64,000 nucleotides of DNA from Taxawa tesnikishii (nom. ined.). Taxonomy: Eukaryota; Ascomycota; Dothideomycetes; Dothideales. The first letter of the stretch is position 1, and every line of letters begins with the position of its first letter. The stretch covers positions 2,294,001 through 2,358,000 of the forward strand of contig JAPDRO010000001.1 in the NCBI GenBank assembly GCA_030247885.1, in the 5' to 3' direction. Below the pieces are notes generated by a model. The model did not search any database. It saw only the letters and a list, made by a program, of their open reading frames with translations, and was not told the DNA's origin. Below are positions 1 through 64,000 of this stretch, piece after piece. The position numbers and the translations under genes are program-made.

Positions 1-2633
1 CCTGCGGCCCCTCCGTCCTTTCTGCACCGCTAGGCTTGGATTTAGCCTGTGGAGCAGCTCCGGCACCAGAGCCTAAGGACATGGAGAAGCTGATGCCGCT
101 GTTGAGCTTGGGTGCGGCTGGAGCAGCTGCTTGGTCCGCCGGCTTGGCTTCCGGACTCGACTTTGCTGTGTTTTGCAGATTCAACCTGGCCTTCATGGCA
201 GCTATTCTAGCGTGCGCATCCGCATACGTAGACGACGAGGAGGCGGCGGAGCTCACCGGCTGCGCGCCAGGGGGTAGTTTTGATTGCGTTTTGGGTGCGT
301 CGTCCTGCAGATCCATCAAGTCTTCTGCCCGGGGCCTGACCCTTTTCGTGGCCGGCGTGAGATTCGACTCTGCATTTTGTACGGAATGGCTGTTAGCGGC
401 TGAAGTCTGTCCTTCTCCAGTACTCTTGTCCCCTGTCAACGATGGCTGCGAGCTGCGCACGTCCTGCTCCTGATGTCCGCTCGCTTTGTCTTTGTCCTCA
501 TTGGCATCTTTCCACCTTCCTGTCTCTCTTTTGTGTTCTTCAGATTTCGCCGCCTCTTCAGCGGCCTTGTTTTCCGCAGCTGTTAGCGGCGGGTTGTTAA
601 AGCTGTCTCTGAATTTCGCCTGCGCCTCTTTAGGGAACACCGACGAGTCTCGCCACAGGTCGAGCACGACACCAACTTTCCGTTTCCACTGCTCGGCCTT
701 CATGCGGCCCCACTGGAGATCCTTTTCCATTCTGCCCAGGTGTGCGAAGATTCCGCGGGACAACAGCGCCGCCTCAAACATGCCACGGTACTTCCAGGCA
801 TCGCGGACTCCGGAGGTTGATGCGGCCTGTAGGGCGTCGGAGATGAGGTACAACCCTATAAGCTTGCTGTTCGAGAGATCGTCTTTTCTCGTATCTTCAT
901 TGCGTTCATCCACTTGCTCATCGTCGCCGTAGCCGACGGTAGAGTTGAAGGGCTGTTCGACGTTCGTAATGAGCATGTCGACGATTTCCTCAGCGCCATT
1001 TCCAGCATTATTGACAACGAAATTCGTGACTCTTGCCACGTCGCCCACACGGAGCAGAGCCATGGATCCGGGTAAGCGGGCAAGCAGATAGGTGAACTTG
1101 GCTCTTCGATAGGGATTCAGATAGCGAGCTTGCGTACCATCCGACGGCCCATCCTCTAATGAGACTGCTCCATGGCCCGTGTTGTATTGTCGCTGCACTC
1201 CCTCGTCTCCGGACTCGTCATCAGACGACACGTATTCGGAGTCGTCGACGAACTCCTCAAAGCTCGTAGTAAACTCGTAACGTGGTTTCTCCGCCGGTAC
1301 TAGCCACGCAGGACCGTTGTCGAAGGGGTAGTGTGACTCGTTACCGTTCCTGCCGACGTCTACTACGCCCTGCTCCTGCGCTTCGTTCCAGTTGTCTCGG
1401 TCTTCCGAGAAGTACTTCCAAATCAACCACCGGTACCACACGCCACCAGCGCTGCTAGCATCGTACAGCCATGCCCACTTCTCGTCCTTCTGTACATCGG
1501 CGTCACTCATCAAAACAGCTTCGAACTCGGGCCCGTACTCGATGAGTTGCTCTACCGTGCGATGTATAAGCTTGAGCTGCTTGATGTCGTAGGGTGGCGC
1601 GACGGGAACCTGAACGGGTCCTTGATAGCGCTGCGCCTGTCCTGGACCGGTTGGCGCATACGACGCAGGAGGGGGTAACCCAGCGAATCCGGTGGTGGCG
1701 CATTTCGAAGAGAAACGCCCGTAGGTTGCTGTGGCATGATTTGTTTGGCTCCAAACGGTTGCATTTCGGTGTTCGATCCCACATTGTGTAAGCCAGTCCC
1801 AAACCCACCTGTAGTTGACGAGATGTGTCTAGAGATGTTGAGGTTGAAGCCAAATCCAAGATAGCGGTTCTGCAGGCTGCTGACGACCTTGTCCACTTCG
1901 CTGACGGGTGTCGACGCTGCTGCTGTGACTATGGCGGTCAAAGAAGGCTGAGAACCCGTGGCAGATTTCGGAGGGTCGACGAACGTTACATCGTCTACTT
2001 TGAGCGAATCCGGCATCAGAGCCTTGATTTGTTCCTTCGTGGTTCCGGAAGGGAGGGACGAAAGTAGGATTGTGGGCTTCCGCACCGCCTCCTCTGGCGT
2101 CCTGTTGCGCTCCCGTCCTCGGGCTTGATGGTCATCATCTTCATCATCGTCAAACTCCCCAGCGCACTTGAGACGTCTTTCCGTCCTGAACCCGACCGTC
2201 CGAATGACGACGGCCCAGTATTGTCCCTGTCTCGGTCTCGCTTATTCTCCTCGCGTATTCCTTCAAGCTCTCTTTTGCGCTTCATCGACGGCGGAGGTCC
2301 TAAGCTACCTGGTCCAACGTTCTTCCCCGAAGGCGGGAGGAAGTGCCTAGGCCCACCCAGACTACCCACTCCAGCTCCCCGCGGTCCCGTTGGCACGCTG
2401 TCACCAAAGCCTCGCCCGGCAGCAATATTTGCTATCGGGTCATCGTCGTCGTCGTCGTCGTCGTCGAGAAACGAGTCTTCGAAGTCGCGAAGCGCTTTCC
2501 GGGTCTCAGCTTCTTCGCGCAATCGTTTGCTTTCGGCTTCCTGTCGCTGTCGCTCGAAGACGGAGATCTTCTTGGGTGCATTGAGCTTGCCTTTGATATC
2601 TGGGAACTGCTTTAGCTTTTCTTGGTCGTCCAT
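1..2633 (-). CDS. U2 snRNP-associated SR140-type protein (U2SURP homolog), 3' end off the window
   Basis: Spliceosomal protein of the SR140/U2SURP family, which binds the U2 snRNP through RRM, SURP and CID domains. The ATG at 2631-2633 opens a charged N-terminus (MDDQEKLKQFPDIKGKLN) with a run of nine Asp. An RRM-like segment follows (TILLSSLPSGTTKEQIK, near 2085-1820), then a SURP motif (LKLIHRTVEQLIEYGPEFEA) with the family signature GGVWYRW, then YEFTTSFEEFVDD, and a CID from about 1130 to 650 (KFTYLLARLPGSMALLR, VARVTNFVVNNAG). The low-complexity tail is open to base 1, so the stop lies outside. The frame changes twice, at a four-base run (2157-2160) and a five-base run (1671-1675); one added base at each restores the family-like sequence, and no good intron fits. 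Divergent from the 2892 gene. Confidence 0.88.
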
Positions 2634-2891
2634 GTTGGCGGATCAGCAGTGGCAGTTGGCGCGTCCAGTAATGTTGGCGGTCTGGACTGGAAGACGAGCT
2701 GGAGCTTGACAGCGGAACAAATGGACATATTAGGTAGAGAGCTTGCATGCGGCGGAAACGGGCCGAGAGCCGAAGACGCGCGTGCATCGCGTCACACGTC
2801 ATGAGGATCTGGGGTTGGCGATGCTGGGAGTGGGAGTGGCAGGCTCCGTTCTCACTCCCAATACTAGGCGCAGAACCAGAATGCTACCACC
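2634..2891. promoter_or_regulatory. Divergent promoter between the SR140 gene and the 2892 gene
   Basis: A 258-base gap separates two start codons facing away from each other, so it must hold both promoters and 5' leaders. No TATA box or recognisable factor site stands out. Confidence 0.5.
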
Positions 2892-4211
2892 ATGAGTGCA
2901 GTCGACCTCCAAGCGCTGCTGCGCTTCCTCACACAGGATGCAAAGGTACCCTTGGCGACTGCAATGGGCAAGGTCAAGGAGATGCAAAAGGCCCAGCTAG
3001 CGAAGTCTGGCCCGTGTTCTCGCACGCTACGTTCAATGGCTGACCAACGGTAGCACCGAGGACATCTCCAAAAGCACGGTCGGGGACATAAGAGCCATCT
3101 TTGCAGATGAGAAACTCTCCAAACAAATCCTCAGTGCCGCAAAGCGCACGTCGAAGAAGCGGGCCGCAGGAGATACAGACACTACATCCCCGACCAAGCG
3201 GAGGAAGAGCGGCTACGATGAACTCAACCCCCGTCACCAGCTGAACACGAGCAGTCGCTTGCACTGCCAGAATCCGACGCAAGCGAAGAGAAGCTGCTCA
3301 ACACGATCCTGCATACCAACCGTGCACCTGTTGTTCTTGCATTCGCGCTTGTTTCACTAAAATATACTATGCCGGAGCAACCACTATCGAGTAGGTTGAG
3401 CTTAGCACAGGCCGTCGTGAGTATGAACAGTCGCAGCAAGGCCGTCAGTATCGGTCTGGAAAAGGGAAAGGGTGCCGAGGAGGAAGGATGGGGTCAAGGA
3501 CAGCCCTCAGTCAAAGTCATGACCAGGGAAATCAGGGCGCTGAAGAGGTGGGGCTATGACTGGAGGGAGGCAAAGAACAAAGAGGATGAGATAGCTGCAA
3601 GCCAGGGAACTCTGAAAAACGAAAGCCAGAAGCAAGTAGATACCCAGGAGCGCCCAGCATTGTTTGCGCTCGATCTGGAGCAACTCAAACAACTCAACGG
3701 TCCGTTGGTATTTGCTGCTGCTCCAGGACAAACGAAAGGGTTGCCTATATACCAACCAGAAGGAGCGCGAAGCTATCTCCTTCGCTCGCTTGACTCGGCT
3801 AAGAAGCCTGCTGGGCTAGAGGATGCGACACCGTCAACGAAACCGACGAAACCAACAGCAGCCAGTAGAGCAGCAGAGCACGAAGTGAATGCGGCTATGC
3901 TCTTGAAAGCTATCGATTTGCTATGCCAGTCCTGGGCCACTGTCTTGGATTCCGCGGAGCTCGACCGCAGGGCATGGTCCTGGTACGTCAAGGTCCGGCC
4001 GGAAGTGGAGCCGGGTGTGCCTGGCTGGGGTGCTAAGGGAGGCGTCAAACTGGCCGATATACTGGATCTGCGAAGGAAGCCGCCACCGATCAATGACGGT
4101 TTCAATGATGACGATGATGGTGTTCTCGACCAGATGACAACCCAGGAGCTCGACATGCTTGAAGAAGCCGCGGTTGATCAAGCAACATCTGCTGCCGTCT
4201 CTCACTCATAG
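2892..4211 (+). CDS. Conserved fungal protein of unknown function, about 423 aa
   Basis: I do not recognise a characterised family. Exon 1 (2892-3004) begins MSAVDLQALLRFLTQDAKV. An intron at 3005-3053 has a TGAC branch point and ends TAG. The second part has a basic patch (SPTKRRKSGYDE), then a highly ordered block (LKYTMPEQPLSSRLSLAQAV, SKAVSIGLEKGK, EEEGWGQGQPSVKVM) that looks like the conserved core, and near the C-terminus AWSWYVKVRPEVEPGVPGWG followed by LADILDLRRKPPP and an acidic tail. No signal peptide or membrane segment is seen; the basic patch suggests a nuclear protein (inference). The frame changes once at a five-C run (3228-3232), and one extra C makes the gene exactly 424 codons. 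Shares a 258-base divergent promoter with the SR140 gene. Confidence 0.75.
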
Positions 4212-4218
4212 CTCCGCT

Positions 4219-5157
4219 TCATATGCTGGGATACTTCTCCTGCAGTAGTGACAGTTCGTTGAAGTCCTTCAACACGACCACTCCGGGATGCTCTTCTTCA
4301 GCGGTACCATACTGGCCTTCTCGATCCATGAGGATCGCATCCCAACCGGCGTCGAGAGATCCCCGAGCATCCTTTTCCACTTCGTCACCAACATAAACGA
4401 GCGCCCAGTCCTCCAGCGACGGTTCTGCTTGGCCCTCGGCGGACAACAAGTTCTTCAACACATCTGTTGCTGCATCAAAAACGCGACGATGAGGCTTTTC
4501 GAATCCGACATCGTAGCTCATGATGGCAAAGTCGATGTCTGGTTTATCGTCCGGGGAAGGATGGTTAGTAATGTAGTCCCTGATGGGCGTTCCATGTCGC
4601 ACGTTGCTGACTTTTACGTCAAGAGATGACAGAATATCGGGAACACGATCGTCGGAATTCGTGATGACTCCAATGACTGTTCTTCCTGTAGCACCTTTGG
4701 CATGATCGGAGGATTTGGAGTGCTTTCTCAGATACGCGTAAGCATCTTCAAAGACCCTATAACCCTCCTTGCTGGAGAAGCGGTGTAATAGTGTAGGTGC
4801 CAGCTTCTCAGGGATATCCTGGCCTGAACCCGCTATCAGAGGCTCGAATGTATTGTGAATGATCTTTTAGATACAAAACCGCATCAGTATCGAAAGTATA
4901 GTATAGATGCCGTCTGATGTGTGGCAGCTTACATTAGTCCACCATTTTGCAGCGCCTAACCCAGTAGCCCTCCCATAGTTTGGATTTATCTTAGATTCAT
5001 ACTTGAACGCCTTCTTGAAAGACGATGCTACCTGTTCATCTGTGAACCCTGAAAGGCCGAGGTCGCGGGCCGCTTCACCGTACTGCTCGAAAATAGGTCG
5101 TCGCGGTGTGAATATGGTGCCAAAGGCGTCAAAACAGATCAGCAGGTTTTTCTTCAT
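4219..5157 (-). CDS. HAD-superfamily hydrolase (HDHD3-like)
   Basis: Haloacid dehalogenase-type phosphatase or hydrolase; the substrate cannot be told from sequence. HAD motif I is present in an atypical form as LICFDAFGTIFTPRRP, with motif II at VIGVITNSDD, the motif III Lys in FEKPHRRVFDAA and motif IV at LVYVGDEVEKDARG, followed by AGWDAIL. There are two exons, 4933-5157 and 4219-4863, with an intron at 4864-4932 (GTAAGC...AAG). The total is 290 codons with no frame problem. The ATG at 5157 puts motif I right at the N-terminus, as is usual; an in-frame ATG at 5238 would add 27 residues. The gene ends only 7 bases from the end of the convergent 2892 gene, so the 3' UTRs probably overlap. 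Confidence 0.88.
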
Positions 5158-6711
5158 TGCAGGGTCAAGTGATGCATCAATGAGTGGTGTAGATGGCCGA
5201 CTGAGCGTCAAAGAGATTGGATCGATGTGAGACTTCATCAACAGTTGCAGAAGGCTTAGGAATCTCGCTTACGCCGTACCAGAAGAGTGACTTTGCATCT
5301 GAGCCACGATACTCGATACTCATAACGTCAGAGGAAAGTCTCGAGGGCGTGCATCCCAAAGGCATTGCCTCTTTTCGAGGCCGCTCCCCTCCAAACCGGG
5401 ACAAGCCTCACGGATAAACCACACCGAGCGAACTCGAATCCCTTGCAGGCTAGGCTGATAACAACGCACATCTACCGATATTCAACGGGACACGATGCAA
5501 GTCGTGGACGGAATGAAACGGACGATCAAAACAACCGTGTTCAGGCACTCAAGGCCAGCAAATCTTCGCGAGTGGCTGTGACGATGGCATGTCACCAGCA
5601 GCACTTCACTGCATCGGCCATGGCGCGGTCAGCCGTGTCGCGGTCAGCCGTGTCGCGGTCAGCCGTGTCGCGGTCAGCCGTGTCGCGGTCAGCCGTGTCG
5701 CGGTCAGCCGTGTCGCTATATGCTGCCATGTGCAGTACTGTGACTGTGAGTCAGGAACGTCTCTCGGCAACAGCCACGGTACATTTGGCACATGCACTTT
5801 TAGGGTTTCCCCTTACAGATGTTTCTCGCTAGCCGAAGAGGTATAATCGTTAGCCAAACGGTCGGCAGACAAACGTGAAGAGGGGCAGCTCTACACTCGT
5901 TCATAGCCTTTGATCCCACTCTGCTTTAGCACCTGCAAAAAGAAGACGAATTGATAAAAGATAACCATCTATATCCAAATCTGTTATTCCTCTGGGCACC
6001 GAGGCACAGCAGGTTTCTGTGCTTCTGCCCCTGCTAGCGCACGCGTACAAGTCCCCTTGATCACCACCGAGCGGCTCGCCTGCAGTTCCCTCATCGGCCT
6101 GACGTTCCCCTACTGAGGGCAAACTACGCGGAAACCCTTACGCCGCAACCCTACCTTCACTCTTGCTTTCCTATACCACCAGTCTTGCCCGTCTCTCAGC
6201 TCGTCCTGCATACCTCGCAACTCCTGCCGTCTCGCTCTTCTCGCCCGCGAATCCACGTCCTCGCCGCCCATATTCCCTTCGTGCGCGTCAGCAACAACCC
6301 GCTCCGTCGATCAGCCAAGGTTTCTGTGACGACATCATCAGTTCGCGAGTCGCGTCGCAAACTCATTCTACACCCGCAGACACAACGTCCACATCGGGCT
6401 CGGTGCCGCTGCCTTCTCCCTATTGCGCACATACCCTCTCGCGCTCCCGCTACAGCGACTCGTAAACACGTCGCGACACTCGCTGTAGCGCACATCAGCA
6501 ACGCCCTGCTGGACACGAAAACGGAAACACTACGGCAAGACGGTACAAGGATCTGCGTATCGCACTGGCCACAGACCAGTTGACGCGCAGTCCCGTTGGC
6601 GCGGCATTGGTGACCGAGAGTGCGACCAAGATCCAACGTCCATCTCTGCAAACATATCTACGGGGTGAAAGACGGTAGAAGTGCAGACGAACAAGTCGGA
6701 AAGTCGGTCTG
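5158..6711. other. Spacer between the HAD hydrolase and the Zn2Cys6 regulator
   Basis: About 1.5 kb that should contain both divergent promoters and the regulator's leader. Its clearest content is the 15-base tandem repeat at 5626-5715. Reading frames here are either repeat-derived or cross-frame noise; I see no domain, tRNA or transposon in it. Confidence 0.5.
5626..5715. repeat. Perfect tandem repeat, six copies of a 15-mer
   Basis: The unit CGGTCAGCCGTGTCG occurs six times without a mismatch. Because 15 is a multiple of three, every frame stays open and would give repeats such as AVSRS, but no gene context supports translation. It lies upstream of both flanking genes and could affect either promoter. 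Confidence 0.95.
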
Positions 6712-8905
6712 ATGACTGTAACAGAGGCCAATGGCAATGCTGTTGCGACCGAGGCCGCTCCTGCAGCAAGCAAGCCTAAGCGAGTACGGACGGGCTGTCT
6801 GACGTGCAGAGAGAGACATCTGAAATGCGACGAAGCGCTTCCGCACTGCAACAATTGCCGGAAGTCGAACAGGGTGTGCAAGCGCGGGCTGAAGCTCAAC
6901 TTCATCGACACACAAGTACAGTCTCCACCGCACATCGTGACAGCTGACGAATGGAAAGTTTCCTTTCTAGACGAGTCGAGAGAGATCGCGGCTGAGTACC
7001 AGGGCGGACTTGGAAGATATGGCGCTCGCGAATCAGAGCCCGATAATGACCCAGTACCTGTACCGCAGCCCATAGCACAACCGGACGGTAATGCGCGTTT
7101 TGATTACACCACAACGGCACCACCAGCTCCATCAATGTCGTACCAAGCCCTTCCCCGATACAAGGAATACTACCAGAGGGCTACTCGGACGAGATTCCCC
7201 AGACCGTCAAATACAATCCTCCCCAGGATCCGTATCATCACAACACTCATTCCACTACCAACGACTCTCCATTCTCTGGGCAAAACACTGTGCAAGGTTC
7301 CACTACAACGTACAGTCATCACGAGCAAGAGGTTGAACCGGACGAGAAGCGGGAATTTTTAGATTCGCAAGAGGAGGTATTGTTCATGCAGGTGTTTGTG
7401 GAGGAGGTCGGGCTCTGGATGGATAGCATGGATTCGATGAAGCATGTGAGTCGGCTGTAGAGCGCTGGTGTCGAGGTCGCTTGCTGATCTGTGCAGTTCT
7501 CGAGGCTGTTACCATTTCACGCACTACAGGAACCGATGCTGCTGAATGCCTTTCTCGCATGTGGCGCTCGCCACTTAATCCTGGTCAATCCCATCTACAC
7601 CGAAGAAAAAGCGCTACATTATTACGATACGGCTACGAGATACCTGCTGAAAAACCTACAAGATCCGAATCGTGATACAGTAATCTGTGCAACGACAGCG
7701 GTTATACTTAATGTTTATGAGATCATGAGTGAACGCGCTTTGCAGCGGATGAACCACATTGCCGGTGCGCGGGCGCTTATTAAGGAGTGCGGCTGGAATG
7801 CCCGAGCATCCGGGATCGGTGCAGCGTGTTTTTGGTTGAACGTCGGACTGGAAGTCCTCAGCTGTCTTCACTTCAACTGGCAAGTTGCGTGGGATCCTGA
7901 CGACTGGGGTGTCGACATGGACTTTACGCGTGAGTTGCACAACGGACGAGAAGAGATCTGGACGCATCGTATGCTATATGTTGTTGCGAAAGTGGCCAAT
8001 TTCCGCGCAACAATCCCCGGTTCCAGGAAGCTGATCCCCGGGATGAAGACATGCGGCGGCAAAACCGGTTCCAGGAATGGCAGAAGCTCAAGGACTGGGC
8101 GGATGCATGGAACAACAACATCCCACGTACCATGCACCCTATGGCTTACCTTTACCCGTTTCAGACAACTTCGAAGTCCGCATTTCCGGAAGTCTGGTTA
8201 ATCAAGCGCACCACCATTGTTGCACGGTTGTTTTACCATACCGTCATGGTTCTTTTGGCACAAGTCAACCCTTACCTCGGCCCCGACGTCCCTGAGATGC
8301 ATGAGCTACAGACACGGCACTCGCAGATGATATGCGGTATTGCTGCACATGTGAAGGACCGGTAAGTGCATGCCATCCTTTCGCTGAACCATATGCATCA
8401 TCTAACTTATGTTCTACAGAGGTGTAGCTAGCGTGGCCATCCGTTCTCTCGCGCACGCTGCCGAATGTCTAACCGATCGACGCGAGCAAGAAGAGGTCCT
8501 CTCCATCTTCGAAAAGATCAACAAGGAGACGGGCTGGCGCATTGGATTCGTCTTCAAAGAACTGAAAGAGAAATGGGGCTGGCACGACTCCCTCCACAAC
8601 CCCCGCCTCAACAGCATCAACAGCAACAACTCATGCCACCTAATCAGAGCCTCTTGCAGAGCCAAGCGCTCATGCCGACGTATCAACAGCAATATGCGAA
8701 CAACATGCAGGCAGTGGCAGTCGCGCCTCCGCCGCCGCCGCCGCCGCCGCAACCGCCTGCCGCCGCCCCGAGACGTCCGCCGTCTGGAATTATCAATCCG
8801 CTGTACGCGACGGCCGACTTTACCATGCCGCAACATCCGTACCAGAATGTTTATGTGGCGCCAAATGCCGTGCCTCACCCCCACCCCACAGCACTGTACT
8901 ATTAG
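6712..8905 (+). CDS. Zn2Cys6 transcription factor with fungal regulatory domain (Fungal_trans_2 type)
   Basis: Fungal DNA-binding regulator, presumably nuclear; target genes unknown. The zinc cluster is complete near residues 27-54 with spacing C-x2-C-x6-C-x6-C-x2-C-x6-C (CLTCRERHLKC, CNNCRKSNRVC). The middle and C-terminal region matches the PF11951 style (FLACGARHLILVNPIYTEEK, ALHYYDTATRYLL, MNHIAGARALIKECGWNA). The C-terminus is low complexity, with Q-rich and P-rich runs (a CCG repeat near 8730) before a stop at 8903-8905. Introns are at 7446-7496 and 8362-8419. The frame changes three times: near 7174-7180, at four C (8015-8018) and at three C (8590-8592). One added base at each gives 696 codons. 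The first could instead be an intron starting near 7086, but its donor is poor. Confidence 0.87.
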
Positions 8906-9726
8906 CGGTCCTGCATTAGCCTTCCCCTCTGTTGGCTCACGGCCGTCGCTGGGCATACATCCATCTCTCACCACATGTATAGGCTTTCCCACCTCGTCTC
9001 GTTTTCTTTTCCTTTGTTCTTTTTTTTTTGGCGAGGCGTTTTCGTTGTCCGCATCGGGCATGCCGAACAATCTCTTCCTGTTTGGCTTCTGACATCTGCA
9101 TGAGGCAAGGGGTCTATCTACGATGCAACGAAGCTATGTGGCGTTTGGTGGAGGGGCAACGAAACTTTTAGAAGGGCAATAACCGTATTTTTGGCACAAC
9201 GGATCGACGTTGTGTGCACAAGTTCGCGTCATCGACTCTGCTCACTGTTTACTTCGTATACTGCTATAGCAGCTCGCTGGTCGAAGATATCCTCTTGCGA
9301 TACCGATAAGTATATCCGTCCATTGACTCGGTCATGTCCAGCGCGGTCAAGATCGGGCAACCCGACCGCCGTGCGCCTGCGTGCCGTCTCCCTGGAGCAA
9401 AATGAACTTGAGAACCGTACAGATGTATGTTTTCAGGTCGTTCCCGTCGCCGACCGCCCCGACTGCGCCAACGCTTTCTGGTGTGCTCTCTCCAAGGAAG
9501 TATGAACCTTGCACAACACGTCCAAGCAGCCGTGGTTTGAAGCTACGGTGAGTCCTAAAGTCCTTGGACATAGATTCCTAGGCTGTTGGGCCGTGGTAGT
9601 GAGTTGACTCGCACTCTATTGTGCCATTCATCGGTGGATATCCTTCCGCGGTGACGCAAGAACCGGAGCATCGTTGGCCACTGTCGCCTTGCATGCGTGG
9701 TAATCTCATGATCAATAACTCCGAGG
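8906..9726. other. Convergent 3' intergenic region
   Basis: Lies between the stop codons of the Zn2Cys6 regulator and REV7, so it holds two 3' UTRs. It has a ten-T run near 9021-9030. No gene, RNA or repeat element is supported here. Confidence 0.5.
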
Positions 9727-10470
9727 CTAACCAGTAGAATCGCTCGCTGACGGCGCTGCTTCGGCCTTTGCTTTTCCCTCTTCGATCCACATCTCGAACA
9801 CCATCTCTCCGGCTGACACGGATCTTAACGGCGTCGTCTTGATCCCTCTCATGTCTTCTCCTCTAACACTCGTCGTGGTGCCGTCGTTCTTGCGGATGGT
9901 TTTCTGGAGTCTAGGTTGCACCGGAATCCATGGTTGAGGGTGGCCGACAGGAGGCTCGCTCTCGTCTTTCAGCTCAACTGCTAGCGTGAACGTGCATGCA
10001 GGAGGTATGGGTTGAAGAGTAGAACCACAGTTGGTAAGCCTGCTCATGGTCGCTCGAAACTGTTCTTCAAGGTCGACCACAGGCAAAACATGAACCGTTT
10101 CGCCATTCACATCAACTCGCTCCAGCGGCACAGTCTGCTCGTCAATTGGTACGACTGGGAATTGGGAGGTGTCGAACATGAAGCGCTCAACGGGCTTGTC
10201 GGCTTTATCGTAAATGACTACCGCCACTCTCTCCACAGTGCCTTTGAGCAGCTCCGTCTCCACGGCAGCCACTGCATCTGTGACCCATCTGCACACTTTG
10301 GGATGTCGGTTCTGTCTGACGGGGTAGTTGTACCTTCTCGCGGAAAGGAAGGACGTTTGTGGATAGATGGAGCGCTCGTACAAAATCGTATGGATGGCCA
10401 CAACCAGGAAGTCGGTGAAGGTGCTGACGAGTTTCTGGAAGGTTACAGGGTCATGGGAATCTTCGGCCAT
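9727..10470 (-). CDS. REV7: REV7/MAD2B, HORMA-domain subunit of DNA polymerase zeta
   Basis: Single exon, 247 aa, no frame break. Rev7 is the accessory HORMA subunit of translesion polymerase zeta, bridging Rev3 and Rev1. The N-terminal HORMA core is clear (FQKLVSTFTDFLVVAIHTIL), followed by YERSIYPQTSF and the Rev7-type block YNYPVRQNRHPKVCRWV. Then come RVAVVIYDKADKPVERFMFD and a C-terminal seat-belt region (CTFTLAVELKDE, PWIPVQP). The length is near the family norm of 210-250 aa. The ATG at 10468-10470 is the only one before the HORMA start. Shares a 561-base divergent promoter with the importin gene. Confidence 0.93.
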   Translation of the reverse strand: MAEDSHDPVTFQKLVSTFTDFLVVAIHTILYERSIYPQTSFLSARRYNYPVRQNRHPKVCRWVTDAVAAVETELLKGTVERVAVVIYDKADKPVERFMFDTSQFPVVPIDEQTVPLERVDVNGETVHVLPVVDLEEQFRATMSRLTNCGSTLQPIPPACTFTLAVELKDESEPPVGHPQPWIPVQPRLQKTIRKNDGTTTSVRGEDMRGIKTTPLRSVSAGEMVFEMWIEEGKAKAEAAPSASDSTG

Positions 10471-11031
10471 CGCGGGCTGAGTGGTGGTCAGTCACGCAGC
10501 ACCTGACCAAAAAGGATACAACTGTGCAGGGAACGTGTGTCTAGAAATTGGTGCCAGCAATCAAGACGTGTCGCGGTCCCCCAATTGAGCGCACGCGTCG
10601 CGGGGCACTCTTCGGCAAACGGGCTTATCGATACCGCACCTCGGAAATCTCCAAAGTGGGACAGAGACAGAGACAGCGGACATGTTTGGGCAGTCTCCTC
10701 CCACAAATCGGTCTGTTTCTGTTGCACAACCCAAAACTCTTCGTGTCTACTCGCCTCAATCTTCGACAACTCGCTAGAACACCGCCATCCGGATCCACCG
10801 TCACTGTGCGTCTTCGGCCGAAGGCACACTGCCAGTGAGCAAACGAACCCTTCCACACCGACTCGCCCTATATCAAAGCACTCACCAACCGTCTCACACG
10901 TCTCGCCTAGCAAAGACGCGCCTCGGTCTGTGGTCAGCGCTCGTACAGCCTCGAGCGCAGCAACCCGCAGCGTCAGTTGTTACACAAGCCTAGCCGGACG
11001 CTAAGAGGCAAGCTCGACGCATGAATCCAGG
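10471..11031. promoter_or_regulatory. Divergent promoter region of REV7 and the importin gene
   Basis: 561 bases between two outward-facing start codons. Several alternative frames are open but none has a domain or a counterpart exon. No clear TATA box is visible. Confidence 0.45.
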
Positions 11032-14000
11032 ATGGAGGAGCAGCTAGTGCGCCTGCTTGCCGAAACGCAATCGTCGCAGGAAACGCCTCGTAAACAGGCT
11101 GAACTGCAACTTCACCAGCTCTACCCGCAAGACGCCTTCCCCATCAGCCTGGTCAACGTTGCCTCCCACGATTCCGTACCGCTCCACATACGCCAGTCCG
11201 CCTTGCTGTACCTCAGGACCTTCGTCCTTCACGTGTGGTCACCGCAGCTGGATGAGTTCAAAGGACAGTTGCTGGTGCGAGACGATGAGAGAAAGAGATT
11301 GAGACAGGCGCTGTTGGACTTGGCGACCGGTGATCGTGAAGAGAGGAAGATCAGGAGCGCGGCAAGCATTGTCGTGAGCAAGATAGCCAGCGCGGATTTC
11401 CCGGATGAATGGCCGGAACTGTTACCCTCTCTGCTGCAATCCATATCCACCGGAACAGAAGGTCAACTCCACGGTGCCCTCAAGGTTCTGAACGACCTGG
11501 TGGAGGACTCTTTCAATGAAGACCAGTTCTTCAAAGTTGCCAGGGATCTGGTACGGACGGTTCACGGAGTAGCGGTCAACGAGTCGAGGAAACCGACTCT
11601 AAGGGCATTGGCAGTCTCTGTCTTCCGAGCATGCTTCGACACTCTGGAGATGGTCATGGAGGACCACAAGGCTGCGGTGAAGGGCTTTGCTGAAGAAGTC
11701 CTCGGTGAATGGTACCCTTTCTTCATCGGTACTTTGAAGGCCAAGTTGCCTCCCACGCCCTCTGAAGAAGATGAAGAGCAAGAAACTGGAGTGCCAGAGT
11801 ATTACAGGGGCATGGTCGCTCTGAAACTTCAGGTGGTCAAGGTGCTCATGCGGATCAGGGGTTTGTTTCCCTCCGCCCTGGCTCCCCAGAGCCCGTTGCT
11901 CTTCTCGGCCACGTGGGATGAACTCAGTTCTTTGCAGCCGACGTATCATGAGATGTACATTGTTGAGGATCGGCAAGGCAGATTGGAAGACGCAGATGGC
12001 TTGCCATATACTCTGGATTTCTTGGTCCTTGAGGAATTGGACTTCATGCAAGCATGCCTTCGAGCACCGCCCGTCCGCAAGGAACTTGAGCAACAGCTGC
12101 AAAACCAGAACGGACAGTCAGATAATTGGGTGAAGGAGGTCATGAAGCTTGCTGTAGCATACGCCCAGATCACTACTGAAGAGGAGGGCCTGTGGGATAT
12201 TGACGTGAACATCTTCCTTTCCGAAGAGGCGAACGTGACCGCCAACTACACACCCAGGACGGCTTGCGGCGACTTGGTCATTAAGCTTGGAGAGTGGCTG
12301 AACGCCGACACGGTTGAGGGCCTCCTTGCGCACACTCGGACTTTGTACTCTGGAAATGCAAGTTGGAAGGCGAAAGAGGCGGCATTGTACGTCCTCAACC
12401 AGCTGCTCGGTGATTTCCAAGACGTTGAACGCAAGATCGGTGTTAATGCGGCAACTGGCTACGTTGACTTCATCCGATATGCTATGCAGCAACAAGATGT
12501 CTTCCTGAGAGCCCGCGGTTATCTCGTTGCAGGCAGTCTGACCAGAACGTCCGGAGATGCTCTGTTCCCCGTTGCGGCCTCTTTCATGGAGGACTCCTTG
12601 CGTGCGATTTCCAGTGATCCTTCGGAAGTTGTCAAGGTCTCTTGCATCCGCGCGCAGCAGTATTATCTCTCAGCGCTTCCACCAGCTAACACACTTCCAC
12701 TGCAACCCGCCATCATATCGAGCTTGTCAAACTTTCTCGCTCAGCAAGATCTCAGCGATCTTACGGAAAGCGAAGACATCATGATCGCTATCGTAGAGAC
12801 ACTTCGCGATGCTATCTTGCTAGATACCCGCGTGTGCCTCTCCGGCGCTGGACTTGACTTGCTTTTCACGATCGCCCGCCATGGTGCAAACAATTTCCAA
12901 TTGACTATGCTCATCACCGAAACATTCGAGGAAGTGGCGAGCACGCTCTCTGAAACGGGGCCTGAAGCGTACGCCCAACTATGTGCCATAGTCTTGCCGT
13001 CGCTGAACGGAGTCTTTGACGTCGGCACATTGACTGAAGAGAACGCGCTGACCAATGTGAGCATCCTGTTGGCCCTCACAGCTCAGAATCTTGCTGACAG
13101 TTCTAGCTTGCTGCGGAGTTGCTGTCCGTATTGGCCGCCAACGGTTCAGAACCACTTCCCTCCGGTTTCGTCCTCACCACCATGCCAAAGCTTCAACGTC
13201 TGCTCCTGGGCTCTCGGGACGACGAATTGCTCAAGGCCGCTACCTCTGCTGTCAAGTCCATGTTGCAACATGATGCCGATCAGATGTTCGCCTGGCAGGA
13301 CGCTGAAGGCAAAGGTGGGCTGGAGGTCATACTGATCATCATTGATAGACTGCTCAGCCCGACGGTTGACGATAACGCTGCAGCCGAGGTCGGTGGTCTA
13401 GCTGCTGAGCTGGTCGAAAAGGCCGGTTCGGAGAGGCTTGGACCTTACCTTACGCAGCTGCTGCGCGCCGTCGCTGTCAGACTGTTCTCCGCTAAACAAG
13501 CGCAGTTCATCCAGAGTCTGATTCTGGTCTTTGCGCGCTTATCGCTCGTTTCCGCACGCGAAGTCGTCGACTTCCTTGCCCAGGTGCAGATTGGTAGTGA
13601 AAGTGGCCTGCAGGTTGTCATGAGCAAATGGCTAGAGAACTCTGTCAACTTCGCCGGTTATGACGAGATCAGGCAAAAGTTTGTTGTTCCCGCATTTACG
13701 CACGATGGGAGGTGCTAACAAACATGCAGCGTTATCGCGCTGACCAGGCTCTACGACCTGAACGACCCACGCCTGGCTCAAGTACACGCCAAGGGCGACC
13801 TTATCGTCCCACAGTCCGACCGTATCATGACCAGATCTCGCGCCCGCCAGAACCCGGATCAATATACAGTCATCGCAGCACCTCTCAAAATCGTCAAGGT
13901 GTTGGTGGAGGAGTTGCTGTCCGCATCCGGCAACTCGCGAGCCCTCGATGCTCAGGCTGCCGCGGAACTGGAGGAGGAAGGAAGCGATGACGGCGACTGG

Positions 14001-14283
14001 GAGGACGAGACGAACCCGTTCCTTGATCTCGGCGGCAGCATGACCAAAGAACGTATGTCGATACCGGTGTTCCGCCTCTGGTCTCATGGAGTGGAGCTGA
14101 CAGACAACAGAACTCATGTCCTACGCCGAAGACGGCAGCAACACCTTCTCTCGCGGCCGAGATGACGAGACGCAGACCTACCTCCTTCAATGGTTCCACG
14201 GTGCTGCCGAGAAACCGGGCTTCGCGGAGGTGTTCCAGTCACTGACGCCGCAAGAGCAGGAAAAGCTCAGGAACATGAGCTGA
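11032..14283 (+). CDS. KAP114: Importin-beta family nuclear transport receptor (importin-9/Kap114)
   Basis: Karyopherin that in yeast imports TBP and histones H2A-H2B. The protein is 1030 aa, normal for the family, and built of HEAT repeats. The N-terminal importin-beta segment is visible (ETPRKQAELQLHQL, HIRQSALLYLRTFVLHVW), followed by DFPDEWPELLPSLL. The C-terminal part has MPKLQRLLLGS, an acidic loop (EEEGSDDGDWEDE) and TYLLQWFHGAAEKPGF. Four exons; introns at 13057-13106, 13679-13729 and 14053-14110 each show a GTRNGT-like donor and a CTGAC/CTAAC branch point. No base correction is needed, which makes it a good control for the broken neighbours. Confidence 0.93.
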
Positions 14284-14351
14284 GCAATGAGCTGATGGCT
14301 GCTCTGATTGCATCATCCTACGAGTTTTACGTTACACGAGAGAGAGAGAGG

Positions 14352-14411
<60 letters not shown>

Positions 14412-15096
14412 TAGGCCATGAGGAGGGATTGGGTAGACAATAGAAGGGATCAGTTGCATTTCGGCATCTCCTGCATAGCGTGGTCCCGGTGGAGTTATCG
14501 AAAACGATCATATATGCTGCACAGCCAGCTGCTATCGCCATGATTGTACAACGGCGTCCGCATCCCACCGTGTTTCATGTCGGGACCTCATCCTCGTTCA
14601 AATAGAAATCGAAAGTCCTAGCCCAACCATTTTCCTTGGAGATTTGAAACCCCCTTGGACAAACTACCCGAATTCTACTACAGCGATGAAATCGTGTGAG
14701 GATGGAATTCTTTATTAACAGAGCATCGTTCCCCGACCATCTAGATTACGCTGTGCCTGAACAGACCAAACGGCACCTTTGCGCGCACACGATTCGTTTC
14801 ACGAGACCAGGTCCGTCCCAGGTAGGTAGTGTTTGAATCGAATAGAGCAGCTATGTATTGTGGAACACAGACATAACGGCGTGTTTGTATCTAACTCCTG
14901 TATCGCATGCAATCTACTCGTAGTCACCACTTCCCTAAAACACTCACGTCTCTTCTCCTCCACGCAGACGTGAGCCATGCCGTGCGCTCATCTTCTTGGT
15001 TCGACACGTTGAACGTGGCCATGGCCTTGGTGACGATGCAGCTTCTTCTGTCTCCTTCGCTCAAAGTCCGAAATCGTAAAGGTGCGAAGGGGGAGC
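14284..15096. other. Convergent intergenic region between importin and Tad2
   Basis: Contains the 3' UTRs of both genes and a long GA microsatellite just after the importin stop. The rest shows no coding or RNA signal I can support. Confidence 0.45.
14338..14407. repeat. (GA)n microsatellite
   Basis: About 70 bases of almost pure GA dinucleotide with one G-rich interruption near 14351. It starts about 55 bases after the importin stop, so it is probably in the transcribed 3' UTR. Confidence 0.95.
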
Positions 15097-16309
15097 TCAA
15101 CCCTCGGGCGTGCGCACATCGACTGGCAGGATCTCGGTCTTTAGTTCGCGGTTCTTCTTCTGTTTCGGTTCCGGTGCTGTGCAGAGTTTTGTTGCGTCAG
15201 CATGTTCTTCTTTGCTTGCCAGGGTGTTCGAGATCCTTTTTTTCTTTCGTGTCCCGTCTCACCCTTTGGTTGGCGGACATGTTGGAGAGAGCTTAGTCGA
15301 AAGGGAGACCGAGGTCGCGCCAGGTTTGCAGACGGACAAGCTGGGAGACGTAAGGATGACAGGAGAACGTATACCTTTCTCGTTCTCTTGAACGTAAAAT
15401 CTGCGCAGTAGCATGATGGCTTCTTCCCTGAAGATGCCGCCGTAGACGGGATAGCCATGATCAACCCCTTGCTGCACGATGTCATGTCAGCACGCCGTCT
15501 CTCCCAATCTTCCAATCCAGCTGTCTTCTGGGTCACCCCCAACCCCGTCAGAGACGCTGCTCCCACCAATGCAGGGGCGCACTAACACGGGCACAAGAGC
15601 TAACAGGGAAGGGTTGGCGGAAGACGGGGAAGGGTGAGAGAAACTCACTCGGAATGCACGTTCATGACACCGCCACAGCCACCGAATCGCTCGTTCGCAC
15701 AACCAAAGTAAACAGCGCGGATGCCGAACTGACGCAGCGCAGACGCGCACATGATGCACGGTTCGACCGTGACGTAGAGGTCCGTCTCTCGCAGCACGCC
15801 TGCGCCTTTGGACTGGAGTATTTGACTCAGGGCGACGAACTCGGCGTGGCGGGTGCCCTGTTCGGGACATGGTCGTCAGCCATGTGTTTGCCTCCCTTGA
15901 ATCATTTGATGAGGGGAGGAAGGAAAAGGGATAGAGCAGATGGGCCGATGGGGACGGGCAATGGGGAGAAAAGACGTACGTTAAGGGTGGCGTTGGTGCC
16001 GTTCATGCCTCTTCCGATAGTCTCGCCGTTGTGCACGAAGACGCAGCCGACGGGTGTCTCGTCTGAGCGGAGCGCCAGCTGTGCCTATCATATCACTCAG
16101 AAGTCAGCCAACGTACCGGCATCCTCTGTCATCGATCGAGATGCAAAGGAAAGGAGGGAAGAGAAAACGTGCGGTCTTGGAAGGGACGATAGGGACGATA
16201 GGGACGGCGGGAAGGATGGAGGATGGAGGATGGAGGATGCATTCACCATGTCAATGGCCTCACGCATAAAGCGCTCATGGTAAGGTCTGTTTTCGACGAC
16301 GGCGTTCAT
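15097..16309 (-). CDS. TAD2: tRNA-specific adenosine-34 deaminase subunit Tad2/ADAT2
   Basis: Catalytic subunit that deaminates A34 to inosine in tRNA anticodons, working with Tad3. Five exons: 16247-16309, 15980-16084, 15649-15857, 15375-15471 and 15097-15176. The cytidine-deaminase motif is intact: HAEF supplies the zinc His and catalytic Glu, and PCIMC supplies two zinc Cys. Also seen are RSDETPVGCVFVHNGE, the substrate loop FGCANERFGGCG, and the family C-terminus FYVQENEK...KKNRELKTEILPV. The ATG at 16309 is the first usable start; homologs can be longer, so an upstream exon is possible. Joining exons 3 and 4 needs one extra base, best placed in the four-C run at 15465-15468, giving 185 codons. 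The first intron carries 7- and 9-base repeats. Confidence 0.9.
16180..16240. repeat. Short tandem repeats inside the first Tad2 intron
   Basis: Three imperfect copies of a nine-base unit (AGGGACGAT) near 16180-16206 are followed by about four copies of a seven-base unit (GGATGGA) up to 16240, next to the exon 1 donor. Confidence 0.85.
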
Positions 16310-17069
16310 GATCGGGTTGTGTTCGGCAGAGAGAGTATGTTCGGTGGATTGTCCTTCGGGCAAAAATCCATTGTTGAACAGCCGGAATGCTTCTGTTCTG
16401 TCTTGTCACAGACTCGCTCTTGCCATTGTCGGGCGTTGGTTCGGAGAAGAGTGGAAGGCACGCTGTTCGCTGTTTGCTGTTCGCTGTTCGCTGTTGGCTG
16501 TTGGCTGTTGCGCTTCCCCGGAATTTTCTTCACTTGCCCGATCCGTCACTCTTGGCTCTCGTTTGGTCAATCACACGTCGCCGCTCTCGACCTCATATAG
16601 TACGGTTGTATGCGCCTAGTGGGATGGGTGTTTGAGCGCGTATAATAAACACACCCGTGCCCTGATCTTGTTACTGACTATGGAAAAGAGGGCGCAGTGA
16701 GATTACACAGGTCAGCTTTCAACTATATACACATTGGAAGGCCGCCTCTGACGAAACCATCTCGTACAGACAGTGGGCAAGTATTCAATCTCTGTATTTA
16801 AGAAACCATGTCATCTTTCGTATCAGTCGAATCAGGTTACACGACATCCCAACAACGCCTGCATATTCCCAATCACAAGGTCAATCACTCCTTCCTCCCA
16901 GAATAACATGACCGGCGTTTCCCTGTTTGCCCTCCATTTGCTTGCCCGGTCCAACTCCATTAAAGCGCCAGAGGCTTTGGAAAAACGACACGAAAACGTA
17001 AAGCACACAAAAGAAAATAGACATGACCCCAAGAATCGAAAGCGCTCGAGACAGCACCTCATACTGACA
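16310..17069. other. Intergenic region between Tad2 and the DUF7820 gene
   Basis: 760 bases that should hold the Tad2 promoter and the 3' UTR of the DUF7820 gene. It includes the heptamer array at 16462-16510. No gene is recognised. Confidence 0.45.
16462..16510. repeat. Seven-copy heptamer array (GCTGTTN)
   Basis: Seven contiguous 7-base units GCTGTTN, the last base reading C,T,C,C,G,G,G in order. It lies 150-200 bases upstream of the Tad2 start. Confidence 0.93.
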
Positions 17070-19407
17070 TCACTCAGCCACCCACTGGCAGTGGCATCCG
17101 CCGGACGCATCTCTCTTGTCGTTGTTGCGCCTGCTGACCGCCGTCGTCGCAGAAACGCCGTAATTGGAAGTGGTCTCGTTCAGCATGATCTTGATGGGCT
17201 GACCTCCATTCGAAGGGTCGGCAACGAAGTTTGCGCTACCGTCATCCAGGACCTGCATTTTTATGCAGAACGGCTGCGGGCTGTTGGGTATGCGACGCTC
17301 TTCAATCTTGACAACATATGGGTAACCCTGCAGCGAGTGCCAGTAGTTGTCTGCGTCGCGGGCTGAGTTTGACGGATATGCTCCGCTGTGGGAGGCCGCA
17401 TAAGCCGCCGCGTAGGATTGCCATGGATTTTGGTACTGACTGCTCGTTGTCTGCGTCGGAGGCGTGCTTGCAGTGGCAGGTGATCCGGCAACGACAACCA
17501 TCGTTGACGCTGTCATGGCAACATTGCTGGTAGCGGTTGCGCCTGGGGACGTCGACGACGCCGGCGACATCATATAAGGAGTGGTGGCAGCAGCTGCAAC
17601 AGCGTAAGAAGAAGTCTCATTTGCAATCGACGTGTCGTTAACGTAGAGGAAGCCTTCAACGAACGTGTTGTTCCAGTAGCAGAACCAAGGCTGCTGTCCT
17701 GGCGGCACAATTTGACGACGTCTGCCCCAGCCAGGAGGTCCGCCGTCCTGAAAGTATCCGTCTCTCTTTGAATGTGTGCAGGGCCGAACGCATCTTCAGG
17801 CAAGACGACAAGCTTGTCGTAAAAGCTATTAAAGTAGAAGGCGGGACCTCTTCTCGGATCATCTAGATCCTGAACTGGCTTCAATGTGCCAAAAGAGGTT
17901 TCGAGCGGTTGAGTTCCATAGCTGATGTTGAAGTTGTCGTCGGTGGAGAAGATCGAGGCACCTACTGGGCCACCGTTCCCACCGCTACACTCCACGTTGA
18001 TAGCGATAGATGGCGGTCCAGGAATGTTACAACTCCATGCCACAGCCTGGGATACATCGCCCAAACAACTCGCCTGCGTCTCTTGAGGCGGCCCAATGTT
18101 GAGCGCATAAGTACCTTGCGGCGCACTGAGGTGAGATGGTGAAGGTATGGGCGAGTAGTCGAGGTAGGATGTTGATGTCGGAGTGGAGAACTGATCCGCA
18201 GCAGCGCTCGGGTATCTAGATAGTCACTCGTTAGCATGTCTTCTAGTGACATGAATGAATGGCCTTTTGACTTACGGCGGCAGTGGCTTACGGTGTTTCT
18301 TCTGGCTACTGAGAAACCCTCCGATAGCCGCACCGAGAACAATGGCTATGAATGCTAGAACTCCAATCGCGAGCATAGTCCACCAGAGGGGTATTCCCAA
18401 GAACTTGATCTTGCGCCTTTCTTTCCACGACATTGTCTTCCAGCTTTTCGCCGAAGTTGTGTCTTGTGATTCATGGGAATCCATTTGTTGCATGATCGGG
18501 AAGCCTTCTGCTGCCGCAAGATTTCTGGTATCAGACATGGACTCGGGCGCCCGCTGCATGAGAGGGACCTGTAAGTGGGGAGCAACAGCTGGACTCGGGG
18601 TGTGGAGTGGCAATATAGGGTCCTTGGGTGGGCCCTCCTCTGGGTATTCCGAGTATGGCGGTAACTGCTCCGAATGACCGTCGATACCGACGATATCCTG
18701 CTCCTCACCGTCCGGACCAAGTCTTCTGTGAAACGCCTGTCCGAGGCCCGGAAAGCCCACTGGGATCTGGTTCCGTGGGGCCTCCTCGACGTCGTCTTCC
18801 AAGTCCTCAGCCACGTTCTGCGAGTACATTGCGTAAGGGTGGGCGGGTCCTGCGTTACCAGACGAGACTCTTTGCGGTACCCTCACCGTCGATGTGGTCG
18901 ACATACTCGGTGTTCGTCCAATGTTTGTGCCTTGTGGATACATGGTGTATGGGTGACTGGGTCCACCGCTTCCATGAAGCGGGCTGTGTGACCTAGCGAA
19001 CGCGTTTCGGGATGAAGCCGAGCTGACAGACCGGTGCGATATTCCAGGAGCGTATATAGTGGATTGAGAGCGCTGGCTTGGTGTGCGGCCAAGGGGGTTT
19101 CAGGGGCATCATCATCCTCTGCACTGGCGAACGGGTTTTCCATGTTGCGCGACTTCCTGGTGCTGTTCCTCGTGGGCACTTGGCTAGGCATGTGCGTCGT
19201 TGGACTGTCGGTCATGTAGGCGGAGACGCTGACTATCCGAGGCTCATCCCGAGATAGCCGGCTTGGTCCATCTTCTGCCTCTCCTGCTGCTGGTCTGAAA
19301 CCGTCGGCGACGTCGAAGTCTTCGATTGCGAACTCATCGTCGAAAACATTGAGGGCGGGTAAGGTCGGGTGGGTGCTGTCTTCGCGTTGGAATGAACGTC
19401 GCTCCAT
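17070..19407 (-). CDS. Fungal single-pass membrane protein, DUF7820 family
   Basis: Predicted membrane protein of unknown function, 759 aa after correction. A disordered N-terminus (MERRSFQREDSTHPTLPALN, DDEFAIEDFDVADGF, ENPFASAEDDDAPETP) leads to one strong transmembrane helix (WWTMLAIGVLAFIAIVLGAA). Beyond it is an outer domain with an aromatic and Cys-containing core (AVAWSCNIPGPPSIAINVEC, GPAFYFNSFYDKLVVLPEDA, PPGQQPWFCYWNNTFVEGF) and a Ser/Thr/Ala-rich linker. Intron at 18216-18275. The ATG at 19407 was chosen because it starts the family-like sequence; the frame upstream is a His-rich repeat translation. Two frame changes, at GG (19061-19062) and AAA (17751-17753), each need one extra base and then give 760 codons. 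I place it in DUF7820 from memory of the family. Confidence 0.8.
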
Positions 19408-20474
19408 GGCGAGAGGGTGGCCTCGCGGGCCCGGTCGTGACTCTCCCAGCACCCGCCTGCTGTCGGTTGTACGTCCTGTCTTAGGCGCTGTAGTTGTCGG
19501 GCTGAAGAAGAGTCCAGCGGTTTGCGAGAGAACCAAACGAGCGTCGTGGTGGTGGTGGTGTTGGTGGTGTTGGTGGTATGGGTGCTGAGTCTTCACCGAC
19601 TGAGGTTCGCGATGGGGCCGTTGAAGAGCGAACGGGGATTCCCGAGGTCAAGCCATCACCAGCACAGCCTTCAAGCCCGACCCGGACAGGGTACCTAAAA
19701 CGGACTGTGAGGTCATTCGGGCCAATAGTCCATTTCTACTATAACCGAGTACAGTCACCATCGTCAAAACGACAATTGCTCTACATACAACAGTCTGCAT
19801 GAGTGAATGCATACGCCAGTCGTCAAGACAGACGACTTTCGCGCGCTCTAACCGATCTGTACCGCCCCGAACCCCATGCATCTCACAGGACGCGTTTCGA
19901 TCGGTTCCACATCGGCTCTCACCCCATATTGTTAGTTTTACACGCTATCTTTAGCCCCAACGATATCCACACTCTACGAGGGTTCCACGAATAACGCGTC
20001 TGGAAGTACCTGCAGCGCCGGAGAACAACACAGTCTGTCGGCAGGCCGCATGTCCGTATTGACGAGCAATACGCAAGTGAGGAACGACAGGGCACAGAAG
20101 CTAGAAAGGCATGAACGGGAGAACAAGCGAGGGGCAAGGGCAAGTGAACACTGGCGATGAGAATTGCATTGCGATTCTTTTCCAACCTTGAAGACAGCAG
20201 AGGTTCGAGAATCCTGTTGACATTCAAGACGCTATTCCCCAGTACCAACGCCAATCCGCCACCTCTGTAGTGGCCAAGGGTACCCTATCGTGCTCATCAC
20301 GCCGCAGCCGCTGTGAAGCCACGCTGTGAAGCGTCGGAACAACCAGAAAAGAGTATGCGGCCCACGGCCCGAGAAGAGAAAGAAGAAGACGGCCACGTCC
20401 GAGAATCATGCTGGATATCATATGAGTTCCGCCACATTTCCTTCAAAGCTTATCATTAAAGGTGATCCATCCCA
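19408..20474. other. Spacer upstream of the DUF7820 gene
   Basis: Carries the DUF7820 promoter and the 3' UTR of the HMG-CoA synthase gene. A GGT-rich simple repeat sits at about 19545-19578. A sequence near 20203-20215 resembles a tRNA B box but has no cloverleaf around it. Confidence 0.45.
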
Positions 20475-21990
20475 TTAGTTCTTCACTGCGTAAGTACGTC
20501 TGAACATCTCATCAATTCCGGTGAGGTAGTAGGTCCCCGGGAAGAGGTTGTCTGCGTTGCCCTCGGGGGTGTAGTTCTTCTTGAGGTGTGCGCGCTCTCT
20601 CAGGTTGCACATCTCGTCGTAGACCTCAGGGGCGACGATCCTGCGAGACTCCAGGCGCTTGTGCAGGTCGAGCTTGTCTGCCATCTCCTGGGTGCTGCCC
20701 TTGACCTTGAAGGAGAAGAAGGACGAGGCAAGACCGGAGCCGTAGCTGAAGATACCGACACGCTTGCCCTGCATGTTGTCCGAGGACACGTTTGACAGCA
20801 GCGCGCAGAGCGAACCGTAGACGGAGCCGCAATACATGTTTCCACACATAGTAGGAACCTCAATTGAGGGCTGGACGCGAGCAGCAAAGCGCTTCTTGGA
20901 GAGGCCCATGAAGGTCTTCTCAACGGTCTTGTCACTGTAGGACTGCTCGACAGAAAGGTCCTTGAGCTCAGCTGGGACTTCGGAGAAGACAGGGTTCGAT
21001 GGGTTCTCGAGGAAGTCGTTGTAGAGCATACGAGCGTACGACTTGGAGACCAGCTTGCAGGTCGGAGCATGAAAGCACATGTGGTCGAAGCGGTCAAGAG
21101 GAGTCTCCTGCTCCGCGTGGTGGCCGTTGGTCGCAGAGCCGTTCAACTGGGCCTTTGCTTGGCCTCGCGGCCGTTGTAGGCCTTGTAGCATGCGTCCACG
21201 GCTTCAGTGTAGCACTTGATGGAGAACTGGCCGTCGACGACAGGGTACTCGCTGGTGAGGTCTGGCTTGTAGAAGTCGTATGCGTGCTTGATGTAGCTGC
21301 CCCTGAGGCCAGGCTCGAACGCCAAAGGCGCATCTGGTCCAACGAGCATGGCAACGCATCCTGCGCCGCCAGTGGGTCTGGCGTTACCCTTCTTGTACAG
21401 CGCAATGTCACCAGCGACGACAATGGCGTTCCTGCCATCCCAGTAGGAAGACTCGACCCAGTTAATCGCGTTGAAAAGCGCGTTTGTACCTCCGTAGCAA
21501 GCATTGACAGTGTCAACACCCTCAACGTCTGTGTTTCCTGACTCCTCAAAAAGTTGCATGAGCACCGACTTGACAGACTTTGACTTGTCAAGAAGCGTCT
21601 CAGTGCCGACCTCAAGGCGGCCGATCGACTTGGGGTCAACGTTGTATTTCCGAAGGAGAGAAGAGACTGTGGTAAGGGCGAGGGAGTAGATGTCTGCAGG
21701 AAAAGCGGTCAGATTCCGTTTGGTTCTGTCGTCGAGTGAAGGTACCCACCCTCTCTGTCGTCGCAGAAACTCATCCTCGTCTGGCCGAGGCCAATGGTGT
21801 ACTTTCCCTGGCTAACGCCATCGAACTTCTCAAGTTCGGCCTGCTCGACACACTGCGCGCAAACACTGTCAGCATGCGAAGCCGGGAAAAAAATCATTTA
21901 TCTTCAGGGGCGATGAAAAGAGAGGCATACCTGACTGGGGAAGTAGACCTCAATGGCCTTGATACCAACGTTCTGGGGACGAGCAGACAT
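20475..21990 (-). CDS. ERG13: Hydroxymethylglutaryl-CoA synthase
   Basis: Condenses acetyl-CoA and acetoacetyl-CoA to HMG-CoA, the second step of the mevalonate pathway to ergosterol; cytosolic. Exons 21931-21990, 21750-21852 and 20475-21695. Family features: [12 protein letters not shown] at the N-terminus, [18 protein letters not shown], the catalytic-Cys block [36 protein letters not shown], the His block [18 protein letters not shown], and [19 protein letters not shown]. The C-terminus [18 protein letters not shown] is typical. Two single-base losses break the frame, in GG at 21655-21656 and near 21157; corrected length is 461 aa, normal for the family. Both introns have good branch points. 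Confidence 0.96.
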
Positions 21991-22854
21991 GGCGAAATGC
22001 GTGAAAGAGGGCAGTTTCGTTTAGGAACTCAAAGAAGAGGTTCTGATTGCGTGGTCGTCGGAGGGGGCAGCGGTGTGTGTTCGAAAACAATATATTGTTG
22101 GTTTTTGCGGGGAACGATGCAGATGCAAAGGTTATTCGGAGCGGCGAACCTCGCAAAGTTAAGCGACAAACAAAGACTATGGGTATCAGAGTAGAGGAGA
22201 GGAAGAGTGCAAAGTAGAAGAGGCTCGTCACGTCTTCGAACGAGTTATTAAAAAGGCGGCGGGAAATTTGTACATATCGAACCACATCGTACGAGCCACG
22301 GCCAGATAGCATAAAATCATGAGGACCCTGACGCTAGTGCCCTAAGTGGCGTTTAACCTGCAGGAACAGGCCAGCGAAGACCCAACGGCGAATTCAATCT
22401 TCTCAACACTGTAAAGAAAGGGGCTGACGACGCACTGCCGTCGCCATCTGTATGCTACAATGATTGTTCGTGCAACAGAGGGCAACATAAGTAGTGCTGG
22501 AATGGGCGGCGGCTTAGAACCTGGTCTCACTCGCACAACAGCGAGTTCTGCAGCGTCGCTTGCACCCCCTGTTTGGATCCGCATGGTGATCATCCTGTCA
22601 CAAATCTCCGCATATGCTTCTTCTTATATAACCGTATATACCGCTGGATATATGCACACATGCGTCGCCCAGATCAGAATGCCGTCGTTCCTGTCAAAGT
22701 GCCCATGAACTGTTGTCAATCCCGTGAAACGCCCAACAATGCTGCAGAGGTATTGACAGAAGATACACTATTAACAATCGATTAAATAATCGAAATCACG
22801 AAAGACAGATGACAAGAAAAGAAAGGGCAGAACAAAAAAACCGTTGTGCTTGCT
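21991..22854. other. Spacer upstream of HMG-CoA synthase
   Basis: 864 bases holding the ERG13 promoter and the 3' UTR of the DUF1765 gene. No sterol-response element could be assigned with confidence and no gene is supported. Confidence 0.45.
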
Positions 22855-25800
22855 TCAACCCGGCCGTCTGAACACTTCTACACCCAGCGTCGGCGTCTCG
22901 ACAAACTTATTTCCAGGGACGCCTTCGCCCTTTCTGCGTTCAAAGAACCCCTGGCACTCGCCGACGACGACCGTCCATTCAGCGAGAGCCCTGCCCGCAT
23001 ACTTGGATCGACTCTTGTCTGCCCCAACAGGCTGGACGCCGCGCATGGGCGTTTGCCCTGCCAAGTTAGTTTTGCCCGGCTGCGATTGCAGGAACAGCTG
23101 AGCCGGCATCGGAAGTCGTGGAGGGTATAGGCGCATGTTTCCAGGTGGGTTAGCCTGCAATTTCGGGTGGAATTCGAGAGAGAACTTGAAACTGAAGTTG
23201 CGATGCGTCGGAGCTTGCACTTCGGAGGGCGTGTTCGGTTCTCTCGCAGCAGATGCTCGAGCCCGGGGAACTCGGTTGTCGTCGGTTGCGGAGCGTACGA
23301 GCGTTGGCGTTCGTGTAAGCGCTGACGTGCTGGACGGGATGGGGCTGAAATCGTCCAGTGACGACGCCGTCGAGGCTCGGGAACCGAGACGAGAGGTGTT
23401 GCTGCGTGACTTGGACCGGTTCTTGGAAGTCCCCATCATATTGCGGAGGAAGCCCTTGAGCCCAGTTTCCTGCTCCTTCTCTTCGAGGCCGAAGTCGTTT
23501 GACGCTGACGAACTGGGCCGGGTGTCCATCTCAATCACTTGTGACAGAGTCGAATTTCGCTTCCAGGCCAGGCTCTCCACGGGAGCAGATGGCGTGGGCA
23601 GGATGCCATCGAACGAAAGGAAAGAGTTGGGTGGAACTTGCGTGTCAGTACGAACAATCAAGAGACGGCGTCCAGGAGCGGGGTGGCCAGGAGCGGTCGA
23701 TGGCGGCAGAGCATGCCTCAACTCAGCCTGTTCTCTTTGCCACATGAACGAGGACCAGACCGAGCGAAGGCGCTGATGAAGCGTCTCAAGGATTAGTCTG
23801 CACAAGTCAGCTAGGGCACCAACAGAGATGAATAGGCCACGAACGTATCGCCCTCGGACGCTTCGCCGTCATAACGCCCAACTCGCCAGCACAAAATTCG
23901 CATATAGTAAGCCCGCACCATGGGACACCAGTGGTTGAACGTCCGCTCGAAGACTTCTTTCTCAAGCAGAAAGCCCAAACAGAAGTCCGCCTTCCGGTCG
24001 GGATGGCAGATTACTGTAGTCCAGATGCTGTACAAGAAAGCATATAACCTGATTTCGGTCATTGTGTTTTGACTGCCGATCATCTTCTTGCAAACGTCTA
24101 ACCAGAAAGACGAGTCGATTAGGTGCTCCCATTAGGGCTGATAAGTTCGTAGCGAACCAAGATTAGCAGCGCTTCTTCGAGAAAATCGCAAAGGGTATAG
24201 CAAGCGGAGTGATCGTAGACGGATGTTCTCTTGGCGCATGCGTGCAACAGGTCAACGAAGGCTTCGGCAAACAAATGGCGGGCGACAGGGTGATCCGCAG
24301 CCCGATCTGACAAAAAGTCTCTTATTAGCATTATGAGGCGGTTCTCCGCCATTATCCGGATGGCATTAGCGGGGGTAAAGGTAAGGTCGATGCAACAGCA
24401 TCCGGGTCCGCAAGCAAGTCGTCAAACGTGGGTGAGTGATTATTCGGCGTGTCCTGATGAGGCTGAGCATCACGATGTATGGTGGAATCCAAGTTCACCA
24501 AGATCTGTGCGTGCACAAGTAGGAAACCCGGTACGCAGACTCGTTCCCGCTTCGATGTGCCGGTGGGGATGAAGTCTGTAACGAGTATGTGGTATTGTTT
24601 GACGAACGCATAGAAAAGGTCGCTTTCTCTGCCTGACCACCGCTCCAGCCAGTAGCCGTACCATTGAAAGTTTGCGGTCCCCAGAGGCAACGGCGCTGGG
24701 GTACGCAGAGTGCGCGTCATTTTCGAAAGAGAGGCGAAGCCAAGCTGCTGTACAGCTAGTGGGAATGCCGATACAATACTGGCTGAAGTCTCTCCAATGT
24801 TATCGAATCTGCGAACCCCGTTCTGTTCGAGGACTCTGCGCAGAGTATCCGCGGGCAGATCCCAGAGTCGCACCAGAACGTCCGCAATGCCGGGACAGAA
24901 GAAAAACGCGTAAGCGGATGCCTTTCCACAAAGGTCACCAGGCTTGCTGAGGCGTTTCGTAGAGACATCTTGTCCACGACGAACGCCATCTGCGCGTTCA
25001 AGTTCTGAATGAACATGTTCCGCACGTTGTGATGTACCGACTCGGCCAGAAACCCATCTCCATTGGACGCAAGCGAGGTAGTAGACTTATTCCGCAATGG
25101 AAGGACGTTCCTACGATTCAGTGGACAGAACGGCGATGGGGAAAGTCTCCACTCGGGCCTCTCCATGATACCAGAGAGACCATCCAGGATGGCGGGCCGG
25201 TCGGTCCCTGAGATGGATTGGTTGTTCCTTCCGTGCAACATCTCCAGCAGACCGGTCCACCATTTGTTAAGGATATTGGCGCGCCTGTCCAAATCTTCAG
25301 GGCGTAGAGCGTGGTTGGAGGGGTGGTTTGTGTAGTTACGGAGGAACGGCAAGAGCGACGACCTCACCACGTTGGCTTTGAAATTGCTCGACTTTGACTG
25401 GAATCTGTAACTAAGTGTCAGCGTTGGGGAAAATTCTGATTCGAACACTGTCTTACTTTGTATAGTCGCCGTCGAGTGATCTGAAAATAGTCCATAGTTC
25501 GTCCTTCTTCTTGTGCAGAGACAATGCAGCGAGATTGGGTACTTTCTCGCCGGACACAAGGCGCGGCACGGGTATGGCACGATCATTCTGGGTGCGAGAA
25601 TGCGACACGGGCAGTCTGTCCGTCGAGAAGGACTTTGGAATCGCAGGCATTGCCGGTCGAGGTACCGAAGCCTCCTCAGCGGCTTCAATGTGAGTTAGGG
25701 CGCTGACAGGCCGTGTACTCTTCTTCCGCAGAAGGGTCCCTTTCCGGCCGAGGAAGCTTTTGGACTGTTTCAGTTCTCCGACGGGCCTCTCATCGTCACG

Positions 25801-26481
25801 TTTCCTTGGTGCCGACTTTAGCTTGGTCTGGCCGACAGGTGGAGGCGAAGGAGCGGCTTCGGAGCCAACTTGATGCGGCCTAATTGTCCTCTCTTTCTTT
25901 GGCGGTGAGGGCGATCGGGAAGGAGTGGAGGGTCCATAGGAGATTCTGCGACTTAGTCTACGTGCGAACGATGTATTCGACAACCGGGTTCCTGAAGCCG
26001 ACTTTATTATCTTTGCCGAGTCGATGCTGGCTGTTCCACTGCCGCCCTTGACGGACGAATCTGTGCTGATGTCGTCCGAGCTGCCTTGCACGAAGCGAGA
26101 TACTGTGACCTTGGGACTCTTTTGCAATTGGGCAATCAGTTGTTGGGATATATCTGCAGGCGTTTTCGAGTCATCGACAGGCGTAGTCCACCCAGAGGAG
26201 TCGGGCGGGGAAGGGTCAGCGCTCTCTTCAGTAGAAGCGATCAGGTCCTCCTCGCAGAAGCTGCCCTTGATGGAGATGGGCAAACTGGCCGCGCTGTTGT
26301 ATGCCGAGTCCTTTGCGACGGGAAGGTAGGTGTAGCTGGCGCTTCGAGGAAAGTCTGCGTTTCGAGGGGTTGTAGATGCTTCCCTCATCGTCGCCACGCC
26401 GCTTTGTATGTCTGCTTCCCTCTCTTTCATTTCCGCAGGCGACCGTGTGTTGGTCACTCCTGCCGCCGAAGCCATCTCCAT
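22855..26481 (-). CDS. Large conserved fungal protein, DUF1765 family
   Basis: Protein of unknown biochemical function, 1176 aa after correction, with no signal peptide. The N-terminal third is Ser/Pro-rich and basic (RRLSRRISYGPSTPSRSPSP, SKSFLGRKGTLLRKK). The conserved helical core follows: FLRNYTNHPSNHALRPEDLD, ILNKWWTGLLEML, LWDLPADTLRRVLEQNGVRR, LGTANFQWYGYWLERWSGRE, FYAFVKQYHILVTDFIPTG and YAFLYSIWTTVICHPDRK. A Ser-rich segment precedes a C-terminal module (FSFKFSLEFHPKLQANPPGN, GRALAEWTVVVGECQGFFER). Introns at 25405-25456 and 23798-23844. The first true ATG is 26481. Three frame changes (AAA 24930-24932, five G 24371-24375, GG 24122-24123) each need one base. Confidence 0.87.
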
Positions 26482-27031
26482 ATCCGACCAATGTTTGTAC
26501 CCTCTTTGAGATTGTCGAAAGACCTCCTCTTCTCCAGGAGCGAGAAAGACCAGAACCAAAGGTGCTATCTGGCCGCAATGTCCATGGCTATAGGTTGGCG
26601 GCTTCTCAACGCGTGCCTAAGCGAATTGAAAATGTAGGGGTTCCCCGGGGGTGTTCGCAGTCCGGAAAGTTTGAGGCCTGCTCAAACCACTCGGCTTGTC
26701 GTGCGGTGCGGCCAGGGACTCTCTGTTTAAGTCGGGGCTGCGACGGGTCGTGGCTGTGGCTACTCAGCTACAGTGTGACGGCAAAGGATTATGCAGGTAA
26801 GAGGACGACTGCGCAATCACGCATGGCAGGCCTAGCAGTTTAGTGGGTGTCTTTCGTTCGTTCGTTCGGACCGCTGATGGGAGACCCGCTACCCAATCTC
26901 TGGCTCGGACGTTGTTGGTGCGTTATAGTGTACAGGGTTTGCTAGCATGGATGTCACGTTTCAGGTTGGCGATGCTTTCGGTGAGACGGTGCAGGGATAT
27001 GTGCAAAGGGAAACGATAACGCGGAAGGGGG

Positions 27032-27080
27032 CTTGCTGCTGCTGCCGCTGCTGATGCTGCTGCTGCTGATGCTGATGCTC
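27032..27080. repeat. Interrupted (CTG)n trinucleotide repeat
   Basis: About 49 bases of GCTGCTG interspersed with GATGCT units. On the minus strand it would read Gln/His- or Ser/Ile-rich, but no gene context is present. Confidence 0.9.
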
Positions 27081-27209
27081 AAGGAGTGGCCGATGACCTC
27101 TCCACGCCGCACAGGATACGCATACGGCGGGCGAGACCGCGTGTTGAGCACTACATCCATTACCTACGGCGGGATATAGTTTTGCAGAGCACGAACAGCC
27201 ACTCTATTT

Positions 27210-27764
27210 TTACTTCTGTTCGCGGACAGTAGACGGCTGGCGCTGGTGATGGCCCGGCGCTGGCCTTCTTCCGGCTGGCGCCCCTGACGGTGGACCGGAA
27301 CAGGTCAGCCCGAGACGCATTGCCGCTTGGCGAGCGCATTGCACTCGCGTCGTTAACTGTTCAAAGAGGCGCTCGTCCACTTCGGCCATTCGCAAGATGA
27401 GGCAAACGCCTTTGGGGCTTTTGGGGGTCTCGGGGCCTTTGGGGCCAGCGAACACGAGCTCTCCGCCGTGGTTGCGCCTTGGCTGCATCGTCCCGCCAGG
27501 GCATTCTGCCAAGTAGCTGCTCCTGCGCGCTTGCCACCGAGATGCTAGCCGTGCCGTCGAACTGCAAGCGTGCCTGCTCGTCGCAGTTTCAAGCATTGCG
27601 TGCCAGGCCTTCTGCACCCAAGCGGCACTAGACTTCAAGAGTCGCCGCCAACGCTGCCCTCGGAGGGCTGGTAGGGACCCACCCCGGCCCACGCTCATCA
27701 TATCGTCCACCTTCATCGAACCCTCCATGGCCAACAGGTGCCCTGAACGAGTGCATGATCCCAT
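27210..27764 (-). CDS. Doubtful ORF, 184 codons
   Basis: Begins with an ATG (27762-27764) and is the longest ATG-initiated frame in the gap. The translation is Ala/Arg/Gly-rich with no family-like block, membrane segment or signal peptide, and the region is GC-rich, which lengthens random frames. I list it only because nothing else explains this stretch; expression evidence would decide. Confidence 0.15.
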   Translation of the reverse strand: MGSCTRSGHLLAMEGSMKVDDMMSVGRGGSLPALRGQRWRRLLKSSAAWVQKAWHAMLETATSRHACSSTARLASRWQARRSSYLAECPGGTMQPRRNHGGELVFAGPKGPETPKSPKGVCLILRMAEVDERLFEQLTTRVQCARQAAMRLGLTCSGPPSGAPAGRRPAPGHHQRQPSTVREQK

Positions 27765-29037
27765 CCCAACTCTCTACAATCTCCCAAGCCCTTGGTATAG
27801 CAAGGTTGTTACGGCCTCATCTCCCTCCTCCAGAGAGCACAACCACACGGTCAGCAGCAATCGAGTGATGCGGCGAAACACACACAACCCGGGAAACCCC
27901 AGAGCTCCACACCACCCATGCTATACATGCATATCCATGCACGATCGGACTTTTATTGAAGAGTCTCCGCAAATGCAGATCTAGATAAAGAAGCAGTTGA
28001 GCGCCGCCAAGAGCATCCCCAACGCTGCCATTCCACTGCAAATTGTAGCTTATCTCGAACCTGTACCTGACTATGCCTTGGCCATTCCGTGCTCCGTAGC
28101 AGACCATCCCGACGAGTGGCACCAACGCTGTCCGGAACCCCAGCTTGGCACTGACAACGACATTCGCTCCGCCAAGCACGTGTTTTGGATATAGCCTTCA
28201 GTGGTCGAGTGCACAACGGTCGAGTGGAGGCTTCGGACCGCATTCCCTCCTCGACTTCTGTACGTGACCGTTCTTCGTCCGTTTGTCGGGTCCCTGTAGC
28301 GTATATAACGCCATGCACATCGATATGGTTGGGGGCCTGCATTGCGTTGGCTTGCAACCCCTGCTGGATCTGTCCCGCTCGTGCAGAAGATTCACGCTAT
28401 ACGTCGGACGTTGCTGACACTCTTCACGCGGATGGCACAGCTTGAGGGGTTGGTCTTGGTCGCTCTCCTGATACCGAAACCAATATAGTGCATGCTGTTG
28501 ATCTGCGCCCGTAGAAGAGCATTTTGCCGTGCCTCCGTCGTTGGTCAAACAGAACGCCAAGTGCTGCACATGTGTGGAAAGTACCGGGGCCGACGCGATT
28601 GTCTTCTGCGTGCGGCTCTGTCGTATGTTGTTGATGTCGCCTTCAAGACGGCAGTATGTTCGATCAAAGTGGCTGTTCTTAAGAGTGGGCGAGGCAAAAT
28701 AGTGCTGCCCCTAGAAAACAGTGAATCCAGAAAATCCTGCCAAGAACCTGTATATAGATATACCGTTTTGAGAGTTGGCTCCCTAGATATCGAAACTGAA
28801 CTTCAGATCACGACGAGTCCTGTACCACCATACTGTGACAGGTTCAAGCGAAGGTAGGGATATTGCTAGGATCAAGCGATCTTTTGGTCGTCCTGTTCCC
28901 AAGTGGTTCACTGTGCCGGCGTGTCTCCTCTCGCCACCACCCGCCATCGCAAACAGAGAACAGATCTAAATCACCAATCCTAGACGCCCTCGGACTTCCG
29001 GCAAACACATTTGCACGACCAAATATAATTTGGGAGG

Positions 29038-30405
29038 ATGGAGTCCGCATCCACAGCCGCCGTGCTTCTACTAAACTTAACCCCTCCGCTCTCGGTGGCA
29101 TAGACCTCCTCTCATTCACTACGACCCCTCGCTTCCAAGGCATCAAAAACCTCCCCAAGGGCTTCCACTTTGTCTTCACGGGCTCCACAGCCAGCTACTC
29201 CGTACGTCATGGCGCCTGGTTCTACGTTAGCAGCAACACCTCTATCTCCGGTCCGCCTGAGCTCTTCATCAAGAAATGGGACGCGTCAAAGGAAGAGTTG
29301 ATCGCAGAGGCCGACGCAGCAGAAATCTTGCGCTGGCGCGCAAACCTGGGCCAGATCTGGCGCGAGAGCCTGACGCCGTACCGACAAACGGCGTCCAAGG
29401 ACGGCGAGGACGTGCAGCAGGACAAGAACGACTGGGTGCAGCTGACCGACTGCATATCCGAGCCGCTGTTGACACGCATCCTGGGATCTACACCAGGCCA
29501 CTGGGCGCTGACGTCTGCCAGTTGCGCGGAGAGGGATATGGACGACATCCCTGGGTTGAATAGCGCGGCGACGAGCAGGATCTTGGCGGAGAAGGAACTG
29601 GGTTTCCTGCCTGTGGACCTGAAGCAGACGTGGCGAGCGGGCGCGACGGGCAGGGAACGGACAGACGCGGCGCAGGATCGATCGTGGGCGCTCGGCGAAC
29701 TGGCTGCGAACTGTTGCGCCGGTGGGGATTGGATGGAAGTGCTGGGAGAGCTGGAGTTTTGTTTCTTGATGGTTCTGACGCTGAACAACTACTCGTGTCT
29801 GGAGCAGTGGAAGCGCGTCTTGGAGCTCATGTTTACGTGCAAGGCAGCTGTGAACGAGCGGCCGCAGTTCTATAATCGTGCCGTGGCGACGCTCAAGATG
29901 CAGTTGCAGCACTGTCAGGACGTCGAGGGGGTTTGTTCGACTTGAGCGACGAAGGCGGAAACTTCCTCAAAAACCTGCTCGTACGCTTCCGGAAGGGGTT
30001 AGAGCAGCTGCCCGGGAACGCAAAGCAGGATGTCATGGACGAAGTGGAGGATCTTCAGGACTATCTCAAGGAGACGTACGGCTGGCAAATAGAGGGTGGT
30101 AAATTTGCGAGGACGGGCATGCTCGAGCTCGAAGATGGCGAACAGGTGGAAATGGATGTCACTGCCTACGACGAAGATGACGAAGAGGGCGAGTATGCCC
30201 TCAGATGGTTGATTTGTCTCCAGAACAGATGAGGATGCTGGGACTCACACACGGTGGCCCGAATGACAGCACAATCGCGCCGAAAAAGGTACCGCCAAAG
30301 ATGACTGGAGGTGCAATACAACAGCAAGTGGTCGAGGAGGACGACGATGACGACGGTGAAGAAGAAGAGACGATGGATCTTGACGAGATGGACGAACGCT
30401 ATTGA
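29038..30405 (+). CDS. AAR2: AAR2 splicing factor (U5 snRNP assembly)
   Basis: AAR2 binds Prp8 and chaperones U5 snRNP maturation in place of Brr2. No intron. The start MESASTAAVLLLNLTPPLSV leads into GIDLLSFTTTPRFQGIKNLP and GFHFVFTGSTASYSVRHGAW, the typical AAR2 N-domain. The C-domain shows ELEFCFLMVLTLNNYSCLEQ, KRVLELMFTCKAAV, and a tail with QMVDLSPEQMRMLGL and acidic runs (DDDDDGEEEE). The true ATG at 29038-29040 is hidden because the frame breaks after 20 codons at GG (29097-29098). Two more breaks are at five G (29927-29931) and three C (30198-30200). Adding one base at each gives 457 codons. It converges on VIP1, with stops 192 bases apart. Confidence 0.92.
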
Positions 30406-30596
30406 ACTGACCGCGTCCGAAAGCTCTGCGGTGGTCGTGGTCGAGCTGGAAGAACGATTGCATTGCTATCTATCCGGTCAAAAGTGGAAAGACTGCCATA
30501 CCCTGCCAAACATGTCCGCCTCCAACGACCGCCACAACCGTCTATTATATAACCTCTACGCCTTTCGCATATCCTACACACGGCATCTATATCGTC

Positions 30597-33500
30597 CTAA
30601 TGTGCTGGTGCGATCGGGCTTGCCTCAACGGTAGTCGTTCCCTCACCCGGAGCCTGCTGGGTCGCGAACGCATGGGGCAGCTTCTCGCTCAGATTGACAG
30701 CCAAGAAGCTCTTCGGCAGCTTCACAGTGTGGAATTTGGCCCTCAAAGTCTCGATAACCTCCTTCCAGTCAGCGTGAGGCGTCAGACTGCGTCTTGGTGC
30801 GTTTCCGATGCAATGCTTGCTGTCCAACTGTACATCGAGTGGATCGAATGTGTGACAGCCAGGGGAAATGGTGATACGGATGGAATAGTTAAACGAGCCT
30901 TCTGGTGGATCTGAATCGGAAGCCTCATTCTGCGACTCGTAGAGCTCGAAGCATATTTGAGACAGATAGTCGAGCTCTGGGATATCGTTGCGAGCAATCT
31001 TCGTCTGGATGCCGCCTTCGAGGATACAGTTCAGAAGCGTGTATATGTGCGATTCTTTGGTGAAGTAGATAAAAGACTTGGCGTCTTCTGCTGCTTGGAC
31101 TACAAGCACAAACTATTAGACGATTTGGGAACAAGACCGTGTGGACAAACTTACCTTCTTCCAAGTCCTTCACGATCTCCTTAAGCAACGGCAGGCTGGT
31201 CAGAAGACCGATCTCCAACTTCTCGCTGTTGAGCATGCCATATTCCTGCGGACCAATATAGTCGAACAACACCTTGGAAAAACGGTAAAGTTCTCTCAGT
31301 TTCTCCAGGCGTGCATCATTCTTGACCTTAGAATCTGTCGCACTGTCGTTGTTGCCCCTGAACAGTGAGAAATAAGACTCTTGATGACCGCCGCTGATTA
31401 CGGCCGAAGATGCTGGCTTCGAGGGAGCATTATCAGAGCGACGCCTGAAGCTCTTCCGATGCAGCCCGGATTGCTTCTCCTTTGATACAGCTGTTTCCTT
31501 GTTTGTGTTGCTGTCGGAGGCTAGGTTGTGCGTTCCATCAGAAAGCATAGCATCCCCTGCAGCATCCCTATGAGTTTGCTCAAACTCTTCTCTTGCAGCT
31601 TGGGAAGCCGTTCGCTCAAGGCCATTCTCAGCGGCCGAGTCCTCTTCGATCATGTCCGTGGCAGGCGTGAAGACCCATTCCAAAAATGATCGATTGTGCA
31701 GCGCATCAAATTTCATGGTGTCGTAGAGTTCGCTAACCTTGCTAGGATCGACCTTCTCGGCGTCCGTAAACTCCTTGAATAGCTTTTCCCACCGCTCTCG
31801 GAAGAGCTCTGCATCCTCGCCAGAGCACCAACGCCATTGGTCGGACGACATGCCAGATCCATTGGCACCTGGCGGACTCTTGATGTCTTTCAGCGAGTTC
31901 GCCGCCTCTGAGTCCGACTTGAGCTTTGTGAAATTATGGAGCATGACCCGGCGGTGAAACTTCATCAACTCGACAACGTTGCGTACAACGACGTAAGGCT
32001 CCGGAGTACCGTCTTTCGGCCATGCAAACTGCTCTGGAGCTTGCTTGCCTTGCCGCAAGAGCCCCTTGAGCTTCTTCTTGACTTTGTCCATCTCATCCTT
32101 GGCAGCGTTAGAATCGTCCAGAAGGTCCTTGCGAGTGGTTATGAAGTTTGAAGGAAGTTCCTGCTGGTCGAGGAAAGCGGTCGTGAAGAGCTGTGCGCTG
32201 GTTGTCACACGCCTCTCCGAAGACGTGAAGACAGAAACATCGTTCAGTGCCTCGCGGTTCATCAAGAGTAAGTCATTGCGCATGTTCTCACCGAGATCTC
32301 GAGCTTGATAACGCGCTGAGTGCGTAGGTTCGCCACCCCATTTCATGACAAGCTGAAGTTTGTCAAGTACGAGATTGTTCTCGGCAGCAGATATTCTAGA
32401 CAAGGTGACATCAGAGACGGACTCGCTCCTCTTGTGATCAATACCAGCGGGCCCTTTCTCGGCGACTGAATCCTTGGTCGATACTTTCTTGAGTTTGCCC
32501 TCTTGCTCTGAGAGTTCTGCAATAGCTTCAGGCGATAATTCTTCTTTCTTTGGCTTGCGGAACATGGGTTTGATCTGGACTTTGGTACCGGGCCAGGCGC
32601 CCTTCTTAGCCAAAGCATTGGAGAGTGTCTTGAGTTTGACCGGATCCTCGTCGCCTTCAGCCATTGCTCGCTGGACAGCTTCCTGAACGCTGTTGAGCGC
32701 AGCTTCACCGACAAGCAAAACCTCCTCTCTGTGGCCCTTGAGCAGGTCTACAAAGGGCTTCGTATGGAAAGTGAACTTGAACTTCTGCTTTGGCGTACGA
32801 TCTGCATGCCTTATGACTGCAACCATGCCTTTAAGCTTCCACTGCGACTTGGAAGCGGGCACTGGGACGGGTTGTTCGAGGTTGTCCGCGGATACTGACG
32901 GCCGTGAAGCGCGAATCTCGAGGTCCTCCTCTGAAAAAGCTGGTGGGGGCAGTATTTCGGATTGAGAAATCGGGATAGTAGGTGCTCGTGGCAGGGTTGA
33001 TGCTTTCTCAAAGCTAGGCGGAGAAGCGATCGGTGATGTAGTTCCAGACAAATCCGGCGACGCTGCTCCATGCTTACGATGAAGATGACCATGTCCTAAA
33101 TCCCTTAGCTTGGAAATTGAGGGAGAACGCAAAACCGATTTCAAAGCATTCCGGTGTCCGGAAACCGTACTCTTACGATGCATCTTGTCTCCCGTCTCTT
33201 CAACGTCAAGACCAAACACCTTATTCTCCAATCGTCTCTTCTCGTTGATGAACATGCTCTTCAGGATGCTTGCGCACTTGTCGTAGTAATCGTTGTTGTC
33301 CTTGACAAAACTCCAACCGTTCACGTCGATGACATAGCTTTTCTCTCCTGCTCTGAGTAAGTCAAACCCGCATACACGCTGACCAAACCCTTCAGCGATC
33401 CTAGCAGCCATTTCCGCTTCTTCCTTAGTCAGACTCGTCACGTAGCGTATTTCCTTGCCGTTGGGATTGCGCTTGACCAGGCCGTCTACAACAGGTGACT

Positions 33501-35177
33501 TTCTAGTCTCGGCATGGCAGTATTCTGTGCCAACCGTGTATGCCTTCACGTCTTCGGCGTTCTCCACTTTGAGGAATTGCTCATAGATGTAGCTGCTTTC
33601 CGGCTCTGTAATTGAGCGCGGTAGAGACAGTGATTCATCTCTTTCGGAGCTCTTGTTGTTGACTTTACGGAACAGCCTTCTGCCGCCTCCGCCTTGGCTC
33701 TTCGGATAATAAACGTGAATGTTGTGGTTTTCACCATCAGTCGGCTTTTCCACAAAAGGCTTGGTAAGCTTGACCCCGTTGACGCAAATGGTATCGTTGT
33801 CATCCAGCATCTCCACCTTTGGATTGGGCTGTGTGTCTTCCACCTGGTCAGTCAGAAGAGGAAACGTTAGTCCAGTCCGCTCGTGGAGTCGCTGTGCAAT
33901 TTCGGCAGACCGAAGCCTTGGTCCGCCGTCTCTGCTGACCTCTACCCGAAGAGGCGTAGGCACCTTCAGATGGTCAAGGATAGCCAGACATATCCTCCGA
34001 TCCCACAAGACTGTTTGCATGGGCAGGTCGTTGACACAGAACGGTTTCCGCAGTTTCGCATATGCGATAGCTTTGTCCAAGGGGAAGCCATCCGAGAAAA
34101 ACGATATAAGAAAGTCGCAAATAGGCCAGTTCTCCACTGCCTCATCAAGAATGACCTTGTCTCCAAAAACAATGACCTCAAACTCTCCTTTGGATATCAA
34201 TCGGTTCAGGATGTTTCGGCTTGGCTTGCTTCTAGCCTTGCTATCCAGCGCACACACTCCGATGATGCCTATTGGTGGGGTCTTCTCTTCCATGTTCTGA
34301 CTGCGATCGGTACTAGGGCTTGCGCTGGGCGGAACACCAATGCCACTCTGTCTCCGTGAATTTGGAGCGCGCCCGCGGGCAGTGTTCCCACGAAGTGTAG
34401 GCGGTCGGCTTGTGGGAGGGTTCAACTGTGTAGGTGTAGATGGCTGTGTAGGTGTCGAAACAGACGATGGATCGGATTGTGGGAGAAATTGGGAATCCTG
34501 TGTAAAGGCGCCAATGGAAGGTGAAAGCGCTCCATCCCGGCTTGCCGTGGTCACAGACAAAGCGGAAGTCGCTGTCGTACTGCCAACACTGCCTTCAGTC
34601 TTCGCTGTACTTCTGTCAGCGCGACTTTCTAATGCCTCAACCCCGAAAACTTACTGTCCGGTTCTGACCCAGCAACGGAGCTTGGCGCGCTGGTTATCGC
34701 GCCTCGAGCCCGATCATACAAGGCGTAACCCAAATTTGTGAAAGAAGAGAACGACATCCTATTGGACTCCATATCAGACTCTGGCCGTGGGAGTTGCACA
34801 GAAGCATCCGTATAGGAGCCAGTAGGGGAGACATTGCCTCTACGCATGGCTTCCAGCGTAGGCGTAGCTTCCGAGTCGTCTATTGCGGAGGTGTTCCTCA
34901 TTCTGTGACCCAGCTCTTGCAATTGCGCCGTGACTGAAAACTGACTGCTTTCCGAAGCTCTCGATGGGCGTCTAGGAGGAAGTTGCCTCGGGCCCAGCAT
35001 AGAAGAATGTGGCGGCATGCTAATGCTAGCCCTCCCAACATCACCGCTAGTAGTGTCTGCATCCGCTGAACGGCTCTTCTTTCCCAGGGAAGCGATTGAA
35101 GATGCAGCCGAGAGGTGGTGTGAGCTCCTCCTCGACCCGACACTCTCTGCACTGTCGGTGCGCTCTAGGGGCTCCAT
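30597..35177 (-). CDS. VIP1: Inositol hexakisphosphate/diphosphoinositol-pentakisphosphate kinase VIP1/Asp1
   Basis: PP-InsP5 kinase-phosphatase that makes 1-InsP7/InsP8 signalling molecules. 1491 aa in three exons (34655-35177, 31155-34604, 30597-31099) with no frame break. A Ser-rich N-terminal extension of about 280 residues precedes the ATP-grasp kinase domain (IGIIGVCALDSKARSKPSRN, FEVIVFGDKVILDEAVENWP, FVEKPTDGENHNIHVYYP, GQRVCGFDLLR, SYVIDVNGWSFVKDNNDYYD). The histidine-acid-phosphatase-like domain starts with GMVAVIRHADRTPKQKFKF, keeping the RHADRTPKQK signature, and ends near ITISPGCHTFDPLDVQL. Both introns are standard. It shares a 399-base divergent promoter with UTP21. Confidence 0.96.
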
Positions 35178-35576
35178 TGTGCTGTGGCTCCTTCTTTCTC
35201 GTATATATGAGGTACAAAGCGGGATGAAAAACGGTTGAAAAGTCTAAACGGACGATTCTCTTGTTACGGAAGCGAAGGAAAGGCTCAATGGCAGAGCATA
35301 GATCAGCGGACGACGGCAGAGCCTCTCAAACGCAGTAGAAAATACTCGTTTCTGCTTCTCGAAAACATCTCAGTAACTCGCCGTAGTGGGCAGTTTGCAT
35401 GTGACGTCGCTCGACGATAAAGAAAAGTCGGTTCGGGATTAGATCGAGCTAGATCTAATCAAGATAAGGGGATTCATTTGTTTCAATCGAGTGGCTTCTG
35501 CAGCTTCGTTAGCCGCATCGCGCTTTTTCTGTTCAAGAAAGCAGACGATATTGAAGACGTCCCATATTTGTCGGAC
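35178..35576. promoter_or_regulatory. Divergent promoter of VIP1 and UTP21
   Basis: Holds a CRE-like TGACGTC at about 35402-35408 and a perfect inverted repeat at 35437-35460 (arms GATTAGATC and GATCTAATC, spacer of six). Which gene these serve, if any, cannot be told from sequence. Confidence 0.5.
35437..35460. repeat. Perfect 9-bp inverted repeat in a shared promoter
   Basis: Arms GATTAGATC (35437-35445) and GATCTAATC (35452-35460) are exact reverse complements around GAGCTA. The centre lies about 130 bases upstream of the UTP21 ATG. A dimeric factor site is possible but unproven. Confidence 0.8.
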
Positions 35577-38500
35577 ATGGACGAAGTTGCAGACGGTCGT
35601 GTTGCAAAGAGACTAAAGGTGTCCGAGAATGAAGTAGCGCCCAAGGCACAGAGAAAGCATGGCGCATCGCGACTGTTTGCGCCGTATAGAGTACGCCGCA
35701 TCTGTCTCTTCACATTGTTGTCCGTAGGGAAGGTTCTCTGACGATAGCAGACAGTAGGTTTGGTGTCCCCTACCGCAGTACCCTTTACGAGCGTCCCGCT
35801 GGGCAAGACGACCTTTCAAATCACAACATCCGTCGGCCGCAGCCTGCAAACATACGACCTTCGCAGAGGTCTTAACTTGGTCTTCATCACACGCCCACAA
35901 ACACCTGAAATCATAACAGCAAGCATAGCATGGCGGGATACTATTGTCGCAGCCTGGGGTGGGGACGGCGCGCAAGATCAACGTGGAGTGTGGGTGTTCA
36001 AGAGAGGCAAGAAGGTTGATGAGCTGGAAATACCACAAAGATTTGGCGAAAATGTCAAAGCATTCTGCATCTTCGGTTCCTGGATTGTGGGGTGCTGTAC
36101 GACCCAGATACTTGTCTGGAAATCCACCACCTTGGAGCACTACACCACGTTGCAAAGCATTTCCGGTTCATCATTCACAGGATGCATGGCCAGTATGCCA
36201 ACCTTGTTAAACAAGATCGTCGCCGGCAAGGAAGATGGTAGTGTGGAGATATGGAACGTTTCTAGCGGCAAGCTAGTCTATTCCGTACTATCGCCTGCTG
36301 CGGACTATGGTGTCGTCACCGCTCTGCAACCGACCCCTGCCCTCTCACTGCTAGCTATTGCTTACGAACGCGGTCCCTTGGTCATTCAGGATATACAGGC
36401 GGATGAGAAGATCATGCAGTTCAACACTAGCAATGATGGGCCGACCCGGGCACCGATAACCTCCATCAGTTTTCGTACGGATGGATTGGGAGCTGGTGAC
36501 GATGGAAGGAAAGCTGGAGTCATGGCAACCGCTTCCACTCAAACCGGAGACGTCACCCTCTGGGATCTGAATAACGGTGGACGGAAGGCTGGCGTTTTGC
36601 GTGGCGCGACAGCCGCTCCCTCAGCAACTGCACCTGGTGGGACGAGCAAGATTGAATTTCTGCCAGGGCAAGCCATCCTTGTTTCGAGCGGACTTGATAA
36701 CAGTTTGAAGACCTGGATATTTGATGAGACCCCATTTTCACCGATCCCACGGATATTGCATTCTAGAAGTGGCCATGGAGCTCAAGTGACTCGACTTGCT
36801 TTCCTACCTTCTGCTTCGGACGGCTCCGATGCGAGCGGAAAGTGGTTGCTTAGCGCGAGTCAAGATCGTAGTCTTTGGGGCTGGAGTCTTAGACGTGACG
36901 GACAGAGCACGGAACTCTCCCAAGGCAACATCAGAAAGAAGGCCAGAAAAGCTGGTATCCTGGCGTCAGAAGGCAGGGACAGCATTGACGAACTGAAAGC
37001 ACCACCAATTACCAGTATAGCGTGCTCACTGAATCGCGATGGTGGCATTGGTGCTATACCCGGCAAACAGCCCATCTGGCAATCCGCTGGCAAAGGCAAA
37101 GGAGCCACCAATATGGAAAGCAGCGGCATGACCGGGTGGGAGAGTGTGGTCACTGCTCATGAAGGAGACAGCAAGGCACGCACCTGGTTCTGGGGCAGAA
37201 AGCGCGCAGGACGCTGGGCTTTTGAAACCGGAGATGGAAGCGAGGCCAAGACGGTTGCGATGTCGCCCTGTGGCACATTCGCGCTCGTCGGCTCCGCGAA
37301 TGGAGGCATTGATATGTTCAACCTGCAATCCGGTATTCACCGACAACGCTACCCGGCGCGTCTCACGCCTGCTCAAGCTCGCCAACTAAAGCTTGAACTG
37401 CTGCATGCTGATGATGCAATGGCACCTAGCAATGACACAGGCAAGAAGAAGTTTTACCGCGGGCAAGGGAAGCACACTGCGGCCGTCACCGGTCTGGCTG
37501 TGGACAACCTCAACCGTACTGTCATCAGCTGTGGTCTGGATGGGAAAATCAAGGTATGCTGGTTGGTTCACTCTGTGCTGTACGATACTAACACTTTGTA
37601 GTTCTGGGACTTTCAGACAGGCCTTCTTCGGCACGAGATTGACTGGTCAGGTGCAGTCAACATCACCGACGTGCGCCTGCACCGTTCTTCTGAACTCGCA
37701 GCGTTCTCGTGCTCCGATGGATGTATCCGTGTCATTGATATCACTACATACAGGCTCATTCGTGAACTACGTGCATCAAAATCCGCGTCATCGCCTTTTG
37801 GTAGTGCACACATACAAGATTTTGCATTCTCGAACGACGGGCGCTGGATCCTCGCAGCGTCTTCAGCGGTAGTCTGCGCATGGGACCTGCCAACTGGGCA
37901 TCTTGTTGACGCTTTCAAACTGCCCGCTGATTGCAATTCCCTATCATTCTCACCTACCGGAGAGTACCTTGCTACAGCTAGCTCCGAAAACGTCGGCATC
38001 AATGTCTGGTCAAATCGCACGCTTTTCACGCACGTGCCTACTCGACAGATCTCCGAGGCTGAACTGCTTTCCATCGCGACTTCTGAAGCTCAAGCACCTA
38101 CGGTTTCTGGTGAAGGCGGGCAATCGTTACTTGCGGCGAACGCGGCAGCGGAAGGGGAGGACGAGGAAGACGAGGAGAATCTGATTGACGGTGCAAACCT
38201 GGATACGGATGCAGCGCTCGAGTCCCTTTCCCGGGATCTTGTCTCACTATCTCTGGTGCCTCGCTCTAGGTGGCAAAACCTTCTCCATCTTGACGTTATA
38301 CGCCAACGGAATAAACCGATTGCCCCGCCGAAGAAACCCGAGAAGGCGCCATTCTTCCTACCATCGCTGCAAGAACGCCAAGCACAACCCGCTGCTGCGC
38401 CCAGTGGCGACGAGCTGGCTACTACGGACCTAGAACGTAGCAGGATCATGCGGATGAACCGCGCAGGGAATCAAAGCAAATTTACGACGCTCTTGCGCAC

Positions 38501-38873
38501 TGCGGATCAGACACGAGATTATTCTCCTTTCCTAGAGCACCTAAAGGGCTTGAACCCAGCTGCTGCTGACATAGAGATTCGTTCCCTGTCATCAGCCTCT
38601 ACGGTTCTGGCTGGCACAGACGAGTGCAACGAATTGGTCACGTTTGTGAAGGCCTTAACATCGTTATTACGCACCAAGAGAGACTTCGAGTTGGGACAGG
38701 CATGGATGACAGTTCTCCTTCGTTTGCACTCGGATGTGGTCATTGAAGATGAAGGCTTGAGGGACGCGGTCGAGGAGTGGAGGGTGGCAGCGAGAGAGGA
38801 GAAGGAGAGGGTTGAGAGGCTCGCACAATACTGTGGAGGCTTAGTGGGCTTCCTGAGGGCAGCGAGGGTGTAA
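35577..38873 (+). CDS. UTP21: UTP21, WD40 subunit of the U3 snoRNP/SSU processome
   Basis: UtpB-complex protein for early 18S pre-rRNA processing in the nucleolus (WDR36 in human). 1062 aa, three exons, with introns 35691-35750 and 37554-37601; no frame break. The N-terminus has a basic motif (KRLKVSENE) and RLFAPYR, then tandem WD40 propellers (TYDLRRGLNLVFITRPQTPE, GKEDGSVEIWNVSSGKLVYS, GDVTLWDLNNGGRKAGVLRG, VSSGLDNSLKTWIFD, SASQDRSLWGWSLRRDGQST, CSDGCIRVIDITTYRLIREL, WILAASSAVVCAWDLPTGHL). The C-terminal UTP21-specific domain begins about SRWQNLLHLDVIRQRNKP and ends ERLAQYCGGLVGFLRAARV. Confidence 0.95.
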
Positions 38874-39834
38874 GCTAAACTTCAACTTATGGCGTCAATA
38901 GTCGGTCCTGCCCACGTCCACTGCCCCGTGTGCTATCGATATCAATATTCTCCGTTTGCAACAACGGATTGATCCAGTCTACTCGAGCGTGCCGATCCCT
39001 CCCGGGCTGGAGTTACCAGCCTCCTTCTTGCGCGGACGGAGGTCTAGCCCCCAAACGTACACGGCATTTGTGGAGGGCATGGCCCCGGTGTCTTCTTCGA
39101 ACAACCGTTCTGCGCTTGCACGTAGATACGGCGGCGTGTAGGGCGAACGTTGGCATCAAGGGTTCACGCGTTGGACGATGCAGGAACGGTCTGCACATGG
39201 TCTCAACGTGATGTGCAACTGCTTAGCAGCTATCGATACCTATCCAAGGCATTGATTACTTGTACGGGTGGCGTACGTAGTAGCGTTGCGCTTGGCATGT
39301 TGTTCGCATGGGTTCTTCCGCAACGTTTGAAGTGAAGCTACGACCTCCATGCACGAACCTCGACGTCTGCCTTTTTTGCTTCTTGTTTCGACCAGTCAGC
39401 AACACCACATTTTCTTGAAAGACACTTCGACTGTTCTTCAAGCCATAGAGAGAATTGCTCAGCTAGCTGGCTCTGGATCGATACTACACGGTCTGGTCGT
39501 TTCGCTTGTGGGATATGGAATACCGTTGATCAACGGTTTATTGCCCAGCTAGACGTTGGTTGCCGTTGTGCTCTTCCAATTACAATAACAGGTCGGGCTA
39601 ACCGGAAGTGGGCCACGAGATGTCTCATTTGGCTGCGGTCTGTAGGTAGGTCGCTTGTGTAAGCTTTAACGACGACGACATGTCATCCTATCACCACAAC
39701 GGCTGACGCAGTGGATATTAAACACACTGATGTCTACCCGTGCCGCTTCTTCTGGCTCCTCTCTTGACCCATCCATGCTGGAGAACCCGCCCTATACTTG
39801 GTGACCTCTTTGAGAAAGAGAGCGTGCCGCAGCA
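38874..39834. other. Intergenic region between UTP21 and the 7-TM gene
   Basis: 961 bases with the UTP21 3' UTR and the promoter of the membrane protein gene. Only short frames occur; no RNA gene or repeat is evident. Confidence 0.45.
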
Positions 39835-41360
39835 ATGAACGTCACGATGGGGGCTATCGGGGAGCGGATCCCGTCGGACTCTATGCCACTGGCCATCGCA
39901 GTCCTTATTTATTCATTTGTTTGTCTAATTGCAAGCGTTTTTCTATTCTGCATCCTGATCACAAGCGTGGAAAGTCTTTCATGTAAGTTAGTCGGGCTCG
40001 GCGTCGAGTGCCAGTCTAATTCGTGTAGCAGACACAGCAGTGTTAGCACTTTCTTGCAGCGTGGGAACAACGTCACAGATTATCGAACAACTCAATTACA
40101 TACTACATTGGAAGGACGCGCGGATAGTCGCGTGGCACATAGCGAAGGAGGCGCTCGCTGAACCCGGGCTGGGCCTGGGGCCGATGCAGAGGGTCTAAGT
40201 AGAGTGACCTACTACATACAGCTCTGGAGCTACAACGCTGATGCGCTAGTGGTGTCACTCTGGTACGTTAATGTCTCGCCGATAGTCGCTTCGCTCTCTT
40301 GTCCTTGCCAGTGTCTTGGAGTCGATGGATGAGTATGGCTGACAACCGGGTACAGGGCAATGGTCATCCTCAATGGTATCTATGACCGAAACTGGCTGGG
40401 GCTGGCAAAGAGGCAGGACGAGGCAGGCATCATCTCTAAGCTCCTCGTGCTCACTCTCCCGGCCCTTCAAGCCGGCATCTCTGCCATTCCCATTGTTCTG
40501 CGCAGCGTAACCGGACAACTGATCCTCGTTAACTTCACCTGTAAGTCCACCAGAAGCTGCAACGTCTTATTCACGCTGAATGAAAGCAGTTCTCTTTGCA
40601 GTTTTGATGAGCTCCTTCCCTATATTCAGCATCATCGCCGAATACGTGAAACACCGCCGCTTGCTCAGGGACGCGCACAAAGTTCGGGTCGAATCAGACT
40701 CTGGCTCACAGGTATACACCACACCGTTAATAGCGAAGCAATATCAGATGGACCTTTCCTTCTTCTTTCGCTTCACCGCGATCTTCGGTGTGCTCTGGTA
40801 TGTTCACAAATCTCCCATGTCACACACCTCAAGCATCTGCTGAACAGTCTCCTACTCCACAGTTCCTGTAGTATATGCTGGGCACTCTACAAGTACCAAA
40901 TGTATCGGTACGCTCAGCAAACAGGTCGTCTCCCTCTCCTGATTTCAACCCTTCCAATGACGTTGGTTACACCTTGCATCGGATACCTGGCGTCTCGCCA
41001 GGTCTCGTGGCGTTCCTGGTGTTTGGAACGACAGCATCGTGCCGCAAGCGCTACCGAGAAATGTTCTCCGGATTGTGCTTGTGGCGTGAGCAGAGTGCCA
41101 AGACGCCAGATCCAATGCGCCGACCTTCCGCACCCGGATGGGCAGCGCCTGCTGATTGGGGAGAGAAAGAGCAGCCCGAACGACCGGAGTTGCCGGTGTG
41201 TCCCACTCGGTTGGGCGTGTTGGATGATGTTGAAGAGTACGAGATGCAAGTGGCGCACATAGAACGGAAGAAGAGCCATGTTGCTGGCAGACAAGACTCG
41301 GTGTCTGTTGTCCACTTTGCGTGTCCGAAATGCGTTGTGGAAGGCATATCTCCTGTGTAG
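39835..41360 (+). CDS. Putative seven-transmembrane protein, GPCR-like, unknown ligand
   Basis: 420 aa after correction, five exons with introns 39983-40028, 40263-40355, 40541-40601 and 40798-40862, each with a normal donor and branch point. Hydrophobic helices: MPLAIAVLIYSFVCLIASVF; STAVLALSCSVGTTSQI; ADALVVSLWAMVILNGI; LLVLTLPALQAGISAIPIVL; LILVNFTFLMSSFPIFSII; FRFTAIFGVL; LLISTLPMTLVTPCIG with SPGLVAFLVFGTTASCRKRY. A cytosolic tail of about 100 residues follows. The layout and the ending PGVS...LVFGTT resemble a family of fungal orphan seven-helix proteins that I recall but cannot name securely. Two breaks, at four G (40177-40180) and GG (40981-40982), each take one base. Alternative: a non-receptor membrane protein. 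Confidence 0.72.
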
Positions 41361-41620
41361 TATATCGCACCGATACTTAATCTGTCATCACCCAAACCAG
41401 AGCGCGAGAACAGCATCATTGCAAACTTCTATGCTTGGAAAATATGTAAGAAGAAGGCAGAAAAAAAGAAAGCCATTTTATCTGACAGCGAAGGTGCCTA
41501 GCCCCCAAACCAACCTTCCGTCACGTTCTCACATTGCGCCCTTGCCGTGCAACGCCAATCGTGAAACGCCATGGCGTCCTCGTCCCTATGAGATACAAGT
41601 GGTGCAGTGAGAGTAATTGC
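41361..41620. other. Short convergent spacer
   Basis: 260 bases between the stops of the membrane protein gene and SIP5; it can only hold the two 3' UTRs. Confidence 0.5.
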
Positions 41621-44268
41621 TCATTGCGTCGCCTCATTCCTCTGCGCTGCATTCAATATCCTCACGTCACCGTAATGCTTCTGATCCATCGCTCCCAGTG
41701 ACGTCGTACCCTGCGCGTTCGCTGGAGTGATCTCATCTGATCCGTCGACATAGGTTGGTGGTGGAGCACTGCTCGAACTCTCTCCACTGTCACCTCGGCT
41801 GCGGGTCCCATCCCTAAGAAATGCTGCCTGATTGGGTGGTCTCGTACTTCCATTGAGGTCCTTCGCACCAACATCCTCGACGTGCTCAACGTGATCTGCC
41901 CCAGCCTTCTCCTCTTCCCCGATCATGGCTGCTAAACTGCGGAAGTTGAACATTGGCTCTGAGCCAGGGTTACCGCCATCTGAGGGTGCACTGACATCGA
42001 CACCGCTCGCATTTGGCGAGACGCCGAAACTGCTCCCCTCGCGCAAGCTGGCCGCAGGAGTGGAGTCCGCAACCGAGGATGCAGCAGACGAAGCAGTCGA
42101 GACTTGACGGAGATGTCGGCGGTGATCGAAGTCGGCGGATGCTGATGGTGGGAAGGGTATTGGTTGAGATGGTTGCTGCAGGTTTGCGCGACTCTCCTCT
42201 AAGTGACGTTGAGGGTCCTGTATGGCGGTATTGGATCCTGAAGTTTCAGTGTGAGACGAATCGGCAATTTCTGTGTTGAGGGTGGAGGTTGGTTCGCTGA
42301 GTGGATTAAACCCAACAAGTGCTGAAGCAGGTGCTTTGCCTTTGCCTTGCATCTGCGGCATCGGTGGTGGAGACTGCTGTCCAAGGTTACTGGAGGAGCG
42401 CGCCATCGAAGCCCAGGTAGAAGTGCTTTCGTTGTTTCCAGCAGGATATAGGCTTCCTGTTTTCCTAGCGGCCTTCTCTGCTTTTCTCGCCTCTTTCTCC
42501 CTCTTTTTCGCCTCCTTCTTGGCCTCCTTCTCCTCTTTCTTTTTCCGGTCTTCTTCAGCAGCGAGTGAAAGACGTATCGCTTCCATCATCATGAGCTCCT
42601 CCAGGTCAGCCATCCGCGTCCTTCTTCCACCTGATCGACCAGGGAAAGTGTCGTTGCTGCCTTCTCCGCCTTGTCTCTCTGCTTGTGCAAGCAACGCGCC
42701 TACGTTGCCAAGAGTGAGGCCTTCAGGGAATCGTGGAGTGCCACTTCCGCTAGCAGAGGGGCTATCGCCGAACAACGTCCTGCGACGCCGGCCAAGGAGA
42801 CCTCGCGTCTCTGACGGCTGCTGGTTGCCCAGTACATATGCTGCGTTGTGTAGAGCTGTAGCAGCAGCGGAACGGCGTAGTGCATGCGCACGGGCGTCTG
42901 CCAGTTTCTTTGCCCAGTCAGGCCGTACCCGATCCGTGGTAATGACAGTCGGGGCGCTGGCAGAAAGTGATGTCGTGCGGCGCCTGGTCGGGTTAGATGT
43001 AAGAGAAGATGTAGAAGACATAGCTGAGGTGGCGCTAGCAAGCCCATTGCGGCCGCCTTGGTTCGCGTAAGCTAACCCTCTCCGGAACGGGGTGGATCGT
43101 ACGTGACACCAAACTCCGGAGTCACGCAAAGGGACATGCCGAAGGCTCGGATACGAGTAACCCTTCTTCTTCCGGAGGCCTAGGCTCGCTTGGGGTGTTC
43201 GGGTCATCGTGATGCTCCGGTGGATGCGGGTCCGGACGTTTGATTTGCACGAAGCATTCGGAGCATATTGGCTGGTCGCAGCAGCGAGTCCTGTTGAGAT
43301 ATGGTGGATAATACAGGAAGCAGATGGGGCATTCTGACGAGTCTTTGTACAGATAAGCTTCCAGAAATTGGCCATTGACATACGGATCTTTGGGGAGGTG
43401 AATCTCCTGAGGAGTCAAAGCTTGTGATGAGGCGTTCTTGGAGGAGCTCGTGAGGGATGCCAGCGTCTTAGCACGTCCTCGAAAAAGCGGTGTAGACCCG
43501 GAGCTGGGCGCTATCGGAGACGACGGTCCAGATTTAGAGAAGGCTGGGTGTGAAGCAGACAGATTTGCAGAAGTATCAGACTGATATGATTGAGATCGTG
43601 AGGCAATAGGGACCATGAGGCTATTGACGTTCAAATCGGAGCCTCGGGGGTTGGACGCCTGAGAACCCGTCCGCTCCATTTCCGGAGGGATTTCATCAGC
43701 AGCTGGTATCGGCAGACCTTTAGCAGCAGCGACAAGCTGATGCTCGGTCCAAGAGTTAGAGTGGTCGTTAAGTCCCTTCCAGAAGGGAGCAAGCCGGCGT
43801 TCGATCTGGTCATGTCAACACCACCTCAACCGCGTTCAGCCAAAACCAACGCACCATCAACTGTCTCACGACAGACTTGTTGAAATCTTCTGGACCTGTA
43901 TACGTGCCAAGTGTGACGAGGTAGCCTCCATCCACGCCTTCTTCGCGCATGCTTCGCTCGCGCTCATTTTCCCGTGCTACCCTTTCCTTCTCCGCTTTCC
44001 GAGCCTCCCTCTCCTGTTTTGTCTCTCGTCGCGTTTCGGTGGCAGAAGTATCTCGCTCGGAGTCACCACCTAAGCGAAGGAAGGAAAGGTCGTGTCTGCT
44101 GCCGCGTCCGCTCCGCGAACTGTATACGTTGTTGATGACCCGTTCTGCTGGGGTCTGCGCGGCGCTGGCACCTTCCTCGTTGTTTGTCGCAGAGCTCACA
44201 TGGCGCAGACCGCTCGACCCGGAGCGAGTGGACGGAGGGCGAGACTCCTTGGTCGAGTTGTTGCCCAT
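41621..44268 (-). CDS. SIP5: SIP5-like RING-type zinc finger protein
   Basis: Homolog of yeast Sip5, a Snf1/Reg1-interacting protein. [20 protein letters not shown] carries a Gly at position 2, so N-myristoylation is possible (inference). Exons 43855-44268 and 41621-43805. A helical block [20 protein letters not shown] is followed by the zinc module [33 protein letters not shown] and CPFC. Then come [36 protein letters not shown], a Lys/Glu coiled-coil stretch ([20 protein letters not shown]) and a disordered Ser/Pro tail. Two frame breaks sit right after CPF, at AAA (43128-43130) and four G (43089-43092); one base each restores CPFC and PPPFRRGL, both expected in the family. Corrected length 866 aa. 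Confidence 0.9.
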
Positions 44269-45269
44269 GTTGGGTTGCTGCTGGTGTGTTGCGGGGAATG
44301 ATGGATGACGGATTGTTCAAGCCAGTAGCGGGGTGTCAGGACATGGAGGCGCGTCGGAGGTGGGAAGACAGAGGCAATGTGCAATGTGCAATGTGCAAGG
44401 CGTGAGAGTGTGGGCGAAGTTACTTGGGTGTTGAACGAGAGGTCGCGTGTGCAGAGGCAAAGGTCAAGTTACTGGAGCTGTATCCATATCGTCCACGTGC
44501 GGTGGTCTTGTAAAGGCACGGTACGATTGAGAGCGGAGACGTTGGAAGATAACGGGAGGTCAGCTCAACGTGGGACTATTGCGCTGCCAGAGTAAGACAG
44601 ACGGAACTGGACCGACGATGAGGCAAAGGACGACAGCAGGCTGGTTGCAGTATGTGTGTATGATTGTATACGAACAGAAGGCGTCGCGGGACAGTGCAGC
44701 AGATAATGCCCGGTGGACGGTCACCGGTGCAGGTGCAGCGAGCGAGCAATCAAGCTCAAGCTCACCAAGACGCCCTCCGCCACGTCTGCTGCACGATCAG
44801 CCAATCACCGCCGCCCAGCTTCTGAGTGTGAAGTCATGTCACTTCGACACAGCGGAACCCTTCCCTTTTCGGATCGTGCGGAACAAGCACCCCCACTCCT
44901 ACAGCCACCGCTTGCTGTACAGATTGTCATACGCTTGGCAGCATGCCTCACGTTCGAGTAAGCAGCCGGGCCTTTTGATCTGCACAGCACTGGACAATAT
45001 CGCCGGGGATACATGACATGCGTCGGTGATGTCTTGAAAAGAAAGAAAGACCCGCATGTCTTCGCTGTAGGACGCGACGCGTCTGCGCCTCGACAGGCTT
45101 AGGTGTGTTGTCTCTCACCCGGTCAACTGCAAACTTCTGATATACTGCCTGCATCAGCACACACAAGCTACCGATAACCGCTAGGGTAAAGACTGAAGCC
45201 TTCTATTCTCTCGGTTTACATGACTAAGTCGCCAAAGTAGCGCGTTAAACACAGCAACCGGCACTTCCA
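44269..45269. promoter_or_regulatory. Divergent intergenic region of SIP5 and the 45270 gene
   Basis: 1 kb between two outward-facing starts. It includes a 3.5-copy heptamer (GCAATGT) at 44374-44398. Short frames on both strands show no domains. Confidence 0.45.
44374..44398. repeat. Heptamer microsatellite (GCAATGT)3.5
   Basis: Three perfect copies plus a partial copy, about 106 bases upstream of the SIP5 start. Confidence 0.9.
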
Positions 45270-46543
45270 ATGCCTCGCACTCTCCCGTGGCTCAAAGGCG
45301 GCGGCTCCACCACCATCACTGTCGCCAAACCCTCTTCATCAAGGACAATCACACGTGAGCGCACGCCAAAGCGACGACGTCTCTCTACTCCTCCCGGATC
45401 GTTCTCTGACCTCGATGACGACAATACCACTGGCGTCTCCACGCCGCAGCGACGCGCACGTCTGAACGCCGCGCGTACACCCTCAACCTCACCTCCACCC
45501 GCTCCCCAGACCAGCAGGAGGCAATGCACGATGGCTACTCCGCAGATGACGCGTGGGTAATGGTCGAAGACGAGTTCCTGGCTACTGCGCAACTATACAC
45601 ATCACACCTGCACCACGCGGAATACCAACGGCTGAAAGCGTTGGCAGCGAAACGCCAGTCCTCAAGTTCGATCTTGCGACCAGTGAATGGCAGGTCGAGC
45701 GCAGAGGGGAAGAAGATGATTGAAAGCGCGGAAAAGACGGAGCGGATTGCGGCGGGGTTGAGGAAAGCGGTAGGGACTGAGGAGGACGAGCAAGATGATC
45801 CGTGGGCACAGGACGCGAGGTTGGCGCCGTTGATGAGGATGAGTCCGATGAAGGCACCACAGATGCTGAAGGCAATGGGGCCTGGCAGGGCGAGGACTAG
45901 AGCGGCGGCAGGGTTGGGGGCACAGAGTGAGCGGAGTACAGCGACCAAACCGTCAGTTGACGAAGGAAGCAAGGATGTCACGCAGGTGAGAAGCACGACA
46001 GAGGTGGATGGCGAGAGCAAGCGGAGAAAGATATGGCGCAATATATCCCTTGAAGAGGAAGATTACGACGACGACGATCTCGACGCGCCCGCTCCTGTAC
46101 GGTTGAAATTTTCATCCACGGCGTCCCAAAGGAACGAACATCGGCTACCGGCGAGCAGGGAACGGGACAAGCCAGCAATTACGCGACCTGCCAACACTCA
46201 AAAACTCGAGAAGCCTACCGAAGTATCACACCGTACAACGGACTATTTACAAGAGATTGAGGAGGCCCCAACGTCTCTACAGGAGAAGCCACGAAGAAGA
46301 CCAGCTTCAAGCAGATATACCTCTGTTCTCCAAGACGGTTTCAGTCTACCATCCGTACAAGAAAGACCTCGAAGGGACCGACCGGATCATAGCCAACCTT
46401 CTGCGCTATTGTTCCAGGATGACCTTGTTCCTTCACGGTATTCCAAGGGTTCGGGAGCAAGTGTGATGCTAGCACGACGCCGAACAGAGCGCAAGCAGGA
46501 GAGAGAGGACAAGGAAGTGATCGAGATACCCACATTTCTTTGA
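45270..46543 (+). CDS. Unrecognised conserved-looking nuclear protein, 424 aa
   Basis: No known family recognised. The start MPRTLPWLKGGGSTTITV is followed by a basic cluster (RERTPKRRRLSTPPGSF) that looks like a nuclear signal, then an ordered block DDAWVMVEDEFLATAQLYTS with HLHHAEYQRLKALAAKR, which is the best candidate for a conserved domain. Later parts are charged and disordered (ESKRRKIWRNISLEEEDYDD), with a C-terminus EREDKEVIEIPTFL. No intron. The frame changes at four C (45504-45507); one extra C joins PAPP to the helical block and gives 425 codons. It shares a promoter region with SIP5 and is followed by the dehydrogenase gene on the same strand. Confidence 0.7.
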
Positions 46544-46971
46544 GATACCCCCTACGCGTTACGGTACCGCATCTGATAGACCAACAAGGTCTTGCGTACA
46601 ACATCCCCTACGTCACCCTCGCCTCTTGCTTCAGACCGCGGCTTCGTAGTAATCAGCCAGAGCATCAGTCAGCTTCTGGCAGCTGGATTGCCTCATTCGG
46701 TAAGTGGGCCTTACCCCAGATCTGCATTCTCCCGGTCACGTCATCGCATCAACACTCCACTCAAGCTCCAGCTGTAGCTCCGCTCTTCATCTCGGTCTCT
46801 CGCGCATACAGATTTGTCATCTCTGAGTAATTGACATCTGGGTCGACAAAGTATACTTGGTCTCCTTCTCTGTCTCATTGATATCTCCTCTCAGCCCACT
46901 AATCCCCTCATCCGACCACTCTGGTTCCACCCCCACCCTTCCAAAACCCCCATACATACAACCATTCAGCA
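46544..46971. other. Spacer upstream of the short-chain dehydrogenase
   Basis: 428 bases between two same-strand genes. The 120 bases before the ATG are pyrimidine-rich, as in many fungal core promoters. No gene seen. Confidence 0.45.
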
Positions 46972-47823
46972 ATGGCCTCCACCGCATTCGCAGTAGTGGC
47001 CGGCGTAGGACCCGGCACAGGTGCTTCCGTTGCACGCAAATTCGCCGCCGCCTACCCGGTCGCGCTGCTGGCGCGCAACCCCGAGAACTACGAGTTCCTG
47101 GTCAAGGAGATCAACGAGAAGGGAGGGAAGGCGATTGGAATCAGCACCGACGTGTCGAGCTCGAAGAGCGTCAAAGACGCATTCAGTAAGATCAAGGAAG
47201 AGCTAGGAGACGTGCCATGTGCGGCAGCGGTGTTCAATGCCAGTGGACGGTTCGTCAGGAAGCCGATATTGGAGATGAGCGAGGAGGAGTTTACGGCGGG
47301 GTATGATGTTAGTTGGTACGTTTGCACCTGACTGCCACTGCTTGCATGATCCGTATGGAATTCGAGAATCGTGAGAGGGATGGGATGGGATGGGATGGGA
47401 TGCTGACGCAGGATAAATGCAACAGCAAAGGCGCCTTCCTCTTCTCTCAGGCCACCCTTCCCCTCCTCCTTAAGCACGCCTCGGACTCCGAGTCCAAATA
47501 CCCGCCGACCCTGATCTTTACCGGCGCGACTGCATCCATCAAGAGCAATGCTAGAATGGCATCCTTCTCGACGGGCAAGTACGCCATGCGAGCTTTGTCC
47601 CAATCTGTGGCGAGGAGTTCGCGCCGCAGGGCGTGCACGTTGCGCATGCCATCATCGACGGTGTCATCGACATCCCCGGACGAAGGAGTGGCTGAAGGAT
47701 CAGCCGCCGGAGGCGAAGATCAGCGCTGATGGCATTGCGGATGCGTATTGGCATCTGCACACGCAACCCAAGACGACTTTCACGAACGAGATTGACATCA
47801 GGCCCATGCTTGAGAAGTGGTGA
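46972..47823 (+). CDS. Atypical short-chain dehydrogenase/reductase
   Basis: Rossmann-fold NAD(P) enzyme of unknown substrate, 247 aa after correction. The cofactor loop is VAGVGPGTGASVARKFA, the GxGPGxG variant of the usual TGxxxGxG. ALLARNPENYEFLV, ISTDVSSSKSVKDAF and FNASGRFVRKPILEM follow, then the Ser-containing strand LIFTGATASIKSN. The usual YxxxK reads FSTGK, with Phe in place of the catalytic Tyr. The C-terminus is GVHVAHAIIDGVIDIP. One intron (47316-47425) contains a (GGGAT)5 run just before its branch point. Two frame breaks, GG (47614-47615) and four C (47674-47677), each need one base. No signal peptide. Confidence 0.87.
47377..47401 (+). repeat. (GGGAT)5 pentamer run in the dehydrogenase intron
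   Basis: Five perfect copies, leaving five GGG tracts separated by AT, a G-quadruplex-capable pattern on the transcribed-RNA strand. It ends two bases before the CTGAC branch point. Confidence 0.9.
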
Positions 47824-48708
47824 TGGCAACGAGAGTGCAGGCAGCAAGGGCGGGCATGTCTTGCGGGCCCGACAGTTTTGCGGAAAGCGGATATTTGCGT
47901 TGTCAAAAGACAGCTATGTATCAGAAGTTCTGCTTCACTCGAGTAGTGGCGTATCAGTACCTCACATAAGAACGAGAGCGTTCGAAGCAACCGAGTCGTT
48001 ATACTCAGCAATAGCACTCTCGGTTCACTCTGTGTGCACAAGCTTTCCTCGCCGTCAAGCAGTCCAGTGCTCCACAGCATCCGTAGATCCAGTCAAAGAA
48101 ATCAGTGATGAAGACGTGCATGCCTCACAACCGGAGCCGTGCACTCCGGATTGACTTGTCTACTTTAGCGGAGTCTTGGGAATATCAGCTGATGGAAAAA
48201 CATTCCAAAAGGCAAAAGGTTGCACCTCCTACCTCTCCGGACTAATCTGTGTACAGAGACTGTTAGTTCAAGAGTACTCCCTTCTATCCAGTGCATATGA
48301 GCACATCAGCCTCGACAAGAGATTCGCACAAGACCACCTCGGCGTGCTGTACAAGGTCAAACTCGAGTATTATAGCCAAGTTGAGCGTGGTAAAAGTAGA
48401 TCACAGATTAGCGCCGTTGCGCTCCTTCGGAGGAAAAGGAAATCGGAGCATCTTTCTTTACTACCGAGAGAACTAGCAACAACACAGTTGTTCGAAAAGT
48501 TCATTGGTTCCTCATCTCATCATCTGTTCCCTGTTTGCAAAATCTCACAATGCCTCTTTCTCTCCTTAATATACACTTTTCCATCGTTTTGCAGCATTGC
48601 AAAGCACAAAACGTGCCACAGCAACCGTTGCCCAGCTCATGTTGTGCTTGCAGCAGACCTGAATTACAGCGACACTTTCCACAACACCAATTTTCTCTTC
48701 GATCAGAG
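47824..48708. other. Convergent intergenic region
   Basis: 885 bases between the dehydrogenase stop and the zinc-knuckle gene stop. A 199-codon plus-strand frame from 48176 has no ATG at all, so I do not call it a gene. Confidence 0.45.
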
Positions 48709-50710
48709 TCAGTGCTGTCGGTTGAAAGTCTTGAGCGCTTCCAGTGTTTGCAGCAGTATAGGCTGTTGCAGCTGACCAGCTGAAGGGGGTCTCCAGCAGC
48801 TCTGTAGTCTCCGCTCTCCTGGTCTTGTACCACCTTGCCGTCTTTGACGAGCTCATTCAGCGCTTCGGCGGCCTTCTCATCGGCGTAGACCGAGGGTCCA
48901 ACATTTGCGCATTGAGAAGCGGCACTCTTGCTGTACCGTCCTCCGAGTGCGACCAGCATCTCCCCAAACACAGGGCTGGAAGAATCTCTGCCGTAAGCCG
49001 TATAAAGTCCCTTTTTTGATCATAGACGACCTTCCCCTCTTCCAAGAGCTCACTCAGGGCTTCTGCGGTCTTTGCGTCAGCGGGAACAGAGTACTCCAGA
49101 CGCCCGGTTGCTTCTGTTGCAGCAGAAGTAGGAGCCTCGTTTTGCCCCTGCTTTGAAGCTGCAGTCTTCAACTTAACGAGGCCTGTGAACCCGCTAGGCT
49201 CGGTAGCCTCCGCAGCATTGATCGGAGCAACGGCCTGTCCCTTCTTCCGAGCGGCCTTCTTACGTGGGCGTGGTGCTTCCTTCTTCTTTGGCTTGGCCTC
49301 GGCGTTGGCAGCAGCAGCAGCAGTCTTTGGGGTGCCAATTGACGGAGCGAAGTTGAGTGAGAACGAAGGGTGCGGCTTCGGGCTTGGTGGGATCTGGTGT
49401 CCACTCCCGATGAACTTTGTGGATCCATCAGTTCCAACAGACATGTACTCATTGTACTGGTATCCTGGAGTCCCAGCCACGACATTATCGCTCTGTGAAC
49501 CTAAAATTGGTGAAGAAGCATGCATGAACGGCTTGTTGTCTAGGTGGTTTGCCTGGCCTTTGTAGTCCGTGGAGGCTGAACCGACGTTAAGACCTCCATC
49601 GCTTGTAGCCAAGATCGGATTGCCCGAGGCGCCTCGCTGCCCCAGTTGTGGCTCCACTTCGGCATCTGCGGACTTGATTGCGCTAGACGTTGTGGAAGAC
49701 ATACCTCCCTGTGAGGGCATGATAGACTTGTGCTCCTGCTTGGGAGTAAGGAACGAAAGTGATGCTGTCTGAGCCATGATGGATGGCTGAGCCGCGACAG
49801 ATGGCTGCATCATGTTGAGAATTTCGGCTGGGGAGCGGTATCTCAGCATCTCCAACGTCTCCCTGGCCGCCACGTATTTCACCCAACGCAGCTCATTCTG
49901 ACGAGCGGCATGTCCGAGCGGCGGGGTGCTGGTGGCAACGTCGAGAATACGAGCCTTGTCCGCTGGAGAGTTGCTGCTCGACAGAAGCGCCTGTGCGGTC
50001 TGTGCATCCACGAAGGTGCTGGAGCTCGTCCGCTGACGCTTGTGGCCTGGCATGCCGCCTGAGGTATCAGAGACGAGGTAAACCTTATCCGGACGGAGTG
50101 CTGGCGCTACAGGGCAGTAGTATGGCAGATGGCCGATACAGTTGCATTGAGGACAGGTGACGGGTGGGTGATCGCAAGGAACTGGCAAGTGCCATTTGTC
50201 GCAATTGTGGCACAGAGCGTAATACTACACACCATAGTTAGCGAGCGAAAGGGAAGGCAAGCTCTGCAGCGAACGACCGTGAGGGCAGCATGTAGTGGGC
50301 TTGGGTGGTGTAGGATGTGCTGAATGCGGCTTCAAGTTGCGATAGCGCGCTGGTGTGCCTTTGATGTGATTCTTGAGATAGATGTGTGGTATGGAGAGGT
50401 CTGGATTGCGGTGGATGGTGGATAGGGGATAGGGGATGGGGATTAGCTCACCTCGAGATCCGGAGACGTTCTTCTAGCTCCAGTAGAGCAAAAATTCCAC
50501 ATGTGTCCGTACTGTTTCCGCATTTAGCAATGCCGATCCACCACTAGTCGGACGACATGTCACCCACCGATCCACAGAGGTTGCAGGCCGCCAGACGTTG
50601 CTCGCATGGCTTAGGTAAATGGCAGTTGCCACAGTTGTCTGGGCAAGTCAATCAAAGCGCCGAAGACGCGTGGTGATCGTACAGCTCTTCTTACAGCAGA
50701 GGTCAGTCAT
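48709..50710 (-). CDS. Zinc-knuckle protein with duplicated CCHC module and C-terminal repeats
   Basis: Function unknown; probably nucleic-acid binding (inference). Four exons: 50695-50710, 50568-50638, 50452-50511 and 48709-50224, with a long 227-base third intron. Two copies of a compound zinc module are seen: CYNCGNCHLPKPC with CNLCGSYGHMWNFC, and CHNCDKWHLPVPC with CPQCNCIGHLPYYC, each a C-x2-C-x3-H-x4-C followed by a C-x2-C-x4-H-x4-C knuckle. Further on is an AT-hook-like basic stretch (KPKKKEAPRPRKKAARKKG) and two related C-terminal units (DAKTAEALSELLEEGKVVYD and DEKAAEALNELVKDGKVVQD). Breaks at GGG (48973-48975) and five G (48785-48789) each need one base; the second is less certain and sets the stop. 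Corrected length 554 aa. Confidence 0.75.
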
Positions 50711-51126
50711 GATGGAGGAACGGGTGCGTGCTTTTGGAGTACGGTGCGATGTGTAGGATGAGGTGGGAAGGTGCGAGCCGTCGAAGAGAAGTAGAAACGG
50801 TCCACACAAAGCGAGGTGGCAGAGTCGTGTCGTTGGTGCTTTCAAGAAAGAACGAGGAAGGGAAGGGAAGGGAACCCGAACGACAAACAAGCTCAAGCTC
50901 CGGTGTTTCTCCGCATTTCCAACTGCAGAAGGCACTACCTGCCAAGACTCGTCACAGGCACGAATCGGCTATGGCTCTTACATAGAACAGTATAATGGAA
51001 TTGTCACGCCTCACCTGTCTTAGCATTTCTCTGCCGGTATATCATTGCATGTACAAAAAGCAGTGAGCCAAGTGACACACCCCAGTTGACACAATTAGAG
51101 AAGCCCTAGTAACTTGCTGCCGACTT
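50711..51126. other. Spacer upstream of the zinc-knuckle gene
   Basis: 416 bases with the promoter of the zinc-knuckle gene and the 3' end region of SEN54. No gene signal. Confidence 0.45.
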
Positions 51127-52474
51127 CTACTTACCTTTGGCGACTCCTTTGCCTCTACCCCCACCTCCCTTCTTCCCTCCCGGTGGCTTGGATTTCCTCG
51201 CATACAACTTCTCGTTCCCAAACCCAGCGTCGGCAACCCTGAGATAACTCGTAACGCCCTGATCGACGATGGCCAGAATGACATTCTTGTATCCATTCCT
51301 CAGCTTCACATACAGCTGAGCGTCTTGAACCGGTGGCGCGTAAGGAGTGGTGTCAAGTAACGCGCCCAATTGCGCCAGGGTCGGTATAGACGTCTCTCGC
51401 GCGTTAATCACCGCAATACGGAAGTCTGGTGGCCCGGGATCAGATTTTTGTAGGTGGGTGAGCCGGGTTTCCAGATATGATAGGTAATGCGGAAGTTTGG
51501 ATCTGGCGGAAGAGGTGCTCGGTCCTTGCGCACTGTTGGATTGTAGTATGGAATCAGTGCCAGCCGGCGGTAGATGTCATCTACCGTTGTTAGTCAACGT
51601 GGCCTCATCGGGGTATCAGGAACACATACCGTAACTACGATATAAACCTGGCTTAGCAAGTGGACCTGCTTTCTGTCGCTGGCTCTCGTAACGCGGTCTT
51701 TCTGCGAACAGCGACCTCCATTTTCCTATGAACAGACCCAAACTCCACGAAGTCCCCGGTAGTGGTGGAAAACAGTCTTGTGCTGGTGGTGCCCCAGGTC
51801 CATCCCAGCTTGGAGCTCGGTGTACAGTGTACCCCATTCGCTTCAGAGCGGTATAAACGGAATATCGCTCAAAGGTCAACGAGCCGCCGACGTCGCCTTC
51901 GAGACCGATGAACGCAGCATAAGCACCCTGTAGACTCATCGGTACACCCAGGCCATCATCCTCGTCACCGTCTGCAGGCCATCGTACATCCATACTCCCC
52001 GCTCCAGCAGGTACAAAATCTCTTCCGGAAGCAACCACAGCCTGTTCTCGCTTGCGTCACGTACACCGAGAGGGTCGTCTTTGGGTGGATATACCTTGCC
52101 CATGGCTTTGAAAAGCTGTCCTTTGGGGTTCTCCGTATACGCCATGTTAGTTTCCGGATGGTAGATGGCCACATTGTATCTTTTCTGTGCATGTACGCGC
52201 TGGAAACATAATGCAGCATGCATTGCCGCCCTGGATGCTGCTAAAGTATTGGACTGCAAAGCCGTCTGATGTGGTTCGAAGTCCTTCTCACCACGTTTAG
52301 GGATCTTAGCATCTTCAGTTCTGTAATGGCGTTAGGACGCTAAAGTGAAGGTATCGCTGACGAAACGTACGATACGCTAGCCAGAAAACGGAAGTCTTGA
52401 GTTTCGTCAGAAAGGTCAGTCTCTCCAAGATCCGGTCCGTTGCGTGGAATAACATCCTCGTCTGCGTCTGCCAT
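51127..52474 (-). CDS. SEN54: tRNA-splicing endonuclease subunit Sen54
   Basis: Structural subunit of the SEN complex that excises introns from pre-tRNA. Exons 52371-52474, 51630-52320 and 51127-51580. Family marks: acidic start MADADEDVIPRNG, RGEKDFEPHQTALQ, the Sen54 N-domain (NRLWLLPEEILYLLERG), SMDVRWPADGDEDD, MSLQGAYAAFIGLEG, LTFERYSVYTALKRMGYTVH, and the nuclease-fold C-terminus (DFRIAVINARETSIPTLAQL, NVILAIVDQGVTSYLRVADA). Breaks at four C (51997-52000) and five T (51445-51449) each need one base; the first restores LERGSMDVRWP, the second DFRIAVINARE. Corrected length 416 aa. The terminal AAAG-GTAAG-TAG could be a donor for a further exon, but the stop position suits the family. Divergent from the H4 variant. 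Confidence 0.92.
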
Positions 52475-52930
52475 ATTGTCTCTCGTGGACAGAAATCTGT
52501 TTCGAGCAATATCCAGTTATATTCGAGCTTCAATAAGACGTGCGTTTGGTTCGTATTGGTTATTCGAGACACCACCTATCTGTGCGGTCTTGCAGCAATC
52601 AATCTCATCACTGGTGTGTAAAAGTGATCCAATAGCCTCGTCCAATATCTCTACGGTATCCTTCCTTGCCGGAGGACAGTCACAGATGAATGAAAGAAAG
52701 TTGAAGAGATCTGCGGCAAGCACGGGCCATGCGGCTCTGCTTTGCACTCCGCTCGCACCTCACCGCCAAGGCGTTCATCCGACGCGACACCTCCACCACC
52801 GGCGCGTACCAGCGGCGTATTTCAACAACATCTCACAGAACATTGGACACGTCTGGCAGGACAAAATCGGGAAGCGCGCCAAAATTCGGCCACTGGACCT
52901 TATCACGCTCGTTTACACCAGTGAGCCGAT
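52475..52930. promoter_or_regulatory. Divergent promoter of SEN54 and the histone H4 variant
   Basis: 456 bases between the two ATGs. One frame from 52729 is open through to the H4 exon but in a different phase; I read it as leader sequence. Confidence 0.45.
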
Positions 52931-53617
52931 ATGGCGCGCATGAGCACCGCGTCCTCAGCTTTCCCGTTGGGCGGCAAGTCTCCTCATGGTGGGAGAGGTG
53001 CAAAGGGACTTGGTGCGGGCAAGACTATGAGGCGTCACCGGTAGTCTACTCCCATCGTTGTGCAAGGCCAACTATCACTGACAATCTCGCTAAGCAAGAT
53101 AATGGAGGATAACATCACCGGGATCTCCAACCCCGAGATAAGGTACGTGTTGTTCTCGGACTTCAGCACACATCTCCTTTGCTAAACATACGACGCTCAA
53201 GAGACTCGCACGTCGCGGCAGTGTCAAGCGCATACCTGCGACAGTCTACGATGATACGAGAATGGCCCTCAAGAACCGGCTTGAGACCGTAAGTCTACTT
53301 CTCTTAAACACTCTGCAAAGGTCATGCTAACACACTCGACAGATGTTGAAGGAAATATGCGCCATCGTCGGTAAGGATTTGTTCGTATTGAAGTCGAAGT
53401 GAATGCTCATAACGATTAGAATACAGAGGTGCAAAGACGGTCAGAGTTACCGATGTAAGTCCTTAAGATTTTCGTCTCCCCTTCTATGCTGATGGTTGTC
53501 TATAGGTCATCTTTGTCTTGAACCGCATGGGTACACCTCTATACGTGAGTGTGTCTGTCCAACAAATACAACCCCCAAAGCTGACCATACTAGGGCTTTG
53601 GTCTTGCGGAACGCTGA
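52931..53617 (+). CDS. Divergent histone H4 variant, seven exons
   Basis: Histone-fold protein aligning to H4 along its full length, but far from canonical H4. Exons: 52931-53040, 53095-53142, about 53202-53288, 53343-53370, 53420-53454, 53506-53544 and 53594-53617. The tail reads GGRGAKGLGAGKTMRRHRK instead of the [20 protein letters not shown] type; the core keeps NITGISNPEIR, LARRGSVKRIPATVYDDTR, AKTVRVTDVIFVLNR and the ending TPLYGFG followed by LAER. Canonical H4 is about 103 aa; this is 122-123. Two ATGs (52931, 52940) are in frame. The first intron ends AAG; the second ends GAG (in frame, one Arg fewer) or AAG with a missing base. Canonical fungal H4 genes have few introns, so this is a separate variant, comparable to the H4v gene known in Neurospora. 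Confidence 0.87.
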
Positions 53618-54535
53618 TGATGACCTGTCGTTGTACTTTTCACACGTAACCTTTACGATCACGGGCGTGTACAGTGAAGGAATATACCCTCTACGCGCAC
53701 ACGAATTTCCTTTCTCTTGGTACGAATGATTGGAATCTCTCCAAGTGAGAAGCGAGAACTTACGCCGAAATGAGGTGTACGCGTTTACGGATTTTGCAGT
53801 GATGCGTGTACTCTGTAAGGCCTTGCAGTGTACTCGTTACCTCATGTTTGCGGACGAATTTTTTCACGTTGCTGCTCTTGCTGCGTCTTTGGCGGTGGGA
53901 ACAGGAACAATTTGTCACGGCGTGTCGAGCAGATGAACACGACGATTGGGCAATGGTGGGAGGCATGTCGTGAACAAGAAAGAAAGCTTCTGCTGGCTAG
54001 CGAATGGTGTTGATTGCTGGCCAATCAGGAAAGTGGCTCGCTTGGCGGGCAGGATTCGTTTCAGAACCTTAGACCTCAGATCTCCTTACTGTACATCCTT
54101 CCTTCCGCTGTTCTCCATAGCGTCTTGGTGTGCCATCCACTTCAAGGCCATGCAAAGGTCATGAAAACGTAATGAAGTCATTCGATAGGTAACAGGAACG
54201 GCGCGTATGCGGCCTGTCGTGTGACTAAGCGCTCGTGAAACTGGCCGCACACATCCAACAGCCCCCGTAGCGATTCGACGTCTTCGAGACGTGCACCCTC
54301 CGGAACTTTGTCTTGCAACAATAAGTCAAATCAGTTTTCCCTCTCACCTCAACCTCTTTCTCTCTTCTAGAGCAGCAACGGTGCACACGCTCACCAAGTC
54401 ATTCCTTCACACCTTAAGCTCACGTTCATTGCCCCGAAACGACACATTTGCTGTGCTGGCACACGGTGTCTCGACAACACTCGCGTTCGTTACCACCAAC
54501 ACAGCTCGTTTTCCGACAACACCACTCTTTTACAA
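53618..54535. other. Intergenic region between the H4 variant and the AA9 gene
   Basis: 918 bases with the 3' UTR of the H4 variant and the promoter and leader of the AA9 gene. No second gene is supported. Confidence 0.45.
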
Positions 54536-56103
54536 ATGGTCATCATCACTCCGTTCCTGCTCGCGCTCGCGACTGTGCAACTGCGAATCGTGGAGGCTCA
54601 CACCTTGTTCTCCAAACTCTTCGTCGACGGTCAGGACCAGGTACGGTCACGTCAACCTTCCTTGTCGTAAACAGGCTGACTCCGCCAGGGCAATGGCACT
54701 TGTTTGCGTATGCCACTCGATCCAGGCACCGCAACGAACCCGATAGCAGCTCTCTCCAGCAATGACATGGCTTGCGGTGAGCCTTATGCCTGCATACACA
54801 GATCGTTTCGAGCATAGCTAATACAAATTTGCAGGCCGTAATGGCAGCATCGGCGTGGCCCGTGTTTGCCCTGCCTTCTCCGGTTCCGTGTTGACGTTCG
54901 AATACAGAGACGTACCGGACGATGCGTCTAAAGGAAGCATCGACATCTCGCACAAGGGACCATGCGCTGTCTACATGAAGAAGACATCCTCTGCCATCTC
55001 GGACACCGCTGTTGGTGGCGGCTGGTTCAAGGTTTGGGAAGAGGGCTACGACGAGGCTGCCAGAAAATGGTGCACAGAGAAGATCATCGACAATGATGGT
55101 CACATGTCCATCGTAATCCCGAGTGCCCTTGAAGCCGGCTACTACCTCATCCGTCCAGAACTGCTTGCACTCCATCAGACGGACAAGACCCCTCAGATCC
55201 TCAGTTCTATGTGGGCTGTGCTCAGCTGTTCTTGTCGTCTCCTGGCGATGCAGCGCCGCAGGATACAGTCAAGATACCAGGATATGTGAGGGCCGGTGAG
55301 CCGTCTGTGAGTTTTAACATCTGGAGAGAGCCCATGGCACTGCCATATCCGATGCCTGGACCGCCTATCTACTTTTCAAATACCAAACGCAACATCGCCC
55401 AGCACTCCTCACAACTATTCCAAACGGAAGGCATGATACCCGCAAAATGCGTCTTGCAGAACGCCAATTGGTGCGGCATCGAACTCGACAAGTACAGCAC
55501 TGAAACAGGCTGCTGGAACGCCAGTGCTGCCTGCTGGAAGCGATGCGATGAGTGCTACAATAGCGCTCCCCCACTGGTAGTGTAAACTGTCCGATCCGGG
55601 AAGCCAAGTGTACTGCCATTCAGCAGGAATGCAATGCTGGAAACTTCAACGGACCTCCGAATCACATGAAGGCGTTGACACCTGCCATGCGTACCGTGGT
55701 CTTGCCAAAGCCAAATGCACCTCAAGTTGGCGATGGCTCATACCTTCCAACCACCGGAATCGCTGCATCTGGCTCAGTAACAACCGAACAAGCTTCCGCT
55801 CCATCAACGACTTGTACCACGACTTGTACCACGACTTCTCCTTCTGTGAACTCCGTGGCGAAGCTTGCGATCTCAGAGGACGGTTCATGCAACAACGACA
55901 CCACGTGCCAAGGATCAAACTTCGGAAGCTGCTGTAGTAGCAACAATTGGTGTGGCTCTTCCGCCGAATACTGCGGTGATGGCTGCCAGTCGGCTTACGG
56001 TACTTGCGGCACGGCAGCGACGGACAAGCGTAGAGTCCATGAAGCATCATCTCACGCTGCACAGGCATGGACACAAGGAACAGATGCTAGTAGTGGGCGA
56101 TGA
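54536..56103 (+). CDS. AA9 lytic polysaccharide monooxygenase with C-terminal CBM18 chitin-binding domain
   Basis: Secreted copper enzyme that oxidatively cleaves cellulose-type glycans. A signal peptide (MVIITPFLLALATVQLRIVE, then A) ends just before HTLFSKLFVDG, leaving the essential N-terminal His of the copper brace. Other AA9 marks: GTCLRMP, GGGWFKVWEEGYD, the second brace His in YYLIRPELLALH, the axial Tyr in DPQFYVGCAQL, and IPGYVRAGEPSVSFNIW. A Cys-rich linker (GCWNASAACWKRCDECYNSA) and a Thr/Ser stretch lead to an eight-Cys CBM18 module (CQGSNFGSCC, NWCGSSAEYCGDGC). Introns 54641-54688 and 54777-54834. Breaks at four C (55189-55192) and five C (55568-55572) each need one base; corrected length 487 aa. 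CBM18 suggests affinity for chitin or cell wall. Confidence 0.92.
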
Positions 56104-56888
56104 GACGAAGTAAGGAAGACGGTGAATTGAACTTCAAAAGGAAACCACGCAGTGCTTTCCGTGGGGTTGATGAGGTTTTACGCCTGTAATGATAACGTTA
56201 GTTGATGATTCACGTACAGCGCTGGTCGTTGGTTGCCTGAGGGAAGCTAGCGGTCGGTTTCTGCATGTAAATGCACAAACAAACACGAAGTAAAGCTGCA
56301 TGAAACCCGGAAGACCGCCAGTAGATGAGTTCTTGTGTTGATTGAAACAGGTTGCTTTTTAGATACTGCCTCCGGACTGGGGCTGGATTTGGTCGCTCTG
56401 TTGCTCACTTTTCGAAAAATCGCCGACTTTCATCCTGTTTCACCTAGCCTTTCGTTCACCAGGTTGACGATGCATTGCTATAGCTACCGAGACGTGAAGC
56501 CTGGAGAACTGACCGTCAGGCCCATCCCAGAAGAAACGTTAGTGCGGACCTCGAGAGCCAAAGGGCTTTCCTGCCAGAACGGGGACGCGCAAGAATGGCA
56601 GATGATTTCGCAAGAGGAAGTAATAATAAGTATCTTAGAGTCAGTCTAATGCGGGAACAAACACAATGATGAGTACGGTACTTCTAATCCAAAACAAACG
56701 ATGGTGTCTCAGGCCGAAGTTCATGCTCCATATCCTGTAGCGAAATAGAATAGTACGCCCAACGCCGACGCTGTCCATTCGCTTCTAGTGCAACGTGATA
56801 TCTCCTGTCAGTTCGCTTTTGTCATCGCCTCATCAGGCGCATCATGCGAATGCATCTGCGTTGATCAGCAAAATCATTGACGTAGCTT
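56104..56888. other. Convergent intergenic region
   Basis: 785 bases between the AA9 and RNase H2C stops. A plus-strand frame from 56335 is short and domainless. Nothing else seen. Confidence 0.45.
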
Positions 56889-57400
56889 TCACAGACACCT
56901 TACTGCTTTCGCAAAAGCCATCCACTCCTCAATGCCCTTGAGATAGGGATTATCTGCATCACCAGGAACCACTTCGTGCCCCCAGACAGTGATATGGTCG
57001 AACGAAGCAAGTTCTTGCATGACCTTGACCTCTTCCTCCGGCTCGTCCTCTCCGAAATCCTCCTCTTCCTCCTCTTCCCTTGGGGACAAGGGCAGCGATG
57101 GCTTTACGGGCACGACGACCTCACTTGTCTTTTCTAGAACGGCGCCTGTTACAGACTTCAGCTCGCACTCCCTCATTTCCTCATCAGGAACACACACGGA
57201 CCCCTATAGTCGTCGGGAAGTTTCACTCTCTTTCCCTGCAGTTTCCTGCCGCGAAAATACACGACGTGGTTCCCACTGTCATCCTCTTCCGGGTTCCAGT
57301 GGCGCTTGGAAGCATTGACGGGCCCGTTATGACTGATTTTGCAGGGGAGTATGTTGGGACGGCAGGGCACAGGCTGCTTGGACGATCGGATTGAATACAT
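56889..57400 (-). CDS. RNH203: Ribonuclease H2 subunit C (Rnh203)
   Basis: Non-catalytic subunit of the RNase H2 complex that removes ribonucleotides from DNA. Single exon, 170 aa after correction, about normal. The conserved strands are visible: CKISHNGPVNASKRHW, VVYFRGRKLQGKRVKLPDDY, then RECELKSVTGAVLEKTSEVV, an acidic insert (REEEEEEDFGEDEPEEE), and FDHITVWGHEVVPGDADNPY with a C-terminal helix EEWMAFAKAV. The frame breaks once at four C (57201-57204); one base restores YRGSVCVPDEE, and the Tyr-x-Gly-x-Val pattern is expected here. The ATG at 57398-57400 is the first available. It precedes REX4 head-to-tail (454 bases). Confidence 0.88.
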
Positions 57401-57854
57401 TTTCCCGAAATGTGTTGTTGTACGCTGCTTAGGTGGATCGGATCTTGGTGTGGGAAACGCGTTCTCGCGTCGTCGCGACTGATAAATCTAATCTAATCTA
57501 AACCAAATCAATGGAAGCCAAACCTGCTATGTAATTGCTTTCTGCAGCGAAACGATACCAGAAGAAAGGGATTGGCATTTCCTCTCAACTACAAATTGAA
57601 TATTTTCATGGCATATAAACTGTTCAGGCATGCGACGATATACGCAATGTCCTTCTGCTTAACACGAGGACAGGAGCCCTCAGCTTTGCCAGACGGACTT
57701 GTTCAAGACTTTCGTAATGATCCTATTGATCGGCCATCCTCGCATTGGCCTCAGAACGACATGATTAACTATGCGGCGCTTATCAGTTTACAAAACCAAC
57801 CCGTGAGGCTCAAAGACCCATGAATAAGACAGTAAGGTTTCATTCATTCGGCAT
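57401..57854. other. Spacer between RNase H2C and REX4
   Basis: 454 bases with the RNase H2C promoter and the REX4 3' UTR. It contains three TCTAA repeats near 57486-57500. Confidence 0.45.
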
Positions 57855-59030
57855 TCACCGTTTTGTCCGCTTCTTGTGCTTCTTCTTTTTCTTCTTCTTG
57901 TTCTTAGTGGGCTTGACGCCTCCTTCACCGCCCTCGTCTTCGCTCTCATCTTCTTCCTCTTCATCCAACATTTCGTCCTCGTCCTCGTCGTCCTCCTCCA
58001 TATCCGACTCTTGGCTCCTTGCGCTTTGAGACACGTGCAAGCGATCCGTCTGCTTCACCTTCTCTTTTTCGATTCTCCTCGTCACAGCCCCGTACCTTTG
58101 TGCAGCCTCCTTTTCAAACCCAACCTTTTCCTTTCTGAACAGCGCCATTGTCGCCCTGGCATCCTCCAAACTACTGTGTTCGCCAGCTTGAATCTCCAGT
58201 CCAAGTAGCTCTTTTGCAAGCTTCCGCAGTGCTGGCGCTTTTCCCATGCTCAGCTTCCTGAACTCTGGATATCGTGCCGTGTCCCTGATCGAGCGCTTTG
58301 GGTGACTGAGAAGCAGGGCCGCCATATCGTTTTTGAGCGCGTGACCCACCAGTACTCTGTCCTCGAGTAACGTGGCTACATCTTTCTGGACCTCGGCGAA
58401 AGGTCTCGCATACCCCGGGCGCAAGTATTGCGGCCGAATGCCCGAAACAAAAGTTCGGTAGTCTGTGATCTCGACACCTGCCAAGGGCAGCACGAAGCTG
58501 TCGTAGATTTGTTCACCATGATAGTTGACGATGGAGACACGTGCGAGGACGTTGTCCAGTGAGGGCGGAGGACCCGTGCCGACCATCTCGCAATCTAGTG
58601 CCAGGTACTTGCCGGGTTTATGTACTGTGTTCAAGCCTTCGTTTACGACATCAGCAGAAGGCGCAGGCTTGATGGCACCGGAAGATCCATATGCGGCGAC
58701 TGGATTGGAGAGGGAGCTATGCGCTGCAAAGGCCGAGAGAGATGTTCGGGAGTTGGAGCGCCTGGGAGCGTTCGTGGCGGTAGAAGGATCGGGTATGGAG
58801 TTGGCGGTGCCCATGGTCCGCTTCTTGATGAACTTGTTGCCAAGGGCACTATCTGTCTTCTGTCGCTTTATGCTGTTCGAGGTGGCAGCACGCTTTGCGC
58901 TTCCATTCGATTCATCTGGCCGCCTTCGCTTGATGCTTGCGCTCTCTTGATCTTTGCTTTTATCGGACTTGAGGGTTTGTTGGAGTTTCTTCCAGTTGCT
59001 GGAGAGGTTTGACAACTCCAAACCCAGCAT
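57855..59030 (-). CDS. REX4: RNA exonuclease 4 (REX4/REXO4), DEDDh family
   Basis: 3'-5' exonuclease acting in pre-rRNA processing, nucleolar in yeast. Single exon, 391 aa, no frame break. A basic N-terminus (SIKRRRPDESNGSAKRAATS) precedes the exonuclease domain: ExoI YLALDCEMVGTGP (Asp and Glu), ExoII VLVGHALKNDMAALLLSHP (Asp), ExoIII GEHSSLEDARATMALF (His and Asp), with RVSIVNYHGEQIYDSFVLP and YLRPGYARPFAEVQKDVA between. All four DEDDh acidic residues and the His are present. The C-terminal tail is strongly acidic and then Lys-rich (KNKKKKKKKHKKRTKR), as in nucleolar proteins. Encoded by an unbroken frame although it contains long Lys (A-rich) runs. Confidence 0.95.
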   Translation of the reverse strand: MLGLELSNLSSNWKKLQQTLKSDKSKDQESASIKRRRPDESNGSAKRAATSNSIKRQKTDSALGNKFIKKRTMGTANSIPDPSTATNAPRRSNSRTSLSAFAAHSSLSNPVAAYGSSGAIKPAPSADVVNEGLNTVHKPGKYLALDCEMVGTGPPPSLDNVLARVSIVNYHGEQIYDSFVLPLAGVEITDYRTFVSGIRPQYLRPGYARPFAEVQKDVATLLEDRVLVGHALKNDMAALLLSHPKRSIRDTARYPEFRKLSMGKAPALRKLAKELLGLEIQAGEHSSLEDARATMALFRKEKVGFEKEAAQRYGAVTRRIEKEKVKQTDRLHVSQSARSQESDMEEDDEDEDEMLDEEEEDESEDEGGEGGVKPTKNKKKKKKKHKKRTKR

Positions 59031-59350
59031 TGTTGGTTACCGCGACATGCTCACTTGAATGCAGAGTAGCGCGGAAAATGTTCGAAGAATTTGGAGACGC
59101 TATCGGAGTGGCTTATGCGGAGTACCGGGATTAGTCAGCGATGAATACGTTCGTAAACCTCCGTAATGTGCATTTGTATCAAGCGAGCCCTAGTTATGAA
59201 TACATGGAACATTGTCAAGATAACGGTGAAGGTGTTTCTAATTACTTTTGATGTCTTTGTACTCAGATATAGTGAGTTTTGTGGGCTCTACAAACAGAAT
59301 GTCTGCCAGCTGTGTTGCTTTGATCTGAGGCCTGCCAGAAGCGCCTAACG
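59031..59350. other. Spacer between REX4 and CHO2
   Basis: 320 bases, slightly AT-richer than its neighbours, holding the REX4 promoter and the CHO2 3' UTR. Confidence 0.45.
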
Positions 59351-62300
59351 TCAATACTTCAACTCCACCGGGCTCGATCTTCCTTTCGAGGGAGACATGC
59401 TGTATGGCGCCTTTGAAAAATACGTCAATATACCATCCAACACCACTCGCTTGGGACTTGCAGACGGTGTACTTACAAGCACCTTCTTAGCGTTGCAGAT
59501 ACGCCATGCCAGGTTCTTGACGCTGCCATCCGCCAGCACCACCTCTGGCGCAAACTCAATGCCAAACCTGTGCTAGAGTCAGTCTTGTGATGAAAATCTC
59601 GGTCGTTCATCGTTCAACTCACATCTGATGTACCGCAAAGACGACCCTCTTCGCGTACCTGCCCTCTCTCTCCAATGCTCCACCGAAATAATCGTCAACG
59701 GTTCTAGGTGCAACTTCGGGATCGCGGTCGAAGCAGTTTCGGACGACAGGCAACAATGCCTGCTCAACCGCACCACATATAAGACCGTTCTCGTTGACCT
59801 CGACATCGTCTTCGTCGAAGCGTCCAACGCGGACCTCGAATGGCAAGGAAATTGCCATGACGTTGTGCTTGCCGTCGTGATGGTATCGGAATTCAAACAC
59901 ACCGTGCGTCCACCAGAGCTTGTCGCCGGAAAACTCCATCTCGCCGGTCAGATAGTGTTTCTTTTCGCCAGCTTGGTCGGTGACTGTGATCTCTTGGTCC
60001 GAGACAAGAATACCCGAGTCGGCGGTCGACAGATCGAAGGTGCCCTTGGTGGTGGCGATCCATCTGCCTTGTGATGACACACGAGTAACCTCGCGCGAAG
60101 CGTTATCGGCCACCATGTACAACCCGATCCAATCTCTCTTGCTGTGGTTGAGAGGAGCCCGCCAACGCACTCTTATGGGAGCGCCATATTCGAACGTTAG
60201 CGTGCGAAATTCACTCGTGTGTTCTTGTGGCACTTGGCCGTTCTCGCCTTCACGGCCACTATGACGCTGAACGATTGACGAAGCCGTGCCTTCGATCTCG
60301 ATGGAGTAGTCTTTGGGATCGTAGCCCGCAAGGTCAGGAGCGAGGCGCGTGATGCTTATGCGTGCAGGATAATGCTTAAACAACGTCTTAGAGTCTTTGA
60401 CGATTGTGCCTACGCCAGCTGCCAGCTTGGGGCGTGCAGAGTCGATAATATCTTCGACAAAATCCAAGGTCTCCTCAAGGACACGGTCAACGCTACCTTG
60501 CCATTTCTGGATGGGCCTTGGCAAAGAGCGCTTCAGGCTCTTGGATACGCCGGATTCTTGACGTAAGCTTTGTCCGTACAGTTTCTGCATGTGCGGCCTC
60601 TCGATGAACTGGATGAAGGCCAGCGTAAGAACGTGGCTGAGGAGCGCGATAAAGAAGATGGTTCTGCTGAAGGTGATGATAGCGACACCCCACACGCCAG
60701 CAAGACCAAGGACGCGCTCTGGGTTATTTAAAAATCTGTAGATACCACTGTACGTGAGCTTTGGTGCATGATCGAAGAAGAAGTCGCCGAAGAACCAGCC
60801 GAATTCTCCAAGTGATTCGTAGATGCTGATTACTGTCCACAATTGCAGTGCGATGAGCCCGGCTCCGACAACGTGGCGAAATGTTGCCATTCCGTAGGTC
60901 CAATCGGCTGGCAGATGGTACATCTTCCAGGCTGCGCAGACGAAGCTAGTGTGGCACATGATCATACTGAGGTGGTAGATGCCCTTCCACTGCCTCCAGG
61001 CCTCTTCGGTGCTCTCGCCGTACTTGACAAAATGACGTGTCCATTTCTTCTTTGTGGATTGTCGGTTGAGAACGAAACCAATTCCCAGTGAGTACCACAG
61101 GCGCCAGAGAACAGCGCTAGCGACGAAGAATATTTGCCAAGATCGGGTCGTGGGCGTGAAGAGAGTAGTGCTGTACATGTAGAACTGTAAGACGATGACC
61201 GACACATCCGTGACTCTGTGAAAGTCAAGATTGTGGAGACCCAGCAGATTGTGGATGTGAGAGGGCTGCTCTGTTGAGGCAATTGGCGGGTATCCGTTGA
61301 CATGGCCACTACCGATCGGTGATTTGGGTCGGTCAAGTTCTGTTGATGATTCGCTGCGCTTCCTGGGAGGTGGTGAATTATATGTCTTCTCAATGTGCGG
61401 ACTCTCAACGAATGACAAGAACGCGAACTGAGCCGCATGGGCAACGATGGATATAACAAGGACTTTGTAACTGGCTGCCATCAGCGAGATGCCGTAGAAG
61501 CCAGCATAACCCACGGAATACATGGGATGTGGCGCCATTTCGAATACTCCGTCAAACGTGAGTTCTTGATCAATGAGGTAGAAGAAGTCGCCCCAATACC
61601 AAGCGTAATCCTTTACAACCCTATGAGCATCGAGCTTGACCCAGAGGTTGAAGACGACAAGAGCAATGCCGCAAGCCCACCGGGCAATGGTCATTGCGAT
61701 GCTCTCATCGATGGGACGACCTCCGCAGGCTAGAGCGAAGCAGCAGTACGAGACAAAATCAGACATGAGAATGAGGTCGACGACTCTGCGGAAAAGCAGC
61801 CATGTATTGTACTCGAGGGGGCTTCTTCGAACTTGTAATCTCTGGCAATCTTAGTCTCCATTTCGCGTTTCAACAGATTGTAGAGCTCTGGGTGAGGGTT
61901 TTTGCCGCTTTTGGGATTGTCGAAGATGTGGGACCTCCTGGCCCAGGCAACGAGGCGCTTGTGGTTGGATTGTTCCCAGAGAAGCCAGCCGATTCCGGCA
62001 TTGTATCCTGCTCTCCAGAACAAGAAGATGACAGCGAACACTGGGATTTTGACGCTAGACGGCAAAAGGTAGAGCAAAGCGATATGCCAGGCCAGGACAG
62101 TCAGAATGATAACGTCGGACACATTCTTTGGTTGCGTTGGGCTGAGCAATTGGGAGACCATGTCATGGGTTTGCGGAACGGTGAACACTACATGTGAGAA
62201 GAGATCAGTCATGCAAGGACTCAGCTCAGTCGAGTCGTGAGGATGTGAAGCGACGGTACGGCGCTGCATTTGTAGCTAATACTACTTCTCTATATCCGCT

Positions 62301-62534
62301 GCTGCCGCTTTTGCTGGCATGGATTGACATGGACACACCTGTTCCATCCGGTGTCCTCCCATATGTCTTCTTGTCTTTGGCATCTTTGGCTGCCTTGTCC
62401 TCGCCGTCGTTCAACGATTTTACCGCTTCACGCGCTGTGTCGGATGATTGGGCCTGCTGAGGAGTCGCTGGGTTATGGGGAAGCCGTTCTCGAAGACCGC
62501 CTGCTCCCAGAGCGTCGTCAGGCGCAGAAGCCAT
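59351..62534 (-). CDS. CHO2: Phosphatidylethanolamine N-methyltransferase CHO2
   Basis: Performs the first methylation of phosphatidylethanolamine toward phosphatidylcholine, in the ER membrane. Exons 62339-62534, 59623-62187, 59477-59567 and 59351-59410. After a soluble N-terminus ([20 protein letters not shown]), membrane helices begin ([20 protein letters not shown]). Two methyltransferase repeats are seen, each with a GDFFY/GDFFF block and a PERVLGL- or PHPMYSV-type motif ([69 protein letters not shown]). The C-terminal domain includes [20 protein letters not shown] and [20 protein letters not shown]. The frame breaks once at five G (61817-61821); one base gives 971 codons, the normal length. 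All introns are standard. Confidence 0.95.
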
Positions 62535-63719
62535 GGCGGAAAACGCAGTACTCAGGATAGTGGAAGTGCGGTGGGTGCACGGAGTTGTTGCGGGAGGGTC
62601 GAAGCTGGAGAAGGGTCTACGTTTCGAAGCGTTGTTTATGTACTGCGGGGAGGGGACGTGGAAGCTCAAGGAAGAGCTAGTGGGGTCAGACAACCTTGCT
62701 GCTGGTACCGGCAATTGGTGAAGAACGTGTTCGACGGCATCAATTGGTGCAATTTGAAGAGTGTGGTCGCTAGCGAGATGTAAAGAATGGGTCTGCCCTT
62801 GTCCCCATGTTCAATGGACGAGTCCAAGCACACAAGGCACGCAAGAAACGGGAAAGTCGATCACATGCCAATAAACATGACGCGGACGCACAGGAGGTTA
62901 TCCCGTCTGCATCGTGTCCACTCCGCTGGCCGGCATTACACGGAAAGTTTTCGGACACCCATTGAAGACTCCATCAATTTAATGCTCGATACGACACAAC
63001 CACATATTTAGCTAACAATGTGAATAACACGTGTTACTCTTTCGACTTAAAGTTGTTGTTCTATACACGTAAAAACATAATAAACACTGTTACAAGTTAC
63101 ATGTGTATTACGAAAGTTAAAGCTCGTATTATTATAGTAAATTGCAAGACATCGATGTAGCTCTTAATGTTTCATAACATTTAACAAACTTGTCTTATTC
63201 TTTGCTCTTTGTTTACTCGATATAGCTAGCTATATAAAATGTACAAAGTTCATCTGTAGTGTTATCGGATTCTAGAGGAAGCTAGTTTGTTCGTGAGATG
63301 GCTGGCTAGTGTCTGAATATTTTCCCGCAGTCACTGCAACCTATCAATCGTTGACAATTGTACGTTGATGCAAGTGCGGGTACACGTTCCTACAAGCACT
63401 ATTCAAAGGTCAGAAACCTGGGTCCAGTGTCTGAGTTGTACTGTACACCGAAGTTCGTGTTATTTATATCCTTGCAAGGGCATGTGCCGTCTTCGCGGAG
63501 ACGAGGATACGAAGTCGCGCCAAGAACCTTTTCCTGTACTTGCTTACTGCATGCAGACCATCGATCTCAGCCACCATCTCTCCAGGAAAGCGAGGCTCTA
63601 GCGCTATCATCGTACAACTTCCGTGTGGCTAAAGAAGTCATCAACCATCAGCAACGAGATGACGCACAAAGTCTATTCAGAATTCCAGCTGCGGTGATGC
63701 ACTCTGTTGGCTGTGCACC
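62535..63719. other. Intergenic region containing an AT-rich island
   Basis: 1.2 kb between CHO2 and the IML1-like gene, both transcribed outward. The middle (63000-63270) is strikingly AT-rich; the rest has normal composition. No transposon end or coding domain is visible. Confidence 0.5.
63000..63270. other. AT-rich island
   Basis: About 270 bases of clearly higher A+T content than the rest of the window, with runs such as ATTATTATAG and a TATA-like CTATATAAAA near 63230. It could be a RIP-altered remnant or simply a promoter low in GC; no terminal repeats were found. Confidence 0.6.
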
Positions 63720-64000
63720 ATGTCTCCCGCCGAACCCTCCCTGGATTGGGCGCCCTTCGTGTGTACACTATCTTTGCATGATGATGGCTTTTCACACGAA
63801 AGTGTCGTTTTCAGCCCTGCACAGTTAGCCAGTCGCTCGTTGAAGCCTGGTGGTCCCGCAAGGATCATCGCCCTCAAGGCTTCTGTTAGTGTGCAAGACT
63901 TCCAGACCAAGGATGCAATCAAGGCCAACCCTTCGCAACAAAGCGTAGCAGAAGATGAGTCTGACGCACCCGCCTCGAGGAGGAAAGAGAGACGCCGGAA
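63720..64000 (+). CDS. N-terminus of a probable IML1/DEPDC5 (GATOR1/SEACIT) protein, cut by the window edge
   Basis: The ATG at 63720 opens 93 codons to the window end. The sequence CTLSLHDDGFSHESVVFSPA followed by a Pro-Gly and ARIIALKAS resembles the IML1 N-terminal domain, in which a C-x-L-x-x-H-D-E-x-F-S pattern precedes a proline-glycine-containing segment. IML1 is the catalytic GAP subunit of the complex restraining TORC1 at the vacuole. Only the first domain is visible, so the family call is tentative; an unrelated protein with a similar N-terminus cannot be excluded. The end SRRKERRR is basic linker. Confidence 0.55.
   Translation, partial: MSPAEPSLDWAPFVCTLSLHDDGFSHESVVFSPAQLASRSLKPGGPARIIALKASVSVQDFQTKDAIKANPSQQSVAEDESDAPASRRKERRR

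Follow-up and report, generated by a model that had tools for sequence, protein, structure and literature searches.

A divergent, intron-rich histone H4 gene of Taxawa tesnikishii that fits the published H4E family

What does the short, heavily interrupted gene that opens at position 52931 of this stretch encode, and is it a working gene? The window analysed here is the whole 64,000-nt stretch, positions 2,294,001 to 2,358,000 of contig C1 in a 29.37-Mb genome of 34 contigs. An earlier note, made from the letters of the window, had proposed a real, divergent and intron-rich histone H4 variant, and this is borne out—the gene has six introns, all GT-AG, its product has 122 residues, and the 60 PDB matches listed are all H4.

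Both the start and the end of the stop codon (53617) are exact, on the + strand; the ATG opens the H4-variant gene, which the genome protein search places at G000:C1:2346931. Seven exons and six introns make up the gene (Table 1), and the joined exons form a single open frame of 122 codons plus a stop. When any single intron from 1 to 5 is retained, the range that the retention test covered, an early stop follows (at residues 38, 67, 95, 101, and 106, respectively); for intron 6, the joined sequence meets no stop. A branch-like CTNAY motif lies 9–13 nt upstream of the acceptor in five of the six introns (a raw count), intron 2 being the one without it. The earlier note had aligned the protein with H4 from the tail to a YGFG ending; the tail motif GGRGAKGLGAGKTM-RRHRK and YGFG are both present, but YGFG is not the end, as the protein continues for four more residues (LAER).

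Table 1. Parts of the variant gene and neighbouring domain matches, in window positions; template introns (i1 to i7) are those of PMC10878826.
Feature	Positions	Strand	Length (nt)	Remarks
Exon 1	52931..53040	+	110	N-terminal extension, tail, basic patch RRHR; ends in phase 2; from joined frame and genome protein search
Intron 1	53041..53094	+	54	Template i1; acceptor AAG; CTGAC 13 nt before acceptor
Exon 2	53095..53142	+	48	Template exons 2+3 at range maximum (32 + 16)
Intron 2	53143..53203	+	61	Template i3; CTNAY absent; terminal AGs AAG then GAG
Exon 3	53204..53288	+	85	Template 88; covers the end of alpha1, then L1 and alpha2 up to its middle; favoured model has one arginine fewer at R35/R36
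Intron 3	53289..53342	+	54	Template i4, phase 0
Exon 4	53343..53370	+	28	
Intron 4	53371..53419	+	49	Phase 1; outside published template
Exon 5	53420..53454	+	35	With exon 4 makes 63 nt, given as the length for most classes in the text of PMC10878826
Intron 5	53455..53505	+	51	Template i5, phase 0
Exon 6	53506..53544	+	39	Template 18 + 21; without template i6
Intron 6	53545..53593	+	49	Template i7, phase 0
Exon 7	53594..53617	+	24	GFGLAER + stop
SEN54 N-terminal domain (tRNA-splicing endonuclease)	51936..52331	-		PF12928, E 6.2e-21; upstream of variant
AA9 (lytic polysaccharide monooxygenase) pieces	54822..55585	+		Two frames, E 6e-27 and 3.4e-8; downstream
Ribonuclease H2 non-catalytic subunit domain	56889..57203	-		PF08615, E 3e-11

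Homology to H4 extends across the histone fold. A phmmer search of PDB sequences returned 104 distinct sequences at E<=1, with a best E of 2.1e-25, and each of the 60 listed of these is named histone H4 (one row also names H2A). A Pfam scan alone would have missed the variant because at E<=1 it gives no histone family; its sole match, TFIID_20kDa, is sub-threshold (E 0.071; 14.1 bits, the cut-off being 27). That faint match is the one point in favour of a histone-fold protein other than H4—CENP-T, TAF, or CBF-like—an idea to which we give almost no credence, as the listed PDB matches are H4 without exception, the protein is colinear with H4 from tail to YGFG with only two one-residue gaps, and its introns follow the H4E template described below. 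The listed matches (60 of 104) were taken to rule out a TAF, CENP-T, or other histone-fold identity. A genome search with PF15511 (CENP-T_C) gave three matches and is neutral on the variant, since they are an H3 gene and two canonical H4 genes, one of which adjoins it, and not the variant's small exons. Separately, positions 1402–1839 of locus L019 carry a histone-fold reading frame that, by eye, we take to resemble the TFIID subunit TAF6; the frames of seven histone-fold loci other than the variant, inspected on one strand, led nowhere.

Canonical H4 was also to be sought elsewhere in the genome, and the protein search found it: two genes, on contigs C32 and C34, in addition to the one variant. 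The C32 gene is divergently paired with an H3 gene, and the C34 product differs from that of C32 at two residues. Of the nine matches that the search yields at E<=10, the window gene accounts for five and each canonical gene for two; a second copy of the variant was considered and rejected, as all nine fall in known genes, in a search that runs exon by exon and could miss weak copies. Variant and canonical H4 have in common the histone fold, the basic patch RHRK, LARRG, KTV, and LYGFG, and 51 of 99 aligned columns, two of which are one-residue gaps, are identical to C32. The core (H4 residues 24–98) is identical at just 36 of 75 positions, the introns of C32 (at CDS 10 and 148) are absent from the variant, its tails are longer, and lysines have been lost; the gene thus falls outside the canonical class, with its near-invariant core and canonical introns.

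The gene fits a kind already described, H4E or HheA (H4v in Neurospora). H4E was published in 2024 as an intron-rich H4 variant of Pezizomycotina, basal Taphrinomycotina, and Glomeromycota, for which a function was not detected, and N. crassa H4v was named as its orthologue (PMC10878826, whose accessible part is the basis of all that we cite from it). The published template runs i1 (phase 2), 29–32 nt, i2 (phase 1), 16 nt, i3 (phase 2), 88 nt, i4, 60 nt (legend) or 63 nt (text, other classes), i5, 18 nt, i6, 21 nt, i7, with i4 to i7 all in phase 0; these introns are not shared with canonical H4 (PMC10878826). Against this template the variant has exons of 48 (32+16), 85 (88-3), 63 (28+35), and 39 (18+21) nt, and five of its six introns match i1, i3, i4, i5, and i7, allowing one codon of difference (the tolerance being the published ranges and, for two exons, one codon apiece). 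Among 20,000 random sets of six introns, 30 reached four matches and none reached the observed five. The family's tails are longer at both termini and poorer in lysine, with K16 replaced by Arg in many members (PMC10878826); here the tail up to the K20 equivalent has 38 residues (4 Lys, 5 Arg) vs 21 (5 Lys, 3 Arg) in canonical H4, an Arg aligns with K16, and LAER extends the C-terminus. Introns, tails, and K16/R together uphold the earlier note's placement of the gene beside Neurospora H4v.

The likeness to H4E of A. nidulans and other Pezizomycotina covers the divergent H4 sequence, the longer tails with fewer lysines, the K16 to Arg change, the richness in introns at common positions, and, less clearly, same-contig linkage to nudA and svf1 (PMC10878826). 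Unlike the published members, the variant is without i2 and i6, has its 63-nt exon split by an additional phase-1 intron, is missing one of R35/R36 in the favoured model, and lies 54 and 280 kb from those neighbours; it also does not have the 5–16 residue insert of eurotiomycete H4E (PMC10878826). No stable H4E tree was obtained in that survey, and the family has been patchily lost—Penicillium is on its way to loss, and H4E is absent in Ophiostomatales and Botryosphaeriales (PMC10878826). H4v has a role described as unknown and seems unable to replace canonical H4 (PMC10878826, PMC6703697, and PMC7921661, each as accessible in part). Our comparison with H4v is by published description. Hays et al. 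(2002) is reportedly the N. crassa H4v study. Scans for relatives gave four pattern matches in viral contigs and 118 in prokaryote contigs, none of which was confirmed.

Where the variant departs from canonical H4 is uneven. Of K5, K8, K12, and K16, lysine is retained at K8 alone, in a tail alignment that is sensitive to gap placing; K20 with RHRK, K44, K59, and K79 are retained, and K31, K77, and K91 are altered. Identity to C32 is 26/39 over H4 residues 17–55, 13/41 over 56–96, and 5/5 over 97–101 (Fisher p 0.0034 between the first and second, at a split picked after viewing the alignment). With the limits that we take to be those of the H4 helices and loops, presumably including 63–76 as the second half of alpha2, identity is 8/11 in alpha1 and 5/7 in L1 (13/18 together), 6/14 in the first and 2/14 in the second half of alpha2, 3/6 in L2, and 4/11 in alpha3. 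Alpha1 and L1 of H4 touch H3 and DNA, and the second half of alpha2 with alpha3 builds the four-helix bundle with H2B; Y72, H75, and Y88, which we take to belong to this H2B-facing region, are I, Y, and F in the variant. Docking of H2A-H2B may be weaker, because identity drops in the H2B-facing half (56–96). That the protein's changes cluster in one half is a new detail for the H4E family. A stronger version, which we consider improbable, is that this H4E has been reshaped, keeping its pairing with H3 and DNA but docking H2A-H2B so poorly that tetrasomes or open nucleosomes would form, with production gated by a weak intron 2; its docking part draws on the divergence of alpha2's second half and alpha3, which alpha1 and L1 do not share.

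The junction of exons 2 and 3 is uncertain. With the GTACGT donor, only the second of the two terminal AGs (GAG) keeps the frame; the first (AAG), two bases upstream, gives a frameshift and a premature stop. An alternative donor, GTGTTG, joined to the first AG would also keep the frame and give R-Y-R. An 88-nt template exon would begin 3 nt further upstream, at a site with AA in place of AG; read by eye from that start, both arginines, R35 and R36, are encoded. The favoured model thus has one arginine fewer, and the aligner sets the gap at R35. Among fungal acceptors, GAG is to our knowledge the one used least. In a survey of 3' splice sites in the window, the base before the AG of 16 motif-defined candidate introns was T in 8, C in 4, A in 3, and G in 1 (shuffled means 2.8, 4.2, 2.6, and 3.0, respectively), a sample too small to settle whether GAG is rare here. 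The accessible part of PMC3925392, searched for acceptor statistics, holds none. Arg36 is a DNA contact in canonical H4 (PMC10878826). A change of acceptor that shifted the junction by 3 nt, the use of an unusual acceptor, an assembly error, and incipient decay each fit what is seen, and the odd, possibly weak junction with its missing arginine adds new details for the family.

Decay in full would mean that the gene, though its frame is mostly open, has lost the normal acceptor of intron 2, that most transcripts are misspliced and degraded, and that the fast divergence reflects relaxed constraint. We think this explanation unlikely. It draws on the missing CTNAY of intron 2, on a frame-keeping GAG preceded by an AAG that leads to a premature stop, on the patchy loss of H4E (PMC10878826), and on the low core identity to canonical H4; however, the other five introns bear CTNAY, the joined exons read through without an early stop, and the protein keeps an intact basic patch, LYGFG, and most of L1 (5/7). 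Synonymous codon choice is also still coding-like, at 0.061 bits per codon against a null of -0.123 +/- 0.060 (dynein-like codons would give 0.100 +/- 0.044), and only 1 of 2000 composition-only recodings scored as high; this argues against long decay, within a codon model trained on one gene of 4200 nt. The weak intron 2 might instead be a switch, with full-length protein made under certain conditions only. Such regulated splicing seems less probable still—the two close AGs and the alternative frame-keeping donor would suit it, as would the condition-dependent expression of the A. nidulans gene, for which the accessible text does not mention splicing control, but in A. nidulans seven introns were confirmed by RT-PCR and that text reports no alternative form (PMC10878826).

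The neighbourhood gives a less clear picture. In Eurotiomycetes and Dothideomycetes, nudA and svf1 flank hheA (PMC10878826). Here a single DHC_N2 (dynein heavy chain) match, taken as nudA, is found at 2,065,391 of C1, 280 kb from the variant (2,346,931), and an Svf1 match in two adjoining stretches at 2,401,403, 54 kb away; all three are on one 2.83-Mb contig of the 29.37 Mb, not adjacent. Judged by length alone, the chance that a random place lies on C1 is about 1 in 10, and that it lies within 54 kb about 1 in 270. Mesosynteny, in which chromosome content is conserved and order scrambled, is known from filamentous ascomycetes and is strongest in Dothideomycetes (PMC3219968, accessible part), and the same-contig but scattered arrangement is a mesosynteny-like pattern. 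Together with the missing eurotiomycete insert, it tentatively points to a dothideomycete. The immediate neighbours are not nudA or svf1 but a divergent SEN54-domain gene and an AA9 gene. By eye, the SEN54 gene has its start codon near 52474, in a frame that has no Pfam match, and about 450 bp of upstream region are common to it and the variant.

What might such a histone do? Our preferred reading, to which we assign a probability of roughly 0.88 for its parts taken jointly, is that the gene would have been inherited vertically as the fungus's own H4E and would supply a minor replacement histone, pairing with H3 and entering some nucleosomes or H3-H4 tetramers. Particles with the variant would be less responsive to acetylation and would bind H2A-H2B more loosely, because K16 and most of the acetylated lysines are missing and the H2B-facing half has diverged. 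The variant would not stand in for canonical H4; judging from A. nidulans, it is probably used under stress, such as nitrogen starvation. In that species HheA is nuclear, meets H3 by BiFC, and cannot replace H4.1; hheA expression rises on nitrogen starvation at 37 C, deletion or alcA-driven overexpression gave no obvious phenotype, and expression under the hhfA promoter had a modest effect on growth (PMC10878826). The earlier note was right that the class exists and that its role is not established, yet it understated how well H4E has been described: the family has been surveyed across the Pezizomycotina, and in A. nidulans the gene has been deleted, overexpressed, and localised (PMC10878826). 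The stage-specific role that it suggested may exist, but published results on the sexual cycle and spores do not favour it (PMC10878826). No follow-up paper on fungal H4E function was found beyond PMC10878826, in a search that mostly did not reach subscription journals.

Taken alone, the gene is one more member of the described H4E family. H4 variants are rare, and H4E spans a whole subphylum without a detected function (PMC10878826, accessible part). The altered H2B-facing residues, the lost DNA-adjacent arginine, and the suspect junction would give handles on what H4E particles do; the same features bear on whether this lineage is retaining or losing its H4E.
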